NCBI GenBank assembly: GCA_903928685.1
Contig: CAIYRS010000047.1
Span: 1-44,637 of the forward strand
Reading direction: 5' to 3'
DNA from: an uncultured Methylococcaceae bacterium
Lineage (GTDB): Bacteria > Pseudomonadota > Gammaproteobacteria > Methylococcales > Methylomonadaceae
Length of the DNA stretch: 44,637 bases
Below, in pieces: positions 1 through 44,637 of the stretch (position 1 is the first letter of the stretch; every line of letters starts with the position of its first letter). Position numbers and translations under genes: made by a program. The notes below the pieces were generated by a model. That model had not been told where the DNA came from. It saw only the letters and a list, made by a program, of their open reading frames with translations, and made no database searches.

Positions 1-123
1 CTGGTTGAGCGGTTATTCCAGAAGTTAAAGCATTTCAGGCGTGTGGCCACACGCTATGAACGCTTGGCAAGGAATTATCTGGCCATGCTCTGCTTGGTTT
101 CCACGGTAATATGGCTCAATTGA
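1..123 (+). mobile_element. 3' end of IS5-like transposase gene (partial)
   Basis: The frame is open from the first base to a TGA at 121-123. It encodes 40 residues containing LVERLFQKLKHFRR and ARNYLAMLCLVSTVIWL, the typical C-terminus of the DDE transposase of IS5-type elements, where the Glu of the DDE triad lies in the LVERLF segment. The rest of the element lies outside the window. The right end of the IS should lie within about 15 bases after the stop, because ATPase-like coding sequence is already recognisable at about 138. Family assignment is from remembered IS5 C-termini; no terminal inverted repeat can be paired because the left end is absent. Confidence 0.8.
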
Positions 124-683
124 GAACACCCCCTAGGTTTGAGTGGGATGTATATCACATCGAGAATTATCTGCTGGACAACACAATCATAGCGGATGTT
201 ATGAATTCCCTTACTCTAAAGGAAGACTTTAAGCCTGACTTTGTTGAGTCAAAATTGAAGGAATCAGCTCGCCAAGTTGTTCCAAGTATGCTCGTTCATA
301 GAATGAGTGCACATGTGAATTCAATAATTGTTCAGAAGATTTCATTAGGCTTCTCCCCTGAAACGAAAACCATTGGCAAGGATTTACATGCAGCAGCAAG
401 TCGATCTGCAACTAAAATTTCAGATCTAATGCAAAATCATCTATCTGAAATTGCTTTAATCGATCAAGAACATGCCTTTAGAACCGAATACGAGACATGC
501 TTTGCGGACGGCACATGGAAATTGAAGCTTCCAGGGAGAGAGATACTCAAAAGGTTCGTTGATATTGCAAACATATCCGTTGGATATGAGGTTTTTAGAA
601 ATATGATCGTTAATAGGATGGTAGAGACTTCTTATCAACCAGAAGGCATGAAAGTAATAATTGATAAAATCGTTAATGATTAG
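111..683 (+). pseudogene. 3' fragment of AAA/DUF4435-type ATPase gene cut by the IS
   Basis: The open frame is 190 residues. The first eight or so (MAQLRTPP) come from the IS end, and RFEWDVYHIENYLLD onward reads like the C-terminal part of AAA ATPases of the OLD/DUF4435 type. Hallmarks are the WDVYHIENYLLD segment, LPGREILKRF at about residues 140-149, and a closing QPEGMKVIIDKIV. No Walker motifs are present, so the N-terminal ATPase part is missing and was presumably upstream of the IS. The apparent ATG lies inside the transposase frame, so it is not a genuine start. Such ATPases are often part of defence or nuclease systems, but this copy should be non-functional. Confidence 0.65.
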
Positions 684-812
684 CCTGATTTCACAAAATA
701 AAGTCAAACTTTATCGTCTATCATAAATTCAGAAGCTATTATTTATGGTCGTTTGGAATCCTCTCATAAGCTTTGCTAAATTACTATCGAAATCCCTCAT
801 CAAGACACTAAT

Positions 813-1055
813 ATGCAGCTAACGTTAGAAATCCCCGACCAATATTTTCAAGGCAAAAACAAAATAAAAACAGCCCGGCAAATCAAGCTGTATGCTGCAT
901 TGCTGATGTTCCAATCCGGTCAATTGTCACGCGGGGCGGCTTGTGAATTTGCTGATGTGGATATTTATGATTTTCTTTTGGCGTGTAAGCAGTATCAGAT
1001 TAGTGTGATAGATATGCCTGTAGAAGCTATCGAAACGGATATGTTGAATTTTTAG
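813..1055 (+). CDS. UPF0175 family protein (putative antitoxin)
   Basis: This 80-residue protein has the UPF0175 pattern: an N-terminal beta-strand (MQLTLEIPDQYF), a helical segment rich in Lys and Ala (ARQIKLYAALLMFQSGQLS), then RGAACEFADVDIYDFLLACKQ resembling a helix-turn-helix, and a short acidic tail. UPF0175 proteins are small DNA-binding-like proteins usually regarded as antitoxins, often beside a PIN-domain toxin. No toxin partner follows: the next element is a terminator and then tmRNA on the other strand. It is therefore an orphan. The start is the first ATG in frame. Confidence 0.8.
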   Translation: MQLTLEIPDQYFQGKNKIKTARQIKLYAALLMFQSGQLSRGAACEFADVDIYDFLLACKQYQISVIDMPVEAIETDMLNF

Positions 1056-1070
1056 AAGTATTCAGGCAAT

Positions 1071-1107
1071 AAAAAACCCGCTAAGCCTTACAGCTTGCGG
1101 GTTTTTT
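1071..1107. terminator. Bidirectional rho-independent terminator
   Basis: An 11-base perfect stem, AAAAAACCCGC paired with GCGGGTTTTTT, encloses a 15-base loop. It has a T-run on both strands. It lies 15 bases after the UPF0175 stop and 28 bases after the tmRNA 3' end on the other strand, so it can end both transcripts. Confidence 0.9.
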
Positions 1108-1135
1108 ATTTTAAGTGTGTTCTCAATCTTGAATT

Positions 1136-1513
1136 TGGTGGAGGCGGCGGGGATTGAACCCGCGTCCGCAAGTACTCCGCCCCAAGGTCTACATGCTTGT
1201 CCCGTACTTTTGATTTAGTTGATGACTACCCGCCGGGCCAAGAAAATAATCAACGATTCCGTAGGGTTTTAGCGCATCCATACCGGACAGACTTCAGCGC
1301 GATCTTATGTAAATGACCCCTGAGCGTCTAGCGAACTAGACTCTACCCGCATAAGCACAAATAGTCAGAGGAATGGTGCTGTGTTTAAGCAGCGATAGCC
1401 ATTGAGTAGTTTTCGTCGTTTGCGAATACTTTTTTTCTGTATATTTTACGAGATTTACAGTCCTCGGCATGCACTTAAGGTTTTGCTACCCACGTCGAAG
1501 CCATGTCGCCCCC
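1136..1513 (-). ncRNA. ssrA: tmRNA (transfer-messenger RNA)
   Basis: This minus-strand RNA of 378 bases starts GGGGGCGACATGGCTTCGAC and ends with a T-arm (GGGTTCAATCCC) and CGCCTCCACCA. The two ends form a 7-bp acceptor stem with a G-U wobble at the third pair, the alanyl-tRNA synthetase identity element. The internal message runs from the GCA resume codon at 1423-1421 to a TAA at 1387-1385 and encodes the tag ANDENYSMAIAA. With SmpB it rescues stalled ribosomes and marks nascent proteins for proteolysis. It is a standard one-piece tmRNA with CCA encoded. The tag end (IAA rather than LAA) is slightly unusual. Confidence 0.97.
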
Positions 1514-1561
1514 GTGGCTTGCTAGTTTACTTGATATGGCAATGCTATGCCATGTTTGTTA

Positions 1562-1945
1562 TCAGTCGTACTTGATATATTTAAAGCGTGGGTCATCTGG
1601 GGTACCGGGTAGGGCGCCGCCTTCTGTTCCGGGTTGCCATTGGATGACGCTTTCTATTTTTTGGGCCAGTTCAAAGTCTTTGTTGGTGATGCCTTTGGCA
1701 GCGTGGTTCATGAGTTTGACGATGACGAAGGCGTAGGAGACGGTAAGGTCTGGGTGGTGGAATGCGGCTTCTGCCAAGTGGCCTATGGTGTTGACGACCA
1801 TTAGGGTGGCTTTCCAGCCGCTGGTTTTGTATTTGCGGCGTATCCAGCCGTTTTCTAAGTACCAATGGGGTAGTTCTGCCGCTAAGCGTTGTTCTACTTC
1901 GGTATCGGTGTAGGTGTCTTCGTGGGTGCGTTCGCGCCAGCTCAT
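1562..1945 (-). CDS. phhB: Pterin-4a-carbinolamine dehydratase
   Basis: This 127-residue protein of the PCD/DCoH family dehydrates 4a-hydroxytetrahydrobiopterin to quinonoid dihydropterin, recycling the cofactor of aromatic amino acid hydroxylases. The active-site signature is clear: FHHPDLTVSYAFVIVKLMNH, followed by GITNKDFELAQKIE. It is somewhat longer than the roughly 100-residue norm because of a C-terminal tail of about 25 residues (WQPGTEGGALPGTPDDP). The ATG is preceded by AAGGAAAAAACC, a good ribosome binding site. It stands alone, 48 bases from the tmRNA 5' end, and a phenylalanine hydroxylase is not adjacent. Confidence 0.9.
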   Translation of the reverse strand: MSWRERTHEDTYTDTEVEQRLAAELPHWYLENGWIRRKYKTSGWKATLMVVNTIGHLAEAAFHHPDLTVSYAFVIVKLMNHAAKGITNKDFELAQKIESVIQWQPGTEGGALPGTPDDPRFKYIKYD

Positions 1946-2093
1946 GGTTTTTTCCTTGTGGTTGTTTGCTAACTTATTGATTATTTTGTAGCCCTGCCTT
2001 AAATCTTTTGTTGCTGGGTTTTATTGTATACTTTTATAGATTGATACAATCATGATCCGTTAAATAGTTTTTACTTTCCCACTGGCTGTCGTT

Positions 2094-2474
2094 ATGAGCA
2101 TAAAAAAAACCGCTTTAGATAAGAATAAACTTGACCAAATTGTCTCCGATGCGCGGCGTAACCAGGAGCTGCGGGAGCAATCCTACCGAGGACAGGCGTT
2201 AAAAATGTATCCTTGGGTTTGTGGTCGTTGTGCACGGGAATTCACCAATAAAAATCTGGCTGAGTTGACGGTGCATCATAGAAATCATAATCATGATGAT
2301 AATCCTGCCGATGGCAGTAATTGGGAGTTGTTGTGCTTGTACTGCCACGATAATGAGCATTCCCGTTTTGAAGAGACCCGATTTGGCGGTAATCAAGCAA
2401 CTAGCGGTAAAAGTGCAGCTACTGCAACCCATAATCCATTTGCTGATTTAAAATCGATGCTTAACAAAAAATAA
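2094..2474 (+). CDS. yajD: YajD-like HNH nuclease
   Basis: This 126-residue HNH-fold protein is close in size and layout to E. coli YajD. A zinc-binding WVCGRCAREF knuckle at about residues 41-50 is followed by LTVHHRNHNHDDNPADGSNW and then LLCLYCHDNEHSRFEE. The two CxxC pairs and the HH/N/H residues are all present. The C-terminal 30 residues are low-complexity and basic. HNH proteins of this group are presumed DNA endonucleases, but the physiological role of YajD is not known. It is monocistronic, divergent from the pterin dehydratase gene, and followed 10 bases later by a strong terminator. Confidence 0.88.
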   Translation: MSIKKTALDKNKLDQIVSDARRNQELREQSYRGQALKMYPWVCGRCAREFTNKNLAELTVHHRNHNHDDNPADGSNWELLCLYCHDNEHSRFEETRFGGNQATSGKSAATATHNPFADLKSMLNKK

Positions 2475-2478
2475 GCAT

Positions 2479-2531
2479 AAAAAAACCGCCATGCTGCTGG
2501 ATGTTATCACTAGCGGCATGGCGGTTTTTTT
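2479..2531. terminator. Bidirectional terminator between yajD and dsbC
   Basis: The stem ACCGCCATGC pairs with GCATGGCGGT and is flanked by an A-run on the left and a T-run on the right. It therefore acts on both strands, ending yajD and the long minus-strand rpsB-to-dsbC operon. Confidence 0.9.
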
Positions 2532-2550
2532 GTTCAGGGTTTTATGCTGA

Positions 2551-3267
2551 TTATTTTTTTTCGCTTTCTAAAGCTTCTACCAGTTGTTTTGCTGGCAAGT
2601 AACCTGGGTAGATGTTGCCTTTTTCGGTGACGATGGTTGGTGTGCCTTTTACTTCAAACTGTTCTGCTAGTTTCATGTGGGCATCAACGGGATTATCACA
2701 AGTTTTGCTGGGGACTTTTTGGTCTTTTTTCGCGGCTGTTAAAGCGGCATTACGGTCATCAGCACACCAAACCGAGACGGCTTTGGTATACGATTCTGAG
2801 CCCTTCCCTGCCCTTGGGTAAAACAAGTAGTTGATGGTGATGCCTTCTGCCATGTATTGGTCAATTTCTGAGTGCAATTTACGGCAGTAGCCACAATCAA
2901 TATCGGTAAAGATGTTGACAGTGTATTTGTGTATTTTCGGTGTGAAGGTAATCATCTTGTCTTGTCCGATGGTAGCCAAGGCGGCTAAGCGGACAGCAGC
3001 GAGTTTTTTCTCAGTTAAATCAACACGTGATTCAACATCAATCAAGCGGCCTTGAATTAAGTATTTGCCGTTATCAGAAGCATATAAGATGCTTGAGCCG
3101 ACAGTGACTTCATATAAGCCTGGTACTTCAGATGGCTTAACGCTATCTATTTTCAGTTCCGGCATGGTTTTGGCGACTTGTTGTTTAATGGCGTTTTCGT
3201 CAGCATTCACCGTTGGTATTGCTAGTGCCATTAACGATACGGCAACAATCTTAGTAATGTTGTTCAT
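2551..3267 (-). CDS. dsbC: Thiol:disulfide interchange protein DsbC
   Basis: This is a periplasmic disulfide isomerase of 238 residues. The start chosen is MNNITKIVAV. An upstream in-frame start would leave a 20-residue tail before the signal peptide and nearly touch rseP. The signal peptide (to about residue 22, PTVNA-DEN) is followed by the DsbC dimerisation domain and a thioredoxin domain with CGYC at residues 125-128 (IFTDIDCGYCRKLH) and the cis-Pro loop GTPTIV. It shuffles wrong disulfides and is normally kept reduced by DsbD. It lies 37 bases after rseP, where many gammaproteobacteria have bamA, and is the last gene before the terminator. Confidence 0.95.
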   Translation of the reverse strand: MNNITKIVAVSLMALAIPTVNADENAIKQQVAKTMPELKIDSVKPSEVPGLYEVTVGSSILYASDNGKYLIQGRLIDVESRVDLTEKKLAAVRLAALATIGQDKMITFTPKIHKYTVNIFTDIDCGYCRKLHSEIDQYMAEGITINYLFYPRAGKGSESYTKAVSVWCADDRNAALTAAKKDQKVPSKTCDNPVDAHMKLAEQFEVKGTPTIVTEKGNIYPGYLPAKQLVEALESEKK

Positions 3268-3304
3268 GGTTTTCTCATGGGTTGAATAAATAAAATTGAA
3301 GCGA

Positions 3305-4654
3305 TTATTGGAATAATCGTTGTACATCTAACACCATCGCCAATGCCATTAATGACATCAGTATAGCCAAGCCAATTTGTTGGAAGAACAGTTGGATTTT
3401 TTCTGCTACAGGGCTGCCTTTTATGCCTTCGATTGCAAAAAACAGCAAATGCCCGCCATCTAATACTGGTACGGGTAATAGGTTCATCACCCCTAAACTC
3501 ACACTGATTAATGCCAAGAATTTGATAAATGGCACTGCGCCCATGCTGGCAGATTGCCCGGCATATTGGGCAATGCTAATCGGACCACTCAGGTTTTCTA
3601 CAGAGGCTTTGCCTATCAGCATTTTGCCCAGCATTTTTAATGTGGTGACTGAATAGTGGTAAGTGCTCTGAAAGGCGACTGGAATGGCATCCAGCGGTGA
3701 TAAGGAATATTCAACGGTGACGGATTTCAGCAAACCTTCCGGAAGCTGTACCGATGCGCCAATTTTGCCTTCACTGCCAACAGTTTTTGGGGTGACCAGT
3801 AAATTCAGCGCAACGCCATCACGCTGTAAATTTACCTGCATGGGTTTGCCGGGATGGGTTTTGACAATCTCGACCCATTGTTGCCAATCGTTAACGGCGA
3901 CGTTATCGGCGTTTATGATGAGATCACCAGATTTTAAACCCGCCGCTAGTGCGGCACTATCCGGCAACACTTGTCCGATAATCGGTTTGAGTTTGGGCGA
4001 CCAAGGTTTAAAACCGAGATGTTGGTAGAAGCTTTCTGGATTTTGGGCATCGCTTTCGGCAATCTGCAAATTGCGGGTAGCGATAACACCGTCTTGGCTT
4101 TTTACTTCAACGGCGATGGTTTGTTCGCCATCTAAGGCTAAAGTAACCACGTCGCCCATGGCTTCTGTCCATGTTGGCGTAGCTTTGCCATTTACTGAGA
4201 GTATTTCTTCGCCTTCCACAAAGCCAGCGGTTGCGGCAAGCGTGTTGGCCTCTATCGTGCCTAAGATGGGTTTGATACCAGTTTCACCGATAATCAAAGC
4301 ACCCCAAAATAAAGCCACGGCAAGCAGTAAATTACAGATAGGCCCTGCGGCAACAACAGCAAATCTAGCCCACAGTGCTTGGCGGTTAAAAGCATGTGGT
4401 AGGTCTTCGGGTTTAACTTCACCTTCACGCTCGTCAACCATTTTTACATAGCCACCTAGGGGTATGGCGGACAAGACGTATTCAGTCGATTGTGGATTTT
4501 GCTGGTAAGACCATAAAACTTTGCCAAAGCCTATGGAAAACCGTAACACTTTTACGCCAACTTTACGCGCTACCCAAAAATGCCCAAATTCATGGAATGC
4601 AACTAGTACACCGATGGCTATAGCAAAGTAAAAAAGGGTATGCAGTAAATCCAT
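3305..4654 (-). CDS. rseP: Site-2 protease RseP
   Basis: This 449-residue inner-membrane zinc metalloprotease performs the second cut of the anti-sigma factor RseA in the sigma-E envelope stress response. The HExxH motif is HEFGH at residues 21-25 in the first membrane helix. Two PDZ domains follow in the periplasmic part (around FVEGEEILSVNG and AGLKSGDLIINAD). The second metal-binding segment, NLLPVPVLDGGHL, lies near residue 400, with a last membrane helix at the C-terminus. Length and layout are those of E. coli RseP. It follows dxr by 11 bases in the operon. Confidence 0.96.
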   Translation of the reverse strand: MDLLHTLFYFAIAIGVLVAFHEFGHFWVARKVGVKVLRFSIGFGKVLWSYQQNPQSTEYVLSAIPLGGYVKMVDEREGEVKPEDLPHAFNRQALWARFAVVAAGPICNLLLAVALFWGALIIGETGIKPILGTIEANTLAATAGFVEGEEILSVNGKATPTWTEAMGDVVTLALDGEQTIAVEVKSQDGVIATRNLQIAESDAQNPESFYQHLGFKPWSPKLKPIIGQVLPDSAALAAGLKSGDLIINADNVAVNDWQQWVEIVKTHPGKPMQVNLQRDGVALNLLVTPKTVGSEGKIGASVQLPEGLLKSVTVEYSLSPLDAIPVAFQSTYHYSVTTLKMLGKMLIGKASVENLSGPISIAQYAGQSASMGAVPFIKFLALISVSLGVMNLLPVPVLDGGHLLFFAIEGIKGSPVAEKIQLFFQQIGLAILMSLMALAMVLDVQRLFQ

Positions 4655-4665
4655 TAATGGATGGC

Positions 4666-5853
4666 CTAAGAAGGTGAAAGCTGATTAACCAGCTGTTGGG
4701 CAATTTGTCTGGCCTGGTTATCGATATCTAAAATGATTTCTAAGGTATCGGCAGGTTTAACAGTGAAAGTATCCATACATTTTTCAATAATCACAGGGAT
4801 GTCTGTGAAGCGTACCTGTTCATTTAAAAACGCCTCGACGGCGATTTCATTAGCGGCATTCAATACCGTCGGCATGATACCGCCAGCATGAATGGCTTGA
4901 TATGCCAAGCGTAAACACGGAAAACGTTCAAAATTTGGCTCTTCAAAATCCATACGGGCAACTTTGAAGATGTTTAATGGTTCTGCGCCAGAGTCAAAGC
5001 GTTCAGGCCATGCCAAGCTGTGAGCAATCGGTATACGCATATCGGGGTTACCCATTTGCGCCAACACCGTGCCATCAACATAGTCAACCATGGAGTGGAT
5101 AACGCTTTGCGGGTGTATGACTATCTGGATTTGCTCTGGTTCCATATTGAATAACAAACAGGCTTCGATCATTTCCAAGCCTTTATTCATCATGGTGGCA
5201 GAATCTACCGATATTTTTTTGCCCATATCCCAATTTGGGTGGGCAACAGCTTGTGCTGGGGTAACATTTGGCAACAGCTCTAAAGGCATTTGTCTAAATG
5301 GCCCGCCGGATGCCGTCAATAAAATGCGCCGGACTTGTTTGTTAGCGTCGCCTGTTTTGTAGCCCGCTGGCATACATTGAAAAATGGCGTTATGTTCGCT
5401 ATCAATCGGCAATAATTCTGCGCCTGAGTCTGTCACCGCTTGCATGAATAAATCGCCAGACATCACCAAGGCTTCTTTATTTGCCAATAATACGGTTTTT
5501 CCGGCTTTTGCTGCCGCCAAACTAGGTAGCAAGCCTGCTGCACCGACAATAGCTGCCATCACTGAATCGACGGCATCTAAAGTAGCCACTTCGGTTAATG
5601 CGTCGCTACCCGTTAGCACTGTTATATCGGCAATGGGGGAATTTACCAACTGGGCTTTAAATTCCTCAGCTTTGGCGGCATTAACCACAACCACATAGGC
5701 TGGGTGATGCTGTAAACATTGCTGATATAAATCGGCTATATTGGTATTGGCGGTTAGGGCCACAACCTTATAAAGATCAGGATGCCGTCCGACAACGTCT
5801 AAGGTGCTTACGCCGATTGATCCGGTTGCCCCAAGTATGCAAATGCCTTTCAT
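4666..5853 (-). CDS. dxr: 1-deoxy-D-xylulose 5-phosphate reductoisomerase
   Basis: This 395-residue enzyme converts DXP to MEP with NADPH, the committed step of the MEP isoprenoid pathway. Visible motifs are the nucleotide-binding GATGSIG near the N-terminus, [23 protein letters not shown] for metal and substrate, LTASGGPFR, the flexible loop and metal segment [19 protein letters not shown], and [10 protein letters not shown]. Its start overlaps the cdsA stop by four bases (ATGA), which indicates translational coupling. The product feeds UppS two genes upstream, through later MEP-pathway enzymes encoded elsewhere. Confidence 0.97.
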
Positions 5854-6722
5854 TCGATAGACCTATAAATTAACAATATACCCGCATAGAAAAACGGCGT
5901 TGCAGCCACTAAGCTATCAATTCTGTCCAAGATGCCGCCATGGCCCGGTAAAATCTTGCCGCTATCTTTAACGCCGCGCTGACGTTTAACGACGCTGAAA
6001 AATAAGTCGCCGTATATGGAAATCAATACGGTTAATACCGATAGCAAGACAAAGTCAGATGCAACTAAGAAGTTGAAGCCGTAAATCAAACTTAAAATGA
6101 CCCCGCACAATGCGCCGCCGAATAATGCGCCATACATGCCTTCAATGGTTTTGCCTGGGCTAATGTCTGGCGACAGTTTGGTTTTGCCAAATTTTTTGCC
6201 GATAAAATAAGCGAAAACATCGGCTGTCCAAATTAACAACAGCAAATACATCATCATTTCAGCGCCGTAAAAAGCTTTTAAGCGGGATAAGAACATCCAC
6301 ACAGAAAACAGCACGAAACCGCCTATCAACAATTTATAAATAGGCTTCATGGTGATTTGTAAAACACCTGTTGGGGCATTTCTTATAACCACCATGACCA
6401 CTATCCAAAATAGTACAGGCGGTACAACCAACCATTCTAAAGCGCCGGAATACGTCCGCACATCAGTCCAATCAAAACTTAAGGCGATTATTTCTAAGGC
6501 TTGTGTCCAAAAATGTACACCTAGCATGGGTAAAACCAATACCACCAGAAATAACGCCCTTTTTATATAGGATTGAATGCCAACGAGATTGCTCCATTCC
6601 CAGGCCCCTATCAAGGCGATGACACCTATCAATAAGGAAAAATATTCAGATGATAAGTTGAATACCGCCAAGGCTATCAACGCGGCTAAAACTGATGCGG
6701 TAATTATTCGCTGTAGTAACAT
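5850..6722 (-). CDS. cdsA: Phosphatidate cytidylyltransferase
   Basis: This 290-residue multi-spanning membrane enzyme makes CDP-diacylglycerol from phosphatidate and CTP. It is almost entirely hydrophobic and ends with the CDS family signature [19 protein letters not shown] near residues 248-267. The segment [22 protein letters not shown] is also characteristic. It lies between uppS (23 bases upstream) and dxr (4-base overlap). The gene order here is uppS-cdsA-dxr, rather than the dxr-uppS-cdsA order of E. coli. Confidence 0.95.
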
Positions 6723-6745
6723 GTGGGTTTGCTATGTAAATGAGG

Positions 6746-7510
6746 TTATAAACTGACAGATTGGTTAAGAATCTGTTCGCCGGTATGCCCAAAGCGACGC
6801 TGCCTTCCTTTAAAGCTCGCAATCGCTTGCTCCAATACTTCTTGGTCAAAATCAGGCCACAATGTTGGGGTAAAGTACAATTCTGTGTAGGCCAACTGCC
6901 ATAACATAAAGTTGCTTACCCGTTGTTCACCGCCAGTCCTAATAAATAAATCCGGTTCAGGAAGGTCGGCGGTTGATAGATATTGTCCAATAAGCTGTGG
7001 AGTAATCGGTTGGTTAGCCAATTCGCCTGCCATTATTTTATTATGGATTTGTTGGCAGGCTTGGGTCATATCCCAATGACCGCCATAGTTGGCGGCAATA
7101 ACTAAAGTAAGCGCTGTATTGGATTGTGTTTGTGCTTCGCCTTCAGCCATTTTTTGCTGTAACTTTTCCGGAAAAGCGGTTTGGTCACCAATGAACCGTA
7201 AACGGATATTATTGCGGTCAAGCTTATCAATTTCCCGTTGTAAGGTACTCATAAATAAGGACATTAACAACGACACTTCTTGTTCTGGCCTGCGCCAATT
7301 TTCACTGCTAAACGCAAATAACGTTAATACTTCAATGCCTTTATTGGCGCAACATTCGACTGTTTTTCTGACGGTTTTTACGCCTGCCTGATGTCCAAAA
7401 GCCCGTGGCATAAAGCGTTTCTCCGCCCAGCGACCGTTACCGTCCATAATAATGGCGATATGTCGGGGGAGATTTCCTTGGGGAATAATTGGCGCATCAT
7501 GACTGGACAT
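6746..7510 (-). CDS. uppS: Undecaprenyl diphosphate synthase
   Basis: This 254-residue cis-prenyltransferase makes the C55 lipid carrier for peptidoglycan. The conserved regions are in order: HIAIIMDGNGRWAEKR with the catalytic Asp, FGHQAGVKTVRKTVE, LFAFSSENWRRP, and the C-terminal DLFIRTGGEQRVSNFMLWQ with AYTELYFTPTLWPDF. Length is normal. It follows frr by 11 bases in the operon. Confidence 0.97.
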   Translation of the reverse strand: MSSHDAPIIPQGNLPRHIAIIMDGNGRWAEKRFMPRAFGHQAGVKTVRKTVECCANKGIEVLTLFAFSSENWRRPEQEVSLLMSLFMSTLQREIDKLDRNNIRLRFIGDQTAFPEKLQQKMAEGEAQTQSNTALTLVIAANYGGHWDMTQACQQIHNKIMAGELANQPITPQLIGQYLSTADLPEPDLFIRTGGEQRVSNFMLWQLAYTELYFTPTLWPDFDQEVLEQAIASFKGRQRRFGHTGEQILNQSVSL

Positions 7511-7521
7511 AGTGACCCAGC

Positions 7522-8079
7522 CTATAGTGACATCAAATCGGCTTCTTTGGCTTCCAACAGCTTTTCCACGTCTTTAATGTATTGATCGGTCAGCTTTTGA
7601 ATTTTATCTTCAGCGGCGCGGGCTTCGTCTTCAGAAATCAGTTTTTCTTTCAGCGCATCTTTAATTTCAGAATTAGCATCACGACGGATATTTCTGATTG
7701 CAACGCGACCGTTTTCGGCTTCATGTTTGACAACTTTAACGAGACTACGGCGACGTTCTTCTGTTAACGGCGGCAGTGGGATACGGATAGTCATACCGTT
7801 AGTCGAAGGGTTTAAGCCCAAATCGGATTTTAGAATGGCCTTTTCGATTGCCTGCACCATACCTTTTTCCCAAGGATTAATGGTTAAGGTTCTGGCGTCT
7901 TCTACTGCAATATTGGCAACTTGGGATAACGCGGAATCGGTGCCGTAGTAAGAAACGGTGATTTGATCCAGCAAGCTAGGGTGCGCCCTGCCTGTACGAA
8001 TTTTTGAAAATTCGTGTTTTAAGGAATCAATACTTTTTCCCATGCGAACGCTGGCATCTTTTTGTATATCATTAATCAT
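7522..8079 (-). CDS. frr: Ribosome recycling factor
   Basis: This 185-residue protein splits post-termination ribosomes together with EF-G. The start chosen is [13 protein letters not shown]. It is preceded by GAGGA at seven bases' distance, and its first eight bases overlap the pyrH stop region. The longer form would begin inside pyrH with no benefit. Typical features are [19 protein letters not shown] near the N-terminus, [15 protein letters not shown] in the middle, and the C-terminal helix ending [17 protein letters not shown]. Confidence 0.96.
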
Positions 8080-8803
8080 TATCTGTTCCTCTTTCAATCA
8101 GAGAACCAATGTCTTCACCCATCATCAAGCGCATAATCGCACCGGATTCAAAAACATTCATGACACGCATTGGCATATTGTTTTCTTTGCATAACACCAA
8201 AGCCGTCGTGTCCATTACATTTAGACGCTGATCGAGCGCTTCATCATAAGTGAGACGGGAATAAAATTTGGCGTCTTTGACTTTTTCAGGGTCTGCCGAA
8301 TAAACACCCTTAACTTTGGTTGCCTTAATCATTAACTCGGCATTAATTTCTATGGCCCGTAAACTGGCTGCCGAATCGGTAGTAAAAAATGGGTTGCCAG
8401 TACCCGCAGCAAAAATTACCACACGGCCTTTTTCAAGATGGCGTACAGCCCGACGACGAATATAGTCTTCACAAACCTGATTGATTTTTAACGCCGACAT
8501 GACCCGCACGGGCTGTCCCAAATGTTCGATGGCATCTTGCATCGCCAAGGCATTGATTACCGTAGCCAGCATCCCCATTTGGTCGCCAGTTACCCGATCA
8601 AGGCCTTCGGATGCTTTCTCCGCACCACGCAAAATGTTGCCGCCACCAATGACGAGGCCAACTTGCACCCCAATATCACACAACTCTTTTACCTCAACCG
8701 CCAAACGTTTGACAATATCGGGATCGATACTGCCTCCATTCTGGGTCATTAAAGCTTCACCGCTTAACTTCAGTAAAATTCTCTGGCAAATCAGTTTAGT
8801 CAT
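8072..8803 (-). CDS. pyrH: UMP kinase
   Basis: This 243-residue enzyme of the amino-acid-kinase fold phosphorylates UMP to UDP. Motifs are [11 protein letters not shown] at the N-terminus, [13 protein letters not shown] for nucleotide binding, [18 protein letters not shown], and [16 protein letters not shown]. The distal part, [15 protein letters not shown], and the end are standard. The gene lies 57 bases downstream of tsf and overlaps the frr start by eight bases. Confidence 0.97.
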
Positions 8804-8860
8804 AACTCATCAATGGGTAGTTTTGCGTGGAATGGATAGCCTAATTATGTTGTTTAGAAC

Positions 8861-9748
8861 TTAATTGGCGCGAACTTGAGCCATTACTTCTTCAGCAAAG
8901 TTTTCTTCTTTTTTCTCTATGCCTTCACCCACTTCAAAACGGCTGAAACGGATAACTGCATTGCCTTTAGAAGCAACTAATTTGCCGACAGTCAATTTGT
9001 CGTCCTTAATGAACGGCTGACCTAACAAAGTCACTTCAGCAAGGAATTTGCTAACACGGCCTAAAACCATTTTTTCAATGATTTCTGCAGGTTTGCCACT
9101 TTCTGCCGCTTGTGCTGCAAAAATTTCTTTTTCTTTTTCAATGGTTTCAGCTGAAACTTGGTCATCAGAAACACAGATTGGCTTACTTGCAGCAATGTGC
9201 ATAGCTATATCTTTACCTAATTCGGCATCAGCTTTAGCCAATTCGATGATGACACCAATTTTGCTGCCATGCAGGTAACAAGCCATACCACCTTCAGCCG
9301 TTTCGAATTTTTCAAAACGTCTGATAGTGATGTTTTCACCCAATTTAGAAATCAAGCCACGGCGCACTTCATCAACCGTTACGCCATCAGCCAATGGCAG
9401 AGCCAGCAATTCTTCTTCGGTTTGGATATTGGCATTCAATACTGCCGCTGCAATGGTGCTAACAAAACCAACGAAATCATCAGCTTTAGCAACAAAATCA
9501 GTTTCACAGTTAATATCAACAATCGCTACAGCTTTGCTGTCATCACTTACTTTTACGCCAATAATACCTTCCGCAGCAATACGGCCAGATTTTTTATCAG
9601 CTTTGGCAAGGCCTGCTTTACGCATGTTTTCAATTGCCAATTCCATATCGCCTTCGGCTTCAACCAAGGCTTTTTTACATTCCATCATGCCTGAACTCGT
9701 CCGTTCACGCAGTTCTTTTACCATTGCCGCACTAATATTGATACTCAT
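8861..9748 (-). CDS. tsf: Elongation factor Ts
   Basis: This 295-residue nucleotide exchange factor acts on EF-Tu. The N-terminal UBA-like domain reads VKELRERTSSGMMECKKALV, and the exchange core contains NCETDFVAKADDFVGF with the Asp-Phe pair that enters EF-Tu. Full length for the family. Its ATG at 9748 lies 120 bases after the rpsB stop, a spacer that carries a weak terminator hairpin. Confidence 0.97.
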   Translation of the reverse strand: MSINISAAMVKELRERTSSGMMECKKALVEAEGDMELAIENMRKAGLAKADKKSGRIAAEGIIGVKVSDDSKAVAIVDINCETDFVAKADDFVGFVSTIAAAVLNANIQTEEELLALPLADGVTVDEVRRGLISKLGENITIRRFEKFETAEGGMACYLHGSKIGVIIELAKADAELGKDIAMHIAASKPICVSDDQVSAETIEKEKEIFAAQAAESGKPAEIIEKMVLGRVSKFLAEVTLLGQPFIKDDKLTVGKLVASKGNAVIRFSRFEVGEGIEKKEENFAEEVMAQVRAN

Positions 9749-9782
9749 CGTCTGTTTTTCCTCAAGTTATTATCACTATAAA

Positions 9783-9804
9783 AACGCCCCCGTGAGGAGG
9801 CGTT
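9783..9804 (-). terminator. Hairpin with short U-run between rpsB and tsf
   Basis: On the minus strand AACGCCTCC pairs with GGGGGCGTT (nine pairs, one G-U) over a TCAC loop and runs into TTTTT. The U-run partly belongs to the stem, so termination is probably partial. This would let rpsB be transcribed more than tsf and the downstream genes, as is known for an internal attenuator in the E. coli rpsB-tsf operon. Confidence 0.6.
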
Positions 9805-9868
9805 CTTTTGGCCTAATTAAACTGCTACTTATTACCAAGCTTATTTAGCCTGCAATAAGTACAAACAA

Positions 9869-10615
9869 TTATTCTGCTGAGGCTTCTTCAACAAAATCAT
9901 CTTCTTCTGTTTTTGCAGACATGCCCAGAACAGCTGATTTGGCATCCAACACAGCATCAGCCGCGCTTTCGCAGTACAGTTTTACTGCACGGATGGAATC
10001 GTCGTTACCAGGAATAATGTAGTCAATTTTATCAGGTGAGTTATTAGAATCGACCACGCCAACAACTGGAATGCCCAATTTTTTCGCTTCACCGATAGCG
10101 TTTTTCTCGTAGCCTACGTCCAAAATGAAAATCACATCTGGCACGCCTTTCATATCTTTAATGCCGCCTAAGCTGCGTTCTAACTTTTCTAACTCGCGTT
10201 CCATCACTAAGGCTTCTTTTTTACCAAAACGTTGGTATAAAGTGCCGTCAGCCTTCATGGCTTCAAGTTCTTTAAGGCGATTAATTGATTTTTTAATCGT
10301 CTTGAAATTCGTCATCATGCCACCTAACCAACGGTGGTTGACATAAGGCATACCGCAACGGATTGCCTCTTCAGCAACAACTTTACGTGCCGCTTTTTTA
10401 GTACCTACGAACAAAACAGTGCCTTTATTGGCTGTCATTTGTCCAAGGTAATTCATAGCGTCATTAAACATTGGAAGCGTTTTTTCCAAATCGATGATAT
10501 GGATCTTGTTACGCGAACCAAACAGGTAGTTAGCCATTTTTGGGTTCCAATAACGAGTTTGGTGTCCAAAGTGAACACCCGCTTCAAGCATTTGACGCAT
10601 GGATACTGCTGCCAT
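9869..10615 (-). CDS. rpsB: 30S ribosomal protein S2
   Basis: This 248-residue protein contains [22 protein letters not shown] at the N-terminus, [15 protein letters not shown], the S2 signature [13 protein letters not shown] and [19 protein letters not shown]. The acidic tail ends [12 protein letters not shown]. The ATG is preceded by TTAGGAGAAATAA, a strong ribosome binding site. It is the first gene of the nine-gene minus-strand operon and is preceded by a structured leader. Confidence 0.97.
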
Positions 10616-10755
10616 TTATTTCTCCTAAGATTAAAAACCGGACTTCTCCGGAAGGGTTACGCCTCCGCCTATCCCGCTTGACAACCAATTACAATGATTT
10701 GAATTGGCACCCAGTCGCACGTGACGATAAACGTGAGTATTGGTACAAAATTGAA
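10616..10755 (-). promoter_or_regulatory. Structured 5' leader of rpsB (S2 / t44-like)
   Basis: The 140-base untranslated leader from the inferred transcription start to rpsB folds into several hairpins on the minus strand: CCAATT with AATTGG around an 11-base loop, and CCGGA(GAAG)TCCGG just before the ribosome binding site. In gammaproteobacteria a leader of similar length upstream of rpsB (the t44 RNA family) is the site where S2 represses its own operon. The position, length and terminal hairpin fit, but I could not align it to the family. Confidence 0.45.
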
Positions 10756-10761
10756 CTTGCC

Positions 10762-10790
10762 TTTATACCATAATATAAGCATTTCAACAA
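10762..10790 (-). promoter_or_regulatory. Sigma70-like promoter of the rpsB operon
   Basis: On the minus strand TTGTTG (10790-10785) and TATAAA (10767-10762) are separated by 17 bases. They point into the rpsB leader, giving a start near 10755. This is the best match upstream of rpsB. Confidence 0.55.
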
Positions 10791-10949
10791 CCAATGGATG
10801 ACATCACAAGCACTATAGCAGCTGTTTATTTAGGTCTTTTTACGCCTGATAGCGGCAACTTTGTTGGTATAAATGGATTTTTCTTGCCATACTTAAAGAA
10901 TTTTAAAACCGCCAATTTTTTCTAAGTATTGGCAATCCAGAATATTCGT

Positions 10950-10978
10950 TTGTTAAAACCCTATCGACATTTTATAGT
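10950..10978 (+). promoter_or_regulatory. Sigma70-like promoter of the heme d1 operon
   Basis: TTGTTA (10950-10955), a 17-base spacer and TATAGT (10973-10978) lie 32 bases before the first cytochrome gene. The 160 bases upstream are A+T-rich, and I see no clear FNR/DNR box (TTGAT-N4-ATCAA) in them. If that is right, oxygen or NO control by an FNR-type protein is not evident in the sequence. Confidence 0.5.
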
Positions 10979-11010
10979 ATCGCCTAAAAACCAATTACAA
11001 GGCTTGAACC

Positions 11011-12600
11011 ATGAAAACCCTAAAAACCACACTGGCACTTTCTATTTTGACCGCACTTTTCTCGCCCTTAAGCGCACAAGCAGATGCGTCTGGCGATAAC
11101 ATGCACCAGCTATATCAAGACAACTGCGCCAGTTGTCATGGTTCCGATCATGGCGGCTACCTTGCCCCAGCGCTCAATGCCGACACCCTCAAAGGCCGCA
11201 GCCCAACCGCCTTACGCACCATTGTTATGGCAGGCAGCTTCGATACCTTAATGCCTCCGTTTTACGGTAAACTCAACGACGACCAAATCCGTGGCGTCAT
11301 CAAACATTTGCAAAACACCCCAAAATTGCCAAACCCGGCATTCACCATAGACGACATGAAAGCGTCACTGAAAGTGTATGTCGCCGATGAAAGCATCCTG
11401 CCCAGCAAACCAACTTTCGCCATCGACAACATGGATGACGTCATTGGCGTAGCCGCGCGTGGCAAATACGGACGCGGCGAAGGCTCGCGGGCAATCTTTA
11501 TCAATAGCAAAACCCACCAAAAAATCGGCGAAGTACCCACTGGCACAGCCGCGCACATTATCGACTACAACCCCGCCAACCCACGCTGGGCCTATGTAAA
11601 AACCGATACCGCCGAAATTTTTAAAGTCGATTTATATTCCATGCAAGCCGTCCGCAGCATCAAAACAGGCTGGAATGGCCCCGGCATGGGCGTATCCCGC
11701 GACGGCAAATACATCATGGCAGGCTCATTCGTACCGCACAACGCCGTCATCCTCAATGCCGATACCTTAGAGCCATTAAAAACCTTTGAACTAGAAGGCA
11801 TAGACCCAGACGGCAAACAAGTTTCCTCCGACTCCGGCATGATACTCGGCACACCCTTTGCCGATATATTCGCCATCGCCTTAGAAAATACCGGACAAGT
11901 CTGGGTAGTCGATTTAACCGAAAGCTTCCCCGTCACCCGCATCACCGACGTAGGCCGCCATCTGCATGATGCCTTCTTAACCCACGGCGGACAAAAACTG
12001 ATGATCGCCGCTTACGACGACGGCATCGTAGCCGCCATCGACCTAAAAGACCGCAAAATCATCAAAAAACTGGAAGCAGGCTGCGTACCACACGTTGGCG
12101 GCGGCTCAGCCGTGGTTGTTGACGGGCGCACCTTAGGCTTTGGCACAAACTTTGGCGATTGCGACAAAACCGTGGTTAGCGTTTGGGACTTAGACAAGAT
12201 GGAAATCGTCAAACAAATACCGGTTGATGGCGGCACCGAATCCCCCGCCGCCCACGCCAACGCCCCGTATGTCGCCGTAGACATCATCAGCAAAGACCGC
12301 CGCGCCCGCACTATCCAATTAATCGACAAGAAAACCTTAGAAGTCGTCAAAACCCTCGATGTTGGCGGACACGCCTACTTCCCTGAATACAGCGCCGATG
12401 GCAAATTCCTCTACGTCAGCGCAGGTTACAGCGGCGATGAAGTTGTCGTTTACGATGCCAACAGCCTACAACGCCTAACCAGCATCAGCATGGAAAGCCC
12501 AGCCGGAATATTCTCCCACGGTCGCGTCCGCTACATGACCAGAGGCCTATCACCTGATGAACTGGCAGCACGCGACGGTGGCCTGCAAGGGGCAAAATAA
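11011..12600 (+). CDS. nirN: Cytochrome cd1-family protein, NirN-like (possibly NirS-like)
   Basis: This is a 529-residue periplasmic protein. The signal peptide (cut near residue 24, AQADA) is followed by a cytochrome c domain with CASCH at 39-43 and Met81 as probable sixth ligand. An eight-bladed d1-propeller domain covers about 120-510. His182 (TAAHIID) fits the proximal heme d1 ligand. The segment aligned by eye with the first distal His of NirS reads TPFADIFAIALEN, with no His. A later LHD (His319) resembles the second one. The middle part (GSFVPHNAVILNADTLEPLK) resembles NirN, the dihydro-heme d1 dehydrogenase that finishes heme d1. TAATG couples it to the next cytochrome. NirN is favoured, but a divergent nitrite reductase is not excluded. 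Confidence 0.6.
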   Translation: MKTLKTTLALSILTALFSPLSAQADASGDNMHQLYQDNCASCHGSDHGGYLAPALNADTLKGRSPTALRTIVMAGSFDTLMPPFYGKLNDDQIRGVIKHLQNTPKLPNPAFTIDDMKASLKVYVADESILPSKPTFAIDNMDDVIGVAARGKYGRGEGSRAIFINSKTHQKIGEVPTGTAAHIIDYNPANPRWAYVKTDTAEIFKVDLYSMQAVRSIKTGWNGPGMGVSRDGKYIMAGSFVPHNAVILNADTLEPLKTFELEGIDPDGKQVSSDSGMILGTPFADIFAIALENTGQVWVVDLTESFPVTRITDVGRHLHDAFLTHGGQKLMIAAYDDGIVAAIDLKDRKIIKKLEAGCVPHVGGGSAVVVDGRTLGFGTNFGDCDKTVVSVWDLDKMEIVKQIPVDGGTESPAAHANAPYVAVDIISKDRRARTIQLIDKKTLEVVKTLDVGGHAYFPEYSADGKFLYVSAGYSGDEVVVYDANSLQRLTSISMESPAGIFSHGRVRYMTRGLSPDELAARDGGLQGAK

Positions 12601-12908
12601 TGAAAGCAATGCCAATAGGATTACTGCTGCTGGCCTTGGCTTTTACCAGCAACGCCAACGCCACCAACCTTTACGCCGGACAAAGCCGCGCCGAAGCCGT
12701 TTGCTCGCAATGCCACGGCATCAAATCGCCATCCGCCGACGCGCCATTCCCTATATTGGCAGGCCGAGATGCCGCGTACTTGCAAAGCGCACTCAAGCAA
12801 TACCGCGACAAAACCCGTAAATCCGACATCATGAATGCCATTGCCGGATCATTAACCGACGCCGACATTGCCAATATCGCCGCTTACTACGCCCGACTGA
12901 AACCCTAA
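12600..12908 (+). CDS. Periplasmic class I c-type cytochrome
   Basis: This 102-residue protein has a signal peptide (cut near ANA-TNL at about residue 21) and one heme site CSQCH at about residues 35-39 (RAEAVCSQCHGIKSP). It also has a typical c4/c553-like C-terminal helix, SLTDADIANIAAYYARLKP, with Met in DIMNAIA as a possible axial ligand. Such cytochromes in nir operons carry electrons to cd1-type proteins. The start overlaps the previous stop (TAATG), and the gene in turn overlaps the next by the same device, so the three are translated together. Confidence 0.85.
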   Translation: MKAMPIGLLLLALAFTSNANATNLYAGQSRAEAVCSQCHGIKSPSADAPFPILAGRDAAYLQSALKQYRDKTRKSDIMNAIAGSLTDADIANIAAYYARLKP

Positions 12909-13252
12909 TGCCGCTTACCAAAGGCGTGAAAAAAACAGCTTTTTCACTCCAACTTTTTTTCGCCATCTGCTTGCCCAGCATCAACGCCTGGGCAACAGAA
13001 CCCTCCCCTGCCCGGCAAACCGAAATCCGCAACCTACTCAAAAACGACTGCGGCGCCTGCCACGGCCTAACCCTGCAAGGCGGCATGGGGCCAGCGTTAT
13101 TGCCAGAGAAACTCGCCGGAAAATCGGATGAATTATTGGTGACGACCATTTTGGAAGGTCGAAAAGGTACGGCGATGCCGCCTTGGAAACCGTTTTTACA
13201 ACGGGATGAAGTGGTTTGGTTGCTTGGGGTTTTGCGAGTAATAATGCCTTGA
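12908..13252 (+). CDS. nirC: NirC-like c-type cytochrome
   Basis: This 114-residue protein has an N-terminal signal anchor (to about residue 37, INAWA-TEP) followed by QTEIRNLLKNDCGACHGLTLQGGMGPALLPEKL, which matches remembered NirC sequences closely. The heme site is CGACH at about 50-54. The distal Met lies in GTAMPPWKPFL. NirC of Pseudomonas is thought to pass electrons in the last stage of heme d1 maturation or to the cd1 enzyme. The gene ends the first block. nirF, its usual neighbour, follows only after about 3.1 kb of inserted sequence. Confidence 0.75.
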   Translation: MPLTKGVKKTAFSLQLFFAICLPSINAWATEPSPARQTEIRNLLKNDCGACHGLTLQGGMGPALLPEKLAGKSDELLVTTILEGRKGTAMPPWKPFLQRDEVVWLLGVLRVIMP

Positions 13253-13393
13253 GCAAAATTGAATTAGTTCTTTTGTTTTGGCGTAGGCATAGAAGAATTT
13301 ATACTCACTGAGCAGTATGGAACATTAAATCAGTATTCTTGCGGGAGCGGAAAAGGCTGAGAATCACAAGTGATTGAAGTATAAATTTAAAAT

Positions 13394-13972
13394 ATGAGGG
13401 TTACAAAAAATGGAGATTTTTTTTCAAAAGATACAAATACGATAATTTCATCTATAAGTGGCATTGCAACAATTATTGCGTCTATCATCGCCATATTGAC
13501 ATTATTAATTTGGCGAAAACAACAATTGTATAGCGAAAAATTCAGAATCCTAATGGAGCTTGAAGATAGTTACGAACTTCTATTTAACCAATACTATGAA
13601 AACTTCAATTGGTTCTATCAAATATTTAAGTTATCTCTTGAAGCAACTGAACAGAACACAAAGCTTATCCACGATAAAATAATCAAAGATTTTGAACAGT
13701 TTAAGATGATAAATCAATCAGCGGTCTACGAAAAAAATTACCAACTATCCTACGCTCGTGCAACAAGGTTGGATATTGGAATAGAACTTATTGAATCGCT
13801 GAAATTTGAAAAATTGAAAAGCTTCTCCACAGATAATATGAATATGTTAAATAATGATAATTTTTCAAGTGAAGCTCAGAAAGAAGAACTCAATCATAAA
13901 TTTGCCAATAATTTTTGTAAGTTAAAAAATGAAGGTCATGAACATTTTAAAAAAATTAGAAAATCAATATAG
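13394..13972 (+). CDS. Unrecognised membrane-anchored protein
   Basis: This 192-residue protein has one strong membrane segment at residues 16-41 (TIISSISGIATIIASIIAILTL, ending in IWRK). A long charged, helical cytoplasmic part follows that is rich in Lys, Asn, Glu and aromatic residues. The gene is much more A+T-rich than the nir genes on either side, which suggests foreign origin. There is no recognisable catalytic motif. The single-helix-plus-helical-tail layout recalls small membrane proteins of defence islands, but no function can be assigned. It begins 141 bases after nirC, inside the operon gap. Confidence 0.6.
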   Translation: MRVTKNGDFFSKDTNTIISSISGIATIIASIIAILTLLIWRKQQLYSEKFRILMELEDSYELLFNQYYENFNWFYQIFKLSLEATEQNTKLIHDKIIKDFEQFKMINQSAVYEKNYQLSYARATRLDIGIELIESLKFEKLKSFSTDNMNMLNNDNFSSEAQKEELNHKFANNFCKLKNEGHEHFKKIRKSI

Positions 13973-14060
13973 CCTTTTCAGCATCATCATGGGTTCATTC
14001 TTACGCCGAAAGTGTGAGAGCGATAAAAAATTAAGTTATTGTTATCAGAGATTTTAAAAC

Positions 14061-14363
14061 ATGGCACATCCAAATGGCGGAAATGGAAATATATTTCAAA
14101 CAAATACAAGTTTTGTAGAGGCTTTTGATTTTGTAGCAGGTAATGGGTCACAATTTATATCAACCACGGGCGAACAAATTTCAGCAAGACAAGGATTTGC
14201 TAGGGATAATGTAACACCAGTAATTGTGTTTAATGGTGAACGACATAGACATGGGAGCGCTTGCCAGTCTTGTTGGGGATTTAGATTAGATTGTAATGGT
14301 TCCTATATCGGACAATGTGTAGAAGCATTGGATCAAGTGATCAGGTTAGCAAGCGTTAACTGA
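14061..14363 (+). CDS. Unrecognised small four-cysteine protein
   Basis: The 100-residue frame has no signal peptide or membrane helix. The second half contains CQSCWGFRLDCNGSYIGQC, four cysteines within 19 residues, which could bind a metal or form disulfides. The first half is rich in Gly, Asn, Ser and Thr. A ribosome binding site is not obvious upstream (GAGATTTTAAAAC). The coding bias looks plausible but the size is small. I do not recognise the family. Confidence 0.5.
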   Translation: MAHPNGGNGNIFQTNTSFVEAFDFVAGNGSQFISTTGEQISARQGFARDNVTPVIVFNGERHRHGSACQSCWGFRLDCNGSYIGQCVEALDQVIRLASVN

Positions 14364-14426
14364 TTGTTATGTAAACTGTAATTTCTTAACGTTTCAACTT
14401 ATCCTTAACAACTGAAAACGTTACGA

Positions 14427-14445
14427 AACGGGTTACAAACCCGTT
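14427..14445. repeat. Small perfect hairpin
   Basis: AACGGGTT-ACA-AACCCGTT is a perfect inverted repeat 15 bases before the HicA remnant. It has no T-run and so is not a terminator. It marks the left edge of the repeat-rich gap. Confidence 0.6.
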
Positions 14446-14459
14446 CCAGCATTTACCCC

Positions 14460-14656
14460 ATGACCAAACAAGAAAATTATTGGCATCGCTACGCAATAAC
14501 CCCAAAGCGTTGCGGTTTGATGATGCTTACAAGATAGCAGAACAGTTGGGCTTTACATTGAAAGGCTCTCATCGAACGTTAAGTGAGTCGCTGTTTTTGC
14601 GTAAAGATTTTCCGGGCGTCCTGCCCGAAAATCCGCAAAAACTACGCGACGGTTAG
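14460..14656 (+). pseudogene. Remnant of a HicA-like toxin
   Basis: From ATG 14460 the sequence reads MTKQE, then needs one extra A to continue as KLLASLRNNPKALRF, DDAYKIAEQLGFTLKGSHR. This is the N-terminal half of a HicA-type mRNA interferase, including the GSH motif. After GSHR (about 14580) homology stops and the frame runs into palindromic repeat DNA before a TAG at 14654. It therefore has both a frameshift in an A-run and a lost C-terminus. No hicB is adjacent. The surrounding stretch 14364-15119 holds no intact gene, only this remnant and repeats. Confidence 0.65.
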
Positions 14657-14755
14657 ATTGCTCCGCAAGCCCGCGCCGTCCTGTCACAATATCGTCCCGA
14701 CCCAACAAGGGGATCGGGACATCGTGCCACTGACTCTACGCCCTCAGAGCTATAG

Positions 14756-14928
14756 GGCGCAATAGCGCAGCGTATTGCGCCGCATGATTAAGCCTCGCAT
14801 TCGGCGTAATACGGCTTCGCCTATTACGCCCTACGTGGGTTGCTTAATCCAACGCCGTAGGGTAGGCAACGCTTTTCTGCCTTCATTTGCCGCATAATCG
14901 GTGGGCAGAAAAGCGCTGCCCACCCTAC
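14756..14928. repeat. Cluster of extragenic palindromes
   Basis: Three inverted repeats lie end to end. GGCGCAATA pairs with TATTGCGCC (14756-14781). GGCGTAATA pairs with TATTACGCC (14803-14830), itself inside a wider GATTAAGC/GCTTAATC cruciform. Two 25-base arms, 14857-14881 and 14904-14928, match at about 23 of 25 positions around the core GCTTTTCTGCC/GGCAGAAAAGC. These look like mobile, non-coding palindromic elements that occur in many copies in such genomes; copy number cannot be judged from one window. Confidence 0.75.
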
Positions 14929-15020
14929 CTAAAACGCTTAAATCATGCCCAATTCCTACCGCACCAACACCTAATGGGCATGGTATTTTTTACGTTTGCG
15001 GCTTTCAGAAGCCACTGCAT

Positions 15021-15087
15021 AGGATGTGCTGAACAAAGTGAAGCGCATCATTCGCGACCGATGCGCCGCCTGTCTTCGGCACATCCT
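15021..15087. repeat. Imperfect inverted repeat
   Basis: A left arm 15021-15049 (AGGATGTGC...GCGCATC) and a right arm 15060-15087 (GATGCGC...GCACATCCT) form a long imperfect hairpin just before the DUF2380-like gene. Like the neighbouring palindromes it is probably a dispersed extragenic repeat. Confidence 0.6.
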
Positions 15088-15119
15088 TTGTCGATAAAAA
15101 CCATCCCTACATTTCAATT

Positions 15120-15638
15120 ATGAAAATTGCTTATTTGCTGTTGTTATTCGTTCTACCCATTGCGCCACTTCACGCCGAAACCCGCATCGCCATTTTGGAT
15201 TTTGAGCTGAACGATTTGACCATGAAGCCGCGCATCCCCGAAGAAATCGCCCGCACAGCCAGCATAAAACCGTTATTGGAAAAGGAATTACAAAGCGCGG
15301 ATTACCAAATTATCGCGGTATCGCCAGCCGCGCAACTGCAAGCCAGCAGCGGCTTCGGTTATGTGTTTGACCACAACGAAGTGGCGGCAGAATTAGGTAA
15401 AACCGTTGGTGCGGATTATGTGTTGGTCGGTCGCTTGCATAAACCCAGCTTTTTGTTTGCCTACCTAATGGGGCATTTGGTCAGAGTAAAAGACGGGCAG
15501 TTAATCGGCAATTACATTTCCGAATCCAAAGGCGGCGATAAGAAATTAACGCTAAAAGCGGTTGAAAGCCTAACGGTAAAAATAGATGCCGATTTGGATA
15601 AGCGCTACACCCCGCCACCGCCTGGGCAAAGCCATTGA
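15120..15638 (+). CDS. Secreted DUF2380-like protein
   Basis: This 172-residue protein has a clear signal peptide (MKIAYLLLLFVLPIAPLHA, cut before ETR). The mature part starts RIAILDFELNDLT and contains a VAAELGKTVGADYVLVGRLHKPS segment. It resembles small periplasmic proteins of the DUF2380 type, with a fold akin to the alpha/beta domain used in TolB- and FlgO-like proteins. A conserved biochemical role is not known. The tail is Pro-rich (YTPPPPGQSH). It lies within the insert between nirC and nirF, so a link to heme d1 is not implied. No strong ribosome binding site is visible. Confidence 0.6.
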   Translation: MKIAYLLLLFVLPIAPLHAETRIAILDFELNDLTMKPRIPEEIARTASIKPLLEKELQSADYQIIAVSPAAQLQASSGFGYVFDHNEVAAELGKTVGADYVLVGRLHKPSFLFAYLMGHLVRVKDGQLIGNYISESKGGDKKLTLKAVESLTVKIDADLDKRYTPPPPGQSH

Positions 15639-15680
15639 CATGAATTAAGCACTTTTAACTTTCTTTAATCAGGACATTTT

Positions 15681-15935
15681 ATGCAAAGCATTTTTTTTAA
15701 AGAAGCCCAACAGAATTTCGACCAGCTTTGCCTACAAGCTTGTCAAGACCATGAACCTTGCATTGTGAATCGTGATGATAATAACCATGTGGTGATTTTG
15801 TCGCTGGAAGACTATAACGCTTGGCAAGAAACGCATTATTTATTATCCAACCCTAACAACGCACAAAGACTGTTGCGGTCACTGGAACAAGCACGTAACG
15901 GACAGGCGACAGAGCGGGCATTGATTGAAGAATGA
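15681..15935 (+). CDS. yefM: YefM/Phd-family antitoxin
   Basis: This 84-residue antitoxin has the standard N-terminal DNA-binding fold (FFKEAQQNFDQLCLQACQDHEPCIVNRDD, then HVVILSLEDYNAWQETHYLL) and a C-terminal arm (NNAQRLLRSLEQARNG) that would wrap the toxin. It represses its own operon and neutralises YoeB. Its stop overlaps the toxin start by four bases. It sits within the 3.1 kb insert in the heme d1 operon. Confidence 0.92.
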   Translation: MQSIFFKEAQQNFDQLCLQACQDHEPCIVNRDDNNHVVILSLEDYNAWQETHYLLSNPNNAQRLLRSLEQARNGQATERALIEE

Positions 15936-16186
15936 ATATTCTGTTTACCGATGACGCTTGGGAAGAGTATTTGTATTGGCAACAAACCGATAAACAGACT
16001 TTAAGAAAAATCAATCAACTGCTTAAAGAAATCCAACGCACGCCTTTTAATGGAACTGGCAAACCAGAACCTTTGAAACATCAACTACAAGGCTGCTGGT
16101 CAAGACGGATAGATAGCGAACACCGTCTAGTTTATGAAATTGCCGAAAACACCATCAAAGTCATTGGCTGCCGATACCATTATTAA
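15932..16186 (+). CDS. yoeB: YoeB/Txe-family toxin
   Basis: This is an 84-residue RelE-superfamily mRNA interferase that cleaves mRNA at the ribosomal A site. Typical features are FTDDAWEEYLYWQQTDKQTL at the start, GTGKPEPLKHQLQGCWSRRI in the middle (the YoeB signature), and DSEHRLVYE ending in CRYHY. The catalytic Glu, Arg and His region looks complete and the length is normal, so the pair with the upstream antitoxin should be active. Confidence 0.94.
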   Translation: MNILFTDDAWEEYLYWQQTDKQTLRKINQLLKEIQRTPFNGTGKPEPLKHQLQGCWSRRIDSEHRLVYEIAENTIKVIGCRYHY

Positions 16187-16193
16187 TTACCCT

Positions 16194-16320
16194 GATTCCT
16201 AAGCTCCGGCTTGGGAATCGAAGTCTCAGCAGCTCTAGCTTCGAGAGACACGGGAAGCTAGAACTTCCCACCCTACATTCCCATTTATGCCCTGCGGGTA
16301 AGCCGGAGCTTGGGAACGAG
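16194..16320. repeat. MITE-like palindromic element before nirF
   Basis: The stretch begins with the palindrome GATTCCTAAGC-TCCG-GCTTGGGAATC (16194-16219) and ends with an inverted copy of its core, AAGCCGGAGCTTGGGAA (from about 16299). An inner pair, AGCTCTAGCTT and AAGCTAGAACT, lies between. It fills the gap between yoeB and nirF and has no coding sequence. Confidence 0.55.
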
Positions 16321-16348
16321 AAAATAATAAAAATAACAAACCAACACC

Positions 16349-17512
16349 ATGAAAAAATTACTCCCCTCCCTAGCCCTACTCTGCTCACTAACCGCCCAAG
16401 CCGAACCCCGCGCCACAGGCGATTTAGGCTTGATAATAGAACGCGAAGACAGCGCGGCTTTAATTATCAACACCACAACCCACACCCAACTCGCAGAAAT
16501 AAAAGGCTTAGGCGACTTGTCCCACGCCTCGGTGGTGTTTTCGCGTGACCAACGCTATGCCTATGTGTTCGGGCGCGATGGTGGTTTAAGCAAAATTGAC
16601 TTGCTGCAAGACCAACTCACCAAACGCATCGTGCAAGCGGGTAACAGCATCGGCGGGGCGATTTCGCAGGATGGCAAATTGATTGCGGTATCCAATTACG
16701 AACCCGGCGGCGTGAAAGTGTTCGCGGCTGATACCTTGGAATTGGTCGCCGATATTCCCGCCGAATACGCGCCCGGCAAACGTTCTAAAGTGGTTGGATT
16801 AGTCGATGCGCCCGGGCAAAAATTTGTCTTTAGCCTGTTCGATGCCGGAGAAATTTGGACGCTGGATATGCGCGATACCAAGCATCCCGCCATCGCAAAA
16901 TTCAAAAATATCGGTAAAGAACCATATGACGCGTTGATGTCGCCGGAAGGGCGTTTTTACATCGCTGGATTGTTTGGCGAAAGCGGCTTGGCGTTGCTGG
17001 ATTTATGGGACACCGTCGCAGGCGTGAAACGCATTTTGCCAACGTATGGCAAAGACGACGACAAACTGCCCGTGTACAAAATGCCGCATCTGGAAGGCTG
17101 GGCCATGGCGGGCGATTTGTTGTTCGCGCCCGCGATAGGCAAACATGAAGTGCTGGTCATCAACAAACGCGATTGGACATTGCTAAAAGCCATCCCCGTA
17201 CTTGGTCAACCTGTGTTTGTGATGGCGCGGCCTGATGCACGGCAGATTTGGGTGAATTTCGCCATGCCAGACAATAACCAGTTGCAAATCATTGATGTCA
17301 AAGAGTTGGCGGTCACCAACACACTCACGCCCGGCAAAGCCGTATTGCACATGGAATTTACCCCACGCGGCGAACAAGTTTGGGTAGCCTTGCGAGATGA
17401 CAATCAAGTGCTGGTCTACGACACCGCAACCTTGCAAGAAGCCGCACGTTTGCCCGCCAAGCATCCGAACGGCATTTTTTTCAGCTCACGGGCGCATAAA
17501 ATCGGATTTTAA
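16349..17512 (+). CDS. nirF: Heme d1 biosynthesis protein NirF
   Basis: This 387-residue periplasmic d1-propeller protein has a signal peptide (MKKLLPSLALLCSLTAQA, cut before EPR) with no lipobox. The mature start GDLGLIIEREDSAALI and the blocks LGDLSHASVVFSRDQRYAYVFGRDG and IGGAISQDGKLIAVSNYEPGG are hallmarks of NirF. The fold is related to the NirS d1 domain without a cytochrome domain. NirF acts late in heme d1 synthesis and is proposed to be a dehydrogenase or d1 carrier. It starts the second block of the locus, with nirD two bases after its stop. Confidence 0.95.
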   Translation: MKKLLPSLALLCSLTAQAEPRATGDLGLIIEREDSAALIINTTTHTQLAEIKGLGDLSHASVVFSRDQRYAYVFGRDGGLSKIDLLQDQLTKRIVQAGNSIGGAISQDGKLIAVSNYEPGGVKVFAADTLELVADIPAEYAPGKRSKVVGLVDAPGQKFVFSLFDAGEIWTLDMRDTKHPAIAKFKNIGKEPYDALMSPEGRFYIAGLFGESGLALLDLWDTVAGVKRILPTYGKDDDKLPVYKMPHLEGWAMAGDLLFAPAIGKHEVLVINKRDWTLLKAIPVLGQPVFVMARPDARQIWVNFAMPDNNQLQIIDVKELAVTNTLTPGKAVLHMEFTPRGEQVWVALRDDNQVLVYDTATLQEAARLPAKHPNGIFFSSRAHKIGF

Positions 17513-17514
17513 CC

Positions 17515-17973
17515 ATGCTGACGGATTTGCATAAACACTTGTTAAACGATTTCCAGCGTGATTTCCCTTTATCGCCGACACCTTACCGCGACATTGCCGA
17601 TACGCTGGGCGTTACAGAAGCTGAGGTTCTGGCTGCCTTGGCGGAGCTGAACGAACAACAATATATTAGCCGCATTGGTGCGGTTATTCCGCCCAATCAC
17701 ATTGGTGCTAGCACCTTGGTGGCAATGGCAGTGCCAGAAGCCGAATTGCAAACCGTCGCCGACCAAATCAGCGCCTTTCCAGAGGTAAACCACAATTATG
17801 AACGCGAGCATCGCTTCAATTTATGGTTTGTCGCCGTCGCCGCTACCGCCCAGCAATTGCAAAATGTCATCGAACGCATTGAGCAACAAACGGGCTATGC
17901 GGCTTTGCAACTGCCCTTAGTGGATGATTTTTATATTGATTTAGGCTTTAAATTGGATTGGCAACATGCTTGA
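17515..17973 (+). CDS. nirD: Siroheme decarboxylase subunit NirD
   Basis: This 152-residue Lrp/AsnC-like protein has an N-terminal winged helix (SPTPYRDIADTLGVTEAEVLAALAEL) and a C-terminal alpha/beta domain with FPEVNHNYEREHRFNLWFVAV. The EVNHNYERxH segment is typical of NirD and NirG and of the related Ahb proteins. With NirL, NirG and NirH it decarboxylates siroheme to didecarboxysiroheme, an enzyme activity despite the regulator-like fold. The stop overlaps the nirL start by eight bases. Confidence 0.9.
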   Translation: MLTDLHKHLLNDFQRDFPLSPTPYRDIADTLGVTEAEVLAALAELNEQQYISRIGAVIPPNHIGASTLVAMAVPEAELQTVADQISAFPEVNHNYEREHRFNLWFVAVAATAQQLQNVIERIEQQTGYAALQLPLVDDFYIDLGFKLDWQHA

Positions 17974-18454
17974 CGCCAAAGATTTTGCATTATTGGCACA
18001 AGTCGCCGACGGCTTGCCTTTGTGTCCGCGCCCTTATGCCCAGATCGGTATGGAGTTGGGTATGGACGAAGCGGAGGTCATCACCCGATTGGCAGCTTTA
18101 AAAGCCCAAGGTTTGATTAAACGGCTAGGTGTGATCGTCAAACATCGCCCACTAGGCTACCGCGCCAATGCGATGGTGGTCTGGGATGTGCCTGATGATT
18201 TAATTAAAGAATTAGGTACATACATCAGCCGTTTCAGTTTTGTAAACCTATGTTACCAACGCCCCAGACAACCGGAATGGCCTTACAACCTGTACTGCAT
18301 GATCCACGGTAAAGACCGCGCCACGGTGCTGGCGCAATTGGAAGCGCTTAACGAAGCCTCTGCTCTGGCGGATTATGATCGGCAGATTTTGTTTAGCCGC
18401 CGTTGTTTTAAGCAGCGCGGGGCGGTTTATCAAAGGACAGCCATGTCATCGTAA
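17966..18454 (+). CDS. nirL: Siroheme decarboxylase subunit NirL
   Basis: This 162-residue Lrp-like partner of NirD has LPLCPRPYAQIGMELGMDEAEVI for the winged helix, then IKRLGVIVKHRPLGYRANAMVVWDVP and FVNLCYQRPRQPEWPYNLYCMIHGKDR. The WPYNL(Y/F)xMxHGK block marks the NirL/NirH half of the decarboxylase. The pair NirD-NirL repeats later as NirG-NirH. A candidate -10 box TATAAT at 18472-18477, just after the stop, could serve the next gene. Confidence 0.9.
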   Translation: MLDAKDFALLAQVADGLPLCPRPYAQIGMELGMDEAEVITRLAALKAQGLIKRLGVIVKHRPLGYRANAMVVWDVPDDLIKELGTYISRFSFVNLCYQRPRQPEWPYNLYCMIHGKDRATVLAQLEALNEASALADYDRQILFSRRCFKQRGAVYQRTAMSS

Positions 18455-18515
18455 CGTTTGCCAAAAATCATTATAATGGCCTTGCCGAACAAAAACTTAC
18501 CTACTACAACCGAAT

Positions 18516-18890
18516 ATGAACGCCATCCCTATTGATACCTTACAAATTGCCAATCGTTTAAAAGCGGTGGGTTTTACCGATGCACAAGCCGCCGTCATCA
18601 CCGAAATCCAGCGCGAAACCAGTAACGAAACCTTGCAACAAGCTATCCATGACTACCATCTTGACGATGTCGCCACCAAACGGGATTTAAAAGAGATGGA
18701 AACGGCACTCAAGCGCGACATCAAGGAACTGGAAACCAACCTTGACCACAAAATTGAATTGCTCAGGGCAGATACCGGACGGTTAATCGCCGAAACCAAA
18801 GCGGATTTAACGCGCTGGATTATTGGCGCGGGCTTTTTGCAAACCACGTTGATTATTGGCGTGCTATTAAAACTTGGCAAACTGATCTGA
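18516..18890 (+). CDS. Coiled-coil protein with C-terminal membrane helix (DUF1640-like)
   Basis: In this 124-residue protein the first part, ANRLKAVGFTDAQAAVITEIQRE, is followed by a charged coiled coil (residues 50-98, KRDLKEMETALKRDIKELET and DHKIELLRADTGRLIAETK) and a C-terminal hydrophobic helix (WIIGAGFLQTTLIIGVLLKLG). This is the layout of bacterial DUF1640/CCDC90-type proteins, which are often found near mobile genes or toxin loci. It interrupts nirL and nirG, which are normally adjacent. Its stop overlaps the nirG start (TGATG). No role in heme synthesis is expected. Confidence 0.75.
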   Translation: MNAIPIDTLQIANRLKAVGFTDAQAAVITEIQRETSNETLQQAIHDYHLDDVATKRDLKEMETALKRDIKELETNLDHKIELLRADTGRLIAETKADLTRWIIGAGFLQTTLIIGVLLKLGKLI

Positions 18891-19354
18891 TGGCATTTGC
18901 CAGCCAAACGATGGATAAAATCGACCGTGACATTATTAACACCTTACAAGTCGGTTTTCCGATTTGTGATGCACCTTACCGCCAAGTCGCGCAATTGCTA
19001 GACATCAGTGAAAGCGAATTATTGGCGCGTTTGCAAGCCTTATTGGAAAACGGCACGTTGACCCGTTTCGGGCCGCTGTACAACGCCGAACAAATGGGCG
19101 GCGCGTTGACTTTAGCTGCCGTGAAAATCCCCACCGAACACTTTGAAGAAGTCACCGACATCATCAACGCTTTTCCTGAAGTTGCGCACAATTATGCGCG
19201 TAGCCATGAATTGAACATGTGGTTTGTGCTGGCGACGGAAACGCCAGAGCAACAACAGCACACCATCAGAGCGATTGAACAACAAACAGGCTTGGCTGTG
19301 TTCAACATGCCCAAGCTGAAAGAATATTTTGTCAATTTGAAATTAACTGCATAG
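18890..19354 (+). CDS. nirG: Siroheme decarboxylase subunit NirG
   Basis: This 154-residue Lrp-like protein is paralogous to NirD. It has FPICDAPYRQVAQLLDISESELLARL, RFGPLYNAEQMGGALTLAAVKIP and FPEVAHNYARSHELNMWFVL. An alternative start, MDKIDRD at 18911, would remove the non-conserved MAFASQT and is about as likely. The stop is followed two bases later by a foreign-looking nuclease gene. Confidence 0.9.
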   Translation: MAFASQTMDKIDRDIINTLQVGFPICDAPYRQVAQLLDISESELLARLQALLENGTLTRFGPLYNAEQMGGALTLAAVKIPTEHFEEVTDIINAFPEVAHNYARSHELNMWFVLATETPEQQQHTIRAIEQQTGLAVFNMPKLKEYFVNLKLTA

Positions 19355-19356
19355 AA

Positions 19357-19794
19357 ATGAATACCCTACAAATTGGTAGAGCTGGCGAATTACTCGTCCA
19401 ATATAAATTACTTAAATTCGGCATTGATTCATCAGCATTAACAACGGATTCGGGAATTGATCTTGTCGCCTATTCAACAAGAATAAAAGAAGCGCGAACC
19501 ATTCAAGTAAAAGCCAATGAGAAAGCAAAACCTGGTGGTGGTTTAGGTTCACTCGCATTAGATTGGTGGCTTCGCATTGATTCACCTGCGGATTTTGTAG
19601 CCATTGCTTGTTTAGACTCAAATGAAGCTTGGCTATTTACTCATAAAGAATTCTCTGAGGCCGCACAACAAAGCTCTAATGGTCGTGTTCATTTCTATAT
19701 GTACATAGAAGATAGCGTTAAAACAAAGAAAAAGGCATTAAAAAGTCAGTTTAATGAATTCTTATTGGAAAATAGGGTGAGTGAATTACTGTAA
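19357..19794 (+). CDS. PD-(D/E)XK nuclease-like protein
   Basis: This 145-residue protein has the core of a restriction-endonuclease-like fold: IGRAGELLVQYKLLKFGI (Glu of the first helix), TTDSGIDLVAYS (the Asp), and RTIQVKANEK (QxK in place of ExK). The later DFVAIACLDSNEAWLFTHKEF fits the remaining strands. Similar proteins are annotated as group I intron-associated or prokaryotic PD-(D/E)XK nucleases. The start follows nirG by two bases, so it could be translated from the nir transcript. Its A+T content is higher than that of nirG and nirH, which points to insertion. Confidence 0.7.
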   Translation: MNTLQIGRAGELLVQYKLLKFGIDSSALTTDSGIDLVAYSTRIKEARTIQVKANEKAKPGGGLGSLALDWWLRIDSPADFVAIACLDSNEAWLFTHKEFSEAAQQSSNGRVHFYMYIEDSVKTKKKALKSQFNEFLLENRVSELL

Positions 19795-19859
19795 TCGCTT
19801 CAATGAGCCACCACATTCAATTTACTCACTTTATTTTTCAAGAATGTTAGAAATTTGAC

Positions 19860-20912
19860 ATGAATCCAATCGACCGCCTCATCATGCGCGCCACCCAAGC
19901 GGGCTTGCCGCTTACGCCTGAGCCCTATCAAACCCTAGCCGAACAATTGGGTTTAACTAAAGAAGACATCATGCAACGCATGGCGACGATGCAAACCAGC
20001 GGCATTATCCGCCGTATCGGCGCAGTGCCTAATCATTACAAACTCGGCTACCGTTTTAATGGCATGACGGTATGGGATGTGCCGGACGATAAGATTGACG
20101 AACTCGGCCAACAAGTCGGGCAACTGCCGTTTGTCAGCCATTGCTACCACCGCCCACGGCATCTGCCCGATTGGCCTTATAATTTATTTGCGATGGTGCA
20201 TGGCAAAACGCAAGCAGAAGCGGATGGGCAAATCGTGCAGATTGCGGAGGTGTTGGGCGAGCATTGTCGCGGTAGGGATGTGTTGTATAGCACGAAGATA
20301 TTGAAGAAGACGGGATTTCGTAGCGGCGACCGGCTGGTCGCCGTTCAAGAACGAGCAATTAATAATCAACAGTCACAACCAACCCGCATAGTAAGTAGAA
20401 AATCCATCCGCCTTCCAAACTATGACTACAGCCAAAATGGTGCCTACTTCATCACGCTCTGTACACATAACCGAACCTGCTTGTTTGGTGAAATACAAAA
20501 CGGCATCATGCAAGCCAACACTTATGGCAATTTAATAATAGAAGAATGGCAAAAATCAGCGGCTATCAGAAATGAAATTGAATTGGACGAATTTGTCCTA
20601 ATGCCTAACCACATCCACGCGATTGTTTTTATTCAACGTAGCGGCGAGCGGCTGCTCGCCGACCAATCCTCGACAAAACCAAACAAACATCTCAAACCTA
20701 AATCATTAGGGGCTTTGGTGACGGGCTTTAAATCAAGCGTCACCGCCAAAATCAACACGCAACGCAATTCTCCAGGGCAAGCCATTTGGCAACGAAATTA
20801 TTATGACCGTGTGTTAAGGGATGAGGGTGAGCTGTTGCGGGCAAGGGAGTATATTGTCAATAACCCTATGCAATGGGATTTAGACGAAGAGAATCCAGAA
20901 TACCGCAAATAA
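19860..20912 (+). CDS. nirH: NirH fused in frame to a REP-associated tyrosine transposase (RAYT)
   Basis: The product has 350 residues. Residues 1-154 are a complete NirH (siroheme decarboxylase subunit): winged helix PEPYQTLAEQLGLTKED, FVSHCYHRPRHLPDWPYNLF, MVHGK, ending ILKKTGFR where NirH normally stops. Residues 155-164 (SGDRLVAVQE) are a translated REP palindrome. From about 178 follows a Y1 transposase: SRKSIRLPNYDYSQNGAYFI, the metal-binding HIH at 251-253 (MPNHIHAIV), and Tyr331 in REYIVNNPMQW. A second REP is translated as RSGERLLA at 260-267. No Met or other start lies between the halves, so the RAYT has no independent start. This may be a functional two-domain protein or a recent insertion that removed the nirH stop. 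Confidence 0.9.
   Translation: MNPIDRLIMRATQAGLPLTPEPYQTLAEQLGLTKEDIMQRMATMQTSGIIRRIGAVPNHYKLGYRFNGMTVWDVPDDKIDELGQQVGQLPFVSHCYHRPRHLPDWPYNLFAMVHGKTQAEADGQIVQIAEVLGEHCRGRDVLYSTKILKKTGFRSGDRLVAVQERAINNQQSQPTRIVSRKSIRLPNYDYSQNGAYFITLCTHNRTCLFGEIQNGIMQANTYGNLIIEEWQKSAAIRNEIELDEFVLMPNHIHAIVFIQRSGERLLADQSSTKPNKHLKPKSLGALVTGFKSSVTAKINTQRNSPGQAIWQRNYYDRVLRDEGELLRAREYIVNNPMQWDLDEENPEYRK
20320..20343 (+). repeat. REP palindrome 1 (inside fused CDS)
   Basis: GTAG followed by CGGCGACC-GGCT-GGTCGCCG, a perfect 8-bp stem. It is translated in frame as the linker between NirH and the transposase. Confidence 0.88.
20638..20661 (+). repeat. REP palindrome 2 (inside RAYT coding region)
   Basis: GTAG followed by CGGCGAGC-GGCT-GCTCGCCG, the same layout as REP 1 with one base pair exchanged. 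It lies in the variable loop of the transposase after the HIH motif. Confidence 0.88.
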
Positions 20913-20929
20913 TCAATCTCTGGGCTAAA

Positions 20930-20953
20930 CGGCGAGCAGCCGCTCGCCGCTAC
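20930..20953 (-). repeat. REP palindrome 3 (inverted)
   Basis: CGGCGAGC-AGCC-GCTCGCCG followed by CTAC, the exact reverse complement of REP 2. It lies 17 bases after the fused gene's stop. Confidence 0.88.
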
Positions 20954-20996
20954 AGCACCTCAGTTATTTGCCCATCATTCCCTTAATTTGATTTGT

Positions 20997-21020
20997 CGGC
21001 GACTAACCAGTCGACGCTAC
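20997..21020 (-). repeat. REP palindrome 4 (inverted, degenerate)
   Basis: CGGCGACT-AACC-AGTCGACG followed by CTAC, with one stem mismatch. It lies 17 bases before the nirJ ATG and could form a hairpin near the translation start. Confidence 0.8.
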
Positions 21021-21037
21021 CACTAAGTAAATATTTT

Positions 21038-22177
21038 ATGTTCCGACTCAGCCAATACATGCGCGAACTTATCGCGCCCACGCCCATAAAACTCACGCGC
21101 AAACCTGCCGCGCCTGTGGTGATTTGGAACTTAATCCGCCGCTGTAATCTTACTTGTAAACATTGCTACACCACCTCAGCCGATGTCGATTTTCCGGGGG
21201 AGTTGACCACACCGGAAATTTACACGGTGATGGACGACCTGAAAGCCTTTAAAGTCCCGGTGCTGATTTTGTCCGGCGGCGAGCCGTTGCTGCATCCTGA
21301 TATTTTTGCCATTTCCCGCCGCGCTAAGGACATGGGTTTTTATGTGGCCTTATCGAGCAACGGCACGAAAATCTCCAAAGACAATATCGATCAAATTGCC
21401 GAACTAAATTACCAATATATCGGCGTCAGTTTAGATGGCATTAAAGGCACGCATGATGATTTCCGGCGAGTGAAAGGCTCGTTTGATGAAGCCATGCGCG
21501 GCATCCATTTGTGTTTGGATAAAGGCATTAAAGTCGGTATTCGCTTTACGCTGACCGAAGACAATTACCACGATTTTCCGGCTTTATTGCAATTGATGGA
21601 TGACCATGACATCGACAAATTTTATCTGTCGCATTTGAATTATGGCGGACGTGGCAACCGCAACCGTAAAGACGACGCGCATTTTGACCGCACCCGCACG
21701 GCGATGGATTTAATGTTTGAAACTTGTTACGACTGGCTAAGTGCAGGCAAGGACAGGGAGTTTGTCACGGGCAATAACGATGCCGATGCCGTGTATTTTT
21801 TGCATTGGGTGCGCCGCCGTTTTCCTGAACAAGCCGTACATATCCAAGCTAAACTCGCGCAATGGGGCGGCAATTCGTCGGGGGTGAATGTTGCTAATAT
21901 CGACAATTTGGGTAATGTCCATCCTGATACGTTTTGGTGGCACTATCACTTAGGTAATGTGAAGCAACGCCCGTTTTCTGAGATTTGGCAGGATGTGTCT
22001 GATCCGGTGATGGCGGGATTAAAACAAAGCCCTAGGCCGCTGGAAGGCCGTTGTGCAAGTTGCCATTATCAAGCAATTTGTAACGGCAACACACGGGTTC
22101 GGGCGATGCAGATGACGGGTAATGTCTGGGCGGAAGATCCGGGTTGTTATTTGTCTTTAGAAGAAATTGGCGTTTAG
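21038..22177 (+). CDS. nirJ: Heme d1 biosynthesis radical SAM protein NirJ
   Basis: This 379-residue protein starts at MFRLSQYMREL. A longer in-frame start would read through REP 4. The radical SAM cluster motif is Cys36-x3-Cys40-x2-Cys43 (NLIRRCNLTCKHCYTT), followed by ILSGGEPLLHPD and GVSLDG. The C-terminal SPASM-like part has CASCHYQAIC and NTRVRAMQ, with a final Cys in EDPGCYLS for an auxiliary cluster. NirJ replaces the propionate side chains of didecarboxysiroheme with oxo groups. It ends the locus, one base from a convergent ABC permease gene. Confidence 0.94.
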   Translation: MFRLSQYMRELIAPTPIKLTRKPAAPVVIWNLIRRCNLTCKHCYTTSADVDFPGELTTPEIYTVMDDLKAFKVPVLILSGGEPLLHPDIFAISRRAKDMGFYVALSSNGTKISKDNIDQIAELNYQYIGVSLDGIKGTHDDFRRVKGSFDEAMRGIHLCLDKGIKVGIRFTLTEDNYHDFPALLQLMDDHDIDKFYLSHLNYGGRGNRNRKDDAHFDRTRTAMDLMFETCYDWLSAGKDREFVTGNNDADAVYFLHWVRRRFPEQAVHIQAKLAQWGGNSSGVNVANIDNLGNVHPDTFWWHYHLGNVKQRPFSEIWQDVSDPVMAGLKQSPRPLEGRCASCHYQAICNGNTRVRAMQMTGNVWAEDPGCYLSLEEIGV

Positions 22178-22178
22178 C

Positions 22179-23504
22179 TTATTCGCCATTCCGCCTTGGA
22201 TCAAAAGCATCTTGAACGGTATCGGCGAACAAATTCGCCGCCAATACCAACGCAAACATAAACACAAAAGCGGCTGATAATGACCACCAAACCAGTGGCT
22301 CGCGCGCCATCTCCAAGCGTGCGCCGTTAATCATATTACCCCAACTGTAAGTGGTGGGGTCGACACCTATATTAATGTACGACAACACCGCTTCCGCCAA
22401 CACCAACGAGCTGAAATCCAAAACCACGGAAATCAGCACAATGTGCATGACATTCGGCAAAATGTGCCTAATCAGCACCCTACCCTGCCTAACACCAAGG
22501 GCATTCGCGGCTTGTACATATTCCATTTCCCGCAATTTTAAGGTTTCGGCGCGTAACAAGCGGCATAAACCTGTCCAGCTGGTCACCCCTAAAATCAAAC
22601 ATAAAAACAATAATCGTATATCGGCACGAACCAGTACGCTGGTGAATGCTTGTTCATGGTTAGCCATATAGACCTGCACCATTAATATCGAGGCGGCTAT
22701 CAGTAACACGCCGGGGATGGCGTTTAAGGTGGTGTAGATGTATTGGATAATATCGTCAACCCAACCTTGATAAAAACCCGCCAATAATCCGAAAGCTATC
22801 GCCATAGGTAACATGACCAACGTGGTTAAGGTACCTATCAGCAAACCCGTGCGTATGCTTTTTATGGCTTGGTAAAAAACGTCTTCACCAACTTTATCGG
22901 TACCCAAGATATGGTAAAAATTGGCTAGGTACGCGGCAGTGTAAAGCAAGCACACGGTAATGACGATGGTTGCTAAAACCGCTTTTTTAGCGGCGCAACT
23001 AGGTAAAGGCTGTTGTTTTTTTGCCACTAAAACCAACAGTGCTAATAACCCTAGGGCTTGTAATAAGCCTGCTAAGGTTTTTTTTATGACATCCATCGCA
23101 TGTTGCTTTTCAGGATCATCCAGATGTTTTCCGCCAAATTGCAAGCGCGGATACGCCCATTGGGATGTGCCGTCGGGCAACACCAACGTTTCTTTACTAT
23201 ATAAAGTGCTTGCGAACGGTGCTGAATAGGTTTTTTCAACGTGGCTGCGTAATGGTGCGGCCCAATAATCCAAGACGCTGATGATTTCGGTTTCTTGGGA
23301 TTGGTCAGGCTTAAAATGCAGGCTATCTAACAAGCCAACCAAGACAAAAAACAGTAATAGCGTAAATGACACCATGCCTGTTTTATTCGTAGTGATTTTT
23401 CGTAACGGCCGCTGAAGGTGCGCTTGGCCTTGAAAATAAAACGCAAATCCCAAAACGATGGCGATTAACAAGAAAACCAAGAAATCTGTCCATAAAATAG
23501 TCAT
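22179..23504 (-). CDS. ABC transporter permease, peptide/nickel (DppC/YejE) type
   Basis: This 441-residue membrane protein has two N-terminal helices and a periplasmic loop of about 80 residues with HFKPDQSQETEIISVLDYW and QFGGKHLDDPEKQHAMD. The permease core carries IGTLTTLVMLPMAIAFGLLAGFYQGWVDD and the coupling segment MEYVQAANALGVRQGRVLIRHILPN, the EAA-loop equivalent. Oligopeptide ABC systems need a second permease, one or two ATPases and a binding protein. None is adjacent downstream (nirJ is convergent, one base away), and the opposite neighbour is divergent, so this permease is isolated. Confidence 0.85.
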   Translation of the reverse strand: MTILWTDFLVFLLIAIVLGFAFYFQGQAHLQRPLRKITTNKTGMVSFTLLLFFVLVGLLDSLHFKPDQSQETEIISVLDYWAAPLRSHVEKTYSAPFASTLYSKETLVLPDGTSQWAYPRLQFGGKHLDDPEKQHAMDVIKKTLAGLLQALGLLALLVLVAKKQQPLPSCAAKKAVLATIVITVCLLYTAAYLANFYHILGTDKVGEDVFYQAIKSIRTGLLIGTLTTLVMLPMAIAFGLLAGFYQGWVDDIIQYIYTTLNAIPGVLLIAASILMVQVYMANHEQAFTSVLVRADIRLLFLCLILGVTSWTGLCRLLRAETLKLREMEYVQAANALGVRQGRVLIRHILPNVMHIVLISVVLDFSSLVLAEAVLSYINIGVDPTTYSWGNMINGARLEMAREPLVWWSLSAAFVFMFALVLAANLFADTVQDAFDPRRNGE

Positions 23505-23691
23505 TACAATTTCTCTACCTAAATGATTCTGTGTTATTGTTTTTCACACGCTTATTGGCAACATCAATAAATAGAATACCGTAACCTAAGCGGTACATTG
23601 CTAATTTGTATAAGCTCTTAGGGAATTTTAACACCAATTAAAAACTCAGCCGCTTATTGTGGCATCCGCAGATTATTAACAGAGAATACTA

Positions 23692-25083
23692 ATGTTGAAA
23701 CAACCAATTTATAAATCTATTAGTCCTTTATTGGCTGGTCTGACCGCTATTTGTGGTGCCACTATTGCCTTCCCTAGTTACAGCCTAGATTTTCATCCCA
23801 CCACCGCTGTTGCTACTATCACTTATGCTAATGGCAATGTGGTAACTGAAAATTTTGCTTTTAAGTCTGAACAAGAGTTTAGCGATACTTTAGAGAATAA
23901 AATCATCAGTAACCCCAATTATGATTTAACGCAGGAACGGCCTGATATTGTCGTTATAGCGGATATTCAAGGCGCGGAAGTGACCGTAAGCACAGCAAAG
24001 GGATCAAACTTACTGCGTATGACATCGAAAGATTTGAATATTGACCAATCATTTGATGCCACTAGTCGCTCCGAAAGTACTAAACAACTTGAAACTTGGG
24101 TAAAAGACCACGCTAGTGGCTTAATTAAAGAAGTCAACACACAACCTAGTTTATCTACCATAGGTGGCGCTTCTGGATATTTAGCCAGAACATCTATTTA
24201 CGATGCTTCAATTGATGGCGAAGGTAGCGGCTCTAATGTGTTACGGGACATAAACAATACCGAACGTTCTAGCCATTTAAGTGTACTTACCGGCTTTTCA
24301 AATTATGATTCCAAAGGAAGAAGTGCAAAAGTCTACAATTTGCCCATTAGTTTCAACTGGGAAATAGCCAATGGTTGGGCTTTACTCTTTAACGTGCCGC
24401 TAAATTATATCGAAACCGATGGCGTTGCTTCTTATAGCGGCTCTGTAGGTACAGGCTTACGCATCCCGATGTCGAAATTGATTGATACTGGCAAGGTAAA
24501 GTGGGACTTGATCCCGTTATTCCGTGTGGGTGCTATTGGTTCTGATCAAAATAGCATTGAAACCAGCGTTATTTATTCCGGCGGTTTACAAAGCAACGTC
24601 GGCGTTCCTCTGGGTAATAATTATTCTTTAGTAATTAATAACCAATACAACCATTACACAGTTACCTCTTTTTCTAATTATGAAACTGTAAAAGTCAACG
24701 GCAACGTTTTAGATGTGCCGGATATAGGCAATGATATTTACCGAAATGGCCTGCAATTAATTAAAGACTTTGATTACAAATTAGTGGGGCGAACCTTAAC
24801 CAGCAGTGTCTCTTTTGCAGACACGCGCATATCAGGCACCAGACTAGCGATTGATAACCAACAAGAGATAGGCTTTAGCATTGGCCTTAGAGGTTTGACC
24901 AAAAACAAGGTTGAATTTGACTTGAAAGAAACTGCCGATGATGTCTTAAACACGCGAGTCGCGAAGCTAAAAAAGAAACTCAAGCAGAAAGCAGATGGCA
25001 GTGAATATCGTATTGGCTTTAAATACACCCGTGCCGATAATATCGACAACGCATTTGGCGTAAACTTTAGCAGCACTTTCTAA
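23692..25083 (+). CDS. Unrecognised outer-membrane beta-barrel protein
   Basis: This 463-residue protein has a long N-terminal signal (membrane part LLAGLTAICGATIAF). A domain of about 150 residues (LDFHPTTAVATITYANGNVV to IKEVNTQPS) is followed by a C-terminal part of roughly 280 residues with alternating hydrophobic strands, such as YNLPISFNWEIANGWALLFNVP and WDLIPLFRVGAIG. It ends in AFGVNFSSTF, the terminal Phe expected for BAM-assembled barrels. The barrel could have about 12-14 strands. The N-terminal domain is not one I know, and secretion of it (autotransporter-like) is only a possibility. Monocistronic, followed by a hairpin. Confidence 0.7.
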   Translation: MLKQPIYKSISPLLAGLTAICGATIAFPSYSLDFHPTTAVATITYANGNVVTENFAFKSEQEFSDTLENKIISNPNYDLTQERPDIVVIADIQGAEVTVSTAKGSNLLRMTSKDLNIDQSFDATSRSESTKQLETWVKDHASGLIKEVNTQPSLSTIGGASGYLARTSIYDASIDGEGSGSNVLRDINNTERSSHLSVLTGFSNYDSKGRSAKVYNLPISFNWEIANGWALLFNVPLNYIETDGVASYSGSVGTGLRIPMSKLIDTGKVKWDLIPLFRVGAIGSDQNSIETSVIYSGGLQSNVGVPLGNNYSLVINNQYNHYTVTSFSNYETVKVNGNVLDVPDIGNDIYRNGLQLIKDFDYKLVGRTLTSSVSFADTRISGTRLAIDNQQEIGFSIGLRGLTKNKVEFDLKETADDVLNTRVAKLKKKLKQKADGSEYRIGFKYTRADNIDNAFGVNFSSTF

Positions 25084-25100
25084 AACATCCCCAAATAGCT

Positions 25101-25138
25101 AGGCTTTTTGAGTAACCTCCGACCACCTCAAAAAGCCT
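25101..25138. terminator. Perfect hairpin after barrel gene
   Basis: AGGCTTTTTGAG pairs with CTCAAAAAGCCT (12 perfect pairs, 14-base loop). There is no T-run after it on the plus strand, so termination may be rho-dependent or weak. Confidence 0.6.
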
Positions 25139-25205
25139 TGCAAAGTTTGCTACTGTTATTGCTCAATCTATTTCTCCCACCTAGCATGCCTGCCCCCACA
25201 TATTT

Positions 25206-26123
25206 ATGCGTTTATTGTTTTTTTTATGGCTGAATATAATCAGCCAGTCCCTTATGGCTGCTGCGGTTTTATCCGTTGAAGAAATCGCTGCTGGGGTTTA
25301 TGTACATATCGGCCCACATTTATTACCGGATACTAAAAATCATGGCAGTATCGCCAACATAGGTTTTATTGTCGGCGACCGTTGTGTGGCGGTCATTGAT
25401 ACTGGCGGCAATCCTGAACAAGGATTAGCCCTTAAGAAAGCCATCGCCCATGTGACAGAAAAACCCATCTGTTATGTAATTAACACCCATGTGCATCCAG
25501 ACCATATCTACGGCAATAAAGCCTTTAAACAAGCGGGGGTTCAATTTGTTGGCCACGCCAAGCTTAAAGCCTCAATTGCCGCACGCGGGGTGTATTACTT
25601 GGAAAAGGCAGAAGAGCAATTGGCAATCCAACTATCTGCCGAAGATTTGGTGATGCCGGATATAGCTGTCGCGATAGATACGCCTTTGCATCTAGATTTA
25701 GGTGGACGCACTTTATTATTGACCGCCCACCAAACCGCCCATACCGAAACAGACTTAAGTGTTTTCGACGCCAAAACCAATACCTTGTGGTTATCTGATT
25801 TGTTATTTTTGGAACACATTCCGGTTATTGATGGCAGCCTAAGTGGTTGGCTTGCAGAATTGACTGCTTTAGAAAATCAACACTACCAATTTGTAGTCCC
25901 TGGTCACGGCCCAATAAGGTCTGATTGGCCAAATGCCATGCAAGCACAAAAACGCTATTTATTAGCTGTGCGTGACGGTATCAAAGCAGTGTTAAAACAG
26001 GGTAAGTTTATGGAAGATGCTATGGCTAGCGTGGCTTATGAGGAAAAACCGGATTGGAAATTATTTGAACAATTCCACCGTAAAAATATCAGTACGGCTT
26101 TTGCGGAATTGGAATGGGAATAA
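25206..26123 (+). CDS. SoxH-related quinoprotein relay zinc metallohydrolase
   Basis: This 305-residue periplasmic metallo-beta-lactamase-fold protein has a signal peptide at residues 1-18 (cut near SLMAA). The metal-binding motif is THVHPDHIYGN at about residues 97-107, and further ligands are in LTAHQTAHTETDLSVF and the C-terminal VVPGHGPIRSDWP. The overall sequence resembles the SoxH-related hydrolases that accompany PQQ-dependent alcohol dehydrogenase or cytochrome relay systems. Its substrate is not known. It lies 34 bases upstream of a lipoprotein gene and is probably co-transcribed with it. Confidence 0.78.
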   Translation: MRLLFFLWLNIISQSLMAAAVLSVEEIAAGVYVHIGPHLLPDTKNHGSIANIGFIVGDRCVAVIDTGGNPEQGLALKKAIAHVTEKPICYVINTHVHPDHIYGNKAFKQAGVQFVGHAKLKASIAARGVYYLEKAEEQLAIQLSAEDLVMPDIAVAIDTPLHLDLGGRTLLLTAHQTAHTETDLSVFDAKTNTLWLSDLLFLEHIPVIDGSLSGWLAELTALENQHYQFVVPGHGPIRSDWPNAMQAQKRYLLAVRDGIKAVLKQGKFMEDAMASVAYEEKPDWKLFEQFHRKNISTAFAELEWE

Positions 26124-26157
26124 TCCAATTAAACCCTATTAGCGAATATCCACACTC

Positions 26158-26727
26158 ATGAAAATCAACATTTATAAAAAATCTTGGGTTATGGCTTGGC
26201 TAATAGTACTTTTGCATATCGCTGGTTGTACCGAAAATATCCGTGAAGCGCCCGCGAATCTCATTACAAAATCCACAGAACATCAGGCAACGCCAGATGA
26301 TAAAGGCTTGGCATGGTTTGCACCCGAATTACATACCAGCCAATATCGGGCGTTATTTTTTGGTTACGATACTTTAGATTACCGTTTAGCAGCACCGGAA
26401 CATGCCGACGGCGACCACGTTAGCTTATTATTCAAAGTAAGTTATGGTGGCAATATCCGCCATTACGACATCGCCAATGCCGCAGACGGCACTCGCCATG
26501 CCATCAAACAGCAGAACCATCATGCCGTCCGCTGCCAAATTTTTAATAGCCTGATTTTGTCTTGTTTATATGAAGGCCAGTTTAGCCTGGCCTTATCACG
26601 CGCAGACTTAGCACAAATAAGCAAAGCAGGTTTACAACTGCAATCCAAAAACGGTTATCAGTATGAACACATCGACTTGCCTATGGATTACGTCCAAGGA
26701 TTTCTTAACGCTAGCAAATCAAATTGA
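26158..26727 (+). CDS. Lipoprotein of unknown function
   Basis: This 189-residue protein has a lipoprotein signal: a positively charged start (MKINIYKKSW), a hydrophobic stretch and the lipobox HIAGC with Cys24. The mature part is soluble, with ELHTSQYRALFFGYDTLDYR and LILSCLYEGQFSLALSRADL. It probably works with the metallohydrolase just upstream, but no catalytic motif can be seen and I do not recognise the family. Its 3' end overlaps by nine bases the end of a small convergent reading frame. Confidence 0.7.
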   Translation: MKINIYKKSWVMAWLIVLLHIAGCTENIREAPANLITKSTEHQATPDDKGLAWFAPELHTSQYRALFFGYDTLDYRLAAPEHADGDHVSLLFKVSYGGNIRHYDIANAADGTRHAIKQQNHHAVRCQIFNSLILSCLYEGQFSLALSRADLAQISKAGLQLQSKNGYQYEHIDLPMDYVQGFLNASKSN

Positions 26728-26865
26728 TGCTTGCGTTTCTTTTGTCCAGCTACGTTTGTAGCGGATAACAACTTTTGATTTTTCTTTAACGGGTTGGACT
26801 ACTTTTTTGGGGATAACTTGAAGCTGTGCTTGGAAATAAGCACTGTAATTTGCTGATGGGGTCAT
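26719..26865 (-). CDS. Possible small basic protein (48 residues)
   Basis: From ATG 26865 the frame encodes MTPSANYSAYFQAQLQVIPK and ends KEKSKVVIRYKRSWTKETQ plus three residues. It is strongly basic, with no membrane helix. An earlier in-frame start at 26904 exists. It lies about 160 bases downstream of a consensus sigma70 promoter on the same strand, which is the main reason to keep it. The ribosome binding site is weak. It could instead be incidental to a non-coding transcript. The stretch 26866-27235 otherwise shows no gene. Confidence 0.4.
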   Translation of the reverse strand: MTPSANYSAYFQAQLQVIPKKVVQPVKEKSKVVIRYKRSWTKETQASI

Positions 26866-27034
26866 TCGTTTTTTTGGAATTAGAGGATAAAAGGTTAAAA
26901 CCACCGACGTCAGTCGATTGGCTTTATTAACGCTGGGAAATTTGAAAATAACTAACTGAAGAGCAGAACGAGGAATTACAGAGGAAACATCGAGGTGATA
27001 AACAAAGCGAAATCAGATTTTTCTAGCTGGGGCG

Positions 27035-27062
27035 ATTATAGGCCTATTACCCTGCTTGTCAA
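27035..27062 (-). promoter_or_regulatory. Perfect consensus sigma70 promoter
   Basis: On the minus strand TTGACA (27062-27057), a 16-base spacer and TATAAT (27040-27035) match both consensus boxes exactly. It points leftward into 370 bases that hold only a small basic reading frame. The predicted start is near 27028. Confidence 0.7.
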
Positions 27063-27235
27063 TTTAGTGGGCATTGCTTCAGTAGCAGCCAGATCGGCTT
27101 TATGGATGAAAAATAATGGCATAATAAAGCAAGTGAAAGTTTGGGCGAAAACCCTTGCTTTATAATTGCCGTATCAAAGCCAATATTTCAAACGGTTTGG
27201 TATCGGTAAAACAGTGCTATTCGTAGGAGACATTT

Positions 27236-28273
27236 TTGAAACCCTCTTTTTATGACCTAAATTACGCTGATTTAGAAACCGTTATAAATCAGCATAATTT
27301 AAACCCCGCAGCCGCATCGGTGCTTTTTAATTGGCATTATAAGAAAAAAGAAACCAGCCAATGCCTCGAAAATATCTCAAAACCTGCCTTGGCTTTTTTT
27401 GAACAACAGTTCGATTATTCCCTGCCTGAAATCAATACGGTTCAGGAATCAACAAAAGACCGCACGGTAAAGTTTCTTTTTAAGCTGAAAGACCATCATA
27501 AAGTCGAAACCGTCCTTATCCCGTTTAATAACAAATACTCCATTTGCCTTTCATCGCAGGTTGGCTGTGCGATGAATTGTTCGTTTTGTTTTACTGGCGA
27601 ACAAGGGCTGAAACGCAATTTAACTACCAGTGAAATTGTCGGTCAGTTTCTACAAGCTTGGCGTTGGTTGGCTGCTAATAGGCCGGGAGAAGAGCGGATT
27701 TTGAATATCGTTTTTATGGGGCAAGGCGAGCCGTTACATAATTTTGATGCCGTTAAAAAAGCCTGTGAGATTTTTTTATCGCAACACGGCACTTCAATTG
27801 GTGTGCAAAAAATCACCATTTCAACGGCGGGTTATATTCCGGGGCTTAAACGATGGAGCGAGGAAATTCCTGGTGTGAATCTGGCGTTATCGCTGCATTC
27901 GCCCTTTACAGAAAAGCGCAATGAACTGATTCCCATCAATAAAAAATATCCGCTAGATGAGGTGTTGGCCTATATCGATAAAGTGCCTTTGAATAAAAAG
28001 CAATTTATTACCTATGAATACATTCTGATAAAAGATTTTAACGACGCACCCGATGACGCTAAAAAATTAGGGGCAATGCTGGCTGGTAAAAGGGCTTATA
28101 TAAATCTAATACCCTTTAACGAATTCCCTGGGGCACGTTACCAGCGTCCCGATTTAGATAAAGTCGAACAGTTTAAGTCCGTTTTAGACACCTTTAAAAT
28201 CCCGACTTTAATAAGAGGCACCAAAGGGGATGATGTATTGGCTGCGTGTGGTCAGCTCAATTCTAACAATTAA
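27236..28273 (+). CDS. RlmN/Cfr-family radical SAM RNA methyltransferase
   Basis: This 345-residue protein has TTG as the start, supported by AGGAGA five bases upstream. The cluster motif is Cys111-x3-Cys115-x2-Cys118 (VGCAMNCSFCFTGEQGLKRN), followed by FMGQGEPLHNFD, LSLHSPFTEKRNELIPI and a C-terminal LAACGQL whose Cys338 is the methyl-carrying cysteine. RlmN methylates A2503 of 23S rRNA at C2 (and tRNA A37); Cfr methylates C8 of A2503. The FCFTG form and the short N-terminal domain differ from the main RlmN, so this may be a paralogue. It stands alone between two minus-strand transcription units. Confidence 0.82.
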   Translation: MKPSFYDLNYADLETVINQHNLNPAAASVLFNWHYKKKETSQCLENISKPALAFFEQQFDYSLPEINTVQESTKDRTVKFLFKLKDHHKVETVLIPFNNKYSICLSSQVGCAMNCSFCFTGEQGLKRNLTTSEIVGQFLQAWRWLAANRPGEERILNIVFMGQGEPLHNFDAVKKACEIFLSQHGTSIGVQKITISTAGYIPGLKRWSEEIPGVNLALSLHSPFTEKRNELIPINKKYPLDEVLAYIDKVPLNKKQFITYEYILIKDFNDAPDDAKKLGAMLAGKRAYINLIPFNEFPGARYQRPDLDKVEQFKSVLDTFKIPTLIRGTKGDDVLAACGQLNSNN

Positions 28274-28360
28274 ATAGTCGCAACGCGGTATGACCAACTG
28301 AAACGAAGTTTTATTGGCACAGTTGCTTTAATATGCGCGTTTTTATGGTTGCCAATACTT

Positions 28361-29137
28361 TTAATAAGCTTCTAAAAATGCTTTTATCTGCTCAATAAAT
28401 ATTTTTGGTTGCTGTACATGCAGCCAATGCGCCGCATCTGTAATGTATTGCAATTGGGCAAAAGGAAATAATTCCGGTAATTGCTCCGGTTTCACAAAAT
28501 TTGAATCTGCCCCGGCAATAAACAAACTTTCACCAAAGAACGGCTGTAAATTCCCCGTATCAGGGAAAGCGATAATACTCGCAGCGGCTTGCTGAAAATA
28601 ATCCAGATTGATGCGCCAGCGGTATTCACCATCCTGCAACACCAAATTCTGTAATAAAAATTGCCGAAAACTCAAATCGGGTATGGCTTCCGCCAAAAAA
28701 ACTTCCGCCTGCTTGCGGTTAGTTAACTCATATAACGGCAATAACTTTAATGCGGCAATTAAATTATTGAAACAATGCTGATAGCTCACCGGGGCAATAT
28801 CGGCAACAATTAACTTGCCGATACGCTCAGGATGATTGAGGGCAAGCCACATAGCCACCTTACCCCCCATGCTATGACCTAAAAGGCTTACCGTCTGCAA
28901 GCCTTGGTTATCCATAAACGCTAGCAAATCTGCCGCCATCGCCGGATAGTCCATTATCGGATGATGTGCGGACTCACCATGATTACGTAAGTCCAGCACA
29001 AAGGTACGTCGCTTATCCGCTAATTTTTCGGCAATCTGCCGCCAATTTCTTGATGATGCAAAAAAGCCATGCAAGATAATTAAGGCAGGATCGGAAGATT
29101 CACCAAAGACTTCAAAAGCCAGATCGATAGTAGCCAT
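28361..29137 (-). CDS. ybfF: Alpha/beta-hydrolase, YbfF-like esterase
   Basis: This 258-residue hydrolase has the oxyanion motif ILHGFFASSRNW, the nucleophile elbow LLGHSMGGKVAMWLA (Ser about residue 92), an acid within FIAGADSNFV, and the catalytic His in DAAHWLHVQQP. It resembles E. coli YbfF, an acyl-CoA and short-ester hydrolase. It follows ppiD by 20 bases and may be co-transcribed with it. Confidence 0.85.
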   Translation of the reverse strand: MATIDLAFEVFGESSDPALIILHGFFASSRNWRQIAEKLADKRRTFVLDLRNHGESAHHPIMDYPAMAADLLAFMDNQGLQTVSLLGHSMGGKVAMWLALNHPERIGKLIVADIAPVSYQHCFNNLIAALKLLPLYELTNRKQAEVFLAEAIPDLSFRQFLLQNLVLQDGEYRWRINLDYFQQAAASIIAFPDTGNLQPFFGESLFIAGADSNFVKPEQLPELFPFAQLQYITDAAHWLHVQQPKIFIEQIKAFLEAY

Positions 29138-29157
29138 TAGACGATCAGTATCTTTAC

Positions 29158-31038
29158 TTATTCAGCCGTTTGCTTTGGCGCTTTTGTGTTAAGGGTAATG
29201 TCTGCAGAAGATTGAAGGCTGTTTACCACCGCATTAAATTCACCTTCACCGTAAGCATTGGCAATAGATTTTCTTGCCAATTCAAGCTGCTTTTTATCAT
29301 CTTCTGACATAACGCCTTCTACCACTTTTGCCAAACTCACTACGACTTGCTCACCTGTTGGCATGGCAACCACAAAAACGCTAGGTTTATCGGCAACGGG
29401 TTTAGCGGCATTGAATATCGCTTCAATTAAGGTTTGAGGCAATTCGGTATTATTGCGCTTTAAGGCTTTAGCTGATTTGATGGTTAAGTTGTTTTCTGTA
29501 GCAACGGCTTGGAAGGCAGCCCTACTTTGTAAACTGGCTTTTATTTGTTTGGCTTTTTCAACTGTTAAGGTTTTGGCTTTTACATTAGCCAATACTGTTG
29601 AAATATCGGCTTTAACTTCAGCCAACTCACGGGTAGCAGCGGTTTTGTGCTCTAATTGCCGCAACACCACTAAGCTATCTGTGCCTAATTCAATTGGGGC
29701 GCTATTATTTCCTTGTTGCACTTCTTCAGCAAAAGCCGCGCTGCGAATTTTGTCATCCGCTGCAATACCTTCACCTTTTTCTTTGGTAAACAACCCGGTT
29801 TTGTTGATTTTTAAATCTAATGCTTGCGCGGCGGCTTGCAAATTATCTGGGTTTTCAAAACTTAAATTGGTAAGTTTTTCGCCCATTTCATAAAAAGTAT
29901 TTTCTGCTTGGCTCTTTTGGTAGGCTTTACTGACTTCTGTTTTCACGCTTTCAAAACTTTTAGTCGTACCTGGTACTAATTCGGTAACTTTTATCAAGTG
30001 ATAACCAAATGATGATTTTACAGGTTCAGAAACTTCGCCCAGTTTCAGGCCTTGAACCGCTTTATCAAACGCAGCTTCCATTACGCCTGTATTAAATAAG
30101 CCCATATCACCACCGTTTTTAGCACTGGCTTTATCGTCAGAGCGCTCAGCAGCTAATACGGCGAAATCTTTACCTGATAGCTCTTGTTTAGTCTGCAAGG
30201 CTTTAGCCAACGCAGCTTTGTCATCAACCTTATCATTGACTACAAACAATATATGGCTGATTTTTCTGCGTTCTGGTGTGCTGTACTGGTCTTTTTGTTC
30301 TTCGTAAAAAGCTTTTAGTTTATCGTCGGTAATTACGACTTTACTGGCAATATCGGTTAACGATAATTGCAGATATTCAATCGAGCTTTGTTCCGGGGTT
30401 TGGTACTCGTCTTTATGTTTTTGATAATAGCTGGTGATTTCTTCATCACTAGGTTTTTCTGCCGTTGCTTGAAGATTTACCGTTATGTATTCGGCATCAC
30501 GCTGCTGATTTTGAATCCGAAAAAAACTTTCTACATCATATTGGGTAGCAAAACTGCTGCCAACAATACTGGTTTGAAATTGCTGCATTAATAACGCATT
30601 TTTGATCCGGCTTACAAACTCATTGGAAGATAAATGCTGAGAGGCCAGTAAGGTCTTGTATTTTTGTTCATCAAACTTTGCATTCGTTTGAAAATACTCT
30701 AATGATTTAATAAATTCCCGCACATCATTATCGTTAACAGCCAAGCCTTCTGCTTTAACATACTGCAACAACACTTCATCTTTAATTAGTTTATTAAGCG
30801 CCTGAACTTTCAGTACTTGCTCATCAATACCCATACCGCGCAAGCTTTGGCTATATTGCTCGTAAGCTTTGTTAACATCACGCTGGTAAAAATCTTTGCT
30901 CCCTACCGAAGCAACCGGGATTTCCCGGGCATTATCAATGTAATTGTTAATGCCCCATAAAACGAACGGAATACCAATCAAGAGTAAAATGCCTGCAGCA
31001 AATGCACCTTGTGTTTTTTCTCTAATTTTTGTCAGCAT
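29158..31038 (-). CDS. ppiD: Periplasmic folding chaperone PpiD
   Basis: This 626-residue protein is anchored in the inner membrane by one N-terminal helix (AAGILLLIGIPFVLWGI, residues 14-30). A SurA-like N-terminal chaperone domain (about 35-190) precedes a parvulin domain at about 255-350 (ISHILFVVNDKVDDKAAL to FGYHLIKVTEL). A long C-terminal chaperone region follows. PpiD assists proteins leaving the Sec translocon. Its parvulin domain may lack isomerase activity, as in E. coli. It follows hupB and two tRNA genes; a terminator precedes it, so it needs its own promoter. Confidence 0.92.
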   Translation of the reverse strand: MLTKIREKTQGAFAAGILLLIGIPFVLWGINNYIDNAREIPVASVGSKDFYQRDVNKAYEQYSQSLRGMGIDEQVLKVQALNKLIKDEVLLQYVKAEGLAVNDNDVREFIKSLEYFQTNAKFDEQKYKTLLASQHLSSNEFVSRIKNALLMQQFQTSIVGSSFATQYDVESFFRIQNQQRDAEYITVNLQATAEKPSDEEITSYYQKHKDEYQTPEQSSIEYLQLSLTDIASKVVITDDKLKAFYEEQKDQYSTPERRKISHILFVVNDKVDDKAALAKALQTKQELSGKDFAVLAAERSDDKASAKNGGDMGLFNTGVMEAAFDKAVQGLKLGEVSEPVKSSFGYHLIKVTELVPGTTKSFESVKTEVSKAYQKSQAENTFYEMGEKLTNLSFENPDNLQAAAQALDLKINKTGLFTKEKGEGIAADDKIRSAAFAEEVQQGNNSAPIELGTDSLVVLRQLEHKTAATRELAEVKADISTVLANVKAKTLTVEKAKQIKASLQSRAAFQAVATENNLTIKSAKALKRNNTELPQTLIEAIFNAAKPVADKPSVFVVAMPTGEQVVVSLAKVVEGVMSEDDKKQLELARKSIANAYGEGEFNAVVNSLQSSADITLNTKAPKQTAE

Positions 31039-31076
31039 TACATAATCCTAAAGAATCAACTTACTATTAAGCAAAA

Positions 31077-31110
31077 AAAAAGCCCCGAACCATAAGGTAC
31101 GGGGCTTTTA
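31077..31110. terminator. Terminator after tRNA-Val/tRNA-Asp
   Basis: AAAAGCCCCG pairs with CGGGGCTTTT around a 12-base loop, with an A-run on one side and T's on the other. On the minus strand it directly follows tRNA-Asp and separates it from ppiD. Confidence 0.9.
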
Positions 31111-31116
31111 TTATTT

Positions 31117-31193
31117 TGGCGAAGTGGACGGGGCTCGAACCCGCGACCACCGGCGTGACAGGCCGGTATTCTGACCAACTGAACTACCACTCC
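31117..31193 (-). tRNA. tRNA-Asp (GTC)
   Basis: This 77-base cloverleaf on the minus strand has acceptor GGAGTGG paired with CCACTTC, discriminator G and encoded CCA. The anticodon stem-loop CCGGCCTGTCACGCCGG carries anticodon GTC, and the T-arm is CGGGTTCGAGCCCCG. It lies six bases after tRNA-Val. Confidence 0.96.
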
Positions 31194-31199
31194 AAAGTC

Positions 31200-31275
31200 T
31201 GGTGGGTGCTGAGGGGTTCGAACCCCCGACCCTCGCCTTGTAAGGGCGATGCTCTCCCAGCTGAGCTAAGCACCC
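31200..31275 (-). tRNA. tRNA-Val (TAC)
   Basis: This 76-base cloverleaf on the minus strand has acceptor GGGTGCT paired with AGCACCC, discriminator A and encoded CCA. The anticodon loop CTTACAA carries TAC for GUA/GUG codons, and the T-arm is GGGGGTTCGAACCCCTC. It begins 12 bases after the hupB stop and is probably on the same transcript. Confidence 0.96.
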
Positions 31276-31287
31276 GACTAATGAAAC

Positions 31288-31560
31288 TTAGTTTACAGCA
31301 TCTTTTAAACTTTTACCAGCTTTAAATGAAGGAATTTTTGCTGCTTTGATAATTATTTCTTCACCTGTTTGTGGATTACGGCCTTTTCGCTCGGCACGTT
31401 CTTTCACAACATAGGTTCCAAAGCCAACTAAAGCAACAGAATCGCCTTTGCTCAAAGCAGTTGTTACTGCGCTGATAAAGCCATCTAATGCGCGCCCTGC
31501 ATCTGCTTTTGTTAATTCAGCAGATTCCGCTATAGCGTCGATAAGTTCCGATTTATTCAT
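31288..31560 (-). CDS. hupB: DNA-binding protein HU-beta
   Basis: This 90-residue nucleoid protein starts at [12 protein letters not shown], preceded by AAGGGGGAATATA, an excellent ribosome binding site. A longer frame upstream is not needed. The DNA-binding arm [20 protein letters not shown] and the core [19 protein letters not shown] are canonical. The order lon-hupB-ppiD is standard. Here two tRNA genes lie between hupB and ppiD, as in some pseudomonads. Confidence 0.97.
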
Positions 31561-31732
31561 TATATTCCCCCTTAGGAAACAGTTATTATGGATATTAAGC
31601 AAAAAGCGTGTGATTCTTATCTGTCTAGCTATAGTACTACCAGCGACCGCTGTATTTATAACAACTACGACAACAGAGTGTCAAGCTTTAACGCCTTGAA
31701 AACCGCGCCATTACTGGCTTAAGCAAGGATTG

Positions 31733-34159
31733 TTAATGTGCGGTAATGCTGGATTTAACCGTTTTGGCAGCATCTGCTTCCGTTTTGATTTGCTCATCAA
31801 CTACCAGTTTTTCTGTTGGGATTGGCAAATACTGCAACGCCACTTCCAACACCTCATCAATCCAATGCACTGGTTTAATTAACAAATTGCCTTTGATGTT
31901 ATCAGGAATTTCTGCCAAATCTTTTTCATTTTCAGCAGGGATAAGTACCGTAGTGATGCCGCCACGATGAGCCGCCAGCAACTTTTCTTTTAAACCGCCA
32001 ATTGGCAACACTTCGCCACGTAAAGTAATTTCGCCTGTCATCGCAACACAGGCTTTTACGGGGATTTTAGTCAAAGCAGAAATGATAGCGGTACACATAC
32101 CAATACCGGCACTTGGGCCGTCTTTTGGCGTTGCACCTTCGGGAACATGGATATGAATATCATTTTGCTGAAAAACATCATGATTAATCCCCAAAATATC
32201 AGCACGACTTCTTACCACCGTCATCGCCGCTTCAATCGACTCCTTCATGACATCGCCCAACTTACCAGTTGCTGAATGCTTGCCCTTACCAGGAATCACT
32301 GCCGTTTCTATAGTCAACAATTCACCGCCGACTTCAGTCCAAGCTAAACCAGTCACTTGACCAACCTGATCTTGCTCTTCAGCGACACCATAATTAAAAC
32401 GGCGTACCCCTAAATATTTATCGAGATTGCCACTCGTCACCAAGATTTTTTCTGGGTTACTAGACAGCAACAAATCTTTAACCACTTTACGGCAAATTTT
32501 GGATATATCCCGCTCCAAATTCCGCACGCCCGCTTCCCTAGAATAATAACGGATCATATCGCGCACGGCGGATTCGTCTATATTGATTTCCGTAGCTTTT
32601 AAACCATTGTTTTTAATCTGTTTAGGGATTAAATAACGGATGGCGATATTGATTTTTTCATCTTCGGTATAACCTGCCAAACGGATAACTTCCATCCTAT
32701 CCAACAAGGCGGGCGGGATATTCATCGTATTGGCGGTCGCCACAAACATCACATCCGACAAATCAAAATCCACTTCCAAATAATGGTCAGCAAAAGTGTG
32801 ATTTTGTTCAGGATCAAGCACTTCTAATAAAGCAGATGCCGGATCACCACGGAAATCCTGCGCCATCTTATCGATTTCATCCAGTAAAAACATTGGATTA
32901 CGAGTTTTTACCTTGGCTAAATTCTGTAAAATTTTACCCGGCATTGAACCGATATAAGTACGGCGATGACCACGGATTTCCGCTTCATCACGCACACCAC
33001 CTAACGCCATACGAACATATTTACGGTTAGTTGCCCTAGCAATAGACTCACCCAAGGAGGTTTTACCAACGCCCGGCGGCCCAACTAAACATAAGATCGG
33101 CCCTTTTAACTGCTTAACCCGCTGATGCACAGCCAGATATTCCAAGATGCGTTCCTTCACCTTTTCCAAACCGTAATGCTCGGCTTCTAGTACTTGTTCA
33201 GCGATTTTTAAATCATGGCGGACTTTCGTGCTTTTTTTCCAAGGCACATTCACCATCCAATCAATGTAATTCCGTACCACTGTTGCCTCAGCCGACATCG
33301 GTGACATCAATTTCAGCTTATTCAACTCAGCATCGGCTTTTGCCTTTGCTTCTTTGGACATCCCTGCCCCAGCAATCTTTTTTTCCAACTCTTCAATTTC
33401 ATTAGGCACATCTTCCATTTCACCTAATTCTTTCTGAATCGCCTTCATTTGCTCATTCAGATAATATTCCCTTTGGTTTTTTTCCATTTGCTGCTTAACG
33501 CGGACACGGATTTTCTTTTCCATCTCCAAAATATCAACTTCGCCTTCCATCAGCGTCATCAACTTTTCTAAGCGCACCGCAACATCAGCCGTTTCCAAAA
33601 TGGCTTGTTTTTCGCTTACCTTCAATCCCATGTGCGCTGCCATGGTATCGGCAAGACGACTAGGATCATCAACACCCGCCAATGAAGTCAGCACTTCGGG
33701 TGGAATTTTGTTATTTAACTTAACGTACTGCTCAAATGAATTGATTGCCGTGCGCTGCAAGACATCTTGCTCTTGATCTGAGAACGTTAAAATATCTTCT
33801 AATGGCTCAACCGCCGCCGAGAAAAAATCACCATTATCTTTATAATGCAGAACCGTTGAACGCTGGCTGCCTTCAACCAAAACTTTCACAGTACCATCAG
33901 GCAATTTCAACAACTGCAAAATATTTGCCAGCGTACCGATCATATACAGATCGGTAAAATCAGGATCATCAATTTCCGCTTCTTTTTGAGCGACCAACAA
34001 AACCTGTTTACTGTCACGCATTGCCGCATCCAGTGCGTCGATGGATTTTTCCCTACCGACAAACAAAGGTATAACCATATGTGGATAAACCACCACATCC
34101 CTCAGCGGCAGCACCGGAATTAAAGCATCAGCTTGTTGCAATTCGTTATGTGTTTCCAT
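31733..34159 (-). CDS. lon: ATP-dependent protease Lon
   Basis: The protein has 808 residues from METHNELQQ. The longer TTG-started form (34177) would begin inside the GAGG ribosome binding site, so the ATG at 34159 is chosen. The substrate-binding N-domain ([20 protein letters not shown]) is followed by the AAA+ module with Walker [10 protein letters not shown] and Walker [10 protein letters not shown]. The protease domain has the catalytic Ser in [10 protein letters not shown] and the Lys in the following [11 protein letters not shown] region. It degrades misfolded proteins and, notably, type II antitoxins, of which this window has many. Confidence 0.97.
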
Positions 34160-34425
34160 TACCGGAATCCTCAGCAATTTTGTAAAAGACGATTATGGGG
34201 GTAACAAATTAAATAGCAAGGATTGCTAAGAAAATATCTGTTCAAGGATGGCGGTTGTAAATCAACTGCTGTGGCGTACAACCTAGAGATTATATGAAGC
34301 TGTTTAAATCTTTTTAAATCGTTACCAATGCGAAAGCTGGCGACTGCCCAGTTATCGAAATGCAACGTTTCCGTCCTAGTGACCAAAAGCGGCTGCCTTA
34401 TATAAGTGCTAACCAACTCACCAAG

Positions 34426-34878
34426 TTATTCTGTAGAGATAGCCTGAGTTTCGTTTTTCAACGCCGCATCCAGCGTATGCCAAGCCAAAGTCGCACACTT
34501 CACTCGTGCCGGATACTCGCGCACACCCGCTAACACAGCCAATTTGCCGACCGCTTCCAACTGGATGTCTTCCTCTTTGCCCGTGGTCATTTCGTGGAAG
34601 GTCTTAAACAACGCCTCTGCCTCAGCTTCGGTTTTGCCTTTGATGATTTCCGTCATCAACGACACCGATGCTGTGGAAATCGCGCAGCCGGAACCTTGGA
34701 AACTGGCATCTTGGATAGTGTCGCCGTCCATTTTTAAAAACAGCGTCAGACGGTCACCGCATAAAGGGTTAAAACCTTCCACTTTACGGTCGGCAGGGTC
34801 AATCACACGGAAATTGCGCGGATTGCGGTTATGGTCAAATATGACTTCTTGATAGAGGTCGCGTAGGTCTTCAAACAT
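34426..34878 (-). CDS. sufU: SufU-type Fe-S scaffold / sulfur relay protein
   Basis: This 150-residue protein starts at MFEDLRDLYQEVIFDH. The three zinc/cluster cysteines are in NPLCGDRL, GSGCAISTAS and ARVKCATLAWHTL. The insert of about 20 residues between the second and third (KGKTEAEAEALFKTFHEMTT) distinguishes SufU from IscU. It receives sulfur from SufS. In the usual order sufB-C-D-S-U it should directly follow sufS, but here about 2.4 kb of other genes separate them. Confidence 0.9.
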   Translation of the reverse strand: MFEDLRDLYQEVIFDHNRNPRNFRVIDPADRKVEGFNPLCGDRLTLFLKMDGDTIQDASFQGSGCAISTASVSLMTEIIKGKTEAEAEALFKTFHEMTTGKEEDIQLEAVGKLAVLAGVREYPARVKCATLAWHTLDAALKNETQAISTE

Positions 34879-34891
34879 GGTTTTTCTCTGT

Positions 34892-35134
34892 TTATTCAGA
34901 ATAGAAATGCGGAAACAATTGCTCCGCACTGATATATCGGCTGGCTTGGCGCATTATCGCCTTGCATGTTCCGGTGTCGAGTTCGTCATGGTTCGGAATG
35001 GTCAATATTTGTTTTTGCCCCAAAACCATCCGCATCATTTTAATGTGACTGCCGCGTTGTGACACAACAATAAAACCAAATCCGCTTAAAATCGCCAAAA
35101 TTTGTTTAACGGTTAAACGTTTTAGCTTTGGCAC
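34892..35134 (-). CDS. hicA: HicA-family toxin
   Basis: This 80-residue mRNA interferase has a double-stranded-RNA-binding-like fold: LKRLTVKQILAILSGFGFIV, the catalytic His in RGSHIKM, then LTIPNHDELDTGTCKAIMRQA. All the key parts are present, so it looks intact. Its start overlaps the end of hicB by 13 bases. The pair lies directly upstream of sufU (13-base gap) and could share its transcript. Confidence 0.9.
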   Translation of the reverse strand: MPKLKRLTVKQILAILSGFGFIVVSQRGSHIKMMRMVLGQKQILTIPNHDELDTGTCKAIMRQASRYISAEQLFPHFYSE

Positions 35135-35352
35135 ACAGCCGCCATTTCGTAATTCACAACAATCGGCGGATTAGGTGCAAAACCTAACGTTGCCAAATCT
35201 TCGCCTTCCAAATGCAAGCTGATGGCTTCACGCAGGTTAGCGGTCACTTCATCTAACGTTTTCCCTTGAGTAACGATGGGCAATTCAACGCATTCGGCGA
35301 CAAAGCCGGATTGTTCGCCTTGGTGGATGTGGGCTTTGATGGTGTAAAACAT
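35122..35352 (-). CDS. hicB: HicB-family antitoxin
   Basis: This 76-residue protein has the partially degraded RNase H fold of HicB: IKAHIHQGEQSGFVAECVEL, then TQGKTLDEVTANLREAISLHLEG. It neutralises the overlapping HicA. It lacks the C-terminal DNA-binding helix-turn-helix of longer HicBs, so autoregulation may be weak. A ribbon-helix-helix-like gene lies eight bases upstream. Confidence 0.88.
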   Translation of the reverse strand: MFYTIKAHIHQGEQSGFVAECVELPIVTQGKTLDEVTANLREAISLHLEGEDLATLGFAPNPPIVVNYEMAAVCQS

Positions 35353-35360
35353 AACTTCCC

Positions 35361-35603
35361 TTAATTGAATAACCGACTACGGCAGCGACAGTCATCAACA
35401 TGCGCCAACGCGTCAACATGAGCAAAACTTTCTAAGGGCTGTAAACCATCAAAAAAAGACTTTAGATCATTGGCTTTGCGCCGTTGTAATTCATGCGCCA
35501 CCGCTTGCTGGACAAATTCTTCAAAAGTCTCGCCACAGGCTTGCAGATTGGCTTGGATTTGGTTGGTTATTTCGTCTGAGAAATTTAATTGGGTGGCAAA
35601 CAT
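35361..35603 (-). CDS. Small ribbon-helix-helix-like protein
   Basis: This 80-residue protein starts at MFATQLNFSDE, preceded by GAGGAG at seven bases. The N-terminal part, QLNFSDEITNQIQANLQACG followed by ETFEEFVQQAVAHELQRRK, has the strand-helix-helix pattern of antitoxin-like DNA-binding proteins. The tail is Asp/Cys/Arg-rich and shows a small repeat (AHVDALAHVDDC). No toxin partner of its own follows. It precedes hicB directly, so it could be an orphan antitoxin or part of a three-gene unit. Confidence 0.55.
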   Translation of the reverse strand: MFATQLNFSDEITNQIQANLQACGETFEEFVQQAVAHELQRRKANDLKSFFDGLQPLESFAHVDALAHVDDCRCRSRLFN

Positions 35604-35661
35604 TGGGTAACTCCTCATCATTACGCCGACTTACCAAGCTGAATCTTGGCAATAAAACAAC

Positions 35662-35843
35662 CTACAGCCATTCACCAAAGCGTCGTTCCACCTCGGCTTG
35701 ACAAATTACGACTTCATCATTTGCCCGCTGCAAACCACACTGTATTTTTCCATTACATATAAATGAAATTGGATGTTTTCCAATTCGCTGTTTTCTGGTA
35801 GGCGGGCTAATAGTGTTTTGACTTCGGTTATGGCGGTTGAAAT
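35662..35843 (-). pseudogene. Broken small antitoxin gene
   Basis: On the minus strand AAGGA is followed seven bases later by ATT where a start codon is expected. The frame then reads STAITEVKTLLARLPENSEL and ENIQFHLYVMEK. One A is missing from an A-run, after which the other frame continues IQCGLQRANDEVVICQAEVE and RRFGEWL to a TAG. Both halves resemble a family of short antitoxins of about 60 residues. Start loss and frameshift make this a pseudogene unless both are sequencing errors. The 22 bases between it and the KAP gene carry the ribosome binding site. Confidence 0.65.
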
Positions 35844-35864
35844 AGGATTGTCCTTACAAATTAG

Positions 35865-37196
35865 CTACAACTCTAATGGTAAATCAATTTTTTGAGCAAC
35901 AAAATTAAAAAACCCTTTAGAATCAATATCAAATTTATAAAAACCCCGTTTTAATAATTCAAAATTTTTGCCAATTTCTTTGAAATTGCTTACATGGGCT
36001 GTGTGCCATTCATAGATTGCATTAATGAACCAATCATTATTATCCTCTAACAAAGATGCAATGTTTGATTGTGCCATTTCATGCGCCTTAATTTCATTTT
36101 TAATTAGCCCTTGATAAATATCCGGTTTTGATATTTTTAGAGCAATTACATAAGGTAAAACAGAATAAATCAGTTCATTTATAGGCAGAGAAAATGCGAA
36201 TAATGCAACACCGCGCTCTATATCCCGCAATGAAAAATTAAAATGAATCGCCAGACTACAAAAACGATTCTTAAACTGTTCAGTATCTTGGGTTATTTCA
36301 AAATGGAAATTTTCAAAAACTTGATCAATGTATCGTTCAATATATTTTTTTGAAATATATTTATCCAAATGTTGTTTGGGTAATTGAAAAAAGAAATTTA
36401 CAAATTTTCCCAAATATTCTGATGCTTCTGTACCCTGACCATATACACCCCTGATTGCTTCCTCTAATTGTTTTCTATTAATCAACAACACAAAAACAAC
36501 ATTTGGCACATCAAAAAAATGTTTTATTCGTTCAATCAACTTAACCGCGAAAGAAGGCCGACATCTATCTAATTCGTCAATAATAATAACTATAGGTTTT
36601 GGCTGGGATTCCGCCATTTGTTTCAGTGCATCTTTAAAATGCTTTAATGATTCTTTTTCTTCGGCGTAATTTTTTAGCTTATCTTCAATCCATTTTTCCG
36701 CCATATCGGCAGCGGAATCATTTGCTGATTCAACAGCATCCTTAATATCTTCGGAAATGTCAGCAGAACCTAAAGCAATACGTCCAATAGCATTAAACAA
36801 TACTTTCGTTCCTACGGGCAAAATCGCCTTCATTACCCCCGCTGTCTTTTCACGAAAATTATGAGTATCTTCTTGGGCGTTATCCAAAGCTTGGGCGATT
36901 TCTGCGGCAATTAATATAAAAGGATCATCAACATAGTCTTGCTCAAAAGCATCAACAAATATCACTCGATGATCTGCTTCTTGAAGCTGCTTTGCCCAGT
37001 TTTTACCAAACCATGTTTTACCATCACCCCATTTGGCATCAATAGCCAAAACCGCACCTGCTTTTAGGCGATCAAGATAACTGGTCAAACGGCTGGCAAG
37101 ATTTTTTCTGCCAAGTAGGTCGCCTTTAAAAGGCTCTTCCACTTCTATGGAGTTGGAAACCGCTAAAGGATATTGCTGAGGTGTTTGTTGAGTCAT
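35865..37196 (-). CDS. KAP-family P-loop NTPase
   Basis: In this 443-residue protein Walker A is in AIDAKWGDGKTWFGKNW (about residues 51-67) and Walker B in PIVIIIDELDRCRPSFAVKL (about 196-215), followed by NVVFVLLINRKQLEEAI, all standard for KAP ATPases. Some KAP proteins insert membrane helices into the core; here only a short hydrophobic stretch (VLFNAIGRIALG) is seen. KAP NTPases are implicated in membrane-associated assembly and recur in phage defence and plasmid loci, but this one has no recognisable effector partner. It lies 44 bases from sufS. Confidence 0.85.
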   Translation of the reverse strand: MTQQTPQQYPLAVSNSIEVEEPFKGDLLGRKNLASRLTSYLDRLKAGAVLAIDAKWGDGKTWFGKNWAKQLQEADHRVIFVDAFEQDYVDDPFILIAAEIAQALDNAQEDTHNFREKTAGVMKAILPVGTKVLFNAIGRIALGSADISEDIKDAVESANDSAADMAEKWIEDKLKNYAEEKESLKHFKDALKQMAESQPKPIVIIIDELDRCRPSFAVKLIERIKHFFDVPNVVFVLLINRKQLEEAIRGVYGQGTEASEYLGKFVNFFFQLPKQHLDKYISKKYIERYIDQVFENFHFEITQDTEQFKNRFCSLAIHFNFSLRDIERGVALFAFSLPINELIYSVLPYVIALKISKPDIYQGLIKNEIKAHEMAQSNIASLLEDNNDWFINAIYEWHTAHVSNFKEIGKNFELLKRGFYKFDIDSKGFFNFVAQKIDLPLEL

Positions 37197-37240
37197 AAAT
37201 GGTTATAAAAATTGCTGCCATATGTAATTAACGAATTAAA

Positions 37241-38464
37241 TTACCCAAACGCCTCAATCAACCCCTTAATCCCCCCCATCAACACATCCACCTCTTCCAT
37301 GGTGTTATACATCGCAAACGAAGCCCTAGCGGTTGCTGGAATTTGGTAGAAATCCATCACGGGCATGGCGCAGTGGTGGCCTGCCCGGATGGCGATGCCT
37401 AGGCTGTCCAGCATGGTGCCGATGTCGTGTGGGTGGATGCGCTCTAGCGTGAACGACAAAATCCCGCCTTTTTCCGCCGCTGTGCCGATGATTTTTAAAC
37501 CTTTGATCTGCTCGGCTTGTTCGGTGGCGTAGGCCAATAGTTCGGCTTCGTAGTTGGCTATTGCATCCATGCCAAAGTTGTTTAAATAATCAATCGCCGC
37601 GCCCAAACCGACCACATCGGCAATGTTTGGTGTGCCAGCTTCAAATTTATGCGGCAAGCCTGCGTAGGTGCTTTTTTCGAAGGTGACGGTGCGGATCATG
37701 TCGCCGCCGCCTTGGTATGGTGGCATGGCTTCGAGCAGGGCTTGTTTGCCGTACAACACGCCGACGCCCGATGGCCCGTAGAGTTTGTGGCCTGAGAACA
37801 CGTAAAAATCGCAATCCAAGGCTTGCACGTCCACCGCCATGTGCGGGATGGATTGCGCGCCGTCGAGCAGAACGGGAATACCTTTTGAATGCGCCAGGTC
37901 TATCATGTTTTTGACTGGATTGATCGTACCCAGCGCGTTGGACATGTGCACGACAGCAACCAAGCGGGTTTTGTCGTTTAACAAGGCTTCAAATTCGGAG
38001 TAAATCAGTTCGCCTTGCACATTCATCGGCGCAACTTTCAGCACCGCGCCCGTTTGTTCACAGAGCATTTGCCACGGCACGATGTTGGAATGGTGTTCCA
38101 TCGCGGTGATAATGATTTCGTCGCCCGCTTGGATGTTGGCTTTGCCGTAAGTTTGCGCGACCAAATTGACGGCTTCGGTCGCCCCGCGCACGAAAATGAT
38201 TTCTTTACTGCTGGCGGCGTTGATAAAGGTTTTGACCTTCTCCCGCGCCGCTTCAAATTTGTCCGTGGCGCGGACGCTCAGCGTATGCACACCGCGATGG
38301 ATGTTGGCGTAATCGTGGCGGTAAAAATTGCTAATGGCATCAATCACCGCGTTGGGCTTTTGGCAACTGGCGGCATTGTCGAGATAAACCAGCGGTTTAT
38401 TGCGGATTTTTTCGGCAAGAATGGGGAAATCGGCTCGGATTTGTTGTACTGGGAAGTTTGTCAT
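37241..38464 (-). CDS. sufS: Cysteine desulfurase SufS
   Basis: This 407-residue PLP enzyme removes sulfur from cysteine for Fe-S cluster assembly. The start chosen is the ATG at 38464; a GTG two codons earlier is possible. PLP-binding features are ITAMEHHSNIVPWQ, VHMSNALGTINPV, DGAQSIPHMAVD and the Schiff-base Lys in FSGHKLYGPSG. The catalytic Cys is in IRAGHHCAMPVMDF, the short loop typical of group II desulfurases. Since a plus-strand gene precedes it, sufS must have its own promoter; a TATAAT lies upstream on the minus strand without a clear -35. Confidence 0.95.
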   Translation of the reverse strand: MTNFPVQQIRADFPILAEKIRNKPLVYLDNAASCQKPNAVIDAISNFYRHDYANIHRGVHTLSVRATDKFEAAREKVKTFINAASSKEIIFVRGATEAVNLVAQTYGKANIQAGDEIIITAMEHHSNIVPWQMLCEQTGAVLKVAPMNVQGELIYSEFEALLNDKTRLVAVVHMSNALGTINPVKNMIDLAHSKGIPVLLDGAQSIPHMAVDVQALDCDFYVFSGHKLYGPSGVGVLYGKQALLEAMPPYQGGGDMIRTVTFEKSTYAGLPHKFEAGTPNIADVVGLGAAIDYLNNFGMDAIANYEAELLAYATEQAEQIKGLKIIGTAAEKGGILSFTLERIHPHDIGTMLDSLGIAIRAGHHCAMPVMDFYQIPATARASFAMYNTMEEVDVLMGGIKGLIEAFG

Positions 38465-38543
38465 GGTCACTGTTAGTTTCTGTTGCTTGTCTTAGGCCAA
38501 GCTATTATATTTACGTTAAATTCTTTTTAATTCTGGCGTGTTT

Positions 38544-39167
38544 ATGGTCACTGTTAATCCTACTAAACCACTGGCGAATAACGGGCAACCGATGTCCGTT
38601 TTTTTTCCGGATTTTACCCGCCCACTTAAGCACCTGACCAATCTGGATGAATGGCGCAGAATGGGCGAGGCTAATATTTTTCCGCCTGGCAGCCGCGTGG
38701 AACTGATTAACGGAGAAATTTTAGATATGGCACCGATAGGCTCTTATCATGCGGGTCACTTGAAACGCATTAACCATGTGTTTAGTAAAATAATTCCTGG
38801 AAACCTGATAACCAGCGTCCAAGACCCACTCCAACTCGGTGATTTATCCGAACCCGAACCGGATTTCATGTTGTTAAAACCGCACGAGGATTTTTATACC
38901 TCGCGCCACCCTATCGCCGACGATGTGCTTTTACTAATCGAAGTGGCTGATTCATCCCTACGTTTTGACCAAAACGAAAAGCTGCGTTTATATGCCTTGC
39001 ACGGTGTTCCTGAGTACTGGTTGCTCAATCTGAACGACAACTGCTTGGAAGTTTATCGCAAGCCGAATGGCGAATCGTATGCGGAAAAAACCACGTTACA
39101 CGCTGGTGATTCGGTTACGTTGTCGCAATTGCCAGAAATTGCCGTTCAAATGTCAAACATCCTCTAA
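38544..39167 (+). CDS. Uma2-family nuclease-like protein (DUF820)
   Basis: This protein of about 207 residues has a PD-(D/E)XK fold: NLDEWRRMGEANIFPPGSRV, ELINGEILDMAPIG, then EPEPDFMLLKP with the catalytic Asp and LLIEVADSSLRFD with the ExK-equivalent Glu, and a terminal YWLLNLNDNCLEVY strand. The start may be as late as MSVFFPDF (38592), since the first residues (MVTVNPTKP) lie in a 13-base repeat also found at the sufS start. Uma2 proteins are abundant in mobile-rich genomes and their role is uncertain. It is the only plus-strand gene inside the SUF locus. Confidence 0.8.
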   Translation: MVTVNPTKPLANNGQPMSVFFPDFTRPLKHLTNLDEWRRMGEANIFPPGSRVELINGEILDMAPIGSYHAGHLKRINHVFSKIIPGNLITSVQDPLQLGDLSEPEPDFMLLKPHEDFYTSRHPIADDVLLLIEVADSSLRFDQNEKLRLYALHGVPEYWLLNLNDNCLEVYRKPNGESYAEKTTLHAGDSVTLSQLPEIAVQMSNIL

Positions 39168-39853
<686 letters not shown>

Positions 39854-39868
39854 TTATTGGTGTGCCTC

Positions 39869-40210
39869 TTACAACGGAACTTTGTTGATCACCTTGTAAG
39901 ATGGCCTTGACCAAAATGTGCATTTCACTACATGTAGCATTAATGCAACTGATGGAAACGCAAGTATCAATGCTCCGAAAAATGAAACGAAAACTGAAAT
40001 AACACCCAAAATACTACCTACAATAACGAGTATTTTTGGAGCACGGTTATCTTTAACCCAGAAGCACAGAATAACAAAGTAGAAACACCAAGAAGTAATA
40101 AACAGTGGAGTTTTATTAATAATAATTGGGTGTATTGATATGTCTATCGCCATAAATGAAAAACTTGTACAGACAATAGCCGCCAAAAAACGTAGTAAAC
40201 TGTATTTCAT
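39869..40210 (-). CDS. Small four-helix membrane protein
   Basis: This 113-residue protein has about four hydrophobic helices: LLRFLAAIVCTSFSFMAI, TSWCFYFVILCFWV, ILVIVGSILGVISVFVSF and ALILAFPSVALMLHVV. It has a basic end, SRPSYKVINKVPL. I do not recognise the family. The A+T-rich composition differs from neighbouring suf genes. It begins 33 bases after the sufD stop. Confidence 0.6.
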   Translation of the reverse strand: MKYSLLRFLAAIVCTSFSFMAIDISIHPIIINKTPLFITSWCFYFVILCFWVKDNRAPKILVIVGSILGVISVFVSFFGALILAFPSVALMLHVVKCTFWSRPSYKVINKVPL

Positions 40211-40243
40211 TTCGTGCTATTCCCTAATTGATGAAAGTTAGCT

Positions 40244-41554
40244 TTACAACCACTCCTTCTCAATCCCAGCTTGCGGAAACCGTTCCAACAACTGCGCCAG
40301 TACCAAATCATGCAAGCCTTTGATCTTGATCTTATCCACCATCTCATTAGCAAACGCAAAGGTCAGCATATTCCTAGCCGTTTCCTCATCCACACCACGC
40401 GATTGCAGGTAAAACACCGATTTTTCTTCCAACTGCCCGACGGTCACGCCGTGGGCGCATTTGACATCGTCGGCGTAGATTTCTAGCTGCGGTTTTGTGT
40501 CGGCTTCGGCATCGGCGGATAACAACAAATTGCGGTTGTTCATTTGCGAGTCGGTTTTTTGCGCGTCTTCGGCAACCACCACACGGCCTTGGAACACACC
40601 ACGGGCGCGGTCTGCCAATACACCTTTGTAAGTTTCGCGGCTGATGCCGTGCGGTTTTAGGTGGTTGATGCGCGTGTGGTTGTCGTGATGTTGGCGTTTT
40701 ACGCCCAAGTACAAACCGTTCAATTCACATTCTGCCGCTTGCTGCAAATCGGTATGGATGTCGGAACGCGCCAGCAAGCCGCCGAAAGCAAAATTGTGGT
40801 GGGTACAACGAGCATCGCGGGCTTGTTGGATGTACAAGCCGCCGAAATGATAGGCTTTAGCCGATTCACATTGCACTTTGTAAGCGGTCAATTCGGCATT
40901 TTGGCCGACAAACGCTTCTGTCACCGCAGCCGATAAATAGCCGACATCTACACCGACAAAGGTTTCCAACCATTGCGCGGCGGCGTGTTCAGCCAGCACC
41001 AACAGGTTGCGCGTGGTCGCCAAACCGCCGTCTTGGGTGACAATGTGCAGGCATTGGATGGGTTTGTCTAACACGCATTTTGCGGGAATGTGGACAAACA
41101 CGCCGTCGGTGAACCAAGCATTGTTGAAGGCGATAAAACCGTGTTCGCTATTACTGACCGCTTTACCCAAATACGCAGCGACTTGTTCGGGGCAGGTTTG
41201 GATGGCCTCTGCCATGCTGAGGATTTGTACGCCTTCTGGCAAACCCGCCAGTTGCGACAAGTCGGCAGAAAAATGCCCGTCAACCAAGACCAGCGAATAA
41301 GTATCAGCCAATTGGTAAGCTTTAAGCCATTCGGCATCAACCGTTTGCGCCGCACCTAGCAAGGGCTTGAAGGCTTTTTTCTCCAGCGCCGACACGTTGG
41401 TGTAACGCCATTCTTCGGCACGCGGCGACGGAAATCCGTGACTGGCAAATTGGGTGTAAGCATCAGCGCGGAGTTGTTGCAACCACGGCAAATCTTGCCC
41501 AGGCAAGGCCAACGCCGAGTAGTTGGCAGTGTAATCGCTTAACGCTGTACTCAT
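40244..41554 (-). CDS. sufD: Fe-S assembly protein SufD
   Basis: This 436-residue scaffold subunit of the SufBC2D complex has an N-terminal helical part (SPRAEEWRYTNVSALEKKAF), then the beta-helix core with SETYKGVLADRARGVFQGRV and DAQKTDSQMNNRNLLLSADA. The conserved cluster-interface His is in DDVKCAHGVTVGQL. The C-terminal VDEETARNMLTFAFANEMVD is standard. Its ATG overlaps the sufC stop by four bases. Confidence 0.96.
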   Translation of the reverse strand: MSTALSDYTANYSALALPGQDLPWLQQLRADAYTQFASHGFPSPRAEEWRYTNVSALEKKAFKPLLGAAQTVDAEWLKAYQLADTYSLVLVDGHFSADLSQLAGLPEGVQILSMAEAIQTCPEQVAAYLGKAVSNSEHGFIAFNNAWFTDGVFVHIPAKCVLDKPIQCLHIVTQDGGLATTRNLLVLAEHAAAQWLETFVGVDVGYLSAAVTEAFVGQNAELTAYKVQCESAKAYHFGGLYIQQARDARCTHHNFAFGGLLARSDIHTDLQQAAECELNGLYLGVKRQHHDNHTRINHLKPHGISRETYKGVLADRARGVFQGRVVVAEDAQKTDSQMNNRNLLLSADAEADTKPQLEIYADDVKCAHGVTVGQLEEKSVFYLQSRGVDEETARNMLTFAFANEMVDKIKIKGLHDLVLAQLLERFPQAGIEKEWL

Positions 41555-42300
41555 GCTGCCGCCTCTTCCAACCAGCCGTAACCTTTTTCTTCCAGCTCCA
41601 ACGCCAGTTCGGGGCCGCCGGATTTGATGATTTGCCCGTGCGCCAAGACGTGGACAAAATCGGGTTTGATGTAATCGAGCAAGCGTTGGTAATGTGTGAC
41701 CATGATGAACGAGCGGTCTGGCGAGCGCAGCGAATTGACACCATCCGCGACGATTTTCAGCGCGTCGATGTCGAGACCGGAATCGGTTTCATCAAGAATG
41801 CACAATTTTGGTTCCAACATCGCCATTTGCAAGATTTCGTTGCGTTTTTTCTCGCCGCCGGAAAAGCCTTCGTTGACGGCGCGGTACAAGAATTTTTCGT
41901 CCATTTCCAAGGCTTTCACTTTGGCTTTGACCAAAGTCAAAAAGTCCATCGCATCGACTTCATCCAAACCGTTGTGCTTGCGTACCGCATTCAGCGCGGC
42001 TTTCAGCAAATACACATTGCTCACGCCAGGGATTTCCACCGGATATTGGAACGCCAAAAACACGCCTTCACGGGCGCGAATTTCCGGCGGCATATCGAGT
42101 AAATCCTTACCTTGATACATCACCGAACCGCCCGTGACTTCATAACCGGATTTGCCGGACAAAATATGCGACAAGGTACTTTTGCCGGAACCGTTCGGCC
42201 CCATAATGGCGTGGATTTCACCGGCTTTGACCTCAAGATTAATGCCTTTGAGAATTTTTTTATCGTTTACGTTGACGGTTAGGTCTTTAATACTGAGCAT
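41551..42300 (-). CDS. sufC: Fe-S assembly ATPase SufC
   Basis: This 249-residue ABC-type ATPase has Walker A GPNGSGKST, the Q-loop in FLAFQYPVEIPG, the signature FSGGEKKRNEILQM and Walker B CILDETDSGLDIDAL with the family-specific SGLDIDAL. It drives the structural change of the SufBC2D scaffold. sufB, normally just upstream, is not found in the 2.3 kb that remain of the window on that side. It is either further away or elsewhere. Confidence 0.97.
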   Translation of the reverse strand: MLSIKDLTVNVNDKKILKGINLEVKAGEIHAIMGPNGSGKSTLSHILSGKSGYEVTGGSVMYQGKDLLDMPPEIRAREGVFLAFQYPVEIPGVSNVYLLKAALNAVRKHNGLDEVDAMDFLTLVKAKVKALEMDEKFLYRAVNEGFSGGEKKRNEILQMAMLEPKLCILDETDSGLDIDALKIVADGVNSLRSPDRSFIMVTHYQRLLDYIKPDFVHVLAHGQIIKSGGPELALELEEKGYGWLEEAAA

Positions 42301-42348
42301 TGGGTTTCCGTTTTTGCTGGTTTGATAGTGTTTTGGTCGTTATTGGTT

Positions 42349-42550
42349 TTATCTTGACCATTCTGATTGTCGATTATTAGAATTGTCCTGCAAGTCTTGG
42401 TGATCACTCCACATGCCAACAAACCCTTCATCTGATAATTTTGTTTCTATTTTCGCTTTATGGCGATCTATGAGAAATTCGATAAAATTCTCGATTTGTC
42501 TCTGGCGGCAGTTGTTCAATATCGTTCAACAATTGGGTAAGGTTTATCAT
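42349..42550 (-). pseudogene. Frameshifted DUF2281-like antitoxin
   Basis: From ATG 42550 the frame reads MINLTQLLNDIEQLPPE and soon stops. Shifting frame at about the tenth codon after that restores RQIENFIEFLIDRHKAKIET, KLSDEGFVGMWSDHQDLQD and SEWSR to a stop at 42349. The GMWxDxxDxxD ending is typical of short antitoxins paired with PIN toxins. There is no PIN gene downstream; sufC begins 49 bases later. A decayed remnant. Confidence 0.65.
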
Positions 42551-42624
42551 TTATTCTCTAAATCAATATCTCTGCCCATATCCTTGTCGCGTTTAAACAA
42601 CTCATCTATTTCTTCATCGGTCAT
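42547..42624 (-). pseudogene. Short reading frame, probable gene remnant
   Basis: A 25-codon frame (MTDEEIDELFKRDKDMGRDI plus five residues) overlaps the start of the broken antitoxin by four bases. An open stretch continues upstream for 15 codons without a start (VEFFVSRLRKSRDVD). The abrupt left limit suggests the 3' end of a lost antitoxin or regulator. Not recognised. Confidence 0.35.
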
Positions 42625-42775
42625 ATCCACATCCCGTGATTTTCTTAATCGAGATACAAAAAATTCAACTTAATTCCAATCCAGATATAGTTTAGATGTT
42701 GGAGTATTCTCAAATACGCTTTTGTTCGTCTTCACAAATATCCCGCTAAAAAAGGTGGCATTGGCAGCAAGCTGA

Positions 42776-42961
42776 TTATTTAACTGGCTTCACACCCAAG
42801 TCTTTACAAATTTTATTAGCCAAAATATCTTTAACTTCTGAGTGTCGCGGAATAGCCGAACGTTTGTTCAGTTCGGAATATGCCACCATGAATGCCGTCC
42901 ACCTTCGCGCATTAACTCACACCCTTGTGCAGTCAAATACCGGACACCCCGAACGTTTCAC
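42776..42961 (-). pseudogene. Frameshifted HicA toxin
   Basis: The GTG at 42961 overlaps the hicB stop. The sequence reads MKRS, then after a frame change VRYLTAQGCELMREGGRHSW and WHIP, then after a second change NKRSAIPRHSEVKDILANKI and CKDLGVKPVK to the stop. This is a whole HicA (GGxHSW motif, PRHSE and KICKDLG) interrupted by two frameshifts that cancel in length. The partner hicB is open, so the antitoxin outlived the toxin. Confidence 0.75.
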
Positions 42962-43170
42962 AAGGCAATCAATTCTTCTTGATAATGTACGCCAGCGTTC
43001 AATAACGCTTCTTCGCGGTTAAAAGCCAAGGCTTCTTGTAATGTGATTTTTAGGCTTGCGATCAATTCATCATGGGTAGATTCTTGGCAATTCACGCCAG
43101 GGATTTCTTCAATCCAACCTAGCCACCAGTCGCCGTCTTGTTTTATTACTGCGGTGTAGTTGTTGTTCAT
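42958..43170 (-). CDS. HicB-family antitoxin (orphaned)
   Basis: This 70-residue protein reads NNYTAVIKQDGDWWLGWIEE, IPGVNCQESTHDELIASLKI and TLQEALAFNREEALL. The IPGVNCQxxTxxELIxSL block is typical of short HicB antitoxins. Its stop overlaps the start of a frameshifted hicA, so the pair was once a normal operon. No helix-turn-helix domain. Confidence 0.85.
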   Translation of the reverse strand: MNNNYTAVIKQDGDWWLGWIEEIPGVNCQESTHDELIASLKITLQEALAFNREEALLNAGVHYQEELIAL

Positions 43171-43251
43171 GATTGATTATTGATTTGGTAAACGTTCGTT
43201 GCGTCTTAAATCGAATATTGGCTTATCCTATCGCCAGCATAACTAAGAATG

Positions 43252-43692
43252 TTATCCTTTAGAACGTGCATCATTAAATGGAGGAAGCTCTCCAAATTCA
43301 TTTTCGTAATCTTTTAATGCAATAGCTTCGGCATCCCAATTGTTATCTTTAATTTCAATTGTTACGGACAAACTTTTGAATGGGAATTTATCCTGGATGA
43401 CAGCACTGTATTTTTTTCCACATTGATGAGCATTAATATCCTCAAATCCAACGCCAGCCGCTGCACAAAGTGATTTTCTAAGACTCATAACTCTTGCTAC
43501 AAGACATTTCTCTGCTGAACCAATATACAAAACACCATTGATATCTGAAGCCAATAATCTGCACGTAGCTATATAATTCTTCTGTTGTTCATCAGCAAAA
43601 CAGCGCAATTTATAAATTCCAGAACGGTTGTAACCGATGTCTTCAACCAATTGTCCCCATATATCTGAATAAATTAAATACTCTTTTTCCAC
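43252..43692 (-). CDS. GIY-YIG-like protein
   Basis: This protein of about 146 residues starts at the GTG 43692, preceded by CAGGAG nine bases upstream; an earlier GTG at 43713 would overlap doc by 17 bases. SGIYKLRCF and GVLYIGSAEKCLVARV at about 23-70 fit the two strands of a GIY-YIG fold. The C-terminal EAIALKDYENEFGELPPFN fits the Glu and ending seen in some families. GIY-YIG domains are nucleases. It lies next to a Doc toxin, and its start is only four bases after the doc stop, so it is probably translated with it. Confidence 0.6.
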   Translation of the reverse strand: MEKEYLIYSDIWGQLVEDIGYNRSGIYKLRCFADEQQKNYIATCRLLASDINGVLYIGSAEKCLVARVMSLRKSLCAAAGVGFEDINAHQCGKKYSAVIQDKFPFKSLSVTIEIKDNNWDAEAIALKDYENEFGELPPFNDARSKG

Positions 43693-43696
43693 AGAC

Positions 43697-44083
43697 CTAT
43701 TCTCCTGTTCCACAACGTTGTTTTAATAATTCAGCTAACTGTTCACGTGATAATTCATTAGTTACTGTTTTAATAACCCAATCATAAAGTTCAGCATTAG
43801 TCATCAACGGTTGCTTTTGATTAGCCACTAAAAATACCAACATACAGGCAGCAGCAACCCGTTTGTTGCCGTCCACAAACGGATGATTACGGGCAATGGA
43901 GTAACAATATTGCGCTGCGGCTTGATAAATATCTTGCGTGTAATGCCAAGTTTGTTCCGCCGCGCCTAAGGCAGATTCCAGCAGGGCTTCATCCCTTAAC
44001 AACGGCGAACCACCGAAACGTCCGATTTGTTGCTGGTGGATTTTTAATGCCAAGGCTTTAGAAATAAAGAACATGTTTGCCAC
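43697..44083 (-). CDS. doc: Doc-family (Fic fold) toxin
   Basis: This 128-residue death-on-curing toxin has the start FFISKALALKIHQQQIGRFG, the segment LRDEALLESALGAAEQTW and the Fic motif HPFVDGNKRVAAACM. This is HxFx(D/A)GNKR with Asp, as in Doc kinases that phosphorylate EF-Tu. The start is GTG, directly after the antitoxin stop (TAAGTG). The motif is intact, so it should be active. Confidence 0.92.
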   Translation of the reverse strand: MANMFFISKALALKIHQQQIGRFGGSPLLRDEALLESALGAAEQTWHYTQDIYQAAAQYCYSIARNHPFVDGNKRVAAACMLVFLVANQKQPLMTNAELYDWVIKTVTNELSREQLAELLKQRCGTGE

Positions 44084-44278
44084 TTATTGGGCTAGTTTTT
44101 CAAAAGCTTCGGCATATTGATCCATCAATTGGGCATGGATAGCTAATGCCGCTGCTTCTGTTACTTGCCCGGCTTGTCCGTGCCTTTGTTCCAATCTCAA
44201 AATATATTCAAAAACTTCAGTTTGTAAGGCGACAGGTAACTGTTCAACATGTTGCTGTATTTTTTCGACTAGCTGCAT
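44084..44278 (-). CDS. DUF2281-like antitoxin of the Doc toxin
   Basis: This protein of 64 residues starts at MQLVEKIQQHVEQLP, preceded by AGGGGAT. Longer upstream frames overlap the next gene without support. The helical segment LQTEVFEYILRLEQRHG and the C-terminal AIHAQLMDQYAEAFEKLAQ resemble short antitoxins of the DUF2281 type. It directly abuts doc and is presumed to be its antitoxin, in place of the classical Phd. Confidence 0.75.
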   Translation of the reverse strand: MQLVEKIQQHVEQLPVALQTEVFEYILRLEQRHGQAGQVTEAAALAIHAQLMDQYAEAFEKLAQ

Positions 44279-44288
44279 AATTAATCCC

Positions 44289-44489
44289 CTATACAATCGT
44301 AAAATTTTCTGTGCGCCACTTAATTTCTGACATTGAGGCACATTCAAAAAACAATTTCACCGCTTCTTTCAAATTATCTTTGGCTTCTTCAATATTTATG
44401 CGTTGGCTAGCAATGTCCAATTCAGGGCATAATGAAACATAAACATCGTCTTCTTTATGAATAATCGCGGTCAGTTGTTTGTAGTGCAT
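44289..44489 (-). CDS. HicB-like antitoxin (UPF0150 type), orphan
   Basis: This 66-residue protein with LTAIIHKEDDVYVSLCPELD, IASQRINIEEAKDNLKEAVK and LFFECA matches short HicB-like proteins. No hicA follows; the next gene is the antitoxin of doc. The IS1-like element begins 10 bases upstream of the ATG and leaves no ribosome binding site in the intervening AATTTAATT, so expression is doubtful. Confidence 0.8.
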   Translation of the reverse strand: MHYKQLTAIIHKEDDVYVSLCPELDIASQRINIEEAKDNLKEAVKLFFECASMSEIKWRTENFTIV

Positions 44490-44498
44490 AATTAAATT

Positions 44499-44637
44499 GG
44501 TAGTGGTTAAATTTATAGTGATGATGGATAATTCACCACATGATAGAAGAAAAAATCACCTACCGATGTCAGGCTTGTGAAAGCACTGATTTGATAAAAT
44601 GGCCATTCCGGCAGCGGCAAACAGCAATATATCTGCA
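44499..44637 (+). mobile_element. Left end of IS1-like element with transposase start (partial)
   Basis: From about 44499 the sequence GGTAGTGG...TTTATAGTGATGATGG resembles the left end of IS1 (GGTGATGC...TTTAGTGTATGATGG). An ATG at 44540 opens a frame with YRCQACESTDLIK, then in another frame NGHSGSGKQQYIC. Together these are the InsA zinc finger. The frame change falls at AAAA, so the gene is either frameshifted here or affected by a homopolymer error. The rest is beyond the window. Confidence 0.7.

Follow-up and report, generated by a model that had tools for sequence, protein, structure and literature searches.

The closest described relatives of the locus reported here are the REPtrons of TnpAREP/RAYT subclass 2.4 (group 4), in which a REP-associated tyrosine transposase (RAYT) with an HUH-Tyr core has a GTAG-REP on its left, a REP within the gene and inverted REPs 3' of it, with one close copy per genome. 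The available text of PMC6006769 names the insertion of a REP inside the gene as a peculiarity of TnpAREP subclass 2.4. According to the accessible portion of PMC8266576, TnpAREP cleaves at CT or CA and uses GTAG as a guide, not as the cleavage site, and the accessible portion of PMC3733652 describes REPs at gene 3' ends, where GTAG REPs often supply the stop codon of flanking genes, as well as REPs that lie within ORFs and are translated. IS200/IS605 elements (IS608, ISDra2) share the HUH-Y1 fold (2vjv, 2xm3) and hairpin ends. For the metabolic partner, a NirD/NirH-type unit joined to a C-terminal partner is found in the two-unit NirD-like structures 4ch7 and 4czc, which we take to be NirDL (4ch7 has two matched stretches in one chain). 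No report of RAYT gene movement was found in the RAYT literature examined, and searches of the open-licence literature turned up no RAYT joined to a metabolic gene.

The locus lies within a stretch of 44,637 nucleotides that was analysed as a whole (the window). Unlike the subclass 2.4 REPtrons, it lacks a start codon of its own close to the RAYT core and continues the reading frame of the host gene upstream; unlike the REPs in the accessible portion of PMC3733652, its translated REP is followed by a whole RAYT gene in the same frame. In contrast to IS200/IS605 elements, there is a single close copy with REP ends and a GTAG guide, and in contrast to 4ch7 and 4czc, where the partner is a unit of the same family, the partner is a transposase. 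The ORF at 19860–20912, confirmed in the window sequence, starts with ATG on the plus strand and encodes 350 residues, which comprise a complete NirH and a RAYT joined through a translated REP hairpin. The features of the locus are as follows.

16349–19354, plus strand: rest of the heme d1 operon (nirF, nirD, nirL, nirG), including the foreign ORF 18516–18890
19860–20324, plus strand: nirH (siroheme decarboxylase beta subunit, AhbB type, by NF040707), residues 1–155 of the fusion, native end Phe-Arg-Ser
20280–20303, plus strand: GTG141, TTG142 and TTG148, in frame at the NirH end, where the RAYT might be started internally
20320–20323, plus strand: GTAG in which the native nirH codons (CGT AGC) and the left REP's foot coincide; 11 of 14 congeners have GTAG in the corresponding codons
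20320–20343, plus strand: left REP hairpin of the REPtron, translated, matching the pattern with 0 mismatches
20344–20396, plus strand: RAYT leader, open in the nirH frame and free of in-frame ATG, GTG and TTG
20397–20912, plus strand: RAYT core (residues 180–350), with HIH at 20610–20618, Tyr331 at 20850–20852 and the stop at 20910–20912
20638–20661, plus strand: second REP (REP pattern), in frame within the RAYT, between HUH and Tyr
20930–20953, minus strand: inverted REP, 24 of 24 bases identical to the internal REP (20638–20661)
20997–21020, minus strand: outer inverted REP, putative right end of the REPtron, with 2 mismatches to the pattern and a GAC/GTC stem as in the left REP
21021–21030, plus strand: putative remnant of the native nirH 3' end, which with 20319–20323 would read R-S-T-K-stop
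21038–22177, plus strand: nirJ (TIGR04051, 631.6 bits), start at 21038

The REPs around the RAYT, at 20320 (plus), 20638 (plus, inside the gene), 20930 (minus) and 20997 (minus), stand in the order of a REPtron; the outer two have GAC/GTC stems and the inner two GAG/CTC stems. As RNA, the REP at 20320–20343 folds into a hairpin at -18.5 kcal/mol (z -3.8). A longer TTG ORF of nirJ, from 20993, would start just 5' of the outer REP; the context of the nirJ ATG is identical in the four congener loci read. A sequence-only reading of this DNA had described a complete NirH that continues through a translated REP into a RAYT with intact HIH (251–253) and Tyr331. All three elements were borne out: NirH scores 178.9 bits on NF040707 (AhbB equivalog; cut-off 125) over residues 8–154, the reading frame runs through the REP at 20320–20343, and H251, H253 and Y331, the HUH motif and single catalytic Tyr, lie in columns that are 98–100% conserved in 98 homologs. 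Absent from that reading were the internal REP at 20638–20661 and the inverted REPs at 20930–20953 and 20997–21020, as was a REPtron-like arrival with its own ends that meets a native GTAG.

By motif and homology, the RAYT half belongs to the RAYT/TnpAREP family, with REP binding and nicking predicted. It scores 66–69 bits on NF047646 (66.1 for residues 190–343), under the cut-off of 80, which is a curators' threshold and not a biological trait; because all eight homologs scanned with this model likewise fall under the cut-off, at 66–73 bits, the shortfall seems to be a property of this RAYT subgroup. PF01797 scores the tail alone at 23.6 (cut-off 23) and the whole fusion at 21.1; run across the same genome, this model returned another Y1 gene, C108 (a 35% match over half of the query), and missed the fusion ORF. 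An AlphaFold2 model of the tail, built with 28 sequences (mean pLDDT 80.9), had as its first PDB match 4er8, the E. coli TnpAREP-REP complex (E 1.2e-6, TM 0.54/0.63), followed by the IS200/IS605 transposases 2vjv and 2xm3; as modelled, the RAYT half has a TnpAREP-like fold. The REP at 20638–20661, in frame within the gene, is the feature of subclass 2.4 (RAYT group 4), an assignment made solely by this internal REP and the available text of PMC6006769 and not by that paper's models or tree. Translated palindromes (such as GDRPVAPT and GPRACPD), sometimes in tandem, fill the HUH-Tyr linker in the homologous loci L043, L042, L052 and L194, and in L043 a translated palindrome also lies 5' of the core.

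One close copy of the RAYT is present in its own genome. A search with the tail gave matches at E <= 0.001 in 75 of 151 genomes (own included), with the best full-length relative 51% identical and shorter segments up to 63%. In the genome_contigs search, from which records of the own genome were possibly excluded, the best relative was 53% identical among the best 80 of at least 571 confirmed matches (at least 589 stretches), and the plasmid and phage searches gave matches below 60% identity only.

Besides its NF040707 score, the NirH half matches AsnC_trans_reg2 and the NirdL-like HTH in Pfam, and over 153 residues it is 91.5% identical to the NirH of congener G001 and 88.9% to that of G010. 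It sits in an operon ordered nirF-D-L-G-H-J. By model score and operon place it is a siroheme decarboxylase beta subunit, predicted to decarboxylate together with a partner. For nirD and nirG, AhbA is the best fit yet remains below its cut-off (118 and 114 bits versus 140); the first gene, with a Cytochrom_D1 match, we take from that match and its operon place to be nirF. Two foreign ORFs interrupt the operon: one at 18516–18890, between nirL and nirG, which encodes a CCDC90-like coiled-coil protein, and, between nirG and nirH, an ORF at 19357–19794 with a weak Mrr_cat_2 match (20.4 bits, cut-off 22) and a GC3 of 0.27. Neither was found in 15 congener stretches, two of them partial (tblastn, E <= 1e-5). 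Besides the NirF-like protein, the genome holds one strong cytochrome d1 match only (window 11011–12600), nearer to 6rtd, presumably NirN (E 8.7e-41), than to the cd1 nitrite reductases (2e-22). No clear NirS was seen in the whole genome, despite the heme d1 operon; a PmoA/AmoA-type gene is present.

To gauge NirH with its tail, changes were counted against two sisters and three outgroups, giving 5–9 changes on the window branch only versus 3–7 on the sister branch only. The window branch was ahead in 5 of 6 comparisons, by up to 9 versus 4; nirF and nirG show a lead as large or larger in some comparisons, and nirD, nirL and nirJ mostly show the reverse, with fewer changes on the window branch. 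On these counts the tail has left no clear sign of harm to NirH, which does not in itself prove constraint.

A search of the genus with the whole fusion covered 20 genomes, own included, and found the fusion in one species only. The nirH 3' end was readable in 14 other genomes, the remainder being G012, where it is cut by a contig end, and G008, G015, G016 and G018, which gave no NirH match. None of the 14 has a tail: all encode Phe-Arg-Ser and reach a stop 1–5 residues later. Because all 14 readable ends lack it, the comparison gives tail-less NirH as the ancestral state and the tail as an addition. The look at close relatives that the sequence-only reading had proposed thus points to a recent fusion; a NirH tail of long standing was searched for in these relatives and seen in none of the 14. 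Downstream, nirJ follows nirH here and in 6 of 15 congener stretches, and in the others it is not contained in the stretch. In G001 and G010 (L063 and L064) the nirH-nirJ spacer is ~1.5 kb long and presumably holds AbrB/VapC-type cassettes, to judge by appearance; its length and content vary among the congeners read.

The shared gene order speaks against a chimeric contig. A mis-join of short reads at the REP is conceivable, as REPs are repeats and the draft is in 117 contigs, but the sequence of the junction REP occurs once among 52 matches, the join lies mid-contig, and nirJ keeps the same order as in six congeners; we consider such an assembly artefact very improbable indeed.

We consider it probable, instead, that a recent REPtron insertion at the 3' end of nirH happened to read through. 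A REPtron of the internal-REP kind, ~700 bp in length (20320–21020), would have entered the nirH-nirJ junction in one species, with the GTAG foot of its left REP laid on nirH's own GTAG in the Phe-Arg-Ser codons. In the phase CGT-AGC, translation would then cross the hairpin and leader and enter the RAYT core, so that the main RAYT product would probably be a NirH-RAYT chimera from the nir operon mRNA, and NirH would work with a C-terminal tail. As regards the joining point, 11 of the 14 congeners have GTAG in the last conserved nirH codons (CGT AGY), and the GTAG of the left REP falls exactly on this place; to judge from the congeners, nirH very probably carried GTAG in its Phe-Arg-Ser codons before the insertion.

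The position of the left REP, 77 nt 5' of the RAYT core, was compared with that in the homologs. A GT(A/G)G hairpin lies 66–95 nt 5' of the core in 16 of 108 homologous loci, the scan finding none at this distance in the other 92. Where 700 nt or more of upstream sequence was available (97 loci), 12 loci have the hairpin at this distance, versus 1 in a control interval placed 500 nt farther upstream. Because 77 nt matches the place seen in the homologs, the junction REP is probably the element's own left REP and not a stray one. Left REPs lie near the end of a co-directional frame of at least 120 codons in 5 of these 16 homologs versus 29 of 553 random positions from the same loci, where near means that the frame ends between 60 bp upstream and 8 bp downstream of the REP start; in one of the five, the frame ends at the TAG of the REP. 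When the 16 REP-flanked homologs were set at the nirH place, 7 were in phase and 4 were open, which indicates that read-through needs no selection. The domain matches and the REPs (52 pattern hits in the genome versus 5 for the reversed pattern) exceed chance; the open junction alone does not, because in this phase 4 of the 16 REP-flanked homologs would likewise be open. The sequence-only reading had offered either capture of a host gene's expression by a RAYT or a tolerated accident at the nirH stop codon. An accident at the nirH 3' end is the better supported, REPs being known at gene 3' ends (accessible portion of PMC3733652), and capture of host expression is a possible but less well supported reading.

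The right boundary was placed tentatively by reading the flanks. With the insert taken as 20324–21020 (697 bp, from after GTAG to the CTAC of the outer REP), they read Phe-Arg-Ser-Thr-Lys-stop, 7 nt before the nirJ ATG. That the ten bases at 21021–21030 restore a short native nirH end is suggestive only and is treated as a guess, because a stop at a comparable distance would result from 34 of the 119 possible right ends; for the same reason, the restored stop was dropped as proof of a clean insertion. In P. fluorescens, excised REPINs leave a few bases of one end (available text of PMC3116915). The spacer 3' of the RAYT gave no match in the congener stretches beyond REPs and words of 12–13 bases at chance level, so the insertion may have been a clean one or part of a larger replacement.

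A second REPtron, in G112, has the same order of parts, a RAYT ~50% identical and a unit of 644 bp from left to right REP. The genus of G112 contributed 10 genomes, 9 of them matching (G112 included), and the junction was compared in all 8 others: all 8 lack the REPtron at this gene junction, where the flanks align with 3–101 bp between them. HPEG are the last residues encoded by the gene upstream of the G112 REPtron, and the REP's TAG serves as the stop codon of that gene; in nirH the GTAG falls in another phase, CGT-AGC, which makes no stop, and the frame continues. GTAG stands at the junction place in none of the eight congeners of G112, so such a join does not always need a native GTAG. 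We accordingly gave up the native GTAG as a general rule, which holds for nirH (11 of 14) and fails in G112 (0 of 8), and kept it only as the joining point in nirH.

The same comparisons bear on a two-step origin, in which the REPtron first settled in the nirH-nirJ spacer behind an intact stop, and recombination or slippage of the native GTAGC (or of GTAGCGGC) with the left REP then deleted that stop. At the nirH end, three congeners (G003, G004 and G005) have GTAGCGGC, which resembles the REP foot over 8 bases; the nirH-nirJ spacer differs much among the congeners read, and no native spacer was recognised 3' of the RAYT. However, this course needs two events, and the G112 REPtron joins the gene end directly; we regard it as doubtful.

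If the REPtron was inserted directly at the nirH end, as we prefer, the question arises of how its RAYT could be made. We counted start codons in the 106 homologs with a covered core start, the core here beginning at residue 180. An ATG, GTG or TTG lies no more than 31 codons 5' of the core in 103 of them, with an ATG in 91. The fair limit is 31 codons because the window's TTG148 would pass a limit of 40, under which 104 of the 106 have a start and 95 an ATG. The three that fail are L043, whose start lies 34 codons up with a translated palindrome between, and L122 and L186, which have no start codon before the upstream stop. In the window the nearest in-frame start is TTG148, 32 codons 5' of the core and inside NirH. 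A start codon of its own near the core, usual for RAYTs though not defining, is absent here, and because 103 of 106 homologs have one within 31 codons, this RAYT seems to have lost its own start.

The sequence-only reading had claimed that no start codon separates the two halves, which is correct for ATG, GTG and TTG over residues 149–207. Its further claim that the RAYT and NirH can be made only as a fusion was too strong, given the in-frame GTG141, TTG142 and TTG148 at the NirH end. Translation of the RAYT alone from one of these codons, with NirH still tailed, would be compatible with the insertion we favour. TTG142 is preceded by AGGGATGTG, and in some homologs GTG or TTG is the only kind of start near the core. 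The nirH of G010, however, has these codons in the same stretch, so they are native to nirH and did not arise for the RAYT; the REP hairpin separates them from the core, and no promoter-like site was found on the plus strand from 19700 to 21100. We think an internal start rather improbable. Since no start codon is nearer than TTG148, the RAYT is probably made mainly as the NirH-RAYT fusion, and translation of the chimera would follow from the frame. The stricter version, that the REPtron, a kind of element not known to move as a unit, transposed as one into the nirH GTAG and that the only RAYT is a chimera supplied by the heme d1 (denitrification) operon, the transposase having thereby taken over the expression of a host gene, we regard as quite unlikely. 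In L181 (Chloroflexi bacterium TC_15), a radical-SAM-like frame of ~350 codons, named by eye, is open into a RAYT that has its own ATG, possibly an earlier stage of the same kind of fusion.

The RAYT half could also be a dead passenger, an inert tail that lost its start and has not decayed since the insertion is young, which is compatible with the origin we prefer. It has no start near the core and occurs in one species only. Of the 36 columns at least 90% conserved in the 98 homologs it keeps 33 (0.92; median homolog 0.97), a low rank with 8 of 98 homologs below and 4 equal, and two of the three changed positions are 316–317, 5' of the Tyr. Against this, the core has no stop and no frameshift over 171 codons and retains the HUH motif, the Tyr and those 33 residues; moreover, according to the available text of PMC6006769, D and R occur at the equivalent positions in other REP-using subclasses, the equation with 316–317, via the spacing from W310-Q311, being ours. 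We hold a dead passenger to be possible, at somewhat less than even prospects.

Strict REP pattern copies number 48 here, 8 in G001, 1 in G010 and 0 in 17 other congeners. This expansion was considered as proof of RAYT activity and dropped: among 27 REP loci read (of 52), 20 carry a left and 16 a right flank motif of a longer palindromic repeat, by a lax test that allows 3 mismatches and also fired left of the REP at 20638. Because most loci read have such flank motifs, the REP numbers are no evidence of RAYT activity. In the genome itself (G000; for example loci L083, L093 and L100), many of the ~50 REP copies stand as inverted pairs inside a longer imperfect palindrome, a MITE-like repeat with flank motifs near TTGTCGGTATT and TTAACCCGACAA, whose REP has few or no copies in each of the 19 congeners searched.

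The wider search for other NirH-Y1_Tnp-type fusions, also proposed by the sequence-only reading, was run on 369 genomes from the class. It gave 29 genomes with a match at E <= 1e-15 (38 rows, the own row included), and the three longest other frames, judged by eye, contained no real fusion.

Overall, the fusion represents one way in which a host gene can gain a DNA-nicking domain, namely through the reading phase of a REP. The two REPtrons, of which the one in nirH lies at a native GTAG, are absent from the same junctions in the congeners examined (14 of 14 and 8 of 8) and so provide pairs of occupied and empty sites for testing movement and the chemistry of joining. The recent-looking insertion in nirH bears on whether the 'tame' transposase genes of the RAYT class still move.
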